From Acidovorax sp. KKS102 (GTDB lineage Bacteria > Pseudomonadota > Gammaproteobacteria > Burkholderiales > Burkholderiaceae_C), in the NCBI RefSeq assembly GCF_000302535.1, contig NC_018708.1, positions 186,001 through 250,000 on the forward strand: a stretch of DNA of 64,000 nucleotides. Direction: 5' to 3'. A model generated the notes under the pieces. The model saw nothing but the letters and a program-made list of their open reading frames with translations, had not been told where the DNA came from and did no database searches. This document shows positions 1-64,000 of the stretch, piece after piece (position 1 is the stretch's first letter; each line of letters opens with the position of its first letter). The translations under genes were made by a program, and so were the position numbers.

Positions 1-194
1 TTCAGCTTCTTGAAGGTGCCGGCATCGACCAGCTGCTGGCACAGGCGGTCGTACTCTTCCTGGGAGCCATCGCACCAGTAGATGCTATCGGGCTTGCACA
101 GGGCGGCCATGTCGGCCACCCAGGCGAGCAGTCGGGCGTTTTTGACGTAAGCGGGGGCGTTGAGATTCAGGCCCTGCATCGTGGGTGCGTTCAT
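1..194 (-). CDS. pckG: Phosphoenolpyruvate carboxykinase (GTP), N-terminal fragment
   Basis: The first 64 residues of a gene that runs off the left edge. The translation starts [14 protein letters not shown] and contains [20 protein letters not shown] followed by [19 protein letters not shown], which is the characteristic amino terminus of GTP-dependent PEP carboxykinase. The family converts oxaloacetate plus GTP to phosphoenolpyruvate in gluconeogenesis (cytosol). The ATG at 194 is preferred over the in-frame ATG five codons later because a GGAAG ribosome binding site lies 7-11 bases upstream. That site is embedded in a long palindrome (see 201-237). The catalytic part is outside the window, so integrity cannot be judged. 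Confidence 0.88.
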
Positions 195-200
195 CGGGGA

Positions 201-237
201 GCTTCCTAAGTTGAAAAAACGTTTTTTCAAAGGAAGC
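201..237 (-). promoter_or_regulatory. Palindrome overlapping the pckG ribosome binding site
   Basis: Bases 211-230 form a perfect 20-bp palindrome, TTGAAAAAACGTTTTTTCAA. It is flanked by outer arms GCTTCC (201-206) and GGAAGC (232-237), which also pair. On the pckG transcript the arm nearest the start codon is the GGAAG Shine-Dalgarno sequence, so the RNA hairpin would mask it. As DNA it could equally be an operator for a dimeric repressor. A related single half, TTTGAAAAAACG, recurs at about 284-295. Function is inferred; the symmetry is seen directly. Confidence 0.55.
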
Positions 238-535
238 GGACCGAACGGGTCACGGCGAGGCCTGGCGCAATTGCGGTGCTGAGCGCTGCCTTTGAAAAAA
301 CGGCTTTCGTGCTCAGTCGGCGGGCGGGAGCGTGTGTCAGCCCCACGGGTGGAGGCTAGTTCCACGGATTCCGCGGGTCGGCTGGGATGTCAATTTTATG
401 AATCTGCCGCCCATTTGTCTGTCAGACAGGGGTCAAAACCATGCAAAAAAAACATGAGGTTATGCATGAAATCCGACGCCCTGCAGGTGCCGGGCTGGGG
501 CTCGAGAACCTGTTCAAAAAGACTCCAAACAGGTT
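238..535. other. Intergenic region between pckG and queC
   Basis: No convincing gene. It should hold the pckG promoter. A short inverted repeat AACCTGTT / AACAGGTT (507-514 and 528-535) abuts the queC stop codon. On the queC strand it is not followed by a T-run, so it is at best a weak 3'-end hairpin. Confidence 0.4.
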
Positions 536-1246
536 TTAAGGCCGGGTCGCCGCACCGCTCCAGCGCTCAAAGCCCGCCTTGCGCAGCGCACAGGCCGGGC
601 AGGTGCCACAGCCATAGCCCCAGGCATGCAGCGTGTCGCGCACGCCGTGGTAGCAGGTGTGCGAGTCGTTCACGATCAGATCGACCAGTGCTTGCCCACC
701 CAGGGTCCGCGCCAGCTCCCAGGTTTCGGATTTGTCCAGCCACATGAGGGGCGTCTCGAACGTGAACCGCTGGCCCATGCCCAGCGACACCGCCACTTGC
801 AGCGCCTTGAGCGTGTCGTCTCGGCAGTCGGGGTAGCCGGAGAAGTCGGTCTCGCACATGCCGCCCACCAGGGTGTGCAGCCCGCGCCGGTAGCCCACGG
901 CGGCCGCCAGCTGGAAGAACAGCAGGTTGCGCCCCGGCACAAAGGTGTTGGGCAGGCCGGCGGCGGTCATCTGGATCTCGGCGTCGCTGGTCAGCGCGGT
1001 GTCGCTGATGTGGCCCAGCACCGCCAGGTCCAGCATGTGGTCGTCGCCCAGCCGGGCGTTCCACTGCGGAAACTGCGCGCGCAGCGACGCCAGCACCGTC
1101 TGTCGCGCCTGCAGCTCGATGTGGTGGCGCTGGCCGTAGTCAAAGCCGATGGTTTCCACATGGGCAAAGTGCTCCAGGGCCCAGGCCAGGCAGGTGGTGG
1201 AGTCCTGGCCTCCGGAAAAGAGGACGAGTGCGTGTCCGGGTCTCAT
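536..1246 (-). CDS. queC: 7-cyano-7-deazaguanine synthase QueC
   Basis: About 236 residues. QueC converts 7-carboxy-7-deazaguanine to preQ0 with ATP and ammonia, a step in queuosine tRNA modification. The N-terminal [13 protein letters not shown] is the ATP-pyrophosphatase P-loop. [15 protein letters not shown] is a conserved family block, and the C-terminal [22 protein letters not shown] stretch supplies the four zinc-binding cysteines. The ATG at 1246 is chosen because GGAGA lies 7 bases upstream; the longer frame would need a TTG and adds six unconserved residues. It stands alone here, without queD or queE. Length is normal. Confidence 0.95.
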
Positions 1247-1290
1247 GGGGGTTCTCCAGGTCAAACGAGGATGGAATGTGGGGGCGAGAC

Positions 1291-1316
1291 GAAAAAAAGC
1301 CCCGCACTGCGGGGCT
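1291..1316 (-). terminator. Rho-independent terminator
   Basis: Stem AGCCCCGC / GCGGGGCT (1299-1306 and 1309-1316) followed on the minus strand by a run of seven T. It would end transcription of the small membrane-protein gene at 1342-1488 before queC. Confidence 0.8.
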
Positions 1317-1341
1317 GTGGGGGTGATGCCTGCCGGAGCGG

Positions 1342-1488
1342 TCAGGCCATCATCACGGCGATGAACGCCAGCAGGAACATCATGATGCCGCCCACCACCG
1401 GCAGCACGACGGGGACCACGTGAACGACGTTTTCCACGGGGTCGTTCGATGGCGTTGCTGAGGCGTGCGAAGTGTGGTGGTCAGACAT
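1342..1488 (-). CDS. Small single-span membrane protein, unknown function
   Basis: A 48-residue frame starting [10 protein letters not shown], with a polar His/Ser-rich N-terminus and one C-terminal hydrophobic helix (roughly residues 24-48, [20 protein letters not shown]) ending in AVMMA. It is backed by its own terminator immediately downstream (1291-1316) and by GAGCCCACC before the ATG. I do not recognise the family. The location between queC and ilvA gives no functional hint. A real small gene is likely because the hydrophobic segment is clean and the terminator is placed exactly behind it. Confidence 0.6.
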
Positions 1489-1576
1489 GGTGGGCTCCAG
1501 ATGCTTAAAACTTGCGCAATTCTAGCCGCGAGAACCTGCGCAGGGGCAAAACCCTGTGGTCTCTATGCACAGGCTC

Positions 1577-2776
1577 TCAGATCAGGTCGGCCTGCATGCC
1601 TGCCGCCCGCAGCTGTCCCAGCACCTCATCGACATGGGTCTTGCCCCGGGTTTGCAGCACCAGCTCAATCTCCACGTTCTGCGCGGCCAGCATGGTGAAG
1701 GCGCGCTGGTGGTGCACTTCCTCGATGTTGGCGCCTGCGTCGGCCACCGTGGCGGTGATGCGCGCTAGCACGCCGGGCACATCGCGTGCGCTGACCTTGA
1801 TGCGCGCCAGGCGCCCCGAGCGCACCATGCCGCGTTCGATGATGGCCGCCAGCAGCAGTGGGTCGATGTTGCCGCCGCACAGCACCAGGCCCACGCGCTT
1901 GCCCTTGAAGCGTTCGGGGTAGCGCACCAGCGCCGCCAAGCCAGCAGCCCCTGCGCCTTCGACCAGGGTCTTTTCAATCTCCAGCAGCATCAGCACCGCC
2001 TGCTCGATGTCGCCCTCGTCCACCAGCACCAGGTCGTCCACCAGACGTTTGACGATCTCCTGTGTGATCTTGCCCGGGGTTCCCACGGCAATGCCCTCGG
2101 CTATTGTTGACGTGCCCTGCGAGTGGTGCGTGCCCTTGACGGCGTTGACCATGGCCGGAAAGCGCGCGGTCTGCACACCGATGATTTCGATGCCCGGCTT
2201 GATCGCCTTGGCGGCCGTGGCAACTCCAGAGATCAATCCGCCGCCGCCCACGGCAATCACCAGCGTGTCCAGGTCGGGCACGGCCTGCAGCATCTCCAGG
2301 CCCAGCGTGCCCTGGCCTGCAGCCACGCCTTCATCGTCATACGGGTGCACAAAGGTCAGGCCCTGCGCGTCTGCCAGCGCATAGGCATGGGCGCGGGCTT
2401 CTTCCAGCGTGTCGCCATGCAGCACCACCTCGGCGCCAAATCCGCGCGTGCGCTCCACCTTCACGCCGGGCGTGAAGCGCGGCATCACGATGACTGCGCG
2501 CAGGCCCAGGCGCTGTGCGTGGTAGGCCACGCCTTGGGCGTGGTTGCCAGCGCTCATGGCCACCACGCCGCGCGCACGCTCCTCGTCGGTCAGCAGCGTG
2601 AGCCGGTTGCAGGCGCCGCGCTCCTTGAAGGACGCGGTGAACTGCAGGTTCTCGAACTTGAGGAACACCTGCGCACCCACGATCTGCGAGAGCGTCTTGG
2701 ATTCGACACAGGGGGTGTCCAGCACCTGGCCTTGTAAGCGGGTGGCGGCGTCGCGGATGTCTTGAAGGGTCAGCAT
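1577..2776 (-). CDS. ilvA: Threonine ammonia-lyase (threonine dehydratase)
   Basis: About 399 residues. This PLP enzyme deaminates threonine to 2-oxobutyrate, the first step toward isoleucine, or serves threonine catabolism. FTASFKERGACNRL near residue 50 carries the PLP-binding lysine, and the glycine loop VGGGGLISG binds the cofactor phosphate. The C-terminal 70-80 residues (RLARIKVSARDVPGVLARI) form a single ACT domain. The length with one ACT domain matches the short allosteric form rather than the 500-residue two-ACT E. coli IlvA. The ATG at 2776 (MLTLQDIRDAA) is preferred to an upstream TTG. It stands as a single gene. Confidence 0.93.
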   Translation of the reverse strand: MLTLQDIRDAATRLQGQVLDTPCVESKTLSQIVGAQVFLKFENLQFTASFKERGACNRLTLLTDEERARGVVAMSAGNHAQGVAYHAQRLGLRAVIVMPRFTPGVKVERTRGFGAEVVLHGDTLEEARAHAYALADAQGLTFVHPYDDEGVAAGQGTLGLEMLQAVPDLDTLVIAVGGGGLISGVATAAKAIKPGIEIIGVQTARFPAMVNAVKGTHHSQGTSTIAEGIAVGTPGKITQEIVKRLVDDLVLVDEGDIEQAVLMLLEIEKTLVEGAGAAGLAALVRYPERFKGKRVGLVLCGGNIDPLLLAAIIERGMVRSGRLARIKVSARDVPGVLARITATVADAGANIEEVHHQRAFTMLAAQNVEIELVLQTRGKTHVDEVLGQLRAAGMQADLI

Positions 2777-2853
2777 GGGCCGATTGTGGCGCAATGCGCG
2801 CCGTTGGAGCGCGGCGGCGGGTGCAGGCCGAAAAATGGAGTGAAAAGTACCCC

Positions 2854-2893
2854 AAGCGCTAGAGGATCATGCGTTAGCAGCTATCAATTTTGA
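2854..2893. repeat. Interspersed AGCGCT/AGCTAT repeat, copy 1
   Basis: AGCGCTAGAGGATCATGCG followed by TTAGCAGCTATCAATTTTGA, lying between the 3' end of norR and the start of ilvA. It is a degenerate member of the family described in the findings. Confidence 0.6.
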
Positions 2894-2897
2894 TGAT

Positions 2898-4475
2898 CTA
2901 TTTGAGACCCAGCCTGCGCGCCAGCTTGTGCAGGTTGCTCGCGTCCACCTCCAGCGCACGCGCGGCCTGGGCCCAGTTGCCCTGGTGGCGCGCCAGCGCC
3001 TGGGTGATGGCGTGCCGCTGGCAAGCATCCACGGCGTCGCGAAGCGGGCTGCCGGCTGTGTCCGTCGTGGAGGCAGTCGCGGGTGGCTCTGTGGCCTGAG
3101 CGGGAGCACTCGCGTCCAGCGGGGCAGGGGCTGCGCTGGCGGCGTGGGCGTCCAGGTCCAGCAGCACGGGCTCCAGCGTCACGATGTCGGTGCGGCTCAC
3201 GCCCCGGCTCAGCGCCTTGAGGGCGGCCCGGCTGATCACATGCTCCAGCTCGCGGATATTGCCGGGCCAAGGGTATCGGCGCAGCGCCTCTTGCGCGCTG
3301 GCCGACAGCCGTAGGCTGCGCAGACCGAGGCGCGCACGGTTCAACTCCAGAAACCGGCCCGCAATGAGCAGCACATCGTTGCCCCGCTCGCGCAGCGGCG
3401 GGATGGGCACGGGGTACACGGAGAGCCGGTGATACAGGTCAGCGCGAAAGTCGCCCGCAGCCACCTGCTCGCGCAGGTTGCGATTGGTGGCGGCGACCAC
3501 CCGCACGTCCACACGGCGTGGCCGGTCGGCGCCCAGGCGCTGGATTTCGCCGTTCTGCAGCGTGCGCAGCAGCTTGGCCTGCACGGCCAGCGGCAGCTCG
3601 CCCACCTCGTCCAGGAACAGCGTGCCACCCTCGGCGGCCTCAAAGCGACCGGGTCGGTCGGTCACCGCGCCCGAGAACGCGCCGCGCACGTGGCCAAACA
3701 GCTCGCTCTCGGCCAGCGACTCCGGCAGCGCCGCGCAGTTCACATGCACCAGCGGGCGTGCAGCGCGCGGCGACTGGCGGTGCAGCAGGCGCGCAAACAG
3801 CTCCTTGCCCACGCCGGTTTCGCCCAGCAGCAGCACGGGCAGGTCCGAGCCCGCCACCACCTCCAGCTCGTGCAGCAGGCGCAACAGGGGCTCGCTCTGG
3901 CCGACGATCTCCATGTCGCCCTCGCCCGCGCGGGTGGGGCGCTCGTCGTCGGCACCACGGCTGTGGGGTGCGCTGCGCAGCGCCTGCACCTCGCGCTCCA
4001 GCCGTGAGATGCGCACGGCGGCCTCCACCAGCACCTTGCAGTCGGCCAGCGCAGCGCGTGCGACCTCGCCAAAGGTGCCGGTCTGCAGGGCGTCGAGCGT
4101 GAGCACGCCCCAGGGCTGACCGTCCACCTGCAGGCTCACGCCCATGCAGTCGTGCACGGGCAGGGGCTCGCCCACCAGGGTGTCGAGCAAGCCGTCGTAG
4201 GGGTCGGACAGGGTGCTGTCATGGTCAAAGCAGGTCACCTCCCGCCGCGCCAGGATGGCCGCGAGCCGCGGATGCTGGCCGACTGCAAAGCGGCGCCCCA
4301 GCGCCTCGCGAACCAGGCCGTCCACGGCGACGGGGCGCAGGTGGTCCTGTTCCAGCTGCAGCAGCGCCACAGCGCCGCAGTGAAAGCGGGCGCGCAGGTG
4401 GTCCACCAGCCGCTGCAGGCGCACGGCCTGCGGCAGATCGGTGGACAGGTCGGCCAGCAGGGGTTGGTGATCCAT
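2898..4475 (-). CDS. norR: Nitric-oxide-responsive sigma-54 activator NorR
   Basis: 525 residues. NorR senses NO through a non-haem iron in its N-terminal GAF domain and then activates sigma-54 RNA polymerase at the nor promoter. The GAF domain covers roughly residues 1-170. The AAA+ domain covers about 195-430, with Walker A GETGVGKE at about 216-223 and the sigma-54 contact loop at about 265. A Fis-type helix-turn-helix lies in the last 45 residues (NWAQAARALEVDASNLHKLA). The contact loop reads GAFSGA rather than the usual GAFTGA, a conservative but uncommon change. The gene is divergent from norB. Its own start codon touches the first NorR site (4476-4488), so autoregulation is likely. Confidence 0.93.
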   Translation of the reverse strand: MDHQPLLADLSTDLPQAVRLQRLVDHLRARFHCGAVALLQLEQDHLRPVAVDGLVREALGRRFAVGQHPRLAAILARREVTCFDHDSTLSDPYDGLLDTLVGEPLPVHDCMGVSLQVDGQPWGVLTLDALQTGTFGEVARAALADCKVLVEAAVRISRLEREVQALRSAPHSRGADDERPTRAGEGDMEIVGQSEPLLRLLHELEVVAGSDLPVLLLGETGVGKELFARLLHRQSPRAARPLVHVNCAALPESLAESELFGHVRGAFSGAVTDRPGRFEAAEGGTLFLDEVGELPLAVQAKLLRTLQNGEIQRLGADRPRRVDVRVVAATNRNLREQVAAGDFRADLYHRLSVYPVPIPPLRERGNDVLLIAGRFLELNRARLGLRSLRLSASAQEALRRYPWPGNIRELEHVISRAALKALSRGVSRTDIVTLEPVLLDLDAHAASAAPAPLDASAPAQATEPPATASTTDTAGSPLRDAVDACQRHAITQALARHQGNWAQAARALEVDASNLHKLARRLGLK

Positions 4476-4533
4476 GGTGATTTTTACCTCATATGGGTGA
4501 ATTTAACCCCAATCCGTTGGGGTAATAAATACC
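4476..4533. promoter_or_regulatory. Three NorR enhancer sites (GGT-N7-ACC)
   Basis: Three copies of GGT-N7-ACC at 4476-4488, 4496-4508 and 4521-4533, with centres 20 and 25 bp apart. This is the motif and copy number known for NorR enhancers in Ralstonia eutropha (Cupriavidus). All three inner spacers are A/T-rich. The first begins at the base next to the norR start codon and covers its ribosome binding region, so binding there could also repress norR. Confidence 0.88.
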
Positions 4534-4573
4534 ATGAACTTCGTAAGCGATTGATTTTGTTGGGTGCCGCCGC

Positions 4574-4588
4574 TGGCCCGGCGCTTGC
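4574..4588 (+). promoter_or_regulatory. Sigma-54 (-24/-12) promoter of norB
   Basis: TGGCCCGGCGCTTGC has the invariant GG and GC separated by exactly 10 bases, close to the consensus TGGCAC-N5-TTGC. It lies about 40 bp downstream of the last NorR site and about 165 bp before the norB start. This is the arrangement expected for an enhancer-activated promoter. Confidence 0.82.
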
Positions 4589-4754
4589 GATAGGGGGGTG
4601 GATCGACTCACTCGTCACCTCACCATGATCATCACATCCTGTCCACCTGCGGCCTGTTTGGCCCTCCGGGCGGTCCGTCCCGCCGCCCGTCTCCCGGCGG
4701 CCAGCCCTCGCTGGCCCCGCCCGTTCGCCGTCTCATCGAAGCAGGAGGCCCGCC

Positions 4755-7037
4755 ATGGGTAACTACCGCAAGCTCTGGTTCACGCTGATCGGCGTGCTCA
4801 TCGTCACCTTCAGCCTGCTGGGCTACTACGGCGCCGAGGTGTACCGCACCGCGCCGCCCATCCCCGCGCGCATCGCCACGGCCGGGGGCGAAGTCCTCTA
4901 CACCCATGACAGCATCCTGGACGGCCAGACCGCTTGGCAGTCGGTGGGCGGCATGCAGCTGGGCTCCATCTGGGGCCATGGTGCCTACCAGGCGCCCGAC
5001 TGGACGGCCGACTGGCTGCACCGCGAGCTGCTCAACTGGCTCGACGTCGCGGCCGAGCGCACGCACGGCAAACCTTTTGCAGACATCGGCGCCGCCGCGC
5101 AGGCCGTGCTGCGCGATCGCATGAAGACCGAGTACCGCACCAACACCTACGACCCCGCCACCGGCGTGGCCACGGTGTCGTCCACGCGGGCCGATGCGAT
5201 CGCAAAAACGGCGCTGTACTACGACCAGCTTTTCAGCGATGCACCCGCCCTGCACAAGACGCGCGAGCACTTCGCGATGAAGGAGAACACCCTGCCCAGT
5301 GCCGAGCGTCGCGCGCAGATGATGGGCTTCTTCTTCTGGACGGCCTGGGCCGCCGCCACGGAGCGCCCGGGTACGACAGCAACGTATACCAACAACTGGC
5401 CGCACGAACCGCTCATCGGCAACAAGCCCACGGCAGAGAACATGGTCTGGTCGGTGATGAGCGTGGTGGTGATGATGGCGGGCGTGGGCTTTCTCGTGTG
5501 GGGCTGGGCGTTTTTGCGCAAGCACGACGAGGCCGACCCCGAGCCGCCCCGCCAGGACCCGTTGGCACGCGTGCCGCTCACGCCCTCGCAGCGTGCCCTG
5601 GGCAAGTATTTGTTCCTCATCGTCGCGCTGTTCAGCTTCCAGGTGCTGCTGGGCGGTTTCACGGCGCACTACACGGTGGAGGGCCAGCAGTTCTACGGCA
5701 TCGATGTGTCGCAGTGGTTCCCCTACTCGCTGGTGCGCACCTGGCACATCCAGAGCGCGCTGTTCTGGATCGCCTCGGGCTTTTTGGCGGCCGGCCTGTT
5801 CCTCGCACCGCTCATCAACGGCGGCAAAGACCCGGCGTACCAGAAGCTCGGTGTGGACATCCTGTTCTGGGCGCTGGTGGTCGTGGTGGTGGGCTCGTTC
5901 GCGGGCAACTACCTGGCGATTGCGCAGATCATGCCGCCCGAGTGGAACTTCTGGCTGGGTCACCAGGGCTATGAATACGTGGACCTGGGCCGCCTGTGGC
6001 AGATCGGCAAGTTCACCGGCGTGGCCTTCTGGCTGGTGCTGATGTTGCGCGGCATCCTGCCGGCGTTCCGCCAGCCCGGCGACAAGAACCTGCTGGCGCT
6101 GCTGTCTGCATCGGTCATCGCCATCGGCCTGTTTTACGGCGCCGGCTTCTTCTATGGCGAGCGCACGCACCTGTCGGTGATGGAGTACTGGCGCTGGTGG
6201 GTGGTGCATCTGTGGGTCGAGGGCTTCTTTGAAGTCTTCGCCACTACGGCACTGGCCTTCATTTTCTCCACGCTGGGGCTGGTGTCGGTGCGCATGGCCA
6301 CCACGGCCAGCCTGGCCTCGGCCTCGCTCTTCATGCTGGGCGGCGTGCCTGGCACCTTCCACCACCTGTACTTTGCCGGCACCACCACGCCGGTGATGGC
6401 GGTGGGCGCAGCCTTCAGTGCGCTTGAAGTCGTGCCCCTGGTGGTACTGGGCCACGAGGCCTGGGAACACTGGCGCCTGCAGCACCGCGCGCCCTGGATG
6501 GCGCGGCTGCGCTGGCCGCTGATGTGCTTCGTCGCCGTGGCCTTCTGGAACATGCTGGGCGCGGGCGTCTTTGGCTTCATGATCAACCCGCCCATCTCGC
6601 TGTACTACGTGCAGGGCCTGAACACCACGCCCGTGCATGCGCATGCCGCGCTGTTCGGTGTGTACGGCTTCCTGGCGCTGGGCTTCACGCTGCTGGTGCT
6701 GCGCTACATCCGGCCGCAGCTGGTATTCAGCGACCGGCTCATGGCCACGGGCTTCTGGTGGCTCAACGCGGGCCTGGTGCTGATGATTGCCACCAGCCTG
6801 CTGCCCATCGGCCTGTTCCAGTTCCACGCCAGCGTGAGCGAAGGCCTGTGGTACGCCCGGGGCGAGGCCTTCATGCAGCAGCCCTTCATCCAGACGCTGC
6901 GCTGGGTGCGCACCTTCGGCGACGTGGTCTTCATCGTCGGCGCGCTGGCCGTGGCCTGGCAGGTGGTGAGCGGCGTGTTGGGATCGCGTGCGCCAGCCGT
7001 CCCTGCAGGCGCCACCCTGGCGGAGACCCGCCGCTGA
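4755..7037 (+). CDS. norB: Quinol-dependent nitric oxide reductase (qNor)
   Basis: 760 residues, an inner-membrane haem-copper-superfamily enzyme that reduces 2 NO to N2O using quinol. An N-terminal transmembrane helix (about residues 8-28) precedes a periplasmic domain of about 200 residues typical of the single-subunit qNor, followed by about 12 membrane spans. Conserved pieces are WHIQSALFWIASGF, NFWLGHQGYEYVDLGRLWQ, HLWVEGFFEVFATTALAFIF and HHLYFAGTT; their histidines ligate the haems and the FeB site. AGGAGG at 4743-4748 fixes the start. It is driven by the sigma-54 promoter at 4574 and followed by a hemerythrin gene. The role here is probably NO detoxification, since no norC or other denitrification gene is nearby. 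Confidence 0.96.
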   Translation: MGNYRKLWFTLIGVLIVTFSLLGYYGAEVYRTAPPIPARIATAGGEVLYTHDSILDGQTAWQSVGGMQLGSIWGHGAYQAPDWTADWLHRELLNWLDVAAERTHGKPFADIGAAAQAVLRDRMKTEYRTNTYDPATGVATVSSTRADAIAKTALYYDQLFSDAPALHKTREHFAMKENTLPSAERRAQMMGFFFWTAWAAATERPGTTATYTNNWPHEPLIGNKPTAENMVWSVMSVVVMMAGVGFLVWGWAFLRKHDEADPEPPRQDPLARVPLTPSQRALGKYLFLIVALFSFQVLLGGFTAHYTVEGQQFYGIDVSQWFPYSLVRTWHIQSALFWIASGFLAAGLFLAPLINGGKDPAYQKLGVDILFWALVVVVVGSFAGNYLAIAQIMPPEWNFWLGHQGYEYVDLGRLWQIGKFTGVAFWLVLMLRGILPAFRQPGDKNLLALLSASVIAIGLFYGAGFFYGERTHLSVMEYWRWWVVHLWVEGFFEVFATTALAFIFSTLGLVSVRMATTASLASASLFMLGGVPGTFHHLYFAGTTTPVMAVGAAFSALEVVPLVVLGHEAWEHWRLQHRAPWMARLRWPLMCFVAVAFWNMLGAGVFGFMINPPISLYYVQGLNTTPVHAHAALFGVYGFLALGFTLLVLRYIRPQLVFSDRLMATGFWWLNAGLVLMIATSLLPIGLFQFHASVSEGLWYARGEAFMQQPFIQTLRWVRTFGDVVFIVGALAVAWQVVSGVLGSRAPAVPAGATLAETRR

Positions 7038-7108
7038 CCCGCGCCGTGCGCTGCCACCACCATCCCCGGCGGCAGCGCAGGCCCTTATTCATCCCACAAG
7101 GAGCGAAC

Positions 7109-7537
7109 ATGAACCTCGACAAATTCAAACACCAGCACACCGACATCCTGCGCAGCATCGCCACCTTGCGCGCCCTGGCCCATGCCGGTGTGGAGGCCAA
7201 CGCCACGACCATCGCCCAGGGCATCGTTGCGATGAGCGGCACCATCAAGCTGCACCTGGCCGTGGAGGACCAGGTGCTGTACCCCGCACTGCAGCGCGGC
7301 GGCAATGCAGACCTGGCGCGCATGGGGCGCCAGTACCAGAGCGAGATGGCCTCCATTGCCAGCGCCTACGACGCCTTCGCACGCCGCTGGAACACTGCCG
7401 AACAGGTTCGGCGCGATGCCGAGGGCTTTCGCAGTGAAGCCAATGTGGTGCTGCGCCGCGTGTTTGAACGCATGCAGCGCGAGGACCACGACTTTTATCC
7501 ACGCATCGAAGAGGAAGAAACCGCTGATTGCCATTGA
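7109..7537 (+). CDS. Hemerythrin HHE-domain protein
   Basis: 142 residues forming one four-helix hemerythrin cation-binding domain. Candidate di-iron ligands are in KHQHTDILRSI (about residues 6-16), IKLHLAVEDQVLYPAL (about 49-64) and EDHDFYPRIEEE near the C-terminus. A GGAG ribosome binding site precedes the ATG. It lies 71 bp behind norB with no terminator between, so it should be co-induced by NO. Its position matches norA of Ralstonia, a di-iron NO-binding or iron-cluster-repair protein, but it is shorter than NorA/YtfE. Binding of NO or storage of iron at a di-iron site is inferred. Confidence 0.85.
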   Translation: MNLDKFKHQHTDILRSIATLRALAHAGVEANATTIAQGIVAMSGTIKLHLAVEDQVLYPALQRGGNADLARMGRQYQSEMASIASAYDAFARRWNTAEQVRRDAEGFRSEANVVLRRVFERMQREDHDFYPRIEEEETADCH

Positions 7538-7604
7538 TAGGCCCAATGGCTGGGCGCTCCAGCCGTTCCCCATCCATCGGTAGGGCCTGAGGGCACCTCC
7601 CTTC

Positions 7605-7629
7605 ACCGGCCCCAGAGGCCGGTTTTTTT
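7605..7629 (+). terminator. Terminator of the norB-hemerythrin operon
   Basis: Perfect 7-bp stem ACCGGCC / GGCCGGT (7605-7611 and 7617-7623) followed by six T. Confidence 0.88.
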
Positions 7630-7658
7630 GTTGCGGACTCGGTCTTTAGCGCAGAGCG

Positions 7659-9542
7659 TCAGCCTTGCTGGCACACCCTCAGCACCTCCGCCCCGTAAGC
7701 CTCCAGCTTCTTCGCCCCCATGCCGCTGATACCCTGCAGGTCGTCCAGGGACGCGGGGTTGCGCTCGGCAATCGCAGCCAGTGTGGCGTCGTGAAAGATC
7801 ACATATGCGGGCAGGTTGTGCTCGCGTGCCACCTCGGCGCGCCAGGCCTTGAGGTTGATGAAGCGTGCCTGGGCATCGGGCCCCAGGTTGGCGGCAGCGG
7901 CGGGCGGTGCCGTGCTGCGGCGCGTGCGCTTGGCGGGCGCGCTGGCCGTGGATTCGCGCAGCAGCACGGGCACGTCCCCTTTGAGCACGGGGCGGGAGCC
8001 GTCGGTGAGGCTCAGCGTGTCGAAGCTGTGGCCGCTTTCCAGCATCACCTTTTGCAGCCCCACGGCCCCGGTGGCCAGCAGCTGGCGCAGCACGCCGCGC
8101 AACTGCGCTTCGGAATACTCCTTGCCCACGCCGAAGGTGGACAGCTTGTCGTGCCCGAACTGCTTCACCTTCTCGGTGTCCTTGCCGCGCACGATGTCCA
8201 TGATGTGGCCGGTGCCAAAGCTCAGGCCGCTGGCCTGCTGCACGCGATAGATGGTGGATAGCAGCTTGCGGGCGGCATCCGTGCCGTCCCACACCGCAGG
8301 CGGGTTCAGGCAGTTGTCGCAGTTGCCGCAGGGTGTGGAGTGTTCCCCGAAGTAGCCCAGCAGCCGCACGCGCCGGCAATCGGTGGCTTCGGCCAGGGCC
8401 AGCAGCGCATCGAGCTTGCCGCGCATCACCTGCTTGAACTCCTCGCTTGCGGGGCTCTCGTCGATCATGCGGCGCTGGTTCACCACGTCCTGCAGGCCGT
8501 AGGCCATCCAGGCGTCGGCATTCAGCCCGTCGCGGCCTGCGCGGCCGGTCTCCTGGTAGTAGCCTTCGATGTTCTTGGGCATGTCCACATGCGCCACAAA
8601 GCGCACATCGGGCTTGTCGATGCCCATGCCGAACGCGATGGTGGCCACCATCACGATGCCTTCCTCGCGCAGGAAGCGGTCCTGGTTCTGCTGGCGCACC
8701 TCAGCAGGCAGGCCGGCGTGGTAGGGCAGGGACTTGAGGCCCGCGTCCACCAGTGCGGCCGACATCTCCTCCACGCGCTTGCGCGACTGGCAGTACACCA
8801 CGCCCGCGTCCTCCGGGTGCTCGCGCTCGATGAAGCGCAGCAACTGCGCCAGCGGCTCCTTCTTTTCCTCGATGCGGTAGCGGATGTTGGGCCGGTCAAA
8901 GCTGCTCACGAAGTGCTGCGCGCCCTCCAGCTGCAGCCGCTCCACGATGTCGGCGCGCGTCAGCGCATCGGCCGTGGCCGTGAGCGCAATGCGCGGCACG
9001 CCCGCATAACGCTCGTGCAGCACCGTGAGCGCGCGGTATTCGGGGCGGAAGTCGTGGCCCCACTGGCTCACACAGTGCGCCTCGTCGATGGCAAACAGCG
9101 ACAGGTGACCGCCGTGGTACAGACTGTCGAGCAGGCCCAGGAACCGGGGCGTGTTCAGCCGCTCGGGCGCGGCATACAGCAGTGTGATGTCGCCAGTCTG
9201 CAGCCGCAGCTCCACGTCCTGCGTCTCGTCATAGCTCAGCGTGGAGTTGAGAAACGCGGCAGACACCCCCGCCTCGTGCAGCGCGCCCACCTGGTCGTGC
9301 ATCAGCGCAATCAGCGGCGAGACCACGATGGTGACCCCACGCCCCTGCTGCTGGCGCACGATGGCTGGCACCTGATAACACAGCGACTTGCCGCCGCCCG
9401 TGGGCATGAGCACCAGCGCGTCACTGCCCGCAATCACATGCTCAACGATGGCCTGTTGCGGGCCGCGGAACTCCTCGTAGCCAAAGACATCCTGCAAAAC
9501 CGATTGGGCAGGCGACAGCGCGGAAGATGGACGGGAAGACAA
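7659..9542 (-). CDS. recQ: ATP-dependent DNA helicase RecQ
   Basis: About 627 residues from the TTG at 9542. RecQ is a 3'-5' helicase acting in recombination and stalled-fork repair. Visible motifs are Walker A PTGGGKSLCYQ, Walker B with the RecQ loop AIDEAHCVSQWGHDFRPEY, motif VI QETGRAGRDG, and the zinc-binding cysteines in CRRVRLLGYFGE..CGNCDNC. A winged helix and a C-terminal HRDC domain (FINLKAWRAEVAREHNLPAYVIF) follow. The frame stays open upstream to a GTG at 9686, but that stretch reads through an intergenic repeat (9556-9600) and is not conserved. No ATG or GTG occurs between it and the conserved helicase core, so the start is uncertain. Confidence 0.93.
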   Translation of the reverse strand: MSSRPSSALSPAQSVLQDVFGYEEFRGPQQAIVEHVIAGSDALVLMPTGGGKSLCYQVPAIVRQQQGRGVTIVVSPLIALMHDQVGALHEAGVSAAFLNSTLSYDETQDVELRLQTGDITLLYAAPERLNTPRFLGLLDSLYHGGHLSLFAIDEAHCVSQWGHDFRPEYRALTVLHERYAGVPRIALTATADALTRADIVERLQLEGAQHFVSSFDRPNIRYRIEEKKEPLAQLLRFIEREHPEDAGVVYCQSRKRVEEMSAALVDAGLKSLPYHAGLPAEVRQQNQDRFLREEGIVMVATIAFGMGIDKPDVRFVAHVDMPKNIEGYYQETGRAGRDGLNADAWMAYGLQDVVNQRRMIDESPASEEFKQVMRGKLDALLALAEATDCRRVRLLGYFGEHSTPCGNCDNCLNPPAVWDGTDAARKLLSTIYRVQQASGLSFGTGHIMDIVRGKDTEKVKQFGHDKLSTFGVGKEYSEAQLRGVLRQLLATGAVGLQKVMLESGHSFDTLSLTDGSRPVLKGDVPVLLRESTASAPAKRTRRSTAPPAAAANLGPDAQARFINLKAWRAEVAREHNLPAYVIFHDATLAAIAERNPASLDDLQGISGMGAKKLEAYGAEVLRVCQQG

Positions 9543-9555
9543 GCGGTGACTCTGA

Positions 9556-9600
9556 ATTTGATAGCTATCAGCGCTTATAAATAAAGCGCTAGAGGCTGAT
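9556..9600. repeat. Interspersed AGCGCT/AGCTAT repeat, copy 2
   Basis: TTTGATAGCTATCAGCGC followed by TTATAAATAAAGCGCTAGAG. It contains the paired AGCGCTT / AAGCGCT arms and an adjacent ATAGCTAT palindrome. It sits just upstream of recQ. Confidence 0.75.
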
Positions 9601-9737
9601 TTGACTGATATTTCTTGGCGGGCGTGCCGCTGGCGAAGCGCGTATTGTGCGCCGGGTGCTGCGCCCCGTGCGGCGGCGTCTACCACCGCCGGGCCGTGGG
9701 CCCGTCCACCGGGGCGCGTCGGCGGATGGGCAGGGCG

Positions 9738-9769
9738 AAAAAAAGCCGGCCCCTGAGTGCCGGCTTTTT
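9738..9769 (-). terminator. Bidirectional terminator
   Basis: AAAAAAAGCCGGC / GCCGGCTTTTT: a 6-bp GC stem flanked by A-run and T-run, with loop CCCTGAGT. It is placed to stop the RNA-binding-protein gene on the minus strand. Confidence 0.85.
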
Positions 9770-9786
9770 ACAGGGAGCTGTCTGGC

Positions 9787-10137
9787 TCAGTAGCGGCCAC
9801 CGCCGTAGCCACCGTTGCCATAGCCCACGTCGGAGCGTGTGCTGGAGCGGTAGCCCTGGGCGCCGTCGCCGCCTGCGCCACGGCTGTCTTCGCGGGGACG
9901 CGCCAGGTTGACCACAATCGTGCGGCCATCCACGGAGACGCCGTGCAGTGCGGAGATGGCGGCCTGCGCCACTTCGGCGTTGACCATTTCGACAAAACCG
10001 AAGCCTTTGGATCGACCGGTTTAGCGGGCCATCATGACCTTGGCGGAGGAGACACCGCCAAATTCGGCGAAGTTGCTTTCCAGGCTGGAATCGGTCACGG
10101 AGTAGGGAAGGTTACCCACGGAGATCTTGGTGCTCAT
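9787..10137 (-). pseudogene. RRM RNA-binding protein interrupted by an in-frame stop
   Basis: A 116-codon frame beginning MSTKISVGNLPYSVTDSSLE and ending in a glycine-rich tail (GYGNGGYGGGRY), the layout of small bacterial RRM proteins that resemble eukaryotic glycine-rich RNA-binding proteins. RNP2 is ISVGNLPY and RNP1 is SKGFGFVEM. Codon 39 (10021-10023) is TAA, between VMMAR and TGRSKGFGF, exactly where relatives carry an acidic residue (R-E/D-TGRSKGF). The frame continues without shift on both sides, so a single GAA to TAA change explains it. It is either a recent nonsense mutation, a sequence error, or a readthrough site. The rest of the domain is intact. Confidence 0.8.
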
Positions 10138-10265
10138 GGGGGAGCCTTTCTGAAGAATGCTGGCGCGCCAGCAAGAGCGCGCCGTGGGGAGGCGGTTGTG
10201 CGAATCAGGAATCCGCGGCAACCGGGAGGGGGATTCAGGATGCGTTCGGGCCTTGCGGTGCTTTG

Positions 10266-10508
10266 TCAGCACGCAGGCGGGTGCGCCATGCTCGTTTGCA
10301 GCCAGCCTTGGGTGACGGCAAAAAGCCGTGCGGCTTCGCGCGAGGCAAAGGCTTTGTCAAAGCGGAACACGCGGCTGTAGCTGCCGTTGCCCTGGGATCG
10401 GTGGACGGAAAACGAGGCGCGGAAGAAGCGGCCGCAGTCGGTCGGATGTGTCGAGGGCGAAACGACGAACGGGCCCATGGAAATGGCTGTCTGTGAAATG
10501 GGGTGCAC
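10266..10508 (-). CDS. Small hypothetical protein
   Basis: Up to 80 residues; the ATG at 10478 (MGPFVVSPSTHPTDCG) is an equally possible start. The C-terminal half, GNGSYSRVFRFDKAFASREA then ARLFAVTQGWLQT, has alternating aromatic and charged residues and GC-rich third positions like a real gene. I cannot name a family. It lies 128 bp upstream of the RRM gene on the same strand and could share its transcript. Confidence 0.45.
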   Translation of the reverse strand: MHPISQTAISMGPFVVSPSTHPTDCGRFFRASFSVHRSQGNGSYSRVFRFDKAFASREAARLFAVTQGWLQTSMAHPPAC

Positions 10509-11246
10509 TCAGTCTGGAACGCAAGCGCTTAAAGCAGCCTGCGTGAGCATTGAACGGACTCGGTGGACTGCAGCTCGACAGATCCACTGGGGCGACAAAG
10601 GTCGCAAAGATCAGCCTGCAGGGGACGGCGAGTCGCCGCGGTGCGCAGGCGTTGCGGTGACGAAACTGGTCAGGAGACGTGACTGCAATTGAGGTGGCTA
10701 TATTGCAATCTGTAATGTAGTTGGTGATCAATATTCTTGGGGTTTTAAAAGCACGGAATCCCCGGTAGGACGGGAATCACCCGCAGCGGCCTTGGGCGGC
10801 CGCTCGGGAGCGAAATGCGCCATGAAAGACAAAACATGAACTCTCCTATTGATAGCAGCTGGCGCATATGCAATAAGCGCTGAGGGCCGAAAAGGCTTGA
10901 AATATCGCGCTGCCGGCCAGTCAGACCCTCACTGCGATGAAGCTCCATTGCGCGCTCCGCCGCCGCTCTGCCCTCGCGTGCAATAGCTGCGCAGCCCGTG
11001 CACACCATCGACCCGGACTCATGCATGGCTGCCAAGCCCTGTCCTGGTATTGCTTGTGGCTATATCCATATCCCCAGTCGTCAGTTCATTTCGCAAATTG
11101 CGGCCACTAGACTTGACTTGCGCAAATACCGGCCGTCACGGCATGGCCCCCCACGGGCCAGCGCAACCGCCTGGCGGCAGGCGCATTCGCACATGCGGAT
11201 GGCAGCCCGCAGCTGCTTACCCGTCAAAACAATGAAGGAGACTGTC
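10509..11246. other. Long intergenic region upstream of the TRAP operon
   Basis: About 740 bp without a convincing gene. It includes an interspersed repeat at 10848-10891, a GCGGCC / GGCCGC hairpin near 10787-10803, and A/T-rich DNA at about 10690-10745 that could hold promoters. A minus-strand frame through 10745-11035 was rejected because it reads through the repeat. The promoter of dctP must lie in the right half, and a long leader for the RRM transcript in the left half is possible. Confidence 0.4.
10848..10891. repeat. Interspersed AGCGCT/AGCTAT repeat, copy 3
   Basis: ATTGATAGCAGCTGGCGCAT followed by ATGCAATAAGCGCTGAGGGC, a diverged copy in the long intergenic region. Confidence 0.6.
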
Positions 11247-12263
11247 ATGAAAAAAATCACCTCGCTGCGCCGCCTCGCGGTGGCCCTGCTCGTTTCGGGC
11301 GTGTCGCTGCACGCGGCCGCCCAGGCTTATGCCGACCGCACGATCCGCGTGGGCCACCAGGCCCAGCCCGATGCTCCCATCTCGCAAGCCGCACGCAAGT
11401 TCGCCGAACTGGTGGCCGAAAAGAGCGGTGGGCGCCTGAAGATCAAGGAATTCCCCGCCTCGCAGCTGGGCAACGAAGCCCAGCAGCTGGGCGCGCTGCG
11501 CGGCGGCACGCAGGAACTCTTCATCCCTACCACCACTTCGCTTGCGTCCGTGATCAAGGAATTCGGCCTGCTGGACTTCCCCTTCCTTGTCTCCACGACG
11601 GCGCAGGCCGAAGCGCTGCTTGACGGGCCTGCTGGCGCCGCGCTGCTCGAGCGGTTGCCCGCCAAGGGTCTCATCGGCCTGGGGTACTGGGAGAACGGCT
11701 TTCGCAACGTCACCAACAGCGCTCGGCCCATCCAGAAGCCAGAGGATTTCGCAGGGCTCAAGCTGCGGGTGATCCCCAACCCCGTGTTCATCGAAGCCTT
11801 CAAGGCCTTGGGCGCCAACCCGACGCCGCTGCCCTTCGGCGAGCTGTACGGCGCGCTCGAATCGCGGGCCGTGGACGGCCAGGAGAACCCCTACGTGCTG
11901 ATCGACACCTCGAAGTTCTATGAGGTGCAGAAGTTCGCCAGCAACACCAACCACGTCTACAGCCCGCTGATCGTGCTGGCCGGCAAGCCTTTCTGGGACA
12001 AGCTCTCCGACAGCGAACGGCAGATCCTGCAGGCCGCCTTCAAAGAGGCGCAGGCCTACCAGCGCGCGCTCAGCCGCCAGGCGACCACCTCGGCGATGGC
12101 GGAAGTGAAGGCCAAGGGCATGAAGATCAACGACGTAAGCCCCGCCGAGTTGCAGCGCATGGAGGCCGTGGTGCGCCCCGTCACCGACAAGTTCGCCGCC
12201 ACGTACGACCCGGCGATCACGCGCGGCTTCTTCGCCGAACTGCAGAAGATCAAGCAGAAATAA
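11247..12263 (+). CDS. TRAP transporter solute-binding protein (DctP family)
   Basis: 338 residues. This periplasmic receptor captures an organic acid and hands it to the DctQM membrane unit. A signal peptide (MKKITSLRRLAVALLVSG then VSLHAAAQA) covers about the first 27 residues. The fold signature includes GHQAQPDAPISQAARKFAEL and WENGFRNVTNSARPIQKPED, followed by GLKLRVIPNPVFIEAFKALG with the carboxylate-clamping arginine and the E-N-P block DGQENPYVLI. The start is set by AAGGAG at 11234-11239; a longer frame to 10998 has no such support. It is first of a dctP-dctQ-dctM operon that converges on the dehydrogenase operon at 14485-19063. The substrate is unknown. Confidence 0.92.
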   Translation: MKKITSLRRLAVALLVSGVSLHAAAQAYADRTIRVGHQAQPDAPISQAARKFAELVAEKSGGRLKIKEFPASQLGNEAQQLGALRGGTQELFIPTTTSLASVIKEFGLLDFPFLVSTTAQAEALLDGPAGAALLERLPAKGLIGLGYWENGFRNVTNSARPIQKPEDFAGLKLRVIPNPVFIEAFKALGANPTPLPFGELYGALESRAVDGQENPYVLIDTSKFYEVQKFASNTNHVYSPLIVLAGKPFWDKLSDSERQILQAAFKEAQAYQRALSRQATTSAMAEVKAKGMKINDVSPAELQRMEAVVRPVTDKFAATYDPAITRGFFAELQKIKQK

Positions 12264-12403
12264 CCAACAGGCGCGCTCGGTCGCGGCGTGCAAGCGCGCT
12301 TCGGCCGGTCTGTGCGCGTGCACGGATGTGCGCACTGGCCGGTGGCTTCGGCCTTTCTTAAAAACCATAACAACACAGCGACCTTCGCTCAGGGGACGAT
12401 CTC

Positions 12404-13012
12404 GTGCGAAAAATCATCGACATCTATTGCGGCATCTTTGAATTCCTGATCGCGCTCATGCTGGCGCTGATGGTGATCCTGGTCTTCGGCAACGTGGTGC
12501 TGCGCTACGGCTTCAACTCCGGCATCGCGATCTCCGAAGAAGTGGCCCGCTGGCTCTTCATCTGGATCACGTTCCTGGGCGCCGTGGTGGCCCTGCGAGA
12601 ACGGGCGCACCTGGGCGTGGACATGCTGGTGTCGCGGCTCCCCGTGGCGGGCAAAAAGCTCTGCCTGGCGGCCAGCTACGCCTGCATGCTCTACATCCTG
12701 TGGCTGTTGTATGAAGGCAGTCTGGCGCAGGTGCGCATCAACTGGGACACCGAAGCGCCCGTCACCGGCGCCTCCATGGCCATCGTGTATGCCGCCGGGG
12801 CGGTCTTCGCCGTGTGTGCTGCCCTTATCTTGCTGACGGATGGCGTCCGGCTGCTGACAGGCCGGCTGTCGGTGGACGAGCTGGTGGCCATCCAGGAGTC
12901 CGAAGAAGCCGGAGCCCTGGCCCAGGCGCTCGGTCCGCACGGGTCGCTAGGCGCGCCCGGCACCTCTCCCGCCGCCCCCGCTGGTGGCTCCCAACACTCC
13001 ACAAGTTCCTGA
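12404..13012 (+). CDS. TRAP transporter small permease (DctQ family)
   Basis: 202 residues with four predicted membrane helices. WLFIWITFLGAVVALRERAHL is the DctQ signature. It starts at a GTG (12404). The last 40 residues are an unusual Ala/Pro/Gly/Ser-rich cytoplasmic tail (GAPGTSPAAPAGGSQHSTSS) beyond the usual family end. Only 2 bp separate its stop from dctM, indicating translational coupling. It joins DctM in the inner membrane to form the transporter. Confidence 0.9.
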   Translation: MRKIIDIYCGIFEFLIALMLALMVILVFGNVVLRYGFNSGIAISEEVARWLFIWITFLGAVVALRERAHLGVDMLVSRLPVAGKKLCLAASYACMLYILWLLYEGSLAQVRINWDTEAPVTGASMAIVYAAGAVFAVCAALILLTDGVRLLTGRLSVDELVAIQESEEAGALAQALGPHGSLGAPGTSPAAPAGGSQHSTSS

Positions 13013-13014
13013 TC

Positions 13015-14295
13015 ATGACCATCGCGGTTTTTCTTGCGTCGCTGCTGCTGGCGATGGCCATCGGCATGCCTATTTCCTTCGCGTTGTTGGCCAGTGGCGT
13101 GGCCCTCATGTGGCAGTTGGACCTGTTCGATGCGCAGATCCTCATCCAGAACCTGATCGGCGGGGCCGACAGTTTTCCGCTGCTGGCCGTGCCTTTCTTC
13201 ATGCTGGCCGGCGAAATCATGAATGTGGGCGGGCTGTCCAAACGCATCGTCAACCTGGCGCTGTCGCTGGTCGGCCACGTGCGCGGCGGCCTGGGCTACG
13301 TGACCATCATGGCCGGTTGTCTGCTGTCCGCGCTGTCCGGTTCGGCCGTGGCTGACGCGGCGGCGCTCACGGCACTGCTGCTCCCCATGATGGTGAAGGC
13401 CGGGCACGACAAGGCCCAGGCTGGCGGCCTGATTGCAGCCACAGGCATCATCGGCCCGGTCATCCCGCCGAGCATCGGGCTCGTCATCTTCGGCGTAGCG
13501 GCCAACGTGTCCATCTCCAAGCTGTTCATGGCGGCCATCGTGCCGGGCCTGCTGATCGGCGGAGCTTTGTGGGTGACCTGGGCCTGGCTGGTGCGGCGTG
13601 AAAAGATCCAGCCGCCGCCGCGCAAGTCCATGCGCGAAGTCCTGGCCGCTGCGCGCGAGGCCAGCTGGGCGCTGCTGCTGCCGATCATCATCCTCGTCGG
13701 CCTGCGCATGGGCGTGTTCACGCCGACGGAAGCCGCCGTGGTGGCCGCAGTCTATGCCTTCGTGGTGGCGACCTTCGTGTACCGCGAACTCACGCTGCGC
13801 CAGCTTTACCGCGTCTTCGTGGGTGCTGCCAAGACCAGCGCCATCGTGATGTTCCTGATCGCCGCCGCCATGGTGAGCGCCTGGCTCATCACCGTGGCCG
13901 ACCTGCCCTCCAAGGTGGTGGGCCTGCTGGAGCCCTTCATGGGCAACAAGATTCTGCTGATGGCCGCCATCATGGTGCTGGTGATGGTCGTCGGCACGGC
14001 GATGGACATGACGCCCACCATCCTGATCCTCACGCCCATCCTGATGCCGGTGGTCAACGCGGCGGGCATCGATCCGGTGTATTTCGGCGTGATGTTCATC
14101 ATCAATAACTCCATCGGCCTGATCACGCCGCCCGTGGGCGTGGTGCTGAACGTGGTGGCCGGCGTGGGCAAGATGCGCATGGACGATGTCACGCGCGGCG
14201 TGCTGCCCTTCATGCTGGCCGAGTTCGCGGTCATGTTCCTGATGATCTTCTTCCCGATCCTGGTCACGGGGCCTGCGCGCTGGTTCCATGGGTGA
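13015..14295 (+). CDS. TRAP transporter large permease (DctM family)
   Basis: 426 residues, the 11-12-helix ion-coupled transport subunit. Conserved blocks are PLLAVPFFMLAGEIMNVGGL, GSAVADAAALTALLLPMM, the helical-hairpin motif IIGPVIPPSIGLVIFG, and NNSIGLITPPVGVVLNVVAG. The start at 13015 follows dctQ by 2 bp; an open frame further upstream overlaps dctQ and is ignored. A strong terminator follows at 14360. Confidence 0.94.
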   Translation: MTIAVFLASLLLAMAIGMPISFALLASGVALMWQLDLFDAQILIQNLIGGADSFPLLAVPFFMLAGEIMNVGGLSKRIVNLALSLVGHVRGGLGYVTIMAGCLLSALSGSAVADAAALTALLLPMMVKAGHDKAQAGGLIAATGIIGPVIPPSIGLVIFGVAANVSISKLFMAAIVPGLLIGGALWVTWAWLVRREKIQPPPRKSMREVLAAAREASWALLLPIIILVGLRMGVFTPTEAAVVAAVYAFVVATFVYRELTLRQLYRVFVGAAKTSAIVMFLIAAAMVSAWLITVADLPSKVVGLLEPFMGNKILLMAAIMVLVMVVGTAMDMTPTILILTPILMPVVNAAGIDPVYFGVMFIINNSIGLITPPVGVVLNVVAGVGKMRMDDVTRGVLPFMLAEFAVMFLMIFFPILVTGPARWFHG

Positions 14296-14359
14296 CGGCT
14301 GACGCCGGGCCCACGAGCCTGCGCCGGTCGACGGGAGCGCTGCGGCGCCCCGGGCTCAC

Positions 14360-14400
14360 GGCCTGAAGACTCGCAAGAGGTCTTCAGGCCGTTTCTTCTT
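14360..14400 (+). terminator. Terminator of the TRAP operon
   Basis: Perfect 11-bp stem GGCCTGAAGAC / GTCTTCAGGCC, 9-nt loop, then GTTTCTTCTT. Confidence 0.88.
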
Positions 14401-14438
14401 GGCTGGCGCTCGGGTCGGAACGGGCGCGGGCCGGACGC

Positions 14439-14470
14439 AAAAAAAGGGCCGGACCGCCAGGGCCCGGCCC
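14439..14470 (-). terminator. Terminator of the dehydrogenase operon
   Basis: Stem GGGCCGG / CCGGCCC (14446-14452 and 14464-14470), followed on the minus strand by seven T. It lies 14 bp after the dld stop. Confidence 0.82.
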
Positions 14471-14484
14471 GAAGGACCGCGGTA

Positions 14485-16242
14485 TCACCGGCCGGGCGGC
14501 CCGCGATGCTCGTCGCAGCACACCGCCCGCCAGCGATGCCGCGTCGAGGTCTGGCCGATGCCGGGATTGAAGGTGTTGGTCGGGTCCAGGCTGCGGTAGA
14601 AGCCCTCGAGCACCGGGCCTGCGCGGTAGATGTGACCGACGTTGTGTTCGGCCGGGTACTTCGCGCCGCGCGCGTCCAGAAGCGCCAGCACGCGCTCCTT
14701 GAACTGCGCGCAGTCCACGCCCTTCTTCACCAGGTATTCCTGGTGCATCACGTGGCAGAAGAAATGTCCGCAGTACATGGGCTGCTCGACCTGCGCAGCC
14801 AGCTCCGGCGGCAGGATCTCGAACCATTCCAGCGCATTGCGCGGCAGCGCGATGTCCAGCGCCACCACGTCTTCCACCGTGTCGGCATGCACCGCCCGGT
14901 AGCGGTTGGTGGCGTTGCCGACGGCAAAGCGGTTCAGGAAGGCCGCGCCGGCCTCCTCCTCATTGCATTCGAAGAAGCCTGCCTCCGGGCGTTCGGCCAT
15001 GAAGGTCTGCAGATAGGCACGCGTTTCCTCGATGCCCGCGTCGCTTACCTTCAAGAGCAGGTGGTGCGCGTAGCGGTCGCGAAAGGCGTTCATGCGCGCA
15101 GGCAGGTGTTCGGGCATCCGGTTGGCGAGCCGCTGCAGCAGGCGGTCGGCCAGGTTCCGCCCCAGCCCGCAGCGCTCGGCGAGCGCGTCGAAACGGCTCT
15201 TGAGCGCGAAGGCCAGCGGCACGCGCGCGGTGCCCAGTTTGCGGATGTAGACGAACAGGTCCTTGCCGTAGGTGCGGCTCAGATCGTAGGCCGAGCGGTG
15301 CATGTACTCGGCCGCCACGGGCAGGGAAGCGAAGCAGGCCAGCATGTGGCGGCGCAGGTCCGCGAGGTCGCGCGGCTGGTTGGTGCCGATGTAGAACACT
15401 CGGGTGTCCGTATCCGCCGCGAAGGTGTCCAGGCGCAGCGCGAAGACGGCGATCTTGCCGGCGGAGCCCGAGGCCTCGTAGAGGCGGCGCGGGTCGGCGT
15501 TGTAGCGTGCTGGCTCGCTGGAATCGATGTCGCGCACATGCTGCGAGTACTCGCGGTCAGAGGCCATGCGGCCGGGTTCGGCCGGCAGGTCGTCGCGAGC
15601 GAAACGGCCACTCTCCAGGGTGGCGAGGATCTGCTCGGGATCGTCGCCGAGTGCCATGCCCAGGTGGTTGACGAGCCGCAGTTGGCCGTCCTCGTCGATG
15701 CAAGCGAAGAGCGAGAACTGCGTGAAGGCAGGACCGCGCCGGATGAGCGAGCCCCCGGAGTTGTTGCAGATGCCGCCTGTCACCGAGGCGCCGATGCAAC
15801 TCGACCCGATCACGGAATGCGGCTCGCGGCCCAGCGGCTTGAGCCTGCGTTCGAGCTGTTCGAGCGTGACACCGGGCTGGGCCAGCACCTGCTCGCCGCG
15901 CTGCAGCAGGTCCAGCTGTTTGAGCCGCAGCATGTTGATGAGCACTACCGGGCGGTCGTAGCCGCCCTCCATCGGTGTGGAGCCGCCCGTGAGGCCTGTG
16001 TTGGCGGCCTGGCAGAGGATGACGGTGCCGGCGGCGTGGCAGGCCTTCAGCGTGTGCCACAGCTGCGTCAGGCTGCCGGGGCGCACCACGGCCAGCACGT
16101 CGCCGCCGCCGTAGCGAAAGCCGCTGCGGTAGCGGCGCGTGGACGCATCGCCCGTCAGCACATGGCCGCCGCCGACGATCTCCTTGAGTCGTGCCAGCAG
16201 GTCGGAGGGTGCGAGGGCGGCTGCCGGTGGCATGGCCGTCAT
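14485..16242 (-). CDS. dld: Quinone-dependent D-lactate dehydrogenase
   Basis: 585 residues, close to E. coli Dld (about 570). This peripheral membrane FAD enzyme oxidises D-lactate to pyruvate and passes electrons to quinone. The FAD_binding_4 domain includes [20 protein letters not shown] and [20 protein letters not shown]. The C-terminal membrane-binding domain is recognised by [19 protein letters not shown] and [14 protein letters not shown]. The ATG at 16242 overlaps the stop of the aldehyde dehydrogenase gene by the 4-base ATGA, so the two are translationally coupled. It is last in the operon before the terminator at 14439. Confidence 0.92.
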
Positions 16243-17837
16243 GCGCGGACGGGCGCGCCGTCGACCAGCCGCCAGAGGCCCAGCGGGTTGGCCTGCTGCA
16301 GCGCCTCGGGCAGCAGGGCGTCGGGCAGGTCCTGGTAGCACACGGGTCGCAGGAAGCGGTCAATGGCACTGGCGCCCACCGAGGTGAACATCGCGTTGGA
16401 AGTCGACGGATACGGCCCACCGTGCACCATGGCATGGCACACCTCCACGCCCGTCGGGAAGCCGTTGACCAGCAACCGGCCGGCCCTGCGCTCCAGCACC
16501 GGCAGCAGGCGGCGGGCCAGCGGATGGTCCGCGTCTTCAAGATGCAGGGTGGCGGTGAGCTGGCCTTCCAGCTGCTCGGCCACGGCGATCAGCTCATCCG
16601 CGTCCTTCGCTCGCACCACCAGCGATGCGGGGCCGAAAACCTCGGACGAAAGCGCAGGCTGCTCCATCAAGGTACGGGCGTCGGTGGTGAACAGCGCGGC
16701 CTGCGCGGCGTTGTGTAAGGTGCTCGCAGTCTGGCCCTCGGCCACCCGCTGCACGCCTGGCGTGGCGGCCATCGTCTCCACGCCACTGCGGTAGGCGCCA
16801 TGGATGCCAGCGGTCAGCATGGTCTGCGCGCTCTTGCGTTCCAGGGCCTCAGCCGCGGATTGCACGAATCGGTCCAGATCCGGCCCGTCGATGCCCAGCA
16901 CCAGGCCGGGGTTGGTGCAGAACTGGCCGGCGCCCATGGCGAGCGAGTCGGCAAAAGCCTGTCCGATGGCGTCAGCGCGCTGCGCCAGGGCGGCGGGCAG
17001 CAGAAAGACCGGGTTGATGGCGCTCATCTCGGCATAGACGGGAATCGGCTCGGGCCGGCGGTTGGCGATGGCCACCAGGGCCAGGCCGCCTTGGCGCGAG
17101 CCGGTAAAGCCCACGGCCTTGATGGCGGGATGGGCCACCAGCGCCTCGCCGATGCTGCGGCCGGCGCCGATCAGCAGCGAGAACACGCCTTCGGGCAGGC
17201 CCTGCTCGCGCACCGCGTTCTGGATGGCGCGGCCCACCAGCTCGGACGTGCCCAGGTGGGCGCCATGCGCCTTCACCACCACGGGCGCGCCGGCGGCGAG
17301 GGCCGAGGCTGTATCGCCCCCGGCCACCGAGAACGCGAGCGGGAAGTTGCTGGCGCCGAACACCGCCACGGGGCCGAGCGGCACCTTGGCAAGCCGCAGG
17401 TCCGCGCGCGGCATTGGCTGGCGCTGCGGCTGGGCGGGGTCGATGGTGGCGTGCAGGAAATGGCCGTCGCGCACCACGCTGGCGAACAGACGCAGTTGGC
17501 CGACGGTGCGGCCGCGCTCGCCCGTCAGGCGCGCCAGCGGCAGGCCGGTTTCCGCATGGGCGCGCTCCAGCAGGGCGTCGCCTAGCGCCATGATGTTGTC
17601 GGCGATGGCCTCCAGGAAGGCCGCACGGCGTGCCAGCGGCAGCGCGCGGTATTCGTCGAACGCTGCCGCGGCCAGGATGGCGGCGCGGTCCACGTCGGCT
17701 GCGGTGCCGAAACCGAAGCGGGGCTCGGCGATGTCGGCGTTCGTGGCGGGGTTGAAGGCGCATTGGCCTCCGTCGGTGCCGGCGACCGCAGCGGCGCCGA
17801 TCAGCATCTTGCCCGTGAGGGTCGTGGTCATGGTCAT
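16239..17837 (-). CDS. NADP-type aldehyde dehydrogenase (ketoglutarate-semialdehyde dehydrogenase family)
   Basis: 532 residues. Motifs: the [20 protein letters not shown] cofactor region, [22 protein letters not shown] with the general base glutamate, and [12 protein letters not shown] with the catalytic cysteine. This subfamily oxidises 2-oxoglutarate semialdehyde and other short aldehydes. The start [10 protein letters not shown] at 17837 has only a weak ribosome binding site; the open frame runs further upstream into the gene before it. It lies between an Fe-dependent alcohol dehydrogenase and dld, so it may oxidise the aldehyde that the first enzyme makes. The substrate is not determined. 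Confidence 0.88.
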
Positions 17838-17926
17838 GGCGGACTCGTTGTGAAAAAGAAAACGGGACAACCACCGGGAGCGCCGGTGGCGGTATCGCCG
17901 CCCGCACCCTGGGCGGGCAGAAGCGC

Positions 17927-19063
17927 TCACATCGCTGCTTCGATCAGGCGGGCGTAGTCGTCCGCGCTCGCTTCGCGCGGGTTGGTCTTGTGGCTGTGGT
18001 CGGCCAGCGCGCCGGTGACGATGCGCGGCGTCAGGTCGGCCGTCACGCCCATCGCGCCCAGGCCGGCCGGGAGCCGGAGCCTGCGCGACATGTCCTGGAT
18101 CGCATCCTCCACCGACACGTGTACCGGCAGGCCCATGGCCTGCGCCAGGCGGTCGATCTTCTCGTCGCGCACGACCGTGTCGGATTCGCGGTTGAAGCGC
18201 ACCACCGCCGGCAGCAGCACCGCATTGAGGGTGCCGTGGTGCAGGCGCGGGTCGAGACCGCCCAGCGAATGGCTCAGGCTGTGCACACAGCCCAGGCCTT
18301 TCTGAAAGGCCAGCGCACCCTGCAGCGACGCGCTCATCATGTTGGTGCGGGCCTCGATGTCGCTTGGCTCGTGGAAGGCGGTTTCGATGTTCTTCCAGGC
18401 GCGGCGCAGGCCGTCCAGGGCGATGCCTTCGGCGGGCGGGTTGAAGCTGGGCGCGAGGAAGGTCTCGATGCAGTGCGCCACGGCGTCCATGCCGGTGGCG
18501 GCCGTCAGGCCCGGCGGCAGGCCCACGGTCAGCGTCGGGTCGCACAGCGCCACCTTGGGGATAACGTAGGGCGAGATGATGCCCACCTTGCGGCCATCGT
18601 CCAGGATGATGATCGCGCCGCGCCCGACCTCGCTGCCCGTGCCCGCCGTAGTGGGAATGGCCACCACCGGCACCGTGGCCGCCGTGATGCGGGCAAGCCC
18701 GCCCTCGATCAGCGCGAACTGGCGCAGCGGCCCCGGATGGCGGGCCGACACGGCCACGGCCTTGGCGAGGTCGATGGACGAGCCGCCACCCACGGCGATG
18801 ATGCCGTCGCAGCCTGCTTCATGGAAGCTTGCCACCCCTTCGCGCGCCGCCGCCTCGGTGGGGTTGGAGGGCGTGCCGTCAAACACGTGAAAGTGCGGCA
18901 GGTCGTTCACGGCAAGGATGCGCTCGATCAGCCCCGCCGCAACCACGCCCTTGTCGGTGATGAAGAGCGGTTTTTTGAAGCCGAGTGTCTGGCACACCTG
19001 TGCCAGCTCAGCGGCACTGCCCGCGCCGAAGCGGATTTCCGTCACGTAGTTGATCATCGCCAT
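17927..19063 (-). CDS. Iron-containing alcohol dehydrogenase
   Basis: 378 residues of the group III Fe-ADH family (relatives: lactaldehyde reductase FucO, 4-hydroxybutyrate dehydrogenase). [14 protein letters not shown] binds NAD(P). [16 protein letters not shown] is the family signature. Metal ligands are expected in [17 protein letters not shown] and [20 protein letters not shown]. The start ATG is supported by AGGAG 8 bases upstream. It is first in an operon with the aldehyde dehydrogenase and dld and is divergent from a LysR gene. The likely job is oxidation of a short hydroxy compound to an aldehyde; the substrate is unknown. Confidence 0.9.
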
Positions 19064-19177
19064 CGTTTATCTCCTGATATCAAGAATTTTCATATTCATC
19101 CGTCAATCGCGGAAGTCTATGAGTGAGGCGACGTCGAATAAACTAACCGTTATCGATACAGCTATAACTCCGAGTCA
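19064..19177. promoter_or_regulatory. Divergent promoter region, Fe-ADH operon / LysR gene
   Basis: 114 bp, A/T-rich compared with surroundings. It holds small dyads, ATATCAAGAATTTTCATAT (about 19077-19095) and TTATCGATA (about 19150), either of which could be the LysR binding site. Assignment is by position only. Confidence 0.4.
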
Positions 19178-20137
19178 ATGCAGAGCCCTTACAACCTCAA
19201 CTCTGTGATGTCGCGTCTGCATGCCAGGCAGCTGCGGTTGCTGATCGCGGTGGCGGAGCAGGGCTCGCTGCTGGCGGCGGCGGACCGCGTGGGGCTGACG
19301 CAACCCGGGGCTAGCAAGGCGTTGAAGGAGCTGGAGTCCACGCTCAACGCGCCGCTCTTCATGCGCACCAACCGCGGGCTTGTGCCTACGGAAGCGGGAA
19401 CCTGCGCGGTGCGCTTCGCGCGGCTGATCCAGTCCGACATCAGCCACTTGCAGCAGGAGCTGAGCGCCATCGCCAGTGGCGCAGGTGGCCGCATTGCCGT
19501 AGGCACCATCATGGGCGCGGTGCCGCTCCTGACGCGGGCGCTCACGCAGCTGATGGACCAGCAGCCGGACATCTCGGTGGAGATCGTCGAGGACACCAGC
19601 GAAAGTCTGCTTGCGCTCATCGACCAGGGGCGGCTGGACGCGGCCATCTGCCGCTCGTCGGTCAGTCCCAAACCCCACCTGTACGACACTGTCGTGGTCA
19701 AGGATGAGTCTCTCGCCGTCATCGCGCACCAGGCGCATCCGGCGGCGGGCCTGGCATCGATCACGCTGCAGGATCTGTCTGCCAGCCGCTGGGTGGTGTA
19801 CCGCGCGCACATGCCAATGCGCCGCACGCTGGAGCGCGAATTCTTCGAAGAGAACCTGTTCTTTCCGACGCATCTGATCGAGACCACATCCGCGCTGGCC
19901 ACGCTTTCGCTGCTGAGCCACAACCCCAATCTGGTGGCCCTGGTGTCGGACGACGTGGCCGACTACGTCTGCCAGCACGGCATGGTCGCCCGCCTGCCGC
20001 TGCGGCTCAAGTCGCGCAGCGAGCCGTACGAACTCATCGCGCGGCGCAACGCGCACCGCCATCCGGCGCTGACGCTGCTGATCGATTTGCTGCTGGCCTT
20101 GCGTCCCGTTGCCGAAGAGGCCCCAGCGGCGCCCTGA
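19178..20137 (+). CDS. LysR-family transcriptional regulator
   Basis: 319 residues. The N-terminal winged helix-turn-helix (LRLLIAVAEQGSLLAAADRV then GLTQPGASKALKELE) is followed by a periplasmic-binding-protein-like sensor domain from about residue 95. It belongs to the GbpR/CbL-like branch that begins LHARQLRLL. It is divergent from the Fe-ADH operon, the classic arrangement for a LysR protein that activates its neighbour in response to a pathway substrate. It ends 24 bp before the metH N-terminal gene. Confidence 0.9.
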   Translation: MQSPYNLNSVMSRLHARQLRLLIAVAEQGSLLAAADRVGLTQPGASKALKELESTLNAPLFMRTNRGLVPTEAGTCAVRFARLIQSDISHLQQELSAIASGAGGRIAVGTIMGAVPLLTRALTQLMDQQPDISVEIVEDTSESLLALIDQGRLDAAICRSSVSPKPHLYDTVVVKDESLAVIAHQAHPAAGLASITLQDLSASRWVVYRAHMPMRRTLEREFFEENLFFPTHLIETTSALATLSLLSHNPNLVALVSDDVADYVCQHGMVARLPLRLKSRSEPYELIARRNAHRHPALTLLIDLLLALRPVAEEAPAAP

Positions 20138-20161
20138 ACCGCCGCTTCTTACAATTGCGCC

Positions 20162-21226
<1,065 letters not shown>

Positions 21227-21240
21227 ATTTGAGTCAAATC

Positions 21241-21281
21241 GTCCTCTAGCGCTTATTCAATAAGCGCAAGCAGCTATAAAA
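21241..21281. repeat. Interspersed AGCGCT/AGCTAT repeat, copy 4
   Basis: CTCTAGCGCTTATTCAATAA then GCGCAAGCAGCTATAAA, a near-consensus copy: inverted AGCGCTTAT / ATAAGCGC arms followed by AGCAGCTAT. It lies between metH (N-half) and ttcA. Confidence 0.8.
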
Positions 21282-21402
21282 AAAGTAGTGAATGCCGTAC
21301 CAGCGCAGTGCGGCAGCCCATTGCAAGGCGCCGCCGGGTGCGGCAACCTTGCAATCCCCCTTGATTGCTCCTTCCCGTTTCGCCGTCCGGTCCGTCCACT
21401 CC

Positions 21403-22350
21403 ATGCTTGATACCGCCACCCCGCCCGCACCCTCCTCTGTGGAGGGCGACGACGCAGCCGCAGCGGCCGCCAAGGCTGCCGCGCACGCCGCGCTCAAGCT
21501 CGAAAAGCGCCTGGTGCGCCAGGTGGCCCAGGCCATTGGCGACTTTGGCCTGATCGAAGACGGCGACAAGGTGATGGTGTGTGTGTCGGGTGGCAAAGAC
21601 AGCTACGCCATGCTCGACGTGCTGCGTTTGCTGCAGCAGCGCAACGGCAACCGCTTCGAGCTGATCGCTGTCAACCTCGATCAGAAGCAGCCAGGCTTTC
21701 CGGCCCATGTGCTGCCCGGGTATCTGACGAAGGTGGGCGTGCCCTTCCACATCGAGACGCAGGACACCTACAGCGTCGTCAAAGAGCACATCCCCGAAGG
21801 CAAGACCATGTGCAGCCTGTGCAGCCGCCTGCGCCGGGGCATCCTGTACCGCGTGGCCGACGAGCTGGGCTGCACCAAGATTGCGCTCGGCCACCACCGC
21901 GATGACATGCTGCAGACCTTCTTTTTGAACATGTTCTTCGGCGGCAAGCTCAAGGGCATGCCACCCAAGGTGCAGAGCGACCGGGGCGACCACCTCATCA
22001 TCCGCCCGCTGGCCTATGTGGCCGAAGATGACCTAACGCGTTGGGCAGAGCACCGCCAGTTCCCCATCATCCCTTGCACGCTCTGCGGCAGCCAGGAGAA
22101 CCTGCAGCGCAAGCAGATCGGCCAGATGCTGCGCGACTGGCAACAGCTCTACCCCGGCCGCATCGAGAACATGGCCGTGGCGCTGCGCAACCTGGTGCCT
22201 TCACACTTCATGGACCCGCGCCAGTTCGACTTCAAGGGCCTGGTGCCCAACGGTGTGCAGGACGCCGATGGCGACAAGGCGTTTGATGCCGAAGAGTTTC
22301 CAGCCCAGGCCGTGGGCATGCTCGGCGGCCTGCCCCTGATGCCCCGCTGA
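21403..22350 (+). CDS. ttcA: tRNA 2-thiocytidine biosynthesis protein TtcA
   Basis: 315 residues. TtcA thiolates cytidine 32 of certain tRNAs using ATP and a [4Fe-4S] cluster. The PP-loop is [25 protein letters not shown] and [13 protein letters not shown] supply the paired CxxC cysteines, and [19 protein letters not shown] is the family signature. The ATG at 21403 begins [12 protein letters not shown]; the N-terminal Ala-rich stretch is longer than in E. coli TtcA. A frame open further upstream lacks support. Confidence 0.94.
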
Positions 22351-22386
22351 ACCCGACCCCCGACGATTTTTAGATTGGGCCACCCC

Positions 22387-23823
22387 ATGACCACGCTCAA
22401 AGCCCCCGAACTCCTCTTGCCCGCTGGCTCGCTCGACAAGATGCGCGCCGCCTACGACTTTGGCGCCGACGCGGTGTACGCCGGCCAGCCGCGCTACTCG
22501 CTGCGCGCGCGCAACAACGAGTTCCGCCTGGAGCAGATCAAGCAAGGCATTGACGAGGCCCACGCGCGCGGCAAGAAGTTCTTCGTGACCAGCAACCTGA
22601 TTGCGCACAACGACAAGATCCGGACCTACCTGCGCGACATCGAGCCCGTGATCGACTGCGAGCCGGACGCGCTCATCATGGCCGACCCAGGCCTCATCAT
22701 GATGGTGAAGGAGAAGTGGCCGGAGACGGAGATCCACCTGTCCGTGCAGGCCAACACCACCAACTGGGCCACGGTGAAGTTCTGGCAGAAGATGGGTGTG
22801 TCTCGCATCATCCTCTCGCGCGAGCTTGCCCTGGACGAGATCGAAAAAATCCGCCAGGAATGCCCCGACATGGAGCTGGAAGTGTTCGTGCACGGCGCGC
22901 TGTGCATTGCGTACTCGGGCCGCTGTCTGCTCAGCGGCTATTTCAACCACCGCGACCCCAACCAGGGCACCTGCACCAACGCCTGCCGCTGGAACTACGC
23001 CACGCACGACGCCGACATCGACCCCACCACGGGCGAAGCCATTGCGCAGAAGATGGACGGCGACTTCAACTTCGAGGCCGCGCAGCAAAAGGCCGAGCAA
23101 TCGTTCTCCACCACCGGCAGCGGCCAACGCCACCCCAAGGCCGACAAGGTCTACCTGATCGAAGAAGCCGGCCGCCCCGGCCAGCTCATGCCCATCATGG
23201 AAGACGAGCACGGCACCTATATCATGAACAGCAAGGACCTGCGCGCGGTGGAGCATGTGGCCCGCCTCACGCAGATCGGTGTCGATTCGCTCAAGATCGA
23301 AGGCCGCACCAAGAGCCTGTACTACGTGGCCCGCACCGCCCAGGTGTACCGCCGCGCGATTGACGATGCCGTGGCGGGCCGTCCCTTCAACCCCGAGCTG
23401 CTGATCGAGCTGGAAGGCCTGTCGAACCGCGGCTACACCGGCGGCCTGCTGGAGCGCCGCCCGAGCAACGACTACCAGAACTACATCAACGGCCACTCCA
23501 CCACGCAACGCAGCCAGTTTGTGGGTGAGGTGCTGGGGGCTGAGGGGCAAGCTGAAGTGGGATTGACGGGCGACTGGGTGCAGGTGGAAACCAAGAACCA
23601 CTTTGCCGTGGGCGACCTGATCGAAGTGGTGCACCCCAGCGGCAACACCAACGTGCGCCTGCAGGAAATGCGCAACGTGGAAGGCCAGCCTGTGCAGGTC
23701 GCCCAGGGCAGCCCGGTGCGCGTGTGGATTCCGCTGCCCGCACGCTACAGCGGCGCGCTGCTGGCGCGGGTGATCGAGTCGCAACCGCCCGCCGCCCAGC
23801 CAGAGCCTGCGCTGGCAGTCTGA
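22387..23823 (+). CDS. trhP: U32-family tRNA hydroxylation protein (YegQ/TrhP-like)
   Basis: 478 residues. YegQ/TrhP takes part in prephenate-dependent formation of 5-hydroxyuridine at tRNA position 34. The N-terminal PELLLPAGSLDKMRAAYDFG and HGALCIAYSGRCLLSGYFN with the following NACRWNY cysteines are the peptidase-U32 signature, and DSLKIEGRTKSLYYVA is conserved. It starts at the ATG at 22387; the extra upstream residues would require TTG. It lies 36 bp after ttcA, so two tRNA anticodon-modification genes are probably co-transcribed. Confidence 0.9.
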   Translation: MTTLKAPELLLPAGSLDKMRAAYDFGADAVYAGQPRYSLRARNNEFRLEQIKQGIDEAHARGKKFFVTSNLIAHNDKIRTYLRDIEPVIDCEPDALIMADPGLIMMVKEKWPETEIHLSVQANTTNWATVKFWQKMGVSRIILSRELALDEIEKIRQECPDMELEVFVHGALCIAYSGRCLLSGYFNHRDPNQGTCTNACRWNYATHDADIDPTTGEAIAQKMDGDFNFEAAQQKAEQSFSTTGSGQRHPKADKVYLIEEAGRPGQLMPIMEDEHGTYIMNSKDLRAVEHVARLTQIGVDSLKIEGRTKSLYYVARTAQVYRRAIDDAVAGRPFNPELLIELEGLSNRGYTGGLLERRPSNDYQNYINGHSTTQRSQFVGEVLGAEGQAEVGLTGDWVQVETKNHFAVGDLIEVVHPSGNTNVRLQEMRNVEGQPVQVAQGSPVRVWIPLPARYSGALLARVIESQPPAAQPEPALAV

Positions 23824-23852
23824 TTCTTTTGAGCACGCCCCGGGGCTCCGGA

Positions 23853-25223
23853 ATGACAACTCTTTTTGAATGCAGCCCCCACCGGGTGATCGCGGCTGCT
23901 GCACTGGCCGTGGTTTTCAGCGGCAGCGCCGCTGCACAGGGGCAGGGCGTTGCCACCGCCAAGCAGCGCTACGTGCAGGGCTCGTGGGTCAACCTGCGCG
24001 AGTCGACCCAGTCCTCGGCCCGCATCGTGGCCCAGGTGCCCGCCAACACCGCGCTGCAACAGCTCACCGAGCGCGACGGCTGGTGTGCCGTGCTCTACGC
24101 AGGCGATGCCCGGCTGGGCCCGCCTTTGGCGGAGCCCCTGCAAGCCCATGTGGCCTGCAACCTGCTGGCCGACCAGCCCCTCACCCTGGCCCAGGCGGGC
24201 AAGGACGCCGCCCGCGCCTTCTGGGTCGCTCCGTCACCCAACCGCCTGCGCGCTTACGGCAATGCCCTGCCACGCCCGCCTTCCCTGCAGCTGCCCGCGC
24301 TGGCCAAAAGCCACGCGCATGAAATGCCGGTGCAGTACCCCACCCGAGCTGAGTGGGAAGCCGCCAAGAAGCTCATGCGCGCTGGCGTGGTGCTGCGGCC
24401 CGAGCAGGAAATCGACCGGGGCCGCTCCGTCAACCCGCTGGATGACCTGAAGCTGGCCACCCGTGCCGTGGACCACATCCCTGCCGTGGCACCCCTGGCC
24501 GCCCCGCCCACGTTGCCAGCCATCGCCCCTTCGTACTTTCGCTCCCACACCAGCGTGGCCCTGCTGCACGAGACCGATGCCGACGGCCTGGCCGCCGTGG
24601 CGGGCACCCGCATCAGCGTCATCCCTACCGGTGTGCCCGTGGGGCGGTTCAATCGCCACAGTGGTCCAGAAATCGAGTACATCACCGGCTTCTGGGACGT
24701 GGGCACTGCCGACCAGGCCTTCGCACCTGCGCTGACCATCTATGCCATCACCCACCAAGGCCTGGTGGGCGCCCATACTGTGCGCCAGCGCTATTGGGAC
24801 ATCAGCAACGAAGACCACTACTGCGGCGGCCACTACCCCGGCCGTGGGTTCAACGACCCTGGTGAAGAAGCCCAGCCCGTGCGCGGCTATGCCAAGCTGT
24901 CCGACAGTGCCCAGGTACTGACCCGCCTGGTGCTGCCCGCAAAGCTTCCGCCGGACGCGGTGAAGGTGAAGACCCGGCGCTACGCCACGAGCTGGATGCA
25001 GCCCGCGGACCCGCCCATCCGGGACAAGCCCCAGCGCAAGAACACCGCCGTGATGGTGCATGAGATTGACTTGGACCGCGACGGCGTGGCGGACATCCTG
25101 CGCATCGACACCCCTTCGCCAGGGGGCATGAGCTTTGAGCCCATTTTTGAATGGCGCTGGTACCTCAATATCAACGGCCAGTGGTTTCCGGCGGGGTATT
25201 GGGTGGATCAGGAGTGCACGTGA
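23853..25223 (+). CDS. Secreted SH3-domain protein, unknown function
   Basis: 456 residues. A signal peptide (VIAAAALAVVFSGSAAAQG, ending near residue 29) is followed by a bacterial SH3-like domain at about 35-95 (YVQGSWVNLRESTQSSARIV). The rest has no family that I recognise. A C-terminal region resembles a calcium-binding or repeat-protein segment (HEIDLDRDGVADILRIDTPS) and ends YWVDQECT. It probably acts in the periplasm. The 29-bp gap from trhP suggests co-transcription. Confidence 0.75.
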   Translation: MTTLFECSPHRVIAAAALAVVFSGSAAAQGQGVATAKQRYVQGSWVNLRESTQSSARIVAQVPANTALQQLTERDGWCAVLYAGDARLGPPLAEPLQAHVACNLLADQPLTLAQAGKDAARAFWVAPSPNRLRAYGNALPRPPSLQLPALAKSHAHEMPVQYPTRAEWEAAKKLMRAGVVLRPEQEIDRGRSVNPLDDLKLATRAVDHIPAVAPLAAPPTLPAIAPSYFRSHTSVALLHETDADGLAAVAGTRISVIPTGVPVGRFNRHSGPEIEYITGFWDVGTADQAFAPALTIYAITHQGLVGAHTVRQRYWDISNEDHYCGGHYPGRGFNDPGEEAQPVRGYAKLSDSAQVLTRLVLPAKLPPDAVKVKTRRYATSWMQPADPPIRDKPQRKNTAVMVHEIDLDRDGVADILRIDTPSPGGMSFEPIFEWRWYLNINGQWFPAGYWVDQECT

Positions 25224-25290
25224 GGGGAGGCTGCTGGACAACGTTCGGCTGGGAGCGGCAGTCGGCGAGCCAGTGTCACCGTCCAATTCA

Positions 25291-26001
25291 ATGCTTGAAT
25301 GTTATTTTTCTCTTCAATTGAAGTTTGCCGCGCACTATGCGGTGAAAGCGGCGGTTCCAATTGACGTGGCCATTGACCGTTGTACTAACCTGCGACGCAG
25401 GCTAAACCTTTGGGGCAACGCCGGCGAGACTCAATGGCATCGCTTCTTGGCCAGAGTTCAAAGCACAGGCAGTGACCATGCTGCCCAACTCGCCTTGTGC
25501 GCCGAGTACCAGCGGCCCCACTCCTACCCCGAACTCGAACGGTCGTTTGGCTGCTTCTCGTACGACCCGCCCGATGCCACCGGTACCTTGCGCATCCACT
25601 TTCTACCGCCAAGTGGACTCAATTCCAGTCCATTGGCCGTTGAGAACGTCGGCGCGAGGATGTCAGACCTGCGCGACTTGTTTGCACATGTTCAGCGAAG
25701 TGCGCCAATGGCTACAACAGTGCGTGGCGTTTCGTGGCTCTACAACCTTCACGCCTACAGGCGGCTCTTTCCTCTGGCCTATAGCGCATCAGTGCAAGCT
25801 GTGCGGTTTCCATTGCATTTGAATGGGAGTTCAACCTGGGGCCAGGTCTTGAACTGGCGACAGGAAGTGAAAGCGGCTGTACGGGATCAATTGTTGGCTC
25901 GCCTTGATGACATGAGCGTTGAAAATCCCTGGGAGATTTTTCCGCTCCAGGCCAAGGTCGCCACGAGCCCGATTGATGTGTTTTATGAGCAGTTCAGCTG
26001 A
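25291..26001 (+). CDS. Hypothetical protein, atypical base composition
   Basis: 236 residues from the ATG at 25291 (MLECYFSLQLKFAAHYAVKA). No signal peptide or membrane helix and no family recognised. Codon use is clearly less GC-rich at third positions than in the neighbours (opening codons CTT GAA TGT TAT TTT TCT), which suggests recent acquisition. The frame stays open further upstream, overlapping the previous gene, but the composition change begins near the chosen start. Confidence 0.6.
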   Translation: MLECYFSLQLKFAAHYAVKAAVPIDVAIDRCTNLRRRLNLWGNAGETQWHRFLARVQSTGSDHAAQLALCAEYQRPHSYPELERSFGCFSYDPPDATGTLRIHFLPPSGLNSSPLAVENVGARMSDLRDLFAHVQRSAPMATTVRGVSWLYNLHAYRRLFPLAYSASVQAVRFPLHLNGSSTWGQVLNWRQEVKAAVRDQLLARLDDMSVENPWEIFPLQAKVATSPIDVFYEQFS

Positions 26002-26065
26002 GTACTGCTGAACGTCGGGCATGGCTCTCATCTGTCTGCCAGCGGATCTGCACGGCGTCTCCCTC

Positions 26066-26710
26066 TTATCGCCGCCCTGGCTGACGCAACAACGCCCCCA
26101 ACACCAGCGCCTCGGCCAGCACTTCCAGCCCTTCTTCCAGCGTGGCCAGCAGGGTGGGCAGCTCGGGCAGGCGGGGCCAGCGCGCTTGCACTTCGGGCCA
26201 TTGGTCCACACCAATCGCCAGCCAGCCCACAGCCAGGCCCGCCCACAGCAGGGCGCGGGTGCCGGTGTGTAGCAAGGCGCGGTGCAGCCAGGCCATGGTG
26301 AGCAGGCCCACCACCGCCACGGCGAGCATGGGGGCTTCGCGCACGGGGGCCCAGCGGCAGGCGTCCGTCCATTCATGGCAGCGGAACTTCCACAGCTCGT
26401 GCAGCATGAACTGCTCGTCCAGCGCCAGTACAAAAAACGAGAGCGCCAGCCAAGCACCCAGCTGCCGGGGCAGGGCGCGGTCCCCCACCATCCGCAGGGC
26501 CGTGATGCTGAGCGCCAGCAGCAGCGCACTCGACAGCCACGACACCGGCGAGCCGTCCGAGCGGAAGGCGCGCTCCCACTGCGGCGCATACATCCACCCA
26601 CTGAACAGCAGGAAGCCCAGCACGGCCATCAGCAGTGCAGGCGCAACCCCGGTGTGGGGTGTGGGGTGGCGATCAACAAGGCGCGGGCGGGCGGTGGTGT
26701 GCGGGGGCAT
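26066..26710 (-). CDS. Hypothetical multi-span membrane protein
   Basis: 214 residues with about six hydrophobic helices, starting MPPHTTARPRLVDRHPTP. Acidic and aromatic residues sit inside helices (FFVLALDEQFMLHELWKF, VLALDE), reminiscent of small integral membrane enzymes, but I cannot assign a family. It is convergent with the previous gene and isolated on its strand. Confidence 0.65.
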   Translation of the reverse strand: MPPHTTARPRLVDRHPTPHTGVAPALLMAVLGFLLFSGWMYAPQWERAFRSDGSPVSWLSSALLLALSITALRMVGDRALPRQLGAWLALSFFVLALDEQFMLHELWKFRCHEWTDACRWAPVREAPMLAVAVVGLLTMAWLHRALLHTGTRALLWAGLAVGWLAIGVDQWPEVQARWPRLPELPTLLATLEEGLEVLAEALVLGALLRQPGRR

Positions 26711-26806
26711 GGCGGGGAGGTGGCTGCGCACTGAGAGGCAACGCGGCGGGCGGTGGAACCGGATTGTGGGCAAAAAGTGCCGGTAGCGCAGGACTTTATT
26801 GCACCT

Positions 26807-26829
26807 TTTGCTATGTAGTTGATAGCTGA
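26807..26829. repeat. Partial interspersed repeat, copy 5
   Basis: TTTTGCTATGTAGTTGATAG then CTG: only the GCTAT...ATAGCT part of the repeat family is present, without the AGCGCT arms. Confidence 0.4.
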
Positions 26830-26917
26830 TGCGCGCGGCAGGCCTGCCCGCACCATGGCCTGTTCACGCCGGACGAATCACTACAGAATCGGACATCCAT
26901 TCCCCAGGCAACCCGGC

Positions 26918-28084
26918 ATGACCCTCCCGATCGATCCGTCCCGCACGGCACTGCCGCCCGTGGCCCAGTTCCTGGCCGAGGCGGCGCTGCAGCGGCAGAC
27001 GGCGTTGCTGGGGCTGGACAAGCCCAAACCTGCTTTACCCGCCGCACCCTCGCCGTTGCCCACGGCAGACCCCAGCGCGCCGCCGCCCTCGGTCACCTCA
27101 CCCAGTCCGCCCGGCGGGCCGCTGCCCACACCGGCGGACCAGGCCAGCATCTCGCCCCAGGCGCGCGAACAGTTGGCGGCGGGCTTCGACCCGCGCCGGG
27201 CGGGCGGGGCCGATGGCCGCTTGCAGGGCGCAAGGGGTGAGGGGGCCGCGCGGGCCTCGCCACCGGGGGCATCGGCGCTGCCCCGTGGCGCAACCCCGGG
27301 TACGTCTGGCAATGTCGCGGCGTCCGCTGCCTCCGCCACAAGTGGCACGGCCTGGCCCGCGTCGGGCCTCAGCGCACCGCTGCTGCGGATGGTGAGTGCC
27401 CTGGTGGCGCAGGTCACTGCCCAGGCTGGAGTGTCGCAGCGCGTGGTGGCCGCGCAGCCCTGGCCCATCGGCATGGCGCAGGCGCTGGAGAGCGGCGCGC
27501 TGGATGCCGACCAGCCGCCGCTGCAAACCTGGCTGGTGCGCCAGGGCGTGGTGTCGACGCCTGAGGGGCCGCGTGGCATGGCGCTCACTCTGCGTGCGCC
27601 GGTGCCGTGGCTGGCGGCCCAGGCGTCACCTGCCGCTGTGGGCGCTGCGGCGGCGCAAGTCAGCGCAAGCCTGGGCGCGGGCGCTACCGCTGCGGGCGGC
27701 GCGCTGCAGGTGCCTTTTGCGGGCGGCGGACAGGCGTTGCAATCGGGGGTCATGGCCTTGGTGTTGCAGGGCATGGATGCTGCCGCGCCGCGCACCAGCG
27801 CGCTGCTGGTGCTGGACCTGCAGCCCCAACTGGCTGCCACCGTGTATGGCCGCGACATGCTGCAGCAGGCCACAGGGCGCCTGGACCCCTGGACCCAGAT
27901 GGCCGTGCTGCAAGCCAGCGGCCAGGTGCCGCGCGAGGACGCGCGGGCGCGCAACGGGGCATCGGGCCTGTGCGAGACCGTGGGCTGCCCGTATGCAGCG
28001 CGTGCTGAGTGTGCGCAGCCCTTCTGTCTGGCGCTGCGCGGCGTGTTGCCGCCCGAACCCGTCGGGCCAGCGTCGTCTGCCTGA
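26918..28084 (+). CDS. Hypothetical Ala/Pro-rich protein with C-terminal cysteine motif
   Basis: 388 residues. The N-terminal 150 are Pro/Ala/Gly-rich and probably disordered. The middle (ALDADQPPLQTWLVRQGVV, ALLVLDLQPQLAATVYGRDM) looks folded. The C-terminus has four cysteines in CETVGCPYAARAECAQPFC, spacing C-x4-C-x7-C-x4-C, which could bind metal. No signal peptide. I do not recognise the family; the overall plan of a disordered Pro/Ala region plus compact C-terminus recalls hook-length-control-like proteins, but there is no flagellar context. Confidence 0.65.
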   Translation: MTLPIDPSRTALPPVAQFLAEAALQRQTALLGLDKPKPALPAAPSPLPTADPSAPPPSVTSPSPPGGPLPTPADQASISPQAREQLAAGFDPRRAGGADGRLQGARGEGAARASPPGASALPRGATPGTSGNVAASAASATSGTAWPASGLSAPLLRMVSALVAQVTAQAGVSQRVVAAQPWPIGMAQALESGALDADQPPLQTWLVRQGVVSTPEGPRGMALTLRAPVPWLAAQASPAAVGAAAAQVSASLGAGATAAGGALQVPFAGGGQALQSGVMALVLQGMDAAAPRTSALLVLDLQPQLAATVYGRDMLQQATGRLDPWTQMAVLQASGQVPREDARARNGASGLCETVGCPYAARAECAQPFCLALRGVLPPEPVGPASSA

Positions 28085-28103
28085 GGGCGCTCCCGGATGT
28101 TCT

Positions 28104-29633
28104 CTAACCACTGTGTGCGAAGTCGTGCCCACCGCCGGGCAGGTTGCGTGAGGGCTCCCACGCAGGGCGGGTGGTGTGTTCGCTCTGGCGCACAGGGGTT
28201 GCGGCCACTGCTGCCGCACTGGCCGTCTCCGCCGGGGCGGCAGCGCCCACGCTGCGCACCAGGTCTGCATGGCGGGCGCGGGTGATGGGGTAGGCCATCA
28301 GCAGCGGAATGGCCAGCACCAGGCACAGCGCCGGCAGCAGGCCCGTCATGGCCGTGATGCCTTGCAGCGCCTGGGCAGACTGGGCCACGTTGGGCACATA
28401 ACCGGTCAGCTCCAGCATGCCGGCCACCAGCACCGTGGCCAGGGTGCGAGCCAGCTTGTCGACCAGGCCATACAGGCCGTAGTACATGCCGGTCTGCCGC
28501 TCGCCCGCTTGCATGTGGCCGTGGTCGATGGTGTCGGGCACCATGGCAAACGGCACGATCCAGTGCGCGCCCATGCCAATGCCCACCACCACCAGGATGC
28601 CCGTCACCAGGGCCTGCTGGCCTGGGCCCACCCAGTACAGCGCCACCAGCCCCGCACAGCAGAACACCAGCCCGAGGATGTAGGCCCGGTTTTTCTCCCA
28701 GCGGTCCACCACGCGCTTCCAGACGAACAGCGAGACGCCCACCACCGCGAGCAGGATGCCCATGAAGCGTGGCAGATCGCCCTTGTCGCCCTGCAGCTGG
28801 TAGATGACGAAATAAGCGAGCGAGGCCTGTACCAGCGTGAGGCCCAGCCGCACCAGCCCGGCTGCGCTCACCAGCATCACAAACGGGCGGTTGCGCAGAG
28901 TGGCCAGCAGGGTGCTGCGTACCGACGCCCAGCCGGGTGTGGCTGCTGGAGGGTTTGGGGCCGCAGGCGATAAGTCGCCGGTGGTGGCGGGCTCGCGCAC
29001 GCGCCAGGCCACCACGGCCACAGCGACCCCGGCGGCCAGCCCGAAACAGGCGCCTGCCAGTGCGTAGCCCGTGCGTGCATCGGGCGCGGCCCGCACCAGC
29101 AGGGGCATGAACACGCTGCCCGCAAAAAACCCCAGCAGGGCACCCATGGATGCAAAAGCCGTGAGGCTGGTGCGCTCGTCGTAGTCCTGCGTCATGTTGG
29201 CGGCCATGGCCTGGTAGGGCAGCTGCACCAGCGTCATCACGGTGTCGAACAAGGTGTAGGTGACGGCGATCCACACAAACGCTGCCCAGGGGCTCAGGCC
29301 CGGCGGCACCATCCACACGGCGGCAGCCACCACCGCCAGGGGCAGGGCGCCGTAGATCAGGTACACGCGGTGGCGGCCGTGGCGCGAGCGCGTGCGGTCG
29401 GTCAGCCAGCCAAACAGCGGGTCGTTGATGGTGTCCCACACTTTGCCCACCAGCAGCGCCGCACCGGCCACGGCCGGAGGCACCAGGGCCACATCGGTGT
29501 AGAAGATCATGAGCAGGAAGCTCATGGCCGCAATCAGCATCTGCAGGCCGACGTTGCCCACTGCGTAGCCGAGCTTGGTGCCCAGGCTCAGCCGGATGTG
29601 TGGGGTGGGCTGCATGTTCATGGGGGCTGTCAT
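28104..29633 (-). CDS. GPH/MelB-type sugar or solute:cation symporter
   Basis: 509 residues with 12 membrane spans. The signature is GKVWDTINDPLFGWLTDRTR then SRHGRHRVYLIYGALPL, typical of the glycoside-pentoside-hexuronide family within the MFS. The C-terminal 45 residues form a cytoplasmic Ala/Thr-rich tail. Its ATG overlaps the stop of the upstream acyl-CoA-ligase-like gene by ATGA, so the pair is coupled. This hints that the transported compound, or a lipid-linked product, is related to the ligase reaction. The substrate is unknown. Confidence 0.85.
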   Translation of the reverse strand: MTAPMNMQPTPHIRLSLGTKLGYAVGNVGLQMLIAAMSFLLMIFYTDVALVPPAVAGAALLVGKVWDTINDPLFGWLTDRTRSRHGRHRVYLIYGALPLAVVAAAVWMVPPGLSPWAAFVWIAVTYTLFDTVMTLVQLPYQAMAANMTQDYDERTSLTAFASMGALLGFFAGSVFMPLLVRAAPDARTGYALAGACFGLAAGVAVAVVAWRVREPATTGDLSPAAPNPPAATPGWASVRSTLLATLRNRPFVMLVSAAGLVRLGLTLVQASLAYFVIYQLQGDKGDLPRFMGILLAVVGVSLFVWKRVVDRWEKNRAYILGLVFCCAGLVALYWVGPGQQALVTGILVVVGIGMGAHWIVPFAMVPDTIDHGHMQAGERQTGMYYGLYGLVDKLARTLATVLVAGMLELTGYVPNVAQSAQALQGITAMTGLLPALCLVLAIPLLMAYPITRARHADLVRSVGAAAPAETASAAAVAATPVRQSEHTTRPAWEPSRNLPGGGHDFAHSG

Positions 29634-31318
29634 GGGTGCGCGGATGCCATCGCTTCGGCCTGGGCAGCCGTCGCCATCGAGCCCGCCACAGGCTCTGCGC
29701 GCGCCGTGTGCGCCGCGCTGCTGCGCGGCGGCATGGCCTCCAGCATCAGGCGCACCTCGCGCCGCAGCATCTTGTTGAGGAAGCTGCGCGGAATCTCGGT
29801 GACCAGGCGCACATCGTCGGGCTGCATCTCGGGCGGCAGGTGTTGCACCAGAAACTCCGCCAGATCGTGCTCCAGGGCCTGGGTGCCCCGGTCGTTGCGC
29901 CAGCTTTGCCGCAGGCTGGCCACCAGCACGGCGGCGGTGCCATGCTGCACTAGGCAGGCCTCCTTGACGGCCGGGTGGCAGTGCGCCACTTCCTCGATCT
30001 CGCGCGGGTTGAGTGCCTGGCCGTGGCGCACCACGCGGTCGGCGCTGCGGCCCAGCACGTGCAGATAGCCCGCAGCATCGAAATAGCCCAGGTCGCCCAT
30101 CACCACCCAGCCGTCGCGCAGGGTCTCGCTGGTCTTTTCCGGGTCCAGCCAGTAGCCATCAAACCGCACCGGCGTCTGCACGGTGATCAGGCCCATCTGG
30201 CCCAGCGGCAGCGGCGCAAACTGCTCGTCGCGGATGACCACGTCCACGCCCGGCATCACGCGGCCCACGGTGGAGAGGATGTCGTTGCCCAGCGGGTTGC
30301 CTTGCGCGTCCACATGCTCGTGGGGCAGCAGCCAGGTGATGGGGGGCAGGGCCTCCAGGCAGCCGTAGCCCTGCTGGAAGATGGGCCCGAAGCGGCGGAT
30401 GGCCTCGGCGATCTTGGGCGCGGGCATCATCTCCGAGCCGTAGGGCATATGGGTCAGCGACGACAGGTCGTACTGGCCCAGCGTGGGCTCGTCCAGCAGG
30501 TCGATGATGGCCGAGGGCGAAAGGAAAGCGCGCGACACGCGGTGCTTCTGGATCAGCCCGGCCAGCGTGGTGGCGCGGAAGTCCTCGGGCATCACCAGCG
30601 CCGCACCCGCCAGCAGCGTGGGCAGCACCAGGCCCGAGCCCGGGCCGGTGAGCGGCAGGCCCAGCATGTTCACGTCCGGCCCGTTGGCGGGTGGCTTGAA
30701 GTCGATGGCGCGGGAGATCAGGCGCACGCTGTCCAGGTACTTGCGGTTGCTGTAGCCGATGGACTTGGGCAGGCCCGTGGTGCCCGAGGTCATGTGCAGC
30801 GCGAACACATCGTCCTCGTGCACGTCGGCCGTTCCCGCAGAGGGGGTCTGCTGCGCCAGGGCGCGCTCGTATTCATCCCCCAGCGCCAGCACGCGCAGGC
30901 AGGGCAGCTGCTCGCGCACGGCCTGCAGGATGGGCGCGCTCAGCAGCGGGTCATGGATGAAGACGGTGGGCTTGACGCGGCCCATGGTCGTGAGCGCTGC
31001 CTCGGCCGGCAGGTGTTTGTGAAAGCTGGCAAAGATGGTGCCGTTCTCGAACGTGGCCAGGCGGGTTTCGTACTGCTCTCCGGTCTCGGGCATCCAGGTG
31101 AAGACCACGTCCCCTTTTTTTACGCCCTGGGCCTGCATCCAGGCCTGCAGGCGGTACACGCGATCCTGCAACTGCGCATAGGTGAGGGTGCCGCGCCGGT
31201 CGATGAGCGCGGGTTTGTGGGGGTGCAGGCGGTACGCCAGACGGGCCACAGAGCGCGCGGTGCGCAGGCGGCTGAGCAGAAAGCGCGCCAGCAGGCTGCG
31301 CAGGGATGGAAGGGCCAC
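29630..31318 (-). CDS. AMP-dependent synthetase/acyl-CoA ligase family protein
   Basis: 562 residues. The adenylation motif is HMTSGTTGLPKSIGY, A5-like is YGCLEALPP, and GWVVMGDLGYFDAAGYLHVL then GRSADRV is the A7/A8 region. A C-terminal lysine is expected in RSFLNKMLRREV. The GTG start at 31318 has GGGAG 8 bases upstream. The family activates carboxylic acids as acyl-AMP then acyl-CoA. The tail after residue 535 is low-complexity. It is coupled to a GPH transporter (overlap at 29630-29633). Confidence 0.87.
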   Translation of the reverse strand: MALPSLRSLLARFLLSRLRTARSVARLAYRLHPHKPALIDRRGTLTYAQLQDRVYRLQAWMQAQGVKKGDVVFTWMPETGEQYETRLATFENGTIFASFHKHLPAEAALTTMGRVKPTVFIHDPLLSAPILQAVREQLPCLRVLALGDEYERALAQQTPSAGTADVHEDDVFALHMTSGTTGLPKSIGYSNRKYLDSVRLISRAIDFKPPANGPDVNMLGLPLTGPGSGLVLPTLLAGAALVMPEDFRATTLAGLIQKHRVSRAFLSPSAIIDLLDEPTLGQYDLSSLTHMPYGSEMMPAPKIAEAIRRFGPIFQQGYGCLEALPPITWLLPHEHVDAQGNPLGNDILSTVGRVMPGVDVVIRDEQFAPLPLGQMGLITVQTPVRFDGYWLDPEKTSETLRDGWVVMGDLGYFDAAGYLHVLGRSADRVVRHGQALNPREIEEVAHCHPAVKEACLVQHGTAAVLVASLRQSWRNDRGTQALEHDLAEFLVQHLPPEMQPDDVRLVTEIPRSFLNKMLRREVRLMLEAMPPRSSAAHTARAEPVAGSMATAAQAEAMASAHP

Positions 31319-31613
31319 CAGAATCTCCCGAAGACGGCGTGAGTGCGAAGTCCAGGCAGTTTTTCACGCAGGGTCCGGTGGAAAGATCACCATTTGTATG
31401 CGTGCGTATCTTTTGGTTTCTGCGGCGGCTGCGCGGTCGTTCTGGGGCCTTGAACGGCCGTTGCGCGCGCTTGCTGCGTCGCCACGGCGCAACAGCCACG
31501 GTGGCTGCGCAAGGCCTGGGCAAAGAAAAACCGCCAGGGCTGGATCGCAGCGGCTGGCGGTGGTGTGACGGCCTGCCCCGGGTAAGAGGCGGGCCGGTGG
31601 GGCGGGCGAGGGC
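31319..31613. other. Intergenic region between gdhA and the acyl-CoA ligase gene
   Basis: About 295 bp. It holds the gdhA terminator at 31522-31560 and the promoter of the ligase-transporter operon. I see no gene. Confidence 0.4.
31522..31560 (-). terminator. Terminator of gdhA
   Basis: Stem CCGCCAG / CTGGCGG (arms at 31531-31537 and 31554-31560) followed on the minus strand by TTTTTCTTT. Confidence 0.75.
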
Positions 31614-32921
31614 TTACGGATACAGGCCGCGCATTTCGCGGGCGTGCAGGATGCGCTGGCAGGCCACGATGAAGGTGGCGGTGCGCAGGCTCACCTTGTG
31701 CTCTTGCGCCACTTGCCAGATGCCCGCAAAGGCCTCTTGCATGATGCGCACCAGGCGGGCGTTGATCTCGTCCTCGCTCCAGAAGAAGCTGGAGAAGTCC
31801 TGCACCCACTCAAAGTAGCTCACTGTCACGCCACCGGCGTTGGCGATCACATCGGGCAGCACCAGCACGCCCTTGTCGTGCAGGATGTCGTCGGCCTCGG
31901 TGGTCGTGGGGCCGTTGGCGCCTTCGATCACGAGCTTGGCCTTGATCTGGCCCGCGTTGTCCTTGGTGATCTGGCCTTCCAGCGCGGCAGGGATCAGGAT
32001 CTCGCAATCCACGCCCCAGAACTCTTCGGCCTTCATCACGTCGGCGCCGGCAAAGCCGCCCACGCCACCACGGGTCTTCACATGCGCCAGCAGGGCGGGC
32101 ACATCCACGCCCTTGCTGTTGAAGATGGTGCCGGTGTGGTCTTGCACCGCCACTACCTTGGCACCCGCTTCGGCAAACAGCTTGGCGGCAATGCCGCCCA
32201 CGTTGCCAAAGCCCTGCACGGCCACGCGGGCGCCGTCGAGCGCCAGGCCGGTCAGCTTGGCGGCTTCCACGCCCACGGTGAACACACCGCGGCCGGTGGC
32301 TTCCACACGGCCCAGCGAGCCGCCCAGGTCCACAGGCTTGCCGGTGACCACGCCGGTGGCGGTGGCGCCCACGTTCATCGAGTAGGTGTCCATCATCCAG
32401 GCCATGACCTGGCCGTTGGTGTTCACGTCAGGTGCAGGGATGTCCTTGGACGGGCCGATCAGCAGGCCGATCTCGCTGGTGTAGCGGCGCGTGAGGCGCT
32501 CCAGCTCACCCATCGAGAGCTTCTTGGGGTCCACGCGGATACCGCCCTTGGCGCCGCCGTAGGGCACGTTCACCGCCGCGTTCTTCACCGACATCCAGGC
32601 CGACAGGGCCATCACCTCGGACAGCGTCACGTCCTGGTGAAAACGCACGCCACCCTTGCCGGGGCCGCGGCTCAGGTTGTGCTGCACGCGGTAGCCTTCG
32701 TAGTGGGCGATGGTGCCGTTGTCCAGCTCAATCGGCACGTCCACGATCAGGATGCGCTTGGGGCGCTTGAGCGTTTCCACCCAACGCGCCAGGCTGCCCA
32801 GGTAAGGGGTGACGCGGTCCACCTGCTGCAGGTAGTTGCCCCAGGGGCCGAGGTGGTCGGCCTGCAGGTACGAGGGCAGGGGGTGGGATTGTGCGGCGGG
32901 GGCGCCGACAGGGTTTGACAT
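31614..32921 (-). CDS. gdhA: Glutamate dehydrogenase (Glu/Leu/Phe/Val family)
   Basis: 435 residues, hexameric cytosolic type. It interconverts 2-oxoglutarate plus ammonium and glutamate using NAD(P). [20 protein letters not shown] and the catalytic-lysine loop [13 protein letters not shown] are present, as are the Rossmann motif GFGNVGG and [15 protein letters not shown], which is typical of the catabolic bacterial subgroup. Length is normal. A terminator follows (31522), and an inverted repeat about 90 bp upstream (33009-33036) may be regulatory. Confidence 0.95.
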
Positions 32922-33008
32922 GGTGAATTTCCTTGTGGGATCAGTTCAGGCTGCGAAGCTTATGCCTGGGCTGGGGCACTGTCCAAGGCCGGTGTGTTTG
33001 TGGGTTAT

Positions 33009-33036
33009 GCGTTTTGTGCATGGTTTGACAAAACGC
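33009..33036. promoter_or_regulatory. Inverted repeat upstream of gdhA
   Basis: Perfect 9-bp arms GCGTTTTGT / ACAAAACGC separated by 10 bp, in the 256-bp region between gdhA and the divergent zinc-ribbon gene. Spacing fits a dimeric regulator. No factor can be named. Confidence 0.45.
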
Positions 33037-33177
33037 GTTCCAATGCTGCAGTGCGGCAATTTGCGCTGAGTCAAGCCGCGCAGAACGGTGCCGTCATCTT
33101 TGGGCCATCCATAGCGTCTAGACTCGGCCGACCGGGCACAGAACCGGATACTGGGTTATGAAGAGAGAGGGATTTCA

Positions 33178-34209
33178 ATGAGTGTGATATGTCCTGCCTG
33201 CCATGGCCACAACCGTGACAGCGCCCGCTGCTGCACCACCTGCGGCGCTGAGCTGACCACCCCCTGCCCGCAATGCCAGGCCCGCAACAAATCTGCAGCG
33301 CGGTTTTGCGCGCAGTGCGGACATTCTCTGGTTACGCAGACCGTGTCTAGCGAGGCAGTGCCAAAGCCTGTGCCTACAGAGGCGCCTGCCCCAATCTTTG
33401 CCGTTGACGTGGACACCGTTGCTGATTCGGTCGTCAAGCCGACCTTCGATCCTGTTGCGGAACCCATTGATGCCCCTGTGGTCGCGGCCGTTGTAGACCC
33501 TGCACCACTGCTGCACCCCGAGCCACTTGCCACTGACGCTGCGCGGGCCGTGACGCCCCCAGCGGTGCCCGCACCCGCAGCTCCCCCGCCGATGGAGTTC
33601 ATGTTCGAGGATGACGAACGCCCTGCAGCTGCTGCGGCTCGCCAGCGCCCTGTCGCGGCCTACGTGCTGGCAGCTGCAGCCGTGCTCGCCGTAGTCGGCG
33701 CTGCGGCCTGGTACCTGTTGGGCCGGCCGGATACCGCTTCGACCATGTCCCAGACCCCTGCCATCGCAGCGCCTGTTACCGTGCCTGATGCCCCCAGCGC
33801 GGCCGAGTCTGCCCCCGCCCGTGCCGAACCGGTGGAAGAAATCATCGAATCGGAGCGGACGCGAGCAGCGGCCGCTGCACCTGCCGCCACCGTCACCCTA
33901 CCGTCCCCGGTACCCGCGTCTGCGCCAGCGGTAGCCGAGCCGCCGTTCACCCCCGTCACCGTGCCCCGTGTGTCCGATGCTGTACCGCCACCCAGTAGCA
34001 CCAAGCGCTCTGCGGCGCCGACCGACGACGCGCCTTGGCCTTCAGTGGCACGGCCCATGCCGTCGCCCGGTGACAGCCTGGCCCGCCTGCGTGGCGCGCT
34101 GGCGCAGTGCGCGGCCATGAGCAACGAGTTGTCGCGCGCCACTTGCCTGGCGCGCACCCGCCAGAATTTCTGCGGCGACGCTTGGGGTCGTATCCCCGAG
34201 TGCCCGTGA
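33178..34209 (+). CDS. Double-zinc-ribbon membrane protein, unknown function
   Basis: 343 residues. Two zinc ribbons at the N-terminus (CPACHGHNRDSARCCTTCG and CPQCQARNKSAARFCAQCG) are followed by a disordered Pro/Ala/Val linker. One transmembrane helix lies near 162-182 (YVLAAAAVLAVVGAAAWYLL), with a second low-complexity stretch after it. The C-terminal CAAMSNELSRATCLARTRQN then FCGDAWGRIPEC region has four cysteines and is probably periplasmic. I recognise the ribbon but not a function. Next to it lies another zinc-ribbon membrane protein, so the two may form a complex. Confidence 0.75.
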   Translation: MSVICPACHGHNRDSARCCTTCGAELTTPCPQCQARNKSAARFCAQCGHSLVTQTVSSEAVPKPVPTEAPAPIFAVDVDTVADSVVKPTFDPVAEPIDAPVVAAVVDPAPLLHPEPLATDAARAVTPPAVPAPAAPPPMEFMFEDDERPAAAAARQRPVAAYVLAAAAVLAVVGAAAWYLLGRPDTASTMSQTPAIAAPVTVPDAPSAAESAPARAEPVEEIIESERTRAAAAAPAATVTLPSPVPASAPAVAEPPFTPVTVPRVSDAVPPPSSTKRSAAPTDDAPWPSVARPMPSPGDSLARLRGALAQCAAMSNELSRATCLARTRQNFCGDAWGRIPECP

Positions 34210-34270
34210 GGCCAATGAGCGCAAGCAAACCACAACGCAACACCACAACAACAGAGAGAGGGAAACGACC

Positions 34271-35374
34271 ATGAATCAGGCCCAGAGACTTCTTGCCAAA
34301 GATGACCACCCGTATTCGATCTTTCGCCTGCCCGAGGCCCTGAGCTGCTGGCAGGCGGTGGCCGTGATGGGTGCGTCCTACCTGGGCGCTGGACTGCTGG
34401 GTGCGCTTGGCAGCATGTTGGCCCATACGTCCATCATCTTTCCCATGCTCCTGGGGTTGCTGGCCTTGGTGCTCGTGATCGCCGGGACCAGCGGTGCTGG
34501 CGTATGCCTTACCGACCTGGCGCGCGGGCGACCTTATCGGGGCGTGCTGAGCTACTGCGTGGCGGGCCTGTTCAGCCTTCCCAAGCTGGTGGGCGCCGGG
34601 CTGTTGATGCTGCTGTTGTATGGCGCGGTGCTGTTGGGCGTGGCGCTGGTGCTGCTCGTGTGCAAGCTGCCCGGCATTGGCCCTGTGTTGCTGGTCATGG
34701 CGGTTCCGCTGCTGGTGCTCACGGTGGCGCTGGCGCTGTTGGGGTACTACGTGGCCGTGTCCATCGTGGGCCCTGCAATCTGGGACGGGGAGCGTGTGAT
34801 GCACGCGCTATCCATCGCCTGGAGCATCACCCGCAACCACCCGTTTGAGGCCATCGGCAAAATCGTTGGCGGCTTGTTGTTGTCGGGCATCTTTGCGGCC
34901 ATGGTGTTCGGCCTGGTCGGCATCTCCAGCCTTATCGTGGGCGGCTTGGCAGCGCCGATCATCGGCACGGGCATGGGGTTCGACTGGAATGCATTGGTGG
35001 GTGGCTATGGCAGCAGCCACTGGGTCGGCGCGGGCGTTGGCTATGCACTGGTGTTTGTCACCGCATCGGCCTTCGTGTTCCTGTTGCCGCTGATGGTGGG
35101 CGTCCTCACCTGGTGCGAGTTTTCGGACAAGGTGGACCGAGGCACCATACGCTCGGCTACCGACTCCGCGCTGCAGGACGTCAACGCCCGTGTGGCTGAG
35201 CTCAAGGACAAGGCGCAGACCCCGGCGGCCCCCGCAGCAGTACCTGCCGCCGCTGCGCCTGTTGGCGCCAGCGCCCCCGTGGCCGCGCACCCGAGCCCCC
35301 GGTGCCCCCAGTGCGCGGGCGTGGTGCACGCGGACGACCGCTTTTGCGAACACTGCGGTCACAAGCTGCAGTAG
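34271..35374 (+). CDS. Polytopic membrane protein with C-terminal zinc ribbon
   Basis: 367 residues. About 6-7 membrane helices span residues 28-295, with a charged segment after, an Ala/Pro linker, and a C-terminal zinc ribbon CPQCAGVVHADDRFCEHCG. AGAGAGGGAAACG precedes the start. It follows the double-ribbon gene by 61 bp with no terminator, so the two are probably one operon. No family with known function is recognised; the integral part looks like a DUF-type membrane protein. Confidence 0.75.
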   Translation: MNQAQRLLAKDDHPYSIFRLPEALSCWQAVAVMGASYLGAGLLGALGSMLAHTSIIFPMLLGLLALVLVIAGTSGAGVCLTDLARGRPYRGVLSYCVAGLFSLPKLVGAGLLMLLLYGAVLLGVALVLLVCKLPGIGPVLLVMAVPLLVLTVALALLGYYVAVSIVGPAIWDGERVMHALSIAWSITRNHPFEAIGKIVGGLLLSGIFAAMVFGLVGISSLIVGGLAAPIIGTGMGFDWNALVGGYGSSHWVGAGVGYALVFVTASAFVFLLPLMVGVLTWCEFSDKVDRGTIRSATDSALQDVNARVAELKDKAQTPAAPAAVPAAAAPVGASAPVAAHPSPRCPQCAGVVHADDRFCEHCGHKLQ

Positions 35375-35422
35375 GTATGGGCACTGCGCCCAACCCTCGC
35401 ATGGGCCGCAGGCGGAGCGGGC

Positions 35423-36334
35423 CTATTCGATGCGGATCTTCTGCAGCGCCGGGTCGCCTGGCGGGTAGCGCAGGTCCAGGCCGGTGAGCACTTCGCGCAC
35501 CAGCGTGGCGATCATCAGGTTGCGGTGGGTCTTGGAGTTGGCAGGCACGATGGTCCACGGCGCCCAGGGCGTGTGCGTGGCGGCCAGCAGCATTTCGTAG
35601 GCCTTCTGGTACTGGCTCCACTGCTTGCGGGCCTCGATGTCGCTCATCGAGAACTTCCAGTGCTTGGCCGGGTCGTCCAGGCGCTCCTGCAGGCGCTCGC
35701 GCTGCTCGTCAGCGCTGATGTGCAGCATGAACTTGAGCACGATGGTGCCGGTATGCGTGAGCATGCGCTCAAAGTCGTTGATGTGCCCAAAGCGCTGGTG
35801 GTGCTGTTCGGGCGTGATCCATCCGTTGACGGCGGGCACCAGCACGTCTTCGTAGTGGCTGCGGTTGAACACCGTGATCTCGCCCGCACCAGGCACCTTC
35901 TGGTGGATGCGCCACAGGTAGTCGTGGGCGCGCTCGGCCTCGGTGGGCGCGCTCCAGCCCACGGCGTGCACGCCCAGCGCGCTCATACGGCCAAACACGC
36001 CCCGGATGGTGCCGTCCTTGCCCGATGTATCGGTGCCCTGCAGGATCACCAGCAGCTTGTAGCGCTTGTCGGCGTAGAACAGGTTCTGCAGTGTGTCCAG
36101 CTCTTGCGCAATGGACTCGGTGACGGCTTTGTCTCTGAGCTTGTCGCCCAGCGAAAAAGGTTTGGCCGACGGGTCAAAGTCCTTGAGCGACACCGTGCGG
36201 CGGTGTTTGCCGGCCTTGCGCCGCTCGGGCTGGCCGTCGGGCCGCTTGTCATCGTCATGCTGCGGCGCGTCCGGCTGCCATTGCGACCAGCGCTGGGCCA
36301 CGTCTTTGTTGCTGCTGTGAAACGGGTGGTTCAT
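35423..36334 (-). CDS. Polyphosphate kinase 2 family protein
   Basis: 303 residues. PPK2 enzymes transfer phosphate between polyphosphate and nucleotides. Walker A is GTDTSGKDG, Walker B lies in FNRSHYEDVLVPAV, and lid residues are in ISADEQRERLQERLDDPAKH. The closing block TPWAPWTIVPANSKTHRNLM is family-typical. The ATG at 36334 has GAGGAG 7 bases upstream. The N-terminal 45 residues are charged and poorly conserved. Single-domain (class I or III-like); the direction (nucleotide synthesis or polyphosphate synthesis) cannot be told. Confidence 0.92.
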   Translation of the reverse strand: MNHPFHSSNKDVAQRWSQWQPDAPQHDDDKRPDGQPERRKAGKHRRTVSLKDFDPSAKPFSLGDKLRDKAVTESIAQELDTLQNLFYADKRYKLLVILQGTDTSGKDGTIRGVFGRMSALGVHAVGWSAPTEAERAHDYLWRIHQKVPGAGEITVFNRSHYEDVLVPAVNGWITPEQHHQRFGHINDFERMLTHTGTIVLKFMLHISADEQRERLQERLDDPAKHWKFSMSDIEARKQWSQYQKAYEMLLAATHTPWAPWTIVPANSKTHRNLMIATLVREVLTGLDLRYPPGDPALQKIRIE

Positions 36335-36399
36335 GCGGGCTCCTCGATAGGCCATCGTACGTCAGCAGCGTGGGGGCGGTTTTCCTCGTGTTCAAAAAA

Positions 36400-36452
36400 T
36401 GATGCTATAAAATTGATAGCTTTCAAGGTATGATTCACTAGCGCTTGGGGCG
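36400..36452. repeat. Interspersed AGCGCT/AGCTAT repeat, copy 6
   Basis: ATGATGCTATAAAATTGATA, then GCTTTCAAGGTATGATTCAC, then TAGCGCTTGGGG. Reversed copy between the PPK2 and AraC genes. Confidence 0.6.
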
Positions 36453-36483
36453 GATTCGAATCCAAACTGGCCGCAAAAGCTGC

Positions 36484-37473
36484 TCAGCGCGCGCCATGCG
36501 CCATGCGGTAGGCCAGCGGCGTCTGCCCCGTGGTCTGGCGGAACGCGCGGTGCAGTCCGGCCTCGCTGGCAAAGCCCAGGTCTTCGGCGATGCGCTTGAG
36601 CGGCAGCGGCGTGTCGCACAGCGCCTCGCTGGCCTGGCGCAGTTTGATGCGGCGCATCCACAGGGCCGCCGTCAGGCCAGTGTGGGCCTGCACCCGCCGC
36701 GCCAGTGTGCGGGGCGAGAGGCCCAGCGCCTGGGCCAGCGCCGGCAGCCGCAGATCGGTGGCGGGGCTGCGCTGCACCCACAGCATGGCGCGGCGCAGGT
36801 CGGCGTCTGCCAGCGTCATCAGGTCATGCCCGGCAAATGCCGGGTGCGCCGTGCGGGGGCGGGGCAGCATCAGCAGCTCTTGCAGGTCGGTCAATGCCTG
36901 GGCTGGCAGGCGGGCGGCCAGCGCGTGCAGCATCAGCGGCAGATAGCCGTTGGCCCCGGCGGCCGTGGTGGCGGTGGGGCCGGCCACCAGCGGCTCGTCA
37001 AAGCGCCAGTTCACCTGCGCGAACTGCTGCTCCAGCGCGGCACGCAACCACCAGGTTGCCGTGGCGCCCTGGCCGCGCAGCCGCCCGCTGGCGGCCGCCA
37101 GCAGCACGCCCGCGCAGTAGCTCCACACCTGCGTGCGCCGGGGCAGCGCGCGCAAGGCCTGCACCACCGGGGCCAGCTGCTGCAGCGGCCCTTGCAGCTG
37201 GTCAGGCGACGAGAGCCACAGGCCCGGCACCAGCACCACATCGGCCTCAGCCTGCTGCAGCGCAACGGTGGGGGCCAGCGCGGGGCCCTGCCAGGTGGGC
37301 ACGGGCAACCGGTCCACCCCCGCCCAGCAGATGTCCATCACGCTGGCCTGCGCACGCAGGTTGGCGGCGCGTGCCATGTCCGCCGCCGCAAACAGGCCGG
37401 CGGGCATGCAGCCCGGGTAGAGCAGCAGTGCCACGCGCAGTGGCGGCTGGGGTGTGGAGGATGGGGAAACCAT
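36484..37473 (-). CDS. GlxA-type AraC-family regulator with DJ-1/PfpI domain
   Basis: About 329 residues from the ATG at 37473. The N-terminal half is a DJ-1/PfpI (glutamine-amidotransferase-like) sensor with the nucleophile-elbow WSYCAGVLLAAASG. The C-terminal half is an AraC double helix-turn-helix (ALGLSPRTLARRVQAHTG; IAEDLGFASEAGLHRAFRQT). It lies divergently from the MBL-fold gene at 37572, which it may control. The ligand is unknown. Confidence 0.88.
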   Translation of the reverse strand: MVSPSSTPQPPLRVALLLYPGCMPAGLFAAADMARAANLRAQASVMDICWAGVDRLPVPTWQGPALAPTVALQQAEADVVLVPGLWLSSPDQLQGPLQQLAPVVQALRALPRRTQVWSYCAGVLLAAASGRLRGQGATATWWLRAALEQQFAQVNWRFDEPLVAGPTATTAAGANGYLPLMLHALAARLPAQALTDLQELLMLPRPRTAHPAFAGHDLMTLADADLRRAMLWVQRSPATDLRLPALAQALGLSPRTLARRVQAHTGLTAALWMRRIKLRQASEALCDTPLPLKRIAEDLGFASEAGLHRAFRQTTGQTPLAYRMAHGAR

Positions 37474-37571
37474 GGGTGGCAAAAAAGCGCAAGAAATTGT
37501 CAATCTGCGCCATTTTCGCGGGAGGCCTGCTTTTCAACAATGGCAGCACCTCCTCCCACTGAAAGCCCCCC

Positions 37572-38408
37572 ATGCTCATCACCCAATTGCGCAACGCCAC
37601 CGTTCTGCTCGAGTTCCAGCACGCGGGCCGCCCCGTCGGCCTGCTGGTGGACCCCATGCTCGCGCCCCGGGGCAGCCTGCCTGCGCTGCGCTACCTGGGC
37701 ACCCGGCGCCAGCGCAACCCCCTGGTGGATTTGCCCGCCGAGGCCGACGCCGCGCTGCAGCGCGTGACCCACGCGCTCATCACCCATTGCCAGCGCGGGC
37801 ACTTTGACCACCTGGACCGCGCGGGCAAGCAGTTTCTGCGCGAGCGCCAGATTCCCGTCTTCTGCGTGCCACACGACGCCGCCTACCTCGCGCAGCGCGG
37901 CCTGCAGGTGCAGCCGCTGGCGGGCGAGGGCCGCCAGCCGTTTGCGCTGGGCGGGCAGGTCACGCCCGTGGCCTGCACCCACGGCCGGGGCTGGGTGGCG
38001 CGCTTCATGGAACACGGCCACGGCTACCTGCTGGAGCTGCCGGGCGAGCCCAGCGTGTACCTGGCGGGCGACACCGTGCTGACGCCCCCGGTGCGCGACT
38101 GCCTGCAGCGCCTGCAGCCCGGTGTGGCCGTGCTGCCCGCCGGTGGCGCCCGGTTCGACCTGGGCGCCGACATCCTGATGGACGCCGCCGAGGTTGCGCA
38201 GGCCGCCGCACTGACGACCGGCGCCGTGGTCGTCAACCACCTGGAGGCGCTGGACCACTGCCCCACCACCCGCGCGCAGGTGCGCGCCCTGGCGCAGCGC
38301 GGCGGGTGGGCGCACCGCCTGTGGGTGCCCGAGGACGGCGAGAGTCGTGACTACGCCGATTCCACCGTCGAAAGAAATGCTATGAATTCAGTAGCTACAG
38401 AGGCATGA
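37572..38408 (+). CDS. MBL-fold metallo-hydrolase
   Basis: 278 residues, related to UlaG/RomA-like beta-lactamase-fold proteins. The metal motif reads THCQRGHFDHLD where HxHxDH is usual, so the first histidine is missing or displaced; YLAGDT and VVNHLEAL supply later ligands. The last residues (ERNAMNSVATEA) are encoded by an interspersed repeat that has replaced the original 3' end (38375-38432). It is divergent from the GlxA-type regulator. Confidence 0.82.
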   Translation: MLITQLRNATVLLEFQHAGRPVGLLVDPMLAPRGSLPALRYLGTRRQRNPLVDLPAEADAALQRVTHALITHCQRGHFDHLDRAGKQFLRERQIPVFCVPHDAAYLAQRGLQVQPLAGEGRQPFALGGQVTPVACTHGRGWVARFMEHGHGYLLELPGEPSVYLAGDTVLTPPVRDCLQRLQPGVAVLPAGGARFDLGADILMDAAEVAQAAALTTGAVVVNHLEALDHCPTTRAQVRALAQRGGWAHRLWVPEDGESRDYADSTVERNAMNSVATEA

Positions 38409-38432
38409 TTGAATAGCGCTACCGCCCAAAAA
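38375..38432. repeat. Interspersed AGCGCT/AGCTAT repeat, copy 7, overlapping a gene end
   Basis: ATGCTATGAATTCAGTAGCT, then ACAGAGGCATGATTGAATAG, then CGCTACC. It supplies the last codons and the stop codon of the MBL-fold gene. Confidence 0.65.
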
Positions 38433-38441
38433 GGCTGCAAT

Positions 38442-39383
38442 TCACGCCAGCTCGGCCTCCAGCGCCCGCTGGTCCCGCATCAACGCCACAAACCGCGCCG
38501 CGCCCAGGCCCAGCGGCCGTTCCTTGGACCACACCACGTCCACCCACAGCGCGGCGCCGTTGCTCAGGTTCTCGAACGGCATCTCCACCAGTCGCCCCGC
38601 CTCGATGCGCGATTGCACCAGCGCGCGCGGCTGCCAGCCCCAGCCCATCCCGGCTTCGATGAGGCCCAGCGCGGCCAGGTGGTTGTCGGTGCGCCAGTGG
38701 TGGCGGGCAAACACAAAGCGCGGGTCGGTCTGCGCCAGGTCGCGGCTGGCCACCACGATCTGGCGCGTGGTGGTCAGGTGCTCTTCGCGCAGCATGGCGT
38801 CTTCGGGTGATGCACCCCGTGCCTGGGCGGCGGCACGGGCGGCTACCAGCACCGGGTGCTGCGGCGCCATCACCGCCACCAGGGTTTCGGTGCCCACTTC
38901 CTGAAAGCCCTCGCGCCCGTCGATGCTGGGCCGCTCGAACACCAGCGCCAGCTGTGCGCGGCCGCTGTGCAGCAGCGCCAGCGCATCCACCTGCGGCGCG
39001 GCCAGCACCTCGATCTGCAGCAGCGGGTGCTCTTGCGCCAGCGCCGCCAGCGCCTCCGTCCAGCGCGCAGCCAGCAGTTCGGGCGCGATGGCCAGCGTGA
39101 GCCGCTCCTCCAGCCCCTGGGTCAGCGCCAGCGCCTGGGCGTTGAGCTGCTGCAGCTGCCCCGCCAGCAGCCGGGCCTGGGGCTCTAGTGCGCGGGCGGC
39201 GGCGGTGGGGCGGGGCTCGCGTCCGCTGCGGTCAAACAGCTGCACATCCAGTTCGGCCTCCAGGTGGGCAATGGTCATGCTCACGGCCGACGGCACACGC
39301 GACAACGCCCGCGCGGCGGCCGAGAACGAGCCGTGGTCGAGCACCGTCAGAAACACCTGCACGCTGTCGGAGTTGAAGGCCAT
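38442..39383 (-). CDS. LysR-family transcriptional regulator
   Basis: 313 residues. The N-terminal helix-turn-helix is VFLTVLDHGSFSAAARALSR then VPSAVSMTIAHLE. The sensor domain follows. It is divergent from the PACE efflux gene, 75 bp away, which is the typical position of a LysR regulator of aceI-like genes. The shared spacer contains the dyad CAGTAAAACTG (about 39399-39409). Confidence 0.9.
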   Translation of the reverse strand: MAFNSDSVQVFLTVLDHGSFSAAARALSRVPSAVSMTIAHLEAELDVQLFDRSGREPRPTAAARALEPQARLLAGQLQQLNAQALALTQGLEERLTLAIAPELLAARWTEALAALAQEHPLLQIEVLAAPQVDALALLHSGRAQLALVFERPSIDGREGFQEVGTETLVAVMAPQHPVLVAARAAAQARGASPEDAMLREEHLTTTRQIVVASRDLAQTDPRFVFARHHWRTDNHLAALGLIEAGMGWGWQPRALVQSRIEAGRLVEMPFENLSNGAALWVDVVWSKERPLGLGAARFVALMRDQRALEAELA

Positions 39384-39457
39384 GGCGGTTTTATCTATCA
39401 GTAAAACTGAAACAAGCTGACTTTATGTGTCAGTGCGGCGAATATAAAGTACCGGCC

Positions 39458-39913
39458 ATGGACAAGACACCGACTCTTTTTGGCCTGCAAGGCGTCAAAC
39501 GCCGCGTGATCTACGTGACCCTGTACGAGCTGATCGCCATTGGCGCCGCCACGGTGGGCCTGGCGCTGCTCACGGGCCAGGGCGCTGGGCATTCGAGCGT
39601 GGTGGCGGTGGCGGCCTCGGCGATCGCCATCGTCTGGAACATCGTCTTCAACTGGGCGTTCGAGCGCTGGGAGGCGCGCCAGCCCGTGCGCGGGCGCAGC
39701 GTGGCGCGGCGCGTGGCGCACGCCATCGGGTTTGAGGGCGGCCTGGTCTTCACGCTGGTGCCGCTGTTTGCCTGGTGGTTTGGCGTGAGCCTGTGGCACG
39801 CGTTTGTGATGGACCTGGGGCTGATCGTGTTCTTCCTTGGCTACACCTTTGTCTTCAACTGGGTGTTCGACCACCTGTTCGGCCTGCCTGCATCGGCCAT
39901 GGCAGCGTCGTAA
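39458..39913 (+). CDS. PACE-family efflux transporter (AceI-like)
   Basis: 151 residues with four membrane helices arranged as two tandem bacterial transmembrane pairs: RRVIYVTLYELIAIGAATVG plus FNWAFERWEARQP, and RRVAHAIGFEGGLVFTLVPL plus FNWVFDHLFGLP. AceI exports chlorhexidine and similar cationic biocides or polyamines by proton antiport. The acidic residue E in the first helix (YELIAIG) is the position needed for transport in AceI. The ATG at 39458 (MDKTPTLFG) is preferred to a longer TTG/ATG frame. Control by the divergent LysR is likely. Confidence 0.9.
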   Translation: MDKTPTLFGLQGVKRRVIYVTLYELIAIGAATVGLALLTGQGAGHSSVVAVAASAIAIVWNIVFNWAFERWEARQPVRGRSVARRVAHAIGFEGGLVFTLVPLFAWWFGVSLWHAFVMDLGLIVFFLGYTFVFNWVFDHLFGLPASAMAAS

Positions 39914-40001
39914 CAAAGGCCTTGAGCGCGCTTCTTCAAACAATGTCAACCGCCCTTCACCGGCGGTCAGGGACGCTCAGCCGCCACCCATAATCGGCCC
40001 C

Positions 40002-40766
40002 ATGAGAGGGCCGTTTTTGTTGTTGCTGCTGCTGCGGGGATTGCCGGGCCGGTGGGCTGGCGTAGCGGTGTCCTGCTGCGTATTGGCAGGCTGTGCCAGC
40101 AACGCCCCCACGCCGCGCGGCGAGGTGAAGGGGACGCCCACCCATGCCGCCGAGCTGGCCCAGTCCGACGCCAACCGCATGGCCACCCTGGCCATGCAAG
40201 AGAACCTGGAAGGCCTGCTGCGCCTGGCCGACAAGCTCTACCGCCGCAATCCCGCCGAATGGCGCAAGGGCACTGCCACCAGCCGCGAGCAGGCGCTGGA
40301 GCAGCTGCGCACCGCCGTGTTGCAGCGCCAGCCCTGGGGCCCGCTGCAGGGCCGCCGCGACATCGCTGCCATGGCAATAGCGCTGGCGCCCGAGTTCGCA
40401 GGCGACCGCGTGGCGGCCTTCATCCATGCCACGGCCGACATGATCATCACCGCCCACGGCGGCAAGACGGAGTTCTTCTTGCTCGACGGCATGGACGCAC
40501 AGCACCTCTACAACGCCGCGCGCAACGTCGAGACCGCCGTGTGGCTGCTGGCGCAGCGCCGCAACGCCCAGGGCCAGCCGCTGCTGCTGGCCGACGAGAT
40601 CGGCGCACAGGGCCGCAACCTGAGCTTTGAGCGCGAGTTCGGCAAGATCATCGCGCGGCTGGACCTGCTGGCCGCCTTCACCACCGAAAAGTACCGCCGC
40701 GCGGCCATCAGCTATGTGCAGGGCATTGTGGGCGGCACCTTCTTGCAATTCCTGCCCGTGCGCTGA
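40002..40766 (+). CDS. Putative lipoprotein
   Basis: 254 residues. A signal with lipobox VLAGC (cysteine near residue 31) indicates lipid anchoring. The mature part is helical (MATLAMQENLEGLLRLADKL and others) and resembles a family of outer-membrane-associated lipoproteins of unknown function; I cannot name it. It precedes the metH riboswitch. Confidence 0.7.
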   Translation: MRGPFLLLLLLRGLPGRWAGVAVSCCVLAGCASNAPTPRGEVKGTPTHAAELAQSDANRMATLAMQENLEGLLRLADKLYRRNPAEWRKGTATSREQALEQLRTAVLQRQPWGPLQGRRDIAAMAIALAPEFAGDRVAAFIHATADMIITAHGGKTEFFLLDGMDAQHLYNAARNVETAVWLLAQRRNAQGQPLLLADEIGAQGRNLSFEREFGKIIARLDLLAAFTTEKYRRAAISYVQGIVGGTFLQFLPVR

Positions 40767-40808
40767 CCCGGCGACCGCCTGCTCGTCTCACCCGGTAAAA
40801 TCCGCCGC

Positions 40809-40935
40809 TTGCCCAAGGAGCGTTGCAGCGGCCCCACCGCCATGGTGAAGCCGTCAGGCTTGGGCACTCCACAAGCTTTTCAAGCCCCACCGCAACGACG
40901 CTCACCTGTTTTTCTGCTGCCCCTGCACAGGTGAG
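40809..40935 (+). promoter_or_regulatory. S-adenosylhomocysteine (SAH) riboswitch before metH
   Basis: The aptamer core is recognisable: GGAGCGTTGCAGCGG (40818-40832), CAGGCTTGGGCA (about 40855-40866) and GCAACGACGCTCAC (about 40892-40905). GAGCGTTGC and GCAACGACGCTC form P1. The expression platform is visible: CTCACCTG (40901-40908) is perfectly complementary to CAGGTGAG (40928-40935), which contains the ribosome binding site 4 bases before the metH start. CTC is shared with P1, so SAH binding should free the ribosome binding site (ON switch). The family is known upstream of ahcY and metH in Burkholderiales. Confidence 0.85.
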
Positions 40936-40939
40936 TCCT

Positions 40940-43680
<2,741 letters not shown>

Positions 43681-43681
<1 letters not shown>

Positions 43682-43740
43682 TGCTATGAATGAAATAGCT
43701 GCTAGCGCTTGACCAACAAGCGCTAGCCGCCTATTTGATT
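43681..43740. repeat. Interspersed AGCGCT/AGCTAT repeat, copy 8
   Basis: ATGCTATGAATGAAATAGCT, then GCTAGCGCTTGACCAACAAG, then CGCTAGCCGCCTATTTGATT. The best-preserved copy: AGCGCTTG / CAAGCGCT inverted arms preceded by ATAGCTGCT. It begins at the metH stop codon and ends 13 bp before the RidA gene stop. Confidence 0.85.
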
Positions 43741-43753
43741 CAAAAATCGGCCA

Positions 43754-44155
43754 TCAAACCGCGCTCTCCGGCAGCTTCGCAATCACCTTGATCTCGAACT
43801 GAAAGCCGTACAGCCAGGTCACCCCGATGCCCGTCAGCGTGGGGTGCGGCGCCTCGCCCCAGAATTCGGGCACGACGCCCCAGACGGTTGCGAAGTTCGC
43901 CTCGGGGTTGACCACGAACATCGTCACATCCACCACATCGTCAAACGTGCAGCCCGCCGCCTGCAGCACGGCATTGAGGTTGCTGAACGCCATGCGCACC
44001 TGCGCGGCCAGGTCGGGCTCGGGCGAGCCGTCTTCGCGGCTACCCACCTGGCCGGAGACAAACAGGAAACCGTTGGCCCGCACGGCGGGCGAATAGCGGT
44101 TGCGCTCGTACAGCGCCTGGCGGCCTGCGGGGAAGACAACATCACGTTGGGGCAT
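43754..44155 (-). CDS. RidA-family (YjgF/YER057c) protein
   Basis: 133 residues. RidA proteins deaminate reactive imines such as 2-aminoacrylate; paralogues act in specific catabolic routes. Conserved: NRYSPAVRANGFLFVSGQVG and FGNL-like AFSNLNAVLQAAG, with the active-site arginine expected near the C-terminal FEIKVIAKLP (no canonical RVEVD seen). The ATG at 44155 has AAGGA 9 bases upstream. It is divergent from the LysR gene at 44314, which may regulate it. Confidence 0.88.
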   Translation of the reverse strand: MPQRDVVFPAGRQALYERNRYSPAVRANGFLFVSGQVGSREDGSPEPDLAAQVRMAFSNLNAVLQAAGCTFDDVVDVTMFVVNPEANFATVWGVVPEFWGEAPHPTLTGIGVTWLYGFQFEIKVIAKLPESAV

Positions 44156-44313
44156 GGAGATCCTTTCGTTCTGCAGGGCAGAGGGTTGCGATGCAGGCAC
44201 TGTAGAAGCGTGCGTTGTTCTGATAAACAGGCTAATCTGCGCACCACTGTTCCTGATCACCAAACAATGGCGGGCATGTCGCCCGTTCGGCGCGCCTCAA
44301 CCAACTACACGCC

Positions 44314-45261
44314 ATGGACCGTTTTGACGCCCTGCAGGCCTTCGCCCGCGTTGTGGAATCCGGCAGCTTCACCAAGGCCGCCCTCACCCTGCACCTGAGC
44401 CGCACCACCGTCACGCAGCTGGTGCAGCAGCTCGAAGCCCGTTTGCGCGTGAAGCTCCTGCACCGCACCACCCGGCGCGTGCAGGTCACGCCCGACGGCG
44501 CTGCGTACTACGAGCGCGTGGTGCGCCTGCTGGCCGACCTGGACGACGCCGACGCCAGCGTTTCCACCGCCGCCGCCGCGCCCCGGGGCCGCCTGCGGGT
44601 AGATGTGCCCAGCCCCCTGGCGCGCCTGGTCCTCATCCCCGCGCTGCCCGCGTTCCACGCGCATTACCCCGACATCCTCCTGCACATGGGCGTGAGCGAC
44701 CGGCCCGTGGACATGGTGGGCGACAACGTGGACTGCGTGGTGCGCGGCGGCGCCCTCACCAACCCCGCGCTGGTCGCACGCCATGTGGGCGACCTGCAAT
44801 TGCGCGTGTACGCCGCCCCCAGCTACCTGCAGCGTGCGGGCACGCCCGCGCATCCGCAGGCGCTGGAAGGCCCGCACCACCGCACCGTGGGCTTTTTGTG
44901 GGCGCGCACCGGCCAGCCCCTGCCGTTCGAGATGCGCCGTGGCACCGAACACGTGCGCGCCCAGGGCCACGATGTTTGCGCCGTGGACGACGGCAACGCC
45001 TACCTGGCCGCAGGCCTGGCGGGCCTGGGCGTGCTCTGGCTGCCCGACTACATGGCCCGCCCCCACGTGGCCACGGGTGAGCTGGTGCCCCTGCTGCAAG
45101 ACTGGACGCTTGCGCCCATGCCGCTGTATGTGGCCTACCCACCCCAACGGCATGTGAGCGCCAAGGTGCGGGTGTTTATCGACTGGGTCGCGGGGTTGAT
45201 GGCGCGGCATGCGCCGCTTCAGCAAACGCGGCGGGTGCCTCTCGCAGATCCCTTGCCTTGA
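44314..45261 (+). CDS. LysR-family transcriptional regulator
   Basis: 315 residues, of the large AaeR/DmlR-like branch opening MDRFDALQAFARVVESGSFT then KAALTLHLSRTTVTQLVQQL. The sensor domain starts near residue 92. It is divergent from the RidA gene with a 158-bp spacer. Target unknown. Confidence 0.9.
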   Translation: MDRFDALQAFARVVESGSFTKAALTLHLSRTTVTQLVQQLEARLRVKLLHRTTRRVQVTPDGAAYYERVVRLLADLDDADASVSTAAAAPRGRLRVDVPSPLARLVLIPALPAFHAHYPDILLHMGVSDRPVDMVGDNVDCVVRGGALTNPALVARHVGDLQLRVYAAPSYLQRAGTPAHPQALEGPHHRTVGFLWARTGQPLPFEMRRGTEHVRAQGHDVCAVDDGNAYLAAGLAGLGVLWLPDYMARPHVATGELVPLLQDWTLAPMPLYVAYPPQRHVSAKVRVFIDWVAGLMARHAPLQQTRRVPLADPLP

Positions 45262-45468
45262 CCCGTGTAGGACGCGCACTTACCATCGCCAGCCATACCC
45301 TCTTCCGCACCCAGCGAACTCCTCACGCGTCATGCATCTCCACGCTGCAGTGGCCATCGGTGCGGTGATTCGAGATTCGCACCCTAGGCGCTTTCACCTG
45401 GGTTCCTCGCGGGTTGTTTCATACCCCTCTGCGGCTCTGTAGCCGTTGCCTTTCATTTGCGCTCAGCC

Positions 45469-46653
45469 ATGGTTGCCACCGTTGTCCTCAGCATGCTTTG
45501 TGTGCACCTTCTTTGCTTTAGCGGGATGTTCATGCTGATCAGTACGCGGCTGCATGGCAAGAAGATGGGCATCGATATCTTTGCCCTCGGAAGTCTCCTG
45601 CTGGGCTGCGCCTACCTATTGCAGCTTCTGGACGGCCCTGCGGGGTGGGGCGCCATGAGTGTGATCAACCATACCTTGACGCTTTGCGCCCCGGCGGCTT
45701 ACGCGCTGGGGGCCGCAAGGTTTTTTGATCGCCCCGTCCCTGTGGTTTTGCCCCTGCTGGTCCTTGCCGGGAGCTACACGGTGGCGCAGTGGTTGGTGCA
45801 GGTGCTGCTGGGGTCTGAAGCCCGCTATGCATTGCTGGCGGCAGCGTGCGCTGCGCTCTTTCTGGCCATGGCGGCGGTCTTGCTTCATGGCACCCGCACG
45901 TTCGCCCGGCATTTGCGTGCCGAGATGGCCGTGTTCGCCATCTTGATTGGTGGCTTGGGAGCCCTGAATGCTGCGAAGCTGGTGCTGATTCTTTCAGGAG
46001 GACTGGAAAACCTGGACATGGGCACTGACTTCCAGATGGCGTTCTACATCTACATGTCGTTCCTGGGGACAGTGCTCCCACCCTCAGTGGTATGGCTGGT
46101 TTTGCATCGTCTGACAGACGACTTGCATGACATGGCTGTGCATGACCCGCTCACCGGGTTGCTGAACCGGCGTGGCCTGATGGATGCGCTGGAAGCGCAT
46201 TTCCGCGGACGCCCCGCTGCGACGGCGCATTTGCTGATCGTGGACGTCGATCACTTCAAACGCATCAACGACACCTATGGCCACAAGGTGGGCGATCTCG
46301 TCCTGTGCGGCGTGGCCCAGGTCCTTCAACACACCGCCCGTCAGGGTGATCTGGTCTGCCGGTTGGGTGGTGAGGAGTTTGTGGTCATCGCTTTCGATAC
46401 GGACGGCGCTGGCGCCCTGCGGCTGGCGGAGCGCGTGCGCGAAGCGATTGAGCAAAGCCGGGTGCGCACAGACAGCGCGCACGGTGCCATTCGTTGCACG
46501 GCTACGGTCGGGATTTCGGAGCCGTTCGACAGTGCGGAGGCGATGGACGAGAACCTGCAACTTGCCGATGCGGCGCTGTACCGGGGCAAGGTGTTGGGCC
46601 GCAATCGTGTGGAGTGGGCGCAGGCACTGCAGGCCCGGGGATTGCCCGCCTGA
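45469..46653 (+). CDS. Membrane-bound diguanylate cyclase (GGDEF)
   Basis: 394 residues. Six or seven hydrophobic helices (residues 1-215) precede a GGDEF domain. DPLTGLLNRRGLMDALEAHF starts it, VDVDHFKRINDTYGHKVGD is the metal-binding and substrate region, and the active-site signature is GGEEF (RLGGEEFVVIAF). No clear RxxD inhibitory site lies directly upstream (LVCRLG). It makes c-di-GMP at the inner membrane. It is isolated. Confidence 0.92.
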   Translation: MVATVVLSMLCVHLLCFSGMFMLISTRLHGKKMGIDIFALGSLLLGCAYLLQLLDGPAGWGAMSVINHTLTLCAPAAYALGAARFFDRPVPVVLPLLVLAGSYTVAQWLVQVLLGSEARYALLAAACAALFLAMAAVLLHGTRTFARHLRAEMAVFAILIGGLGALNAAKLVLILSGGLENLDMGTDFQMAFYIYMSFLGTVLPPSVVWLVLHRLTDDLHDMAVHDPLTGLLNRRGLMDALEAHFRGRPAATAHLLIVDVDHFKRINDTYGHKVGDLVLCGVAQVLQHTARQGDLVCRLGGEEFVVIAFDTDGAGALRLAERVREAIEQSRVRTDSAHGAIRCTATVGISEPFDSAEAMDENLQLADAALYRGKVLGRNRVEWAQALQARGLPA

Positions 46654-46681
46654 CGGGCTGTGCCGGCCCCGGAAGCCGTCT

Positions 46682-47236
46682 TCAGGTAGGGGCGTGAGGC
46701 CTGTCCGAAACCCCCGCACTCTCCGCCATCTCCAGCTGCATCATCACCATGTTGACCAGCGTGTGCACCGACGGCCGTCCCGTCTCGATCACGTAGTGGG
46801 CGGTCTCGCGGTACAGGTGGTCGCGCTGGGCGTGGAGGTCGCGCAGTTTGTCCATGGGGTTGCCGCCTTGCAGCAGGGGGCGGGTCTTGTCGTGTTTGAC
46901 GCGCTTGAAGATTTCTTCGGGCGAGGCGCGCAGGTACAGCACGTTGCCGAACTGGCGCAGCACCTCGCGGTTCTCGGGGCGCAGCACGGCGCCGCCGCCG
47001 GTGGACAGGACCATGCCGCCGGGCTGGCGGGCCACGTCGGCCAGCACCTGGGCTTCGATGTCACGGAAGCGGGCTTCGCCCTCGGCTTCGAAGAAGCTGC
47101 GGATGGTGGTGCCCAGGGTTTGTTCCAGCCGGTGGTCCAGGTCGATGAAGGGCACACCCGCCCGGTGGGCCAGTTGCCGGCCGACGGTGGATTTGCCCGA
47201 GCCGGGCATGCCGACCAGTGCGCAGCGAATCTGCAT
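46682..47236 (-). CDS. aroK: Shikimate kinase
   Basis: 184 residues. AroK phosphorylates shikimate in aromatic amino-acid synthesis. P-loop GMPGSGKSTVG, DxD motif in FIDLDHRLEQ, and shikimate-binding STGGGAVLRPENRE are present. AroK is often followed by aroB, but here it ends before a diguanylate cyclase on the other strand and no aroB is present. Confidence 0.95.
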   Translation of the reverse strand: MQIRCALVGMPGSGKSTVGRQLAHRAGVPFIDLDHRLEQTLGTTIRSFFEAEGEARFRDIEAQVLADVARQPGGMVLSTGGGAVLRPENREVLRQFGNVLYLRASPEEIFKRVKHDKTRPLLQGGNPMDKLRDLHAQRDHLYRETAHYVIETGRPSVHTLVNMVMMQLEMAESAGVSDRPHAPT

Positions 47237-47555
47237 AGGTTCAAGAAAGAGGTCTGGGGGGACGGGCTTGCCAGCGGTGTGTGAGACCGCTGCGTTCCGA
47301 AACAGGACGCTGAGTGTAAGCCTGCCCTTCTGGCGCCAGATTTGGAGCGTAGTCGCTGCAACTGGCACGACTCCCGCCAGAGACGCCGAGCCAGGGCCGC
47401 CCCGCAGCGAGGGCGTCGTCCCCCTGCCCGCGCGCAGCGCGAGAGCGGGGGGCTGAGGGCCGCGGCTCCAAGCCTGCCTGCGCAGGCTTGGACGGCCTGA
47501 AGAGCTGCCGCCTCTGGCGGCTGCCCCGTGGCGCGCGCTCAGGGGGGTGTCCGAA
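47237..47555. other. Intergenic region with clustered hairpins
   Basis: About 320 bp between aroK and the serine-hydrolase gene. The right half (47396-47545) is a chain of GC-rich stem-loops (next entry). The left half should contain the aroK promoter. No gene seen. Confidence 0.4.
47396..47545. repeat. REP-like chain of GC-rich hairpins
   Basis: A perfect 11-bp stem TCCAAGCCTGC / GCAGGCTTGGA (47467-47477 and 47482-47492), a GCCGCC / GGCGGC hairpin just after it, and a CCCC..GGGG dyad before it. It ends with GCGCGCTCAGGGGGGTGTC, a 3' signature I associate with Comamonadaceae intergenic repeats. Possible repetitive or transcription-ending role after the serine-hydrolase gene. Confidence 0.55.
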
Positions 47556-48725
47556 TCACAGCGCGGCGTACACCAGCGCCGGATACAGCTCGCACAGATA
47601 CCGCAGCTGGCCGGGCGCCTGCGTGAGCAGGATGGCGAACAGGTCTTCCGCCGGGTCCACAAAAAAGAAGGTGCCGCCCAGGCCGCTCCAGCTGTAGTGC
47701 CCGGCCGATCCGGGGCGCGTGGCCTGGCCGGTGGCGGTGCGTACGGCCACGCCCAGGCCAAAGCCGTAGCCGGTGGGCAGGATGTCGCCCGCCACGGGCA
47801 GGCTGCCCAGGTGGTCGGCGGTCATGAAGTCCACCGTGGCGCGGCCCAGCAGGTGAACGGGGGCGTCATTGCCGCTGGTGCCGTCGGGCCCGGGGGCGGT
47901 GCCCCGGCCCAGCATGAGCTGCAAGAAGCGCGCGTAGTCGCTGGCGGTAGACACCAGCCCGCCGCCGGCCGACTCGAACACGGGAGGAGCGGTCACGTCG
48001 ATCAGCGGCATGCCGATGCCGGTCTGCGGGTCGCGTTCAAAGGCTTCGGCCAGGCGGTGCTGCTGCGCGGCGGGCACCGAGAAGCCCGTGTCGTGCATGC
48101 CGAGCGGGCCGAACACGCGGCGCTGCAGGATGGCGCCCAGGCTTTCGCCCTCGATCACCTCCAGCACGGCGCCCAGCACGTCGGTGGCGCGGCTGTATTC
48201 CCAGCGGGTGCCGGGCTGGTGGACCAGGGGCAACGGGCCCAGTGCCGCGACCAGGTCCGCATTGCTGTGGCGGCGCGAGCCGACGCGGGCGGCGCGGTAG
48301 GCGTCGGGCACGGTGCCGGCCTCCCACGCGTAGCTGAGGCCGGCGGTGTGGCGCAGCAGGTCGTGCACCGTGGCCTCGCGCTGCACGGGGGCGGTGGTGC
48401 CGGTGGCTTCGTCGTACACGCGCTGGCCGCCAAACGCGGGCAGGTAGTGCGCCACGGGGTGCGACAGCAGCAGGCGGCCTTCTTCCATGAGCATCATCGC
48501 CACCAGCGAGGCGATGGGCTTGGTCATGGAATAAATGCGGAACAACGTGTCCGGCGCCATGGCGGGCACCGCCGATTCGGCGCTGGGCGGGCGCTGGTGG
48601 CCCACCGCCGTGTGCAGCACCGTGTGGCCCTGGTGGTGGATGAGGGCCACGGCACCGGGCAGCAGGCCCTGGTCCACATGGGTTTGCAGCACGGAGCGCA
48701 GGCGGGCGAGGGCAGTGGGGTTCAT
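47556..48725 (-). CDS. Serine hydrolase (class C beta-lactamase / EstB-like)
   Basis: 389 residues. The nucleophile motif SMTK (S-x-x-K) is in FRIYSMTKPIASLVAMMLME, the second motif YSRATDVLG gives the tyrosine, and the third is near YSWSGLGGTFFFVDP. No signal peptide, so cytoplasmic esterase or carboxypeptidase-like activity is more likely than beta-lactam resistance. Starts at ATG 48725. Confidence 0.88.
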   Translation of the reverse strand: MNPTALARLRSVLQTHVDQGLLPGAVALIHHQGHTVLHTAVGHQRPPSAESAVPAMAPDTLFRIYSMTKPIASLVAMMLMEEGRLLLSHPVAHYLPAFGGQRVYDEATGTTAPVQREATVHDLLRHTAGLSYAWEAGTVPDAYRAARVGSRRHSNADLVAALGPLPLVHQPGTRWEYSRATDVLGAVLEVIEGESLGAILQRRVFGPLGMHDTGFSVPAAQQHRLAEAFERDPQTGIGMPLIDVTAPPVFESAGGGLVSTASDYARFLQLMLGRGTAPGPDGTSGNDAPVHLLGRATVDFMTADHLGSLPVAGDILPTGYGFGLGVAVRTATGQATRPGSAGHYSWSGLGGTFFFVDPAEDLFAILLTQAPGQLRYLCELYPALVYAAL

Positions 48726-48762
48726 GGCAGTGGGAAGTGGGTTTTGAGGTGATTTTGGCTGG

Positions 48763-48800
48763 TTGCGCTAGTGCATATTGCGCTAGTAGCTATCAAAAAC
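48763..48800. repeat. Interspersed AGCGCT/AGCTAT repeat, copy 9
   Basis: TTGCGCTAGTGCATATTGCG then CTAGTAGCTATCAAAAAC, a diverged copy upstream of the serine-hydrolase gene. Confidence 0.55.
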
Positions 48801-48832
48801 AGAGCGCATGACGCAGGCCTTCCATGGTGGCT

Positions 48833-50524
48833 TCAGGGCGTCGCATTGGCGGCGCGGCTGCGCTCCTGCTCCTGCAGCTCGCGCCACTGCACCTTGCCCG
48901 TGCCGGATTTGGGCAGGCTGTCCACCAGCTGCACAATGCGCGGGCTTTTGTAGGCGGCCATGTGTTCGTGGCTCCAGTCGATGATGGACTGCTCGCTCAC
49001 CTGGCCCTTGAAGGCGTCGCGCAGCACGACCAGGGCCTTCACGGTCTCGCCCCGGCGCTCGTCGTGGGCGGCGATCACGCACACCTCCTGGATCGCAGGG
49101 TGGGCGTACATCATGGCCTCGACCTCGGCGGGCCAGACCTTGAAGCCCGACGCATTGATCATGCGCTTGAGCCGGTCCACCATGAAGAAGTAGCCGTCCT
49201 CGTCCACCTGCGCCAGGTCGCCGGTGCGCAAAAAGCGCTTGCCGTCCAGCGTCACAAAGCTGTCGGCGGTGGCCTGCGGGTTGTTCCAGTAGCCCTGCAT
49301 GACCTGCGGGCCGTGCACCACGATCTCGCCAATCTCGCCCGGGGGCAGTTCGGCGAACGTGGCCGGGTCCACCACGCGCGCATCCACGTCGAACACCGGG
49401 ATGCCCAGGCACTGCGGCTTGGGGCGGTGGGGTGGGTTGATGTGGGTGGCGGCCATGGTTTCAGACATGCCGTAGCCCTCCACGTAGTCGAGCCCGGTCA
49501 GGTCCTTTAGCTGCTGCGCCACGGCCTTGGGCATGGCCGCGCCGCCGCCGCGTATGGCCTGGATGCTGCTGATGTCGTAGTCGGCGATGCGCGGGTTGGC
49601 CAGAAAGTCCACCACCATGGTCGAGATGGCCTGCCAGATGGTGACCCGGTAACGCTGGATGAGCTGGGCGGCGGCATCGCGGTCCCAGCGCGGCAGCACG
49701 ACCACGGTGGCGCCCACAAACAGCGGGCCGTTCATGCTGCCCGATAGGCCGGTGACGTGGAACAGCGGCAGCACCGCGAGGTAGGTCGCATCCTGCGTGC
49801 GCGCAAACCACTGCACGCCGCCCACCAGCGTGCTCATGGCGCTGCGGTGCGTGTGCATGCAGCCCTTGGGGTGGCCCGTGGTGCCCGAGGTGTAGGGCAT
49901 CACGCACAGGTCGTCGGGCCCGGTGGTGATGGGGCTCGGGGTGCGCTGCTGCGCCAGCATGTCGCTCCACAGCGTGACGCCGGGGGCATCAATCGCCTGG
50001 CGCGGGGCACTGACAAACGCGGGCACGGGCAGGTCGGTGGGCACCTGCAGGTAGTCGCTGTAGGCGGCCACGATCAGGTGCTTCAGCTTGCCTGGGCCGC
50101 CAGCAGCATCCACCAGCGGCTGCGCCTGCCCATGTAGGTCCTGCGGCACAAAGGCCACGGTCGCGCCGCTGTCGTGCACGTAGTGGCGCAGCTCGTCGGT
50201 GCGGTTCATGGGGTTCACCGGCACCACCACCGCGTTGGCGCGCAGGATGCCGTAGAACGCCAGAATCCACTGCGGGCTGTTCTGCATGTACAGCAGCACC
50301 CGGTCGCCCGCCTTCACGCCACACACCTGCTGCAAGAAGCCCGCGATGTGTTCGGCCTGCTGCTGGAACTGGCGGAAGGTCACCAGCGTGTCGTAGAACA
50401 CCAGAAACGGCTTGTCCGGGTAGCGCGCGGCCGACACCTCGGCGTTGTGGAACAGGTGCGTCTGCGGCAGCGTGAGGTGGCAGGGCAGGCCGGGCGGCCA
50501 GTGGGCGAGGTGGCGGTCGGACAT
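48833..50524 (-). CDS. Long-chain/medium-chain acyl-CoA ligase
   Basis: 563 residues, soluble AMP-forming enzyme. Core motif MPYTSGTTGHPKGCMHTH; GYGMSETMAATHINPP is A5; FLRTGDLAQVDEDGYFFMVD then RLKRMINASGFKVWP covers A7-A8; the catalytic lysine is in LPKSGTGKVQWREL. It forms an operon with the SDR gene upstream (70-bp gap). The substrate is probably a fatty or aryl-aliphatic acid, but not determined. Confidence 0.92.
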   Translation of the reverse strand: MSDRHLAHWPPGLPCHLTLPQTHLFHNAEVSAARYPDKPFLVFYDTLVTFRQFQQQAEHIAGFLQQVCGVKAGDRVLLYMQNSPQWILAFYGILRANAVVVPVNPMNRTDELRHYVHDSGATVAFVPQDLHGQAQPLVDAAGGPGKLKHLIVAAYSDYLQVPTDLPVPAFVSAPRQAIDAPGVTLWSDMLAQQRTPSPITTGPDDLCVMPYTSGTTGHPKGCMHTHRSAMSTLVGGVQWFARTQDATYLAVLPLFHVTGLSGSMNGPLFVGATVVVLPRWDRDAAAQLIQRYRVTIWQAISTMVVDFLANPRIADYDISSIQAIRGGGAAMPKAVAQQLKDLTGLDYVEGYGMSETMAATHINPPHRPKPQCLGIPVFDVDARVVDPATFAELPPGEIGEIVVHGPQVMQGYWNNPQATADSFVTLDGKRFLRTGDLAQVDEDGYFFMVDRLKRMINASGFKVWPAEVEAMMYAHPAIQEVCVIAAHDERRGETVKALVVLRDAFKGQVSEQSIIDWSHEHMAAYKSPRIVQLVDSLPKSGTGKVQWRELQEQERSRAANATP

Positions 50525-50594
50525 GGGATACGGAACGCTGGGTTGGTTCGTGCGGGGCGCAGACCTGACGAAGCAGGTCGCGCCCCAGCGGGCT

Positions 50595-51368
50595 TCAAAT
50601 CAAACTGGCGCCACCATCCACCACGATGGACTCACCCGTGATGTGCCGCGAGGCATTGGACGCCAGAAACACCACCGCGCCTTTGAGGTCCTCTTCGCCG
50701 CCAATGCGGCGCAGGGGCGTGCGCTCGATCATCGCAGGGCCCAGCTTTTCAATCAGGCCGCTGGCCATCTTGCTCGGGAAGAAGCCGGGGCAGATCGCAT
50801 TGACGCGAATGCCGTAGTGTCCCCATTCGGACGCCAGCGTGCGCGCAAAGTGCAGCGCGGCGGCCTTGGAGGTGTTGTAGGCAATGGTGTTCATGCCCGG
50901 GGGCGTGCCCTTCAGTGCGGCCACCGAGGCCGTGACGATGATCGAGCCCTTGCCGCGCGGGATCATGCAGCGCTTGCCGACCTCGCGCGACAGGAAAAAA
51001 GGTGCGCTCACATTCAGGTCCATCACCTTGTGCCAGGCGGCGTCGGGGTAGTCCTCGGCCTTGGCGCCCCAGGTGGCACCTGCGTTGTTGACGAGGATGT
51101 CGATGGTGCCAAAGCGTTCGACCACCTGGTCCACCAGGCCGGGGATGTCCTCGGTCTTTTGCAGGTCGTTCACCACGGTCAGCACCTCGTAGCCCATGCC
51201 TTCCAGGTGCTTCTTGGCCTCGGCCAGCTCATCGGCCTTGCGCGCGGTGATGGCGAGTTTGGCGCCCATTTCGCCCAGGGCTTCGGCCATCTGCAGGCCC
51301 AGGCCGCGCGAGCCGCCGGTGACCAGGGCGACCTGGCCGGTGAGATCGAAGAGTTGCTTGACACTCAT
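50595..51368 (-). CDS. Short-chain dehydrogenase/reductase
   Basis: 257 residues. NAD(P)-binding TGGSRGLG and NNAG, with the catalytic serine at VTASVA, and Y-x-x-x-K as YNTSK. The C-terminus closes ITGESIVVDGGASL. Start ATG 51368 (MSVKQLFDLTGQ). It is upstream of the acyl-CoA ligase on the same strand and likely acts in the same fatty- or aromatic-acid route, for example as a 3-hydroxyacyl or alcohol dehydrogenase. Confidence 0.9.
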   Translation of the reverse strand: MSVKQLFDLTGQVALVTGGSRGLGLQMAEALGEMGAKLAITARKADELAEAKKHLEGMGYEVLTVVNDLQKTEDIPGLVDQVVERFGTIDILVNNAGATWGAKAEDYPDAAWHKVMDLNVSAPFFLSREVGKRCMIPRGKGSIIVTASVAALKGTPPGMNTIAYNTSKAAALHFARTLASEWGHYGIRVNAICPGFFPSKMASGLIEKLGPAMIERTPLRRIGGEEDLKGAVVFLASNASRHITGESIVVDGGASLI

Positions 51369-51668
51369 GGAGAAAACGCTTTCGTGCAGAGAGAGGGTGA
51401 AGGTGAATGAATGCCCGATCCCGGGTCCCGGTGGCTCGTGGCGCGCCGGGTGGGGCGAAGGGGGGCAGGGAAGGCGGCGGTGGCCGCCGTGCAAGCTGGT
51501 CGGTCAGCGCTTCATGCTAGCCCCGCGTCCGCCCGGTGTAAAACCGCCGCTGTCACCTTTGAAACTCTGCGCGCTGCCGCCTTGCCCGCCGCGTGTGGGA
51601 TGGCGCCTACCCGCACTTGCGGCCACGACGGATGGACGGATGCGCGCCCTGGCCCTAGGCTCGCAGGG
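51369..51668. other. Intergenic region between SDR and yihY genes
   Basis: 300 bp carrying divergent promoters by position. I see no gene, hairpin terminator or repeat in it. Confidence 0.35.
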
Positions 51669-52670
51669 ATGAACGAGTCTTCCGCGCCCCTGGCGACAAC
51701 CCCCTGGCTTGCCCGCATGGCCCAGCCCCTGCAGCCGCTGTGGCGCCTGGTGCAGCCGTTCTGGCGTGCCGCGCAGATGTGGCTGGACGCCGACGGGCTG
51801 CGCATGAGCGCGGCCATGTCGTTCTACGGCATGCTGAGCCTGGCGCCCCTGTTGCTGCTGCTGGTGGGCGTGCTGGGCTGGTGGGTGGACCGCAGCTATC
51901 TGGAGAGCAGCCTGGTCGCCCAGGTGCAGTCGGTGATGGGCCAGCAGGTGGCCGACGTGGTGCGCCAGGCCCTGGCCAGCGCGCAGGCGCCGTCAGAGGG
52001 GCGGCTGGCATCGGTCATCGGATTTGTGGTGCTGGTCTCGGGCGCCACCGGGGTGTTTGTGGAGCTGCAGTCCGCGCTGGAGCGGCTGTGGCGCCGAGAC
52101 GATGACACGCCGCCCCAGCGCGCCGCGTGGTGGCGCATGGCGTCGCTGCGGTTGCGGGGGCTGGCCTATGTGCTGGCGCTGGGGTTCTTGCTGCTGGTGT
52201 CGCTGGCGCTGTCCACCTTGATCCACCTGTTGGCGGGCTGGGCCGGGCAGCATCTGGCCGCAGGCCACCTGCCTGTCTTGGCGCCCCTGGCGCCGCTGCT
52301 GCAGCTCGTCAATGAAGCCATTGCCTTCGGGCTGGCCGTGGCGCTGTTTGTGGGGCTCATGCGCATCGGCGCGGGCCCCAAGCCGTCGCTGCGTTACCTG
52401 GTGATGGGCGCGGTGGTGGGGGCCTCGCTGTTCACGGTGGGCAAGCAGCTGCTGGCCTGGTACCTGTCCACCGCCGCCGTGGTGTCGGCCTACGGGGCGG
52501 CGGGCTCGCTGGTGGTGCTGCTGATGTGGATCTACTTTTCGTCGGCCATCCTGCTGTTTTCTGCGAGTTGTGCGCAGGCGCTGGAGGATGCCTTGCATTC
52601 CGGCCCGCGCCGCCCAGCGGCCTTGGCACGGTGGGCCGCATCCGCCCGGGCGCGGGTGCAGGAGCTGTAA
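51669..52670 (+). CDS. YihY/BrkB-family membrane protein
   Basis: 333 residues, six membrane helices. The opening WLDADGLRMSAAMSFYGMLS then LAPLLLLLVGVLG and the closing YGAAGSLVVLLMWIYFSSAI then LLFSASCAQ are the family blocks. YihY proteins are poorly characterised inner-membrane proteins; the old name 'ribonuclease BN' is a mis-assignment. Possibly transports lipid or ions. Confidence 0.92.
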   Translation: MNESSAPLATTPWLARMAQPLQPLWRLVQPFWRAAQMWLDADGLRMSAAMSFYGMLSLAPLLLLLVGVLGWWVDRSYLESSLVAQVQSVMGQQVADVVRQALASAQAPSEGRLASVIGFVVLVSGATGVFVELQSALERLWRRDDDTPPQRAAWWRMASLRLRGLAYVLALGFLLLVSLALSTLIHLLAGWAGQHLAAGHLPVLAPLAPLLQLVNEAIAFGLAVALFVGLMRIGAGPKPSLRYLVMGAVVGASLFTVGKQLLAWYLSTAAVVSAYGAAGSLVVLLMWIYFSSAILLFSASCAQALEDALHSGPRRPAALARWAASARARVQEL

Positions 52671-52988
52671 ATGTTGGCAACAGCGCCCAGAACACACATG
52701 GGTTGGCACAGGCCTCGCCGAGGCCGATGTCGCAACGGCGCCCGGTGCGCTATCAGGCTGGGGCAGCAGGGGCTCTGCGCCAAGACCTTGGGCACAAATG
52801 CCGACAAAAGAGGTTTACCGCTGCTTACTGCCGCTTACAAACCGGCCACATCGCAGCGTCCGGCGCTGTGTACCTTTCGCTCATCTGGTCCGTTGAAACA
52901 TCACGGCTCCATCCCGTAGCGGGCGCACAGCGTTTTCTGTGCACACCCGCCCCCTGCGGACTTCTCCGATACGAACAAGGAAATGACC
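52671..52988. other. Intergenic region upstream of the glycine-zipper gene
   Basis: About 318 bp carrying the promoter and leader of the following gene, including a TTTACCGCTGCTTACTGCCG then CTTAC near-direct repeat (52813-52838) that I cannot interpret. No gene seen. Confidence 0.35.
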
Positions 52989-53774
52989 ATGAACCTGACG
53001 GTTTCTTCTCCCACCCCGCCCGCTTCCATCCCCGCTGCAGCCCCTGCCGGCCCGGCCCTGAAGTGGATGTGGGCAGCCATTGGCGTACTGGGCGTGAGCG
53101 TGCTGGCCCTGGGCGCCACCCTGGTGATGCAAAACAGGGCACCGGCGGCGGCCCCGGCCACCCTGGCAGCGGCCCCCCGCACGCCTGAGTCCGAGATCAT
53201 TGAAGAAAAACGCGCCCAAGCGCCTGTCGCACCTTCCCAGAGCGCTATGAATAGCGGAGCAAACTACCGTGCGCAACCGGGCGGCAGCGCAGGCCGATCG
53301 GGCGACATGGCGGGCGGCATGGCCCCCGGGGGTGTGGCCCAGCCCGTGCGTGCGGCGGCGCCCGTGTGCCGCAGCTGTGGCCGCGTTGAATCGGTGCAGG
53401 CGGTTCAGCAAGCCGCACCTGCTACGGGCGTAGGCGCTGTGGCCGGTGGCGTGCTGGGTGCCGTGGTGGGCAACCAGATCGGCAAGGGCAGCGGCCGCAC
53501 CGCCGCCACTGTGCTGGGCGCCGTGGGCGGTGGTTACGTGGGCCACAAGGTCGAAGAGCGCACCCGCACCCACACGGTGTACCAGGTGGCGGTGCGCATG
53601 GAAGACGGCTCGCTGCGCCACTTCCAGCGCGCAGAACCCACGGCAGTGGGCACGCCCGTGGTGCTGCAGGGCAAGGGCTTCCGCGTGGACCAGGGCGGCT
53701 CGGCCCGGGCGGCAGACCCCTATGCGCAGCCACAGCCCCAGCCAGGGGCGGTGCGGGTGTCGGACACCTACTGA
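52989..53774 (+). CDS. Glycine-zipper 2TM domain outer-membrane-type protein
   Basis: 261 residues. One N-terminal membrane anchor (about 27-47) precedes a linker and a glycine-zipper pair (VGAVAGGVLGAVVGNQIGKG and VLGAVGGGYVGHKVEERTRT) similar to SlyB/PcP-type lipoproteins. No lipobox is seen. It starts at the second ATG (52989) because AGGA (52978-52981) lies 7 bases before it and only 1 base before the first ATG. Ends with a Pro/Gln-rich tail. Envelope role inferred. Confidence 0.82.
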   Translation: MNLTVSSPTPPASIPAAAPAGPALKWMWAAIGVLGVSVLALGATLVMQNRAPAAAPATLAAAPRTPESEIIEEKRAQAPVAPSQSAMNSGANYRAQPGGSAGRSGDMAGGMAPGGVAQPVRAAAPVCRSCGRVESVQAVQQAAPATGVGAVAGGVLGAVVGNQIGKGSGRTAATVLGAVGGGYVGHKVEERTRTHTVYQVAVRMEDGSLRHFQRAEPTAVGTPVVLQGKGFRVDQGGSARAADPYAQPQPQPGAVRVSDTY

Positions 53775-53794
53775 GTCCGTCGCTTCCCTCTAAA

Positions 53795-53826
53795 CAAAAG
53801 CCCGCCAATGCGGGCTTTTGTTTTTG
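53795..53826 (+). terminator. Terminator of the glycine-zipper gene
   Basis: Perfect 11-bp stem CAAAAGCCCGC / GCGGGCTTTTG followed by TTTTTG. The A-run on the other side also makes it serve the amidohydrolase gene on the minus strand. Confidence 0.9.
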
Positions 53827-53858
53827 TCGCTGTTGGTTGCTGGTGGCTGGTTGGCGGG

Positions 53859-55046
53859 TTACAGCACCACCGGAATCTCGGTCGCAGGCGGCGTGTTGCG
53901 GCTGCGGCCGCAGCGCACCAGGCCATCGATCATCACCATGCCAATGCCCGGAATGTCGCCCAGCTGCACGCTCTCGAGCAGCGTGGCGCCAGCGGTGTGC
54001 TGGGCGCGGTCCATGAACACAAAGTCTGCCGCGCGGCCCACCTCGATCAGGCCACAGTTCAGGTTGCGGATGCGCGCCGTGTTGCCCGTGGCAAAGCAGA
54101 ACACCAGCTCGGCGGGGATGTCGGCAAAGCTCGACAGCAGCGCAATCATGCGCAGCATGCCCAGGGGCTGAACGCCCGAGCCCGCCGGGCCGTCCGTGCC
54201 CAGAATCACGCGGTGCGGGCACTTCAGCTCCATGGCTGCGCGCGCGGCCTGGATGGCGATCCTCTCGTTGCCGTTGTGCACTAGCTCGATCGCGCGGGAC
54301 GATTTCTCGCACAGCTCGCACACATGCTTCCAGGGCAGCGAGGTGTGGCCGCCGTTGATGTGGCCGATCACGTCGGCATCCGCCTCCAGCACCACGTCCT
54401 TGTCGATCAGGCCCGAGCCCGGGATGGACGGGCCGCCCGTGTGGATGGTGCTCTGGATGCCGTGCTTGCGCGCCCAGGCCACCATCTGTTGGGCCTCGTA
54501 GCCCGCCTTGACGGAGCCCAGGCCCACTTCGCCCAGCAGCGTCACGCCCGCGTCGGCCATGTCCTTGAAGTCCTGCTCGGTCATGCCTTTTTCGATGACC
54601 GGGGCGCCCGCGATCACCTTCACCCCACCAGGGCGGAAGTTGTCGAACGCACGCTGCGCGGTGATGGCCAGGGCCTTGAGGCCCACGATGTCCTTGGGGC
54701 GGCCGGGTAGGTGCACTTCGCCGGCCGAGACCATGGTGGTCACGCCGCCGTTCATGGTCGAGTCGATCCAGCCGATCTGGTTCTGGCGCGGCGTCCAGTC
54801 GCCAAACACCGGGTGTACGTGGCTGTCGATCAGGCCCGGCGCCACACAGGTCTGGCGTGCGTCGATCACGGTGTTGGCGTGGTCGGTATCGCAGTCCTTG
54901 TAGCGGCCCACGGCCACGATGAGGCCGTCATTCACCACGATGGTGTCGGCGTCGAGGATGGGCCGGTCCAGGTCGCCCGACAACAAAAGACCGATGTTCT
55001 GGATGACGACCTTGCCCGATTTGCCGCCTGCTGCTACTTCTGCCAT
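53859..55046 (-). CDS. Enamidase-like amidohydrolase
   Basis: 395 residues of the metal-dependent amidohydrolase superfamily. Metal-binding HVHP (APGLIDSHVHPVFGD) is the first site; IQSTIHTGG and VIGHINGGH give further ligands, and LGTDGPAGSGVQ supplies the closing aspartate. It is closest in plan to enamidase, which hydrolyses 6-oxo-1,4,5,6-tetrahydronicotinate in anaerobic nicotinate fermentation. GAGGAG supports the ATG at 55046. It sits last in a minus-strand operon with a TetR regulator, a ferredoxin reductase and a ferredoxin, facing a 6-hydroxynicotinate-reductase-like gene. Ring-opening hydrolysis is the likely role; the substrate is inferred. Confidence 0.8.
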   Translation of the reverse strand: MAEVAAGGKSGKVVIQNIGLLLSGDLDRPILDADTIVVNDGLIVAVGRYKDCDTDHANTVIDARQTCVAPGLIDSHVHPVFGDWTPRQNQIGWIDSTMNGGVTTMVSAGEVHLPGRPKDIVGLKALAITAQRAFDNFRPGGVKVIAGAPVIEKGMTEQDFKDMADAGVTLLGEVGLGSVKAGYEAQQMVAWARKHGIQSTIHTGGPSIPGSGLIDKDVVLEADADVIGHINGGHTSLPWKHVCELCEKSSRAIELVHNGNERIAIQAARAAMELKCPHRVILGTDGPAGSGVQPLGMLRMIALLSSFADIPAELVFCFATGNTARIRNLNCGLIEVGRAADFVFMDRAQHTAGATLLESVQLGDIPGIGMVMIDGLVRCGRSRNTPPATEIPVVL

Positions 55047-55114
55047 GGATTCTCCTCGTGGGGTGGTGGGCGGGGCGCCACGCGGCACTCCGCAGGGAAA
55101 AATCTCTTGTTGAT

Positions 55115-55831
55115 TCAGGCCGCTGCCCTGCCCTTGGGCAGGTGGGGGCCGGGCGCCACGGTGCGCAGCACGGTGTCGATGACGAACGACTCCCAGTGCG
55201 CCAGCGCGTCGGGCGTTTCCAGGTCTTCGCCCAGAAAGGCCGACAGCGTGTGCCGGTTGGACATGTAGAAGTAGCCCGTGGCTGCGATCAGCAGGTACAC
55301 ATCGCGCGCCGACACGTCCTTGCGGAACAGGCCCTGCGCCTGGCCGCTTTCGAGCACGCGCCGGATCACCTCGATGGCGGGCGACGAATATTCACGGGCT
55401 CGCATCGACTTGGAGATGTGCTTGCCCTTGTGCAGGTTCTCGGTGTTGAGCAACGTGATGAACTCGGGGTTCTTGCGGTAGTAGCCCACCACAAAGCGGA
55501 TCACAGCCTGCAGTGCTTCGACCGGTTTGGCGGTGTCCAGGTCCAGTTTGGACTCCGCATCGTTCATGCGCCGGTAGGTTTCCTCCAGCACCTCGATGAA
55601 CAGGCCTTCCTTGCTGCCGAAGTAGTAGTAGATCATCCGGTCGAAGGACTTGGCCGCCTTGGAGATCTTCTCCACGCTGCCGCCTTCGTAGCCGTAGCGG
55701 GCAAACACCTTGGTCGCCGCCTTCAGGATGTTGTCGCGCGTGGTCTGTGCGGCCTGCTCGCGCACGCCCGTCTTGCGGGCAGAGGCTGTGCGAGGGGACG
55801 CGGTCCGGGTCTTGGTGGGAGTGGCAGACAT
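55115..55831 (-). CDS. TetR-family transcriptional regulator
   Basis: 238 residues. The helix-turn-helix lies in RDNILKAATKVFARYGYEGG then SVEKISKAAKSFDRMIYYYF. An N-terminal 25-residue Arg/Thr-rich extension precedes it. The gene is second-last of the minus operon. A 21-bp palindrome in the divergent promoter at 57391-57411 is its candidate operator. Confidence 0.9.
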   Translation of the reverse strand: MSATPTKTRTASPRTASARKTGVREQAAQTTRDNILKAATKVFARYGYEGGSVEKISKAAKSFDRMIYYYFGSKEGLFIEVLEETYRRMNDAESKLDLDTAKPVEALQAVIRFVVGYYRKNPEFITLLNTENLHKGKHISKSMRAREYSSPAIEVIRRVLESGQAQGLFRKDVSARDVYLLIAATGYFYMSNRHTLSAFLGEDLETPDALAHWESFVIDTVLRTVAPGPHLPKGRAAA

Positions 55832-55881
55832 GGCGGGTCCTGGTGGATGGCGCGGGCCCCGGGAGTGGGGCCCGCCGGGGA

Positions 55882-56658
55882 TCACTGCTCTGCGAACGCG
55901 CGCTCGATCACGAAGTCGCCAGGCTTCGTGGTGTTGCCTTCATTGAAGCCGCGCTCTTCCATCATGTGCTTGAGGTCGCGCAGCATCTCGGGGCTACCGC
56001 AGATCATCACGCGGTCTTCGGCGGGGTTGAGCGCGGGCAGGCCCAGGTCGCGCGCGAGCTGGCCGTTCTCGATGATCGTAGTGACGCGACCCTGGTGCTT
56101 GAAGGCCTCGCGCGTCACGGTGGGGTAGTACTTGAGCTGCTTGCTGACCATCTCGCCCAAGAACTCGTGCTTGGGCAGTTCTTCGGTGATGTAGTCGTGG
56201 TAGGCCAGCTCCTTCACCTCGCGCACGCCGTGCACCAGGATGACTTCCTCGAACTTCTCGTAGGTCTCGGGGTCGCGGATCAGGCTCAGGAACGGTGCCA
56301 CACCCGTGCCGGTGGAGAGCATGTACAGGCGCTTGGCAGGCAGCAGGTAGTCGATCAGCAGCGTGCCCGTGGGTTTTTTGCCGACCACGATGGTGTCACC
56401 CACCTTGATGTGCTGCAGGCGCGAGGTCAACGGGCCATCGGGCACCTTGATGGACAGGAACTCCAGGTGCTCTTCGTAGTTGGGGCTCACGATGCTGTAG
56501 GCGCGCAGCAGGGGCTTGCCGTTTTCGCCGCGCAGGCCAATCATCGTGAAATGGCCGTTGGAGAAGCGCAGCGCGGTGTCGCGCGTGGTGGTGAAGGAGA
56601 AAAGGCGGTCCGTCCAGTGGTGGACCGTCAGGACGCGTTCGTCAAGAAAGGCGCTCAT
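55882..56658 (-). CDS. fpr: Ferredoxin-NADP reductase
   Basis: 258 residues, the plant/bacterial FNR fold. The FAD-binding RAYSIVSPNYEEHLEF and the NADP-binding LSTGTGVAPFLSLIRDPE are clear, as is MICGSPEMLRDL. The terminal region FVIERAFAEQ is typical of subclass I bacterial FNR. It would shuttle electrons between NADPH and the adjacent ferredoxin, suggesting the reductase neighbour needs reduced ferredoxin. Start ATG 56658. Confidence 0.94.
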   Translation of the reverse strand: MSAFLDERVLTVHHWTDRLFSFTTTRDTALRFSNGHFTMIGLRGENGKPLLRAYSIVSPNYEEHLEFLSIKVPDGPLTSRLQHIKVGDTIVVGKKPTGTLLIDYLLPAKRLYMLSTGTGVAPFLSLIRDPETYEKFEEVILVHGVREVKELAYHDYITEELPKHEFLGEMVSKQLKYYPTVTREAFKHQGRVTTIIENGQLARDLGLPALNPAEDRVMICGSPEMLRDLKHMMEERGFNEGNTTKPGDFVIERAFAEQ

Positions 56659-56724
56659 GGTGCGTTAGATGGAAAAGTTGGAAGCAAATAAGGAATTTGG
56701 CTGAAGAGCAGGGCCCCATGCGCT

Positions 56725-57324
56725 CTACAGCGCAATGTTCAGGCCTGAAAGCTTGTGGCTCACAACCCTCCATTGTTCCGCATCTGGCAAAGCCGCTTTT
56801 CTTTTGGTGATTGTGGGGAGCGTGGGCGCCAGCTTTTTGTTGAACTGCAGAAAGATTTCCATGCCTTCGGGCAGGTCGTCTTCGGCATAGATGGCGTTGG
56901 CCGGGCACTCCGGAATACACACCGCGCAGTCGATGCACTCGTCTGGGTCAATGACCAGGGATGGAACCTGCTCAAGGTTTTTTCGGGGTCGCGCAAGTCC
57001 CTTTTCGGGGTGTGATGCAAGGCGCGGTGTGCAGCCAATAGCCCGTGCTATTGGCAAGCGCCGCAACGCTGCAGGCCGCCCGAAAAGGGACTTGCCCGAA
57101 GGGTTGGAATGAAATCGGGTGATTGGACGCCCCGGCCGCTTGCATGGGCATGAGCCCATGCGGCGCATCCGAAGCATCCACTCATCCCGATTGCATTCCA
57201 ACGCGATCCCCGACAAGACCTTGAGCAGGTTCCCAGGCCCCTCCTTGAAGCAATCGACCGGGCACACATCGACGCAGTCGGTGTACTTGCACCGAATGCA
57301 TGCGTCCGTCACAACGTGCGTCAT
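56725..57324 (-). CDS. fdxA: 7Fe ferredoxin gene with an internal in-frame insertion
   Basis: 199 residues, where FdxA-type ferredoxins have about 107-112. Residues 1-30 (MTHVVTDACIRCKYTDCVDV then CPVDCFKEGP) and 122-199 (from LVIDPDECIDCAVCIPECP) are normal. About 90 foreign residues lie between them and come from an inverted-repeat element (56955-57237). In this family each cluster takes cysteines from both halves: C9, C17 and C140 for the 3Fe-4S cluster, and C21 with C130, C133 and C136 for the 4Fe-4S cluster. The insert must therefore be looped out or the protein is inactive. The frame has no stop in the insert. GAGGAG precedes the ATG at 57324. It is expected to donate electrons to the divergent reductase at 57500. 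Confidence 0.88.
   Translation of the reverse strand: MTHVVTDACIRCKYTDCVDVCPVDCFKEGPGNLLKVLSGIALECNRDEWMLRMRRMGSCPCKRPGRPITRFHSNPSGKSLFGRPAALRRLPIARAIGCTPRLASHPEKGLARPRKNLEQVPSLVIDPDECIDCAVCIPECPANAIYAEDDLPEGMEIFLQFNKKLAPTLPTITKRKAALPDAEQWRVVSHKLSGLNIAL
56955..57237. mobile_element. Structured inverted-repeat element inside fdxA
   Basis: Core 56963-57233 (271 bp). Terminal inverted repeats: 56963-56993 pairs with 57202-57233, beginning GGAACCTGCTCAAGG on the plus strand. Inside are two side arms: 56993-57009 with 57079-57095 (GCAAGTCCCTTTTCGGG, perfect 17 bp), enclosing the hairpin GCCAATAG / CTATTGGC (57034-57055), and 57103-57119 with 57186-57202 (16 of 17), enclosing GCATGGGC / GCCCATGC (57142-57161). 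The whole folds as a symmetrical cruciform. CCAGG lies at both edges (56955-56959, 57233-57237), a possible 5-bp target duplication. It encodes no transposase, so it resembles a MITE-like non-autonomous element. Confidence 0.75.
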
Positions 57325-57390
57325 TTTGGGGCTCCTCGTGCACCGTTTTTGGGGGTGCGAAAACACCATTGCAGAGTCTGGTTGATTCCG

Positions 57391-57411
57391 CTACATTGAC
57401 ATGAAATGTAG
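57391..57411. promoter_or_regulatory. Candidate TetR operator in the divergent promoter
   Basis: CTACATTGACATGAAATGTA plus G: arms CTACAT / ATGTAG separated by 9 bp in the 175-bp space between fdxA and the 6-hydroxynicotinate-reductase-like gene. The position could control both operons. Link to the TetR gene at 55115 is by inference. Confidence 0.5.
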
Positions 57412-57499
57412 TGTTCACAACATTTAAGTTAAGTGAATGCTACACAAAATGCAATGCGCATACAAGCACTTGCAACAAAGCAATGAATGGGTCGCCACG

Positions 57500-59119
57500 A
57501 TGACTGAACACACCAAGACTGATGGGCTGCCGGGCATGGATGCGCCGGAGCTGCCGCAGGTGCTGGAGCGCGCCCGGCCGCGCAATGACCGCATGAACGC
57601 CGCCAAGGTCGAGTGCAATGCGTGTCCGGTGCTGTGCCAGATTTCCGAAGGCCGCGCAGGCGCTTGCGACCGCTACGCCAATCAGGCGGGCGTGCTGGTG
57701 CGGCTGGACCCGGTGGTGTTGCTGCGCAAGACGCTGGAATCCGGCGAGGCCACGCTGGTGCCCTTTGCGGGCCGCGCCGAGGCTGCAGAAGGTGGAGGGA
57801 CGGAGGTGGCTCCTGAACCCGCATGGAACGGCGACCTGCTGCTGTCGGAAGAAGTGTTCGTGACGGGCGTGGGCTCGTCCACCACCTACCCGGACTACAA
57901 GCCTGCGCCCTTCATCGTGGGCTCCCAAACCGACGGCGTGGACATGGTCACCGTGGTGACCGAGGGCATCTTCAGCTACTGCAGCTTCAAGGTGAAGATC
58001 GACACCGACCGCTTCCTCGGCTCCGAGCAGGCCAACGTGCGCTGCAAGGGCGAGGTGGTGGGGCATGTGACCACGGCCGAATACGGCTCGCAGATGCTGT
58101 CGCTGGGTGGTGTGCACCACCTCACAGGCGGCACCAAGAAAGAAGGCCGCATCACCGCCGAGATGATGCAGGCCCTGGGCAACAAGCAGGCCGTGGAGTT
58201 CACCATCGACGGCGGCTCGCAGCTCGTGATCCAGGCCGGCCGCGCGCCCATCGTCAATGGCGTGGCCGAGCAGCGCATGCGTGTGGGCTGCGGCTCTGCG
58301 GCCATCGGCATCTTTGCGCGCCAGTTCTTTGGCCATGCAGACGAGGTGGTGGTGGTGGACGACCACATCACCGGCGTGCTCACCGAGCACCAGGCGGGCC
58401 GTTGCCTGGACATGAAGCCCTCGGGCATCCAGATGCGCGGGCGCAAGTCCACGCCGGGCCGTTACTTCCAGGTGGCCAACCCGGGCACCGGTTGGGGCGG
58501 CACCGACATTGCCGACCCGCTGTCCATCATCGAGGGCTGGGACGAATCCGTCGCCTGGCCGGGGCTGCGCCTGTTGATGACCTCCACCACCGGGGAGCAT
58601 GCCTCCTGGTACGTGCTGGACGCGCAACTCCACCCGGTGGAGGCCGAGATGCCCGCCGAAGTGCGCCGCATCGTGGACCGCATCGGCGAAAACTGCGAGC
58701 CCTCGCTGGCCTCCGTGCTGTTCCTCGGCGGTGCAGGCGGCAGCCTGCGCGCAGGCGTCACCGAGAACCCGGTGCTGCTCACCCGCTCCATCAAGAACGC
58801 GCTGGTCAATGTGACCTGTGGCGGTGCCCCGGCCTATGTGTGGCCGGGCGGCGGTATCACCGTGATGGCCGACGTGCTGCGCATGCCCGACAACAGTTTT
58901 GGCACCGTGCCCACGCCCGCCATCGTGGCGCCCATCGAGTTCAGCATGCGCCGAGCGGACTACGAAGCGCTGGGCGGGCACATCGAACAGATCCGCAGCC
59001 TGCGCGACGTGCTGGAGCGCGGTGCGTGGCACAACGACGGGGCTCCGCAGGCGCGCGTGTGGCAAACCTTGCCCGCGGCCAACCCGTGGCCGCTGGGTCG
59101 CCCGCCTCTGCTGGGTTGA
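57500..59119 (+). CDS. 6-hydroxynicotinate-reductase-like iron-sulfur protein
   Basis: 539 residues. A cysteine cluster C39-x2-C42-x3-C46-x9-C56 (VECNACPVLCQISEGRAGAC) near the N-terminus suggests an iron-sulfur site. Glycine-rich blocks include GHVTTAEYGSQMLSLGGVHH, SGIQMRGRKSTPGRYFQVAN and NVTCGGAPAYVWPGGGITVM. It resembles Hnr of Eubacterium barkeri, the ferredoxin-dependent reductase of 6-hydroxynicotinate. Start ATG 57500; an upstream in-frame ATG at 57437 would add 21 residues, and neither has a strong ribosome binding site. Its neighbours (ferredoxin, FNR, enamidase-like enzyme) fit a reductive ring pathway. No ring hydroxylase is seen in the window. Confidence 0.75.
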   Translation: MTEHTKTDGLPGMDAPELPQVLERARPRNDRMNAAKVECNACPVLCQISEGRAGACDRYANQAGVLVRLDPVVLLRKTLESGEATLVPFAGRAEAAEGGGTEVAPEPAWNGDLLLSEEVFVTGVGSSTTYPDYKPAPFIVGSQTDGVDMVTVVTEGIFSYCSFKVKIDTDRFLGSEQANVRCKGEVVGHVTTAEYGSQMLSLGGVHHLTGGTKKEGRITAEMMQALGNKQAVEFTIDGGSQLVIQAGRAPIVNGVAEQRMRVGCGSAAIGIFARQFFGHADEVVVVDDHITGVLTEHQAGRCLDMKPSGIQMRGRKSTPGRYFQVANPGTGWGGTDIADPLSIIEGWDESVAWPGLRLLMTSTTGEHASWYVLDAQLHPVEAEMPAEVRRIVDRIGENCEPSLASVLFLGGAGGSLRAGVTENPVLLTRSIKNALVNVTCGGAPAYVWPGGGITVMADVLRMPDNSFGTVPTPAIVAPIEFSMRRADYEALGGHIEQIRSLRDVLERGAWHNDGAPQARVWQTLPAANPWPLGRPPLLG

Positions 59120-60052
59120 GTGGATCGCACCGTGAACGCTTGCCGCAAGCTCCTGTCCGACGGCCGCTGGCATTTTCAGCATGGCCCGATGGACCTCATC
59201 CTCCAGGCCGAAGGGGCGCGCGACGCCGTGGCCCTGGCGCACGAGCGTGCGTGGCAGCGTTTTGAAGGGCTGCTGCAGGAGCTGGTGAATGAACTCCCCG
59301 GCCTGCGGGCGCCGGTGGGTGCGCACTGCGCGGTGCAGGGCGTGGTGGCGCGTCGCATGTGGGCCGCCTGCAGCACTTATCGCGCAGGCTTCATCACATC
59401 GATGGCGGCGGTGGCGGGCGCGGTGGCGCAGGAGATTCTGGCCTGCTACGAGCAGCCGGGCATAGACCGCGCCTGGGTCAACAACGGCGGCGACATTGCG
59501 CTGCACCTGGCGCCCGGCAAGTCGGTCACGGTGGGGGTGTACGCTGACATTGCTGCGCTGAATGCTGCACAGTTGCGCAACGGCCTGGTGCTGGATGGGC
59601 AGATTCGCATCGACAGCGCCATGCCGGTGCGCGGTGTGGCCACCAGTGGCTGGCGCGGGCGCAGCCAGTCGCTCGGCATTGCCGACAGCGTGACGGTGCT
59701 GGCGCGCACGGCGGCGCAGGCCGATGCAGCGGCAACCATCGTGGCCAACGCGGTGAATGTGGCCGATGCGCGGATTGTCCGCAGGCCCGCGTGGCAGGTG
59801 CGGGACGACAGTGACCTGGGTGCCATCCCTGTCACCGTGGATGTCCCTGCCTTGCCCAAAGAGCTGGTGGGCCGGGCCTTGCACCAGGGGCTGCAAAAAG
59901 CGCAAGAATTGCAGTCCAGCGGCCTGCTGTGGTTTGCACTGCTGGCGTGCCAGGGGCAGTTTGTGGCGACCTCGGCGCCCCAGGCGCTGGCGGATGCGGT
60001 GTGGCCCCGGCATGCAGCGGTGGAATCGGAAGTTGGTTCAGTATTTGCTTAA
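59120..60052 (+). CDS. UPF0280 / ApbE-superfamily protein
   Basis: 310 residues. The family (COG2122) shares the fold of the flavin transferase ApbE. GAHCAVQGVVARRMWAACST, NNGGDIALHLAPG and GIADSVTVLARTAAQADAAA then TIVANAVN match it. A GTG start begins directly after the stop of the reductase gene, indicating translational coupling, so the two proteins very probably work together. Flavinylation of the neighbour or another flavin-handling task is an inference; I see no canonical flavinylation motif in the reductase. Confidence 0.75.
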   Translation: MDRTVNACRKLLSDGRWHFQHGPMDLILQAEGARDAVALAHERAWQRFEGLLQELVNELPGLRAPVGAHCAVQGVVARRMWAACSTYRAGFITSMAAVAGAVAQEILACYEQPGIDRAWVNNGGDIALHLAPGKSVTVGVYADIAALNAAQLRNGLVLDGQIRIDSAMPVRGVATSGWRGRSQSLGIADSVTVLARTAAQADAAATIVANAVNVADARIVRRPAWQVRDDSDLGAIPVTVDVPALPKELVGRALHQGLQKAQELQSSGLLWFALLACQGQFVATSAPQALADAVWPRHAAVESEVGSVFA

Positions 60053-60073
60053 CGAATTGCACAGGTCTCCAGA

Positions 60074-60715
60074 ATGATCCAGATACGACGCGTTTTCACC
60101 TATCTTGAGGAAATCCGGCACGAATTCGGGCCGGTGGCCGACGTGCCGCTGCTGCGTGGTGCCATCGGTGCGGTGCTGACCAACCCGTTTGCGGGCCGGT
60201 ACGAGCCCGACATCCTCCCCATGATGGACGCGCTGCAGGATGTGGGGCTGGACATGGCCCAGCGCCTCCTGAAGGCCATGAGCGTGCCCGCCGAGCGCAT
60301 CGAGACCTATGGCAAGGGTGCCATCGTGGGCGCGGCGGGTGAGCTGGAACACGGCGCGCTGTGGCATGTGCCCGGTGGCTACGCCATGCGCGAACTGCTG
60401 GGCTGGAAGGGCGACCGCAACGCCTACGCCAAGGGCCAGGCCGAAGAGAAAACGGGGCAGCCCGCCAACGCGTTGTCCATCGTCCCCTCCACCAAGAAGG
60501 TGGGCGGCCCCGGCGCGGCGCTGGATGTGCCGCTGACCCACATCAACGCCAGCTACGTGCGCAGCCATTTCGACGCGATCGAAGTGCGTGTTCCGGGCGC
60601 GCCCTCTGCCGATGAGATCGTGTTCATACTCGCCATGACCACGGGCCCGCGCATCCACGCCCGCGTCGGCGGGCTCAAGGCGGCAGACATCAGCCAGTGG
60701 AACGGTCTGCGCTGA
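60074..60715 (+). CDS. AA_synth (DUF1185) family protein, copy 1
   Basis: 213 residues. The domain (PF06684) has a variant of the Bacillus chorismate mutase fold and no settled function. ALWHVPGGYAMRELLGWKGD marks this longer copy, which carries about 25 more residues in a loop than copy 2. AIVGAAGELEHGAL and PLTHINASYVRSHFDAIEVR are conserved between the two. It lies 21 bp after the UPF0280 gene in the same operon. Confidence 0.8.
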   Translation: MIQIRRVFTYLEEIRHEFGPVADVPLLRGAIGAVLTNPFAGRYEPDILPMMDALQDVGLDMAQRLLKAMSVPAERIETYGKGAIVGAAGELEHGALWHVPGGYAMRELLGWKGDRNAYAKGQAEEKTGQPANALSIVPSTKKVGGPGAALDVPLTHINASYVRSHFDAIEVRVPGAPSADEIVFILAMTTGPRIHARVGGLKAADISQWNGLR

Positions 60716-60770
60716 GCCGCACGCCAGCCCGCACACCCTCGAACAAGACAAGACCCTAAGGAGAAAAAAA

Positions 60771-61355
60771 ATGCCAGCCAAGATTCGAAAGATCATCGTC
60801 CAGACCGACGAAGTCCGCGTGGAAATGGGGCGTGACGTTCAACCCCCGGTGCGCAAGGCGCTGGCCATGGCCGTGATCGAGAACCCCTGTGCAGGCCGCT
60901 ATGTGGAGAACCTTGACGAACTCACCGCCATCGGTGAGGAGCTGGGCGGCCTTCTGGGCGCTCGCTGCGTGCAGGCCCTGGGCATTGAACCCGGCCAGGC
61001 CCAGAGCTACGGCAAGGCCGCCATCGTGGGCGAGGCGGGCGAGCTGGAGCACGCCGCCGCTATCCTGCACCCCAAGCTGGGCGCCCCCCTGCGTGTGGCG
61101 GTCGAGAAGGGCGCCGCTCTGGTGCCATCCAGCAAGAAAATGGGCGGCCTGGGCACAGCCATCGACGTGCCCCTGGGCCATAAGGACGCCGCCTATGTGC
61201 GCAGCCATTTCGACGCCATGGAAGCCCGTGTGGCCGATGCCCCGCGCGCCAATGAAATCGTGGTGGCCGTTGTCGTGACGGACAGCGGGCGGCCGTTGCC
61301 ACGTGTCGGCGGCCTCATGGCCTCTGAAATCAAGGGTGTTGACGGCCTGCGCTGA
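60771..61355 (+). CDS. AA_synth (DUF1185) family protein, copy 2
   Basis: 194 residues. Same family as the previous gene: AIVGEAGELEHAAA, PLGHKDAAYVRSHFDAMEAR and PRVGGLMASEIKGVDGLR match its blocks. AAGGAG at 60760-60765 precedes the ATG. Tandem diverged copies suggest a hetero-oligomer. The fold relates to the repeat of cyanuric-acid/barbiturate ring-opening amidohydrolases, which makes a heterocycle role plausible but unproven. Confidence 0.8.
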   Translation: MPAKIRKIIVQTDEVRVEMGRDVQPPVRKALAMAVIENPCAGRYVENLDELTAIGEELGGLLGARCVQALGIEPGQAQSYGKAAIVGEAGELEHAAAILHPKLGAPLRVAVEKGAALVPSSKKMGGLGTAIDVPLGHKDAAYVRSHFDAMEARVADAPRANEIVVAVVVTDSGRPLPRVGGLMASEIKGVDGLR

Positions 61356-61435
61356 GCCCGGCGCGCGCACAACACACACCTGTCCTGTCTTACCCCCGTT
61401 CGATCTCTCTCCAACCATCCTTCAGGAGTCTCCCC

Positions 61436-62647
61436 ATGACGATGCGACGAAACCTCATGCGTGCCACGGCTGCGGCTGCATTGGCCCTCACCCTGGCCCC
61501 TGTGTTTGCCCAGGGCGTGATCAAGATTGGCGAGGTCAACAGCTACAAAGCGCAGCCCGCCTTCCTGGAGCCCTACAAGAAAGGCATGGAGCTGGCGGTC
61601 GATGAGATCAACGCTGCGGGCGGCGTCAATGGCAAGAAGATCGAACTGATCACACGCGACGACAACGCCAACCCCGGCGACGCCGTTCGCGTGGCCGAAG
61701 AGCTGGTGTCGCGCGAGAAGGTCGACGTGCTGGCGGGCACCTTCCTGTCGAACACCGGTCTGGCGGTGGCCGACTTCGCCAAGCAGAAGAAGTTTTTCTT
61801 CCTGGCGGGCGAGCCGCTGACCGACAAGATGACCTGGCAAGGCGGCAACCAGTACACCTTCCGCCTGCGCCCCGGCACCTACATGCAGGCCGCCATGCTG
61901 GTGCCCGAGGCCGCCAAGATGAAGAAAAAGCGCTGGGCCGTGGTCTACCCCAACTACGAATACGGGCAGTCTGCCGTGGCGGCGTTCAAACAACTGCTCA
62001 AGGCCGCCCAGCCCGACGTGGAGTTTGTGGCCGAACAAGCCACGCCACTGGGCCGGGTGGATGCGGGCAGCGTGGTGCAAGCGCTGTCGGATGCCAAGCC
62101 CGACGCTGTCTTCAACGTGTTGTTTGGCGCGGACCTGTCGAAGTTCGTGCGCGAAGGCAACACGCGCGGCCTGTTCAAGGGCATCGAGGTGGTCAGCGTG
62201 TTGACGGGCGAGCCCGAATACATGGACCCCCTGAAAGACGAGGCCCCCAACGGCTGGCTGGTGACCGGCTATCCCTGGTACGGCATCAACACCCCCGCAC
62301 ACAAGGCGTTCGAGCAGGCGTACCAGGCCAAGTTCAAGGACTACCCGCGCCTGGGCTCGGTGGTGGGCTACAGCATGATCAAGTCGGCTGCGGCTGGTAT
62401 TGCCAAGGCCAAGAGCACCGACACCGACAAGCTGGTCGCTGCCTTCAAGGGGCTGCAGGTGGACACCCCGTTCGGCAAGATCACCTACCGTCCTGAAGAC
62501 CACCAGGCCACCATGGGCGCGTTTGTCGGTCGCACCAAGAACGAAGGCGGCAAGGGCGTGATGGTGGACTACGTCTACCTGGATGGCGCCGATGCCAAGT
62601 ACCAGCCGTCCGCTGCCGACGTGAAGAAGTCGCGAAGCGCTGATTGA
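61436..62647 (+). CDS. Branched-chain-type ABC transporter substrate-binding protein
   Basis: 403 residues. Signal peptide MTMRRNLMRATAAAALALTL then APVFAQG (cleavage about residue 26). The mature protein is a type I periplasmic-binding fold: IKIGEVNSYKAQPAFLEPYK, VLAGTFLSNTGLAVADFAKQ and YPNYEYGQSAVAAFKQLL. It precedes a fused LivH-LivM permease gene. It likely brings in the ring compound or another acid used by this operon. Confidence 0.9.
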   Translation: MTMRRNLMRATAAAALALTLAPVFAQGVIKIGEVNSYKAQPAFLEPYKKGMELAVDEINAAGGVNGKKIELITRDDNANPGDAVRVAEELVSREKVDVLAGTFLSNTGLAVADFAKQKKFFFLAGEPLTDKMTWQGGNQYTFRLRPGTYMQAAMLVPEAAKMKKKRWAVVYPNYEYGQSAVAAFKQLLKAAQPDVEFVAEQATPLGRVDAGSVVQALSDAKPDAVFNVLFGADLSKFVREGNTRGLFKGIEVVSVLTGEPEYMDPLKDEAPNGWLVTGYPWYGINTPAHKAFEQAYQAKFKDYPRLGSVVGYSMIKSAAAGIAKAKSTDTDKLVAAFKGLQVDTPFGKITYRPEDHQATMGAFVGRTKNEGGKGVMVDYVYLDGADAKYQPSAADVKKSRSAD

Positions 62648-62814
62648 TTCCCTCTGAGGTCTGAGGCGCCCGCCGCGCCTCGGTCCCGGCAGACGCTACC
62701 GGCGGTCCGGCACAGCCGGATTTCTGGTGGCGCTGGCTGGGGCGTGCCTGGCTTCTTTCATGTGCTGCGAGTGATGCGCAACACGGGTGGTGATGACTTG
62801 AGGGTTTATCGAAC
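62648..62814. other. Short intergenic region before the permease gene
   Basis: 167 bp. It contains CGCCCGCCGCGCCTCGG-type inverted bits near 62668-62700 but no clear terminator, so read-through into the permease is likely. Confidence 0.3.
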
Positions 62815-64000
62815 ATGAGTTTTTCGGGTTTCATCGTCCAGCTCATCAACGGGTTGGCGAGCGCGTCGTCGCTGTTCCTTGTGGCGGCGGGTCTGTCGCT
62901 GATCTTTGGCGTGACGCGCATCGTGAACTTTGCCCATGGCTCGTTCTTCATGGTGGGCATCTACGTCGCGTATTCGCTGGTCGAGCGCCTGAGCGGTGCC
63001 CTGGGCTTCTGGGTGGCTTTGCCACTCGCCGCGCTGATCGTCGGCGTGCTCGGGGCGCTGATCGAAGTGGTGCTGCTGCGCCGCATCTACAAGGCGCCCG
63101 AGCTGTTCCAGCTGCTGGCCACGTTTGCCCTGGTGCTGGTCATCAAGGACGCGGTGTTGTGGCTTTGGGGCCCCGACGAACTGCTGGGCCCACGCGCGCC
63201 GGGCCTTTCGGGTTCCGTCAGCTTGCTGGGGCGGCAGTTTCCCAGCTACGACCTGTTCCTCATCGTGGTCGGTCCGCTGGTGCTGGGCGCCGTCTGGCTG
63301 CTGCTCACGCGCACCCGGTTTGGCACGCTGGTGCGCGCCGCAACACAAGACCGCGAGATGGTGAGCGCCCTGGGCGTCAACCAGGCCTGGTTGTTCACGG
63401 CCGTGTTCGCGCTGGGCGCGATGCTGGCGGGGCTCGGTGGCGCACTGCAGCTGCCGCGCGAGCCCGCCACGCTGGAGATGGACCTGCACACCATCGGTGC
63501 CGCCTTCGTGGTGGTGGTGGTGGGTGGCATGGGTTCCATCCCGGGCGCGTACGCCGCAGCCCTGCTGATCTCCGAGATCAAGGCCATCTGCATTTGGCTG
63601 GGTGTGGTTGACGTGTTTGGGCTGAGTGTTTCGTTTTCCAAGCTGACGCTGGTAGTGGATTTTCTGGTGATGGCGGTGGTGCTGGTCTGGCGCCCGTGGG
63701 GCCTGTTCGGCCGGCCGCAGGCACCCAGCCGCTACGTGGGCATGCAGGAGGAGCCGCTGCGTCGGCCTGGCAAGGCCTACCTGGTGGCGGCCGCGGTGCT
63801 GGGCCTGCTGCTGGCCGCAGCGCCGGTGCTGACCGCGCAGTCGCCGTACACCACGGTGCTGCTGATCGACCTGCTGATTGCGGCGCTGTTTGCTGCCAGC
63901 CTTCACTTCATCATGGGGCCTGCGGGCATGCATTCCTTCGGCCATGCCGCCTATTTCGGGTTGGGCGCCTATGGTGCGGCCCTGCTGGTGCGCTCACTCG
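62815..64000 (+). CDS. Fused branched-chain-type ABC permease (LivH-LivM), partial
   Basis: 395 codons up to the window edge, still open. Residues 1-305 are a complete LivH-like permease (MSFSGFIVQLINGLASASSL, SLIFGVTRIVNFAHGSFFMV, VVVGGMGSIPGAYAAALLIS). After a linker (RPWGLFGRPQAPSRY) a LivM-like half begins near residue 320 (YTTVLLIDLLIAALFAASLH then FIMGPAGMHSFGHAAYFGLG). The two permeases are normally separate genes; here they are fused. The ATP-binding subunits are expected beyond the edge. Confidence 0.88.
   Translation, partial: MSFSGFIVQLINGLASASSLFLVAAGLSLIFGVTRIVNFAHGSFFMVGIYVAYSLVERLSGALGFWVALPLAALIVGVLGALIEVVLLRRIYKAPELFQLLATFALVLVIKDAVLWLWGPDELLGPRAPGLSGSVSLLGRQFPSYDLFLIVVGPLVLGAVWLLLTRTRFGTLVRAATQDREMVSALGVNQAWLFTAVFALGAMLAGLGGALQLPREPATLEMDLHTIGAAFVVVVVGGMGSIPGAYAAALLISEIKAICIWLGVVDVFGLSVSFSKLTLVVDFLVMAVVLVWRPWGLFGRPQAPSRYVGMQEEPLRRPGKAYLVAAAVLGLLLAAAPVLTAQSPYTTVLLIDLLIAALFAASLHFIMGPAGMHSFGHAAYFGLGAYGAALLVRSL

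Follow-up and report, generated by a model that had tools for sequence, protein, structure and literature searches.

A palindromic, probable IS5-type MITE lying in frame in a ferredoxin gene of Acidovorax sp. KKS102

Palindromic mobile DNA lying in frame within protein-coding genes has, as far as the accessible text of PMC10969869 goes, been reported mainly for Rickettsia. The Rickettsia palindromic elements (RPEs) are described in that text as about 150 bp long, with nearly half of the 44 elements of R. conorii located inside open reading frames (ORFs). Two further groups of short bacterial repeats are relevant here, namely the MITEs of the IS5 family and the REP/REPIN-type repeats.

The window analysed in this study is a 64,000-nucleotide stretch of the genome of Acidovorax sp. 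KKS102 (NC_018708.1, positions 186,001 to 250,000), and it contains a palindromic element within a 7Fe ferredoxin gene, fdxA (Table 1). The element resembles the RPEs of the accessible text of PMC10969869 in being palindromic, in carrying an open frame and in lying in frame in unrelated protein genes; unlike the RPEs, it has a core of about 268 nt, 2 of its 23 own-genome copies (those in fdxA and in a DUF1801 gene) have been shown to form an in-frame fusion inside a protein, and an insertion sequence (IS) with matching ends has been found. It shares with bacterial IS5-family MITEs a short length, the lack of a transposase gene, terminal inverted repeats in common with an IS, a high copy number and, in a part of its copies, a small target duplication, but differs from them in its two long internal arms, which covary between copies. 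As with REP/REPIN-type repeats, one of its hairpins, the first, also stands elsewhere without the rest of the element (matches to query positions 43–130) and may represent a building block shared among different families of palindromic repeats; the full element is set apart from REP/REPIN repeats by long terminal inverted repeats and a preference for TNA. No description of this element family was recognised in a literature search conducted at the level of titles and abstracts, with few subscription journals covered. Very probably, the element is a MITE of IS5 type, and its open frame now and then gives rise to fusions that are tolerated, much like the Rickettsia elements.

Structure, copies and likely partner insertion sequence

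The sequence-only reading of the window had described a palindrome of 271 nt with terminal inverted repeats of about 31 nt and two nested arms, and the three repeat pairs detected, together with folding, bear this out. The outer inverted repeat (56963–56988 with 57208–57233) measures 26 nt (92%) and reaches 31–32 nt at 91% in a BLAST self-match, while the inverted repeats of the first and second arms measure 21 nt (95%) and 17 nt (94%), respectively. Both strands of the element fold into the outer stem and two arms, the RNA fold reaching −187.9 kcal/mol (z −12.7) and the DNA fold a z of −12.9, with 0 of 200 shuffles as good in either case.

Table 1. Features of the fdxA locus and of the inserted element (positions in the window)
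Feature	Position	Strand	Basis or remark
fdxA (7Fe ferredoxin) frame with insert, 199 aa plus stop	56725..57324	-	ATG at 57324; start chosen from congener genes
Parts of the fdxA product (residues): N part 1–30; insert-coded about 31–121; C part 122–199
Co-directional ORF downstream of fdxA, ferredoxin-NADP reductase-like by eye	55882..56658	-	ORF list; name from reading the sequence
IS5-type MITE copy, 271 nt with GG...CC ends; 269-nt core GAACC...GGTTC	56963..57233	.	Aligned with 22 other copies of the own genome
Outer stem, left arm (terminal inverted repeat)	56963..56993	+	Repeat search, BLAST self-match, RNA and DNA folds
Outer stem, right arm (terminal inverted repeat)	57203..57233	+	Repeat search, BLAST self-match, RNA and DNA folds
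First arm	56989..57099	+	56989–57009 pairs with 57079–57099; inner hairpin about 57034–57055
Second arm	57103..57202	+	57103–57119 pairs with 57186–57202; inner hairpin about 57142–57161

The search for other copies and empty sites that had been proposed along with that description returned, by BLAST, 22 further full or near-full copies in the own genome (79–90% identity), giving a total of 23, and found fdxA empty at all 16 congener loci compared. At E ≤ 1e-10, 30 of 35 other genomes of the genus gave matches, and none of the 24 genomes taken from other families in the order did. At E ≤ 1e-8, 37 of 299 genomes of the family matched, the own genome included, spread over 26 of 141 genera, and several of the 37 showed one hairpin only; copy numbers in other genomes are lower bounds, as the best 12 or the best 2 candidates per genome were scored. 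The core pattern occurs in at least 120 stretches of named genomes, and among the 80 matches listed most belong to Acidovorax and Paracidovorax, with one from Simplicispira and a few from broadly named MAGs. A plasmid search gave one partial match, covering 31% of the query, on a Comamonas plasmid, and a phage search with the element gave no match. Four own-genome loci (L024, L025, L028 and L029) are other long hairpin repeats that contain the element's first hairpin, and the outer stem of L028 and L029 starts GGATGTCCTGCATCAC.

From 201 model hits, 137 near-full and finally 98 distinct copies from several genomes were collected, of which 91 are 266–270 nt long with inverted repeats at both ends; the core length of the family is mostly 267–270 nt. 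Even the longest collected copy, at 296 nt, is too short for a transposase, in keeping with the earlier statement that the element lacks a transposase gene. One copy with an empty core (L105) was left out of the count of flanks (97 copies), and this copy and the 296-nt copy (L148) were left out of the pairing and frame sets (96 copies).

All 32 genomes searched have fdxA, and at each of the 16 congener loci examined for empty sites it is an uninserted gene of 109 aa, the ferredoxin reading ...CFKEGPEYLVIDPDEC... or nearly so. For the other insertions, 17 of the 22 further copies were compared with 7 congener genomes, and empty homologues were aligned for 13 of the 17 (26 alignments, some with extra gaps). 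Relative to the empty site, the net gain beyond the core is 3 nt in L003, L020, L022 and L023, 4 nt in L010 and L015, and 0 in L004 and L016, with extra gaps in others. A TNA flank is present on the left in 60, on the right in 70 and on both sides in 53 of the 97 copies. The same trinucleotide stands on both sides in 32 of the 97 (shuffled mean 13.9, maximum 25, in 2000 shuffles that ignore relatedness, some of the copies being one insertion in different species with the same flanks), and the other 65 are without identical flanking trinucleotides. A short target duplication of 3 nt (TNA) is characteristic of the IS5-family group. The CCAGG direct repeat at the edges of the fdxA insert, previously likened to a target duplication, was rejected as such: the duplication typical of the family spans 3 nt, and the left CCAGG belongs to the gene itself, since 4 of 10 uninserted congener genes have the complement, CCTGG, at the same place.

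A likely partner has been found in a congener (G021), which has an IS, about 876 bp long and present three times, with the same ends as the element, AGAACCTGTTCAARATCTTTT. In locus L175, the two ORFs of this IS give hits to PF13340 and PF01609, which are domains found in IS4/IS5-type transposases. The transposase was detected in 8 of 29 genomes searched, with three identical full-length copies in G021, one near-full copy in G010 and partial or broken copies in the others, and was not found in the own genome. As the ends are common to an IS bearing PF13340 and PF01609, and as TNA flanks and empty sites are present, the element is a MITE of an IS5-family element, and the earlier suggestion of a non-autonomous mobile element holds, as further copies, empty sites, the TNA preference and the ends shared with an IS5-family IS show. 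Its mobility in the own genome is past or unproven, since searches there returned no partner IS. End-pattern matches in the own genome comprise the ends of element copies, a relic (L128) and two places with 3 mismatches. Searched alone against plasmids, the element end gave weak matches (E 0.06–10), many at IS5-family transposases of unrelated genera, which serve as a lead only. The relic L128 (G000:C1:4491591) is about 53 nt long and consists of both element ends with almost no interior. At about 1124–2271 of L175, an element copy (G021:C1:262042-262310) adjoins the IS with the same ends.

In-frame fusions in ferredoxin and other proteins

The minus-strand frame of fdxA is open across the element, which lies between the two cysteine motifs; the earlier claim that the gene is split at this place, stays open and gains about 90 residues agrees with the 199-aa minus-strand frame read from 57324. 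The net gain is 270 nt (199 aa here versus 109 aa in congeners), so that about 90 extra amino acids are encoded in the middle of the ferredoxin. Solved ferredoxin I chains match the 199-aa product in two stretches (query 3–33 and 123–194) with the insert between them, both ferredoxin halves retain their cysteines, and over its 77 residues the C part shows 100% protein identity and 96% DNA identity to the corresponding part in a congener (G009). The ends of this element copy read G/GA..TC/C, as in 6 of 98 copies, without a TNA duplication, and the same is true of the copy in the DUF1801 gene (L017). A second fdxA is intact in this genome and is 97–100% identical in 10 of 10 genomes; the window fdxA is therefore the less constrained of the two paralogues, and with an intact second gene both a dead gene and a tolerated loop are possible. 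Structure prediction of the fusion gave a mean pLDDT of 38, and the uninserted control (P0006) reached only 55, both too poor for a judgement; at low confidence, the insertion point is predicted to lie in a turn between strands 26–28 and 33–35 of the control. The paper returned by a search on fdxA essentiality (PMC2984482) concerns, in its accessible part, a 2[4Fe-4S] ferredoxin.

When the 199-aa product was searched against about 5.8 billion proteins, an approach that by design picks up open-frame cases only, three clusters of FdxA with the insert in frame were returned: P0001 (97%, 21 members, the own genome's protein possibly among them), P0002 (92%, 8 members) and P0003 (84%, 2 members, one residue shorter, with a different junction). 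The window protein and P0002 differ in 3 of 108 ferredoxin residues and in 13 of 91 insert residues. P0003 ends in the ferredoxin sequence of another congener lineage (L084, itself empty); this, together with the one residue less, suggests that the element may have entered fdxA twice, independently, at one and the same position. At the sequence level, the in-frame ferredoxin fusion is genuine and recurring.

A search with the insert only returned DUF1801 proteins, namely P0121 (37 members), P0122 (18 members) and P0123 (3 members), as well as other proteins. In the own genome, the L017 copy lies in frame inside the DUF1801 domain, with a Pfam match that spans the insert (residues 87–272), and the net gain in this gene is also 270 nt; the site is uninserted in two congeners (L353 and L354), and the corresponding locus of G024 is rearranged and thus unusable for a rate comparison. 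Between P0121 and P0122, 22 of 113 flank residues and 8 of 93 insert residues differ. In these DUF1801 fusions the insert is more conserved than its host, the reverse of the situation in fdxA, and repeated insertion or gene conversion may be the reason. P0140 (DUF3429) and P0148 (NMT1-like) look, by eye, to be further in-frame hosts. In P0131 (6 members), the element peptide links RelE-type and HTH domains in one frame.

Competing readings and a proposed mechanism

The sequence-only reading had also offered a structured RNA insert, which would fold in the fdxA mRNA and be spliced out or bypassed by the ribosome, or would act as a regulatory RNA. The RNA fold of the fdxA strand is indeed very stable, and the proposed covariance test showed strongly covarying arms: for the 92 predicted pairs in 96 copies, Watson–Crick pairings make up 94.2%, two-sided changes number 698 against a mean of 167 and a maximum of 202 with partners shuffled (200 shuffles, a control that ignores the relatedness of copies), and pairing falls to 23–29% when partners are slid by 1–3 columns. 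The mismatches, however, comprise 103 G.T, 90 A.C and 128 others after G.T-majority pairs are set aside, and because a constraint on one RNA strand would favour G.U, the near-equality of G.T and A.C suggests that a palindrome is being maintained in DNA and speaks against an RNA function, although the signal could be blurred if copies are transcribed in both orientations. An Rfam search returned two miRNA-family hits only, which score 27.1 and 27 bits where the families' gathering scores are 80 and 268, and several copies apparently disrupt the genes in which they lie. Removal of the fdxA insert at the RNA or ribosome level is thus not supported, and a structured RNA or self-removing insert is considered highly improbable.

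Two further readings concern the open frame. A protein-inserting element under selection, with a frame kept open because its fusions bring a benefit or at least have to do no harm, as has been proposed for the RPEs, would account for in-frame FdxA fusions in three clusters (the own protein possibly included), one of them of another lineage and with another junction, for the small ferredoxin divergence of P0002 relative to its insert, for DUF1801 fusions in frame in diverged proteins and for the two further hosts identified by eye. Yet the frame is open in 48 of 96 copies, against null means of 56.7 and 55.6 under random placement of the same substitutions; this is no excess of openness. Moreover, fdxA relatives with the element and a broken frame exist (P0004, P0031 and P0035, identified by reading, sequencing errors being possible), and other genic copies of the own genome are apparently disruptive, lying in a 133-aa ORF (L004) and in TonB-receptor-like (L016), deaminase-like (L023) and hydrolase-like (L010) ORFs named by eye; the protein search, in turn, could return open cases only. 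A selected inserter is accordingly judged unlikely. The chance-level openness and the broken relatives, along with the second, more conserved fdxA, fit a plain pseudogene, in which the insertion would have killed the window fdxA, its frame being open by chance and only for a short time. Against this stand the retained cysteines, the recurrence of the fusion in several clusters and the C part that is identical to that of G009 in protein at 96% DNA identity, the last of which a recent insertion would also give; a pseudogene is a real possibility, though a somewhat doubtful one. Chance and gene redundancy account for the fdxA fusion as well as function does.

In the preferred reading, that of an IS5-type MITE with occasional tolerated fusions, an element bearing IS5-family ends would be moved in trans by such a transposase, presumably that of the IS with matching ends, and would insert preferentially at TNA. 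Canonical insertion of a 268-nt core would add about 271 nt, so that an in-frame product would need a change in length or junction, and the 270-nt net gains in fdxA and the DUF1801 gene would represent such changes. The insert of 90 codons would then be translated, and would be tolerated mainly because fdxA is one of two paralogues. Matching of the arms would be maintained at the DNA level, either through a process such as template-switch correction, acting on imperfect palindromes, or because the palindrome as DNA is under selection. A bolder version, drawn from sequence comparison and rather improbable as a whole, is that this MITE of Acidovorax and its kin would be an RPE-like protein inserter with an IS5-family partner, repeatedly and independently hitting the same FdxA turn and the same DUF1801 site and leaving working proteins with a 90-residue loop, its arms matched by palindrome correction at the DNA level.

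The element is a case from a genus other than Rickettsia, and it comes with a likely source of transposase, numerous empty sites and two fusions within genes. The small size of the ferredoxin makes it testable whether such inserts leave working proteins, and the heavy two-sided change, with G.T and A.C mismatches about equally frequent, provides data on how the arms of long palindromes are kept alike.
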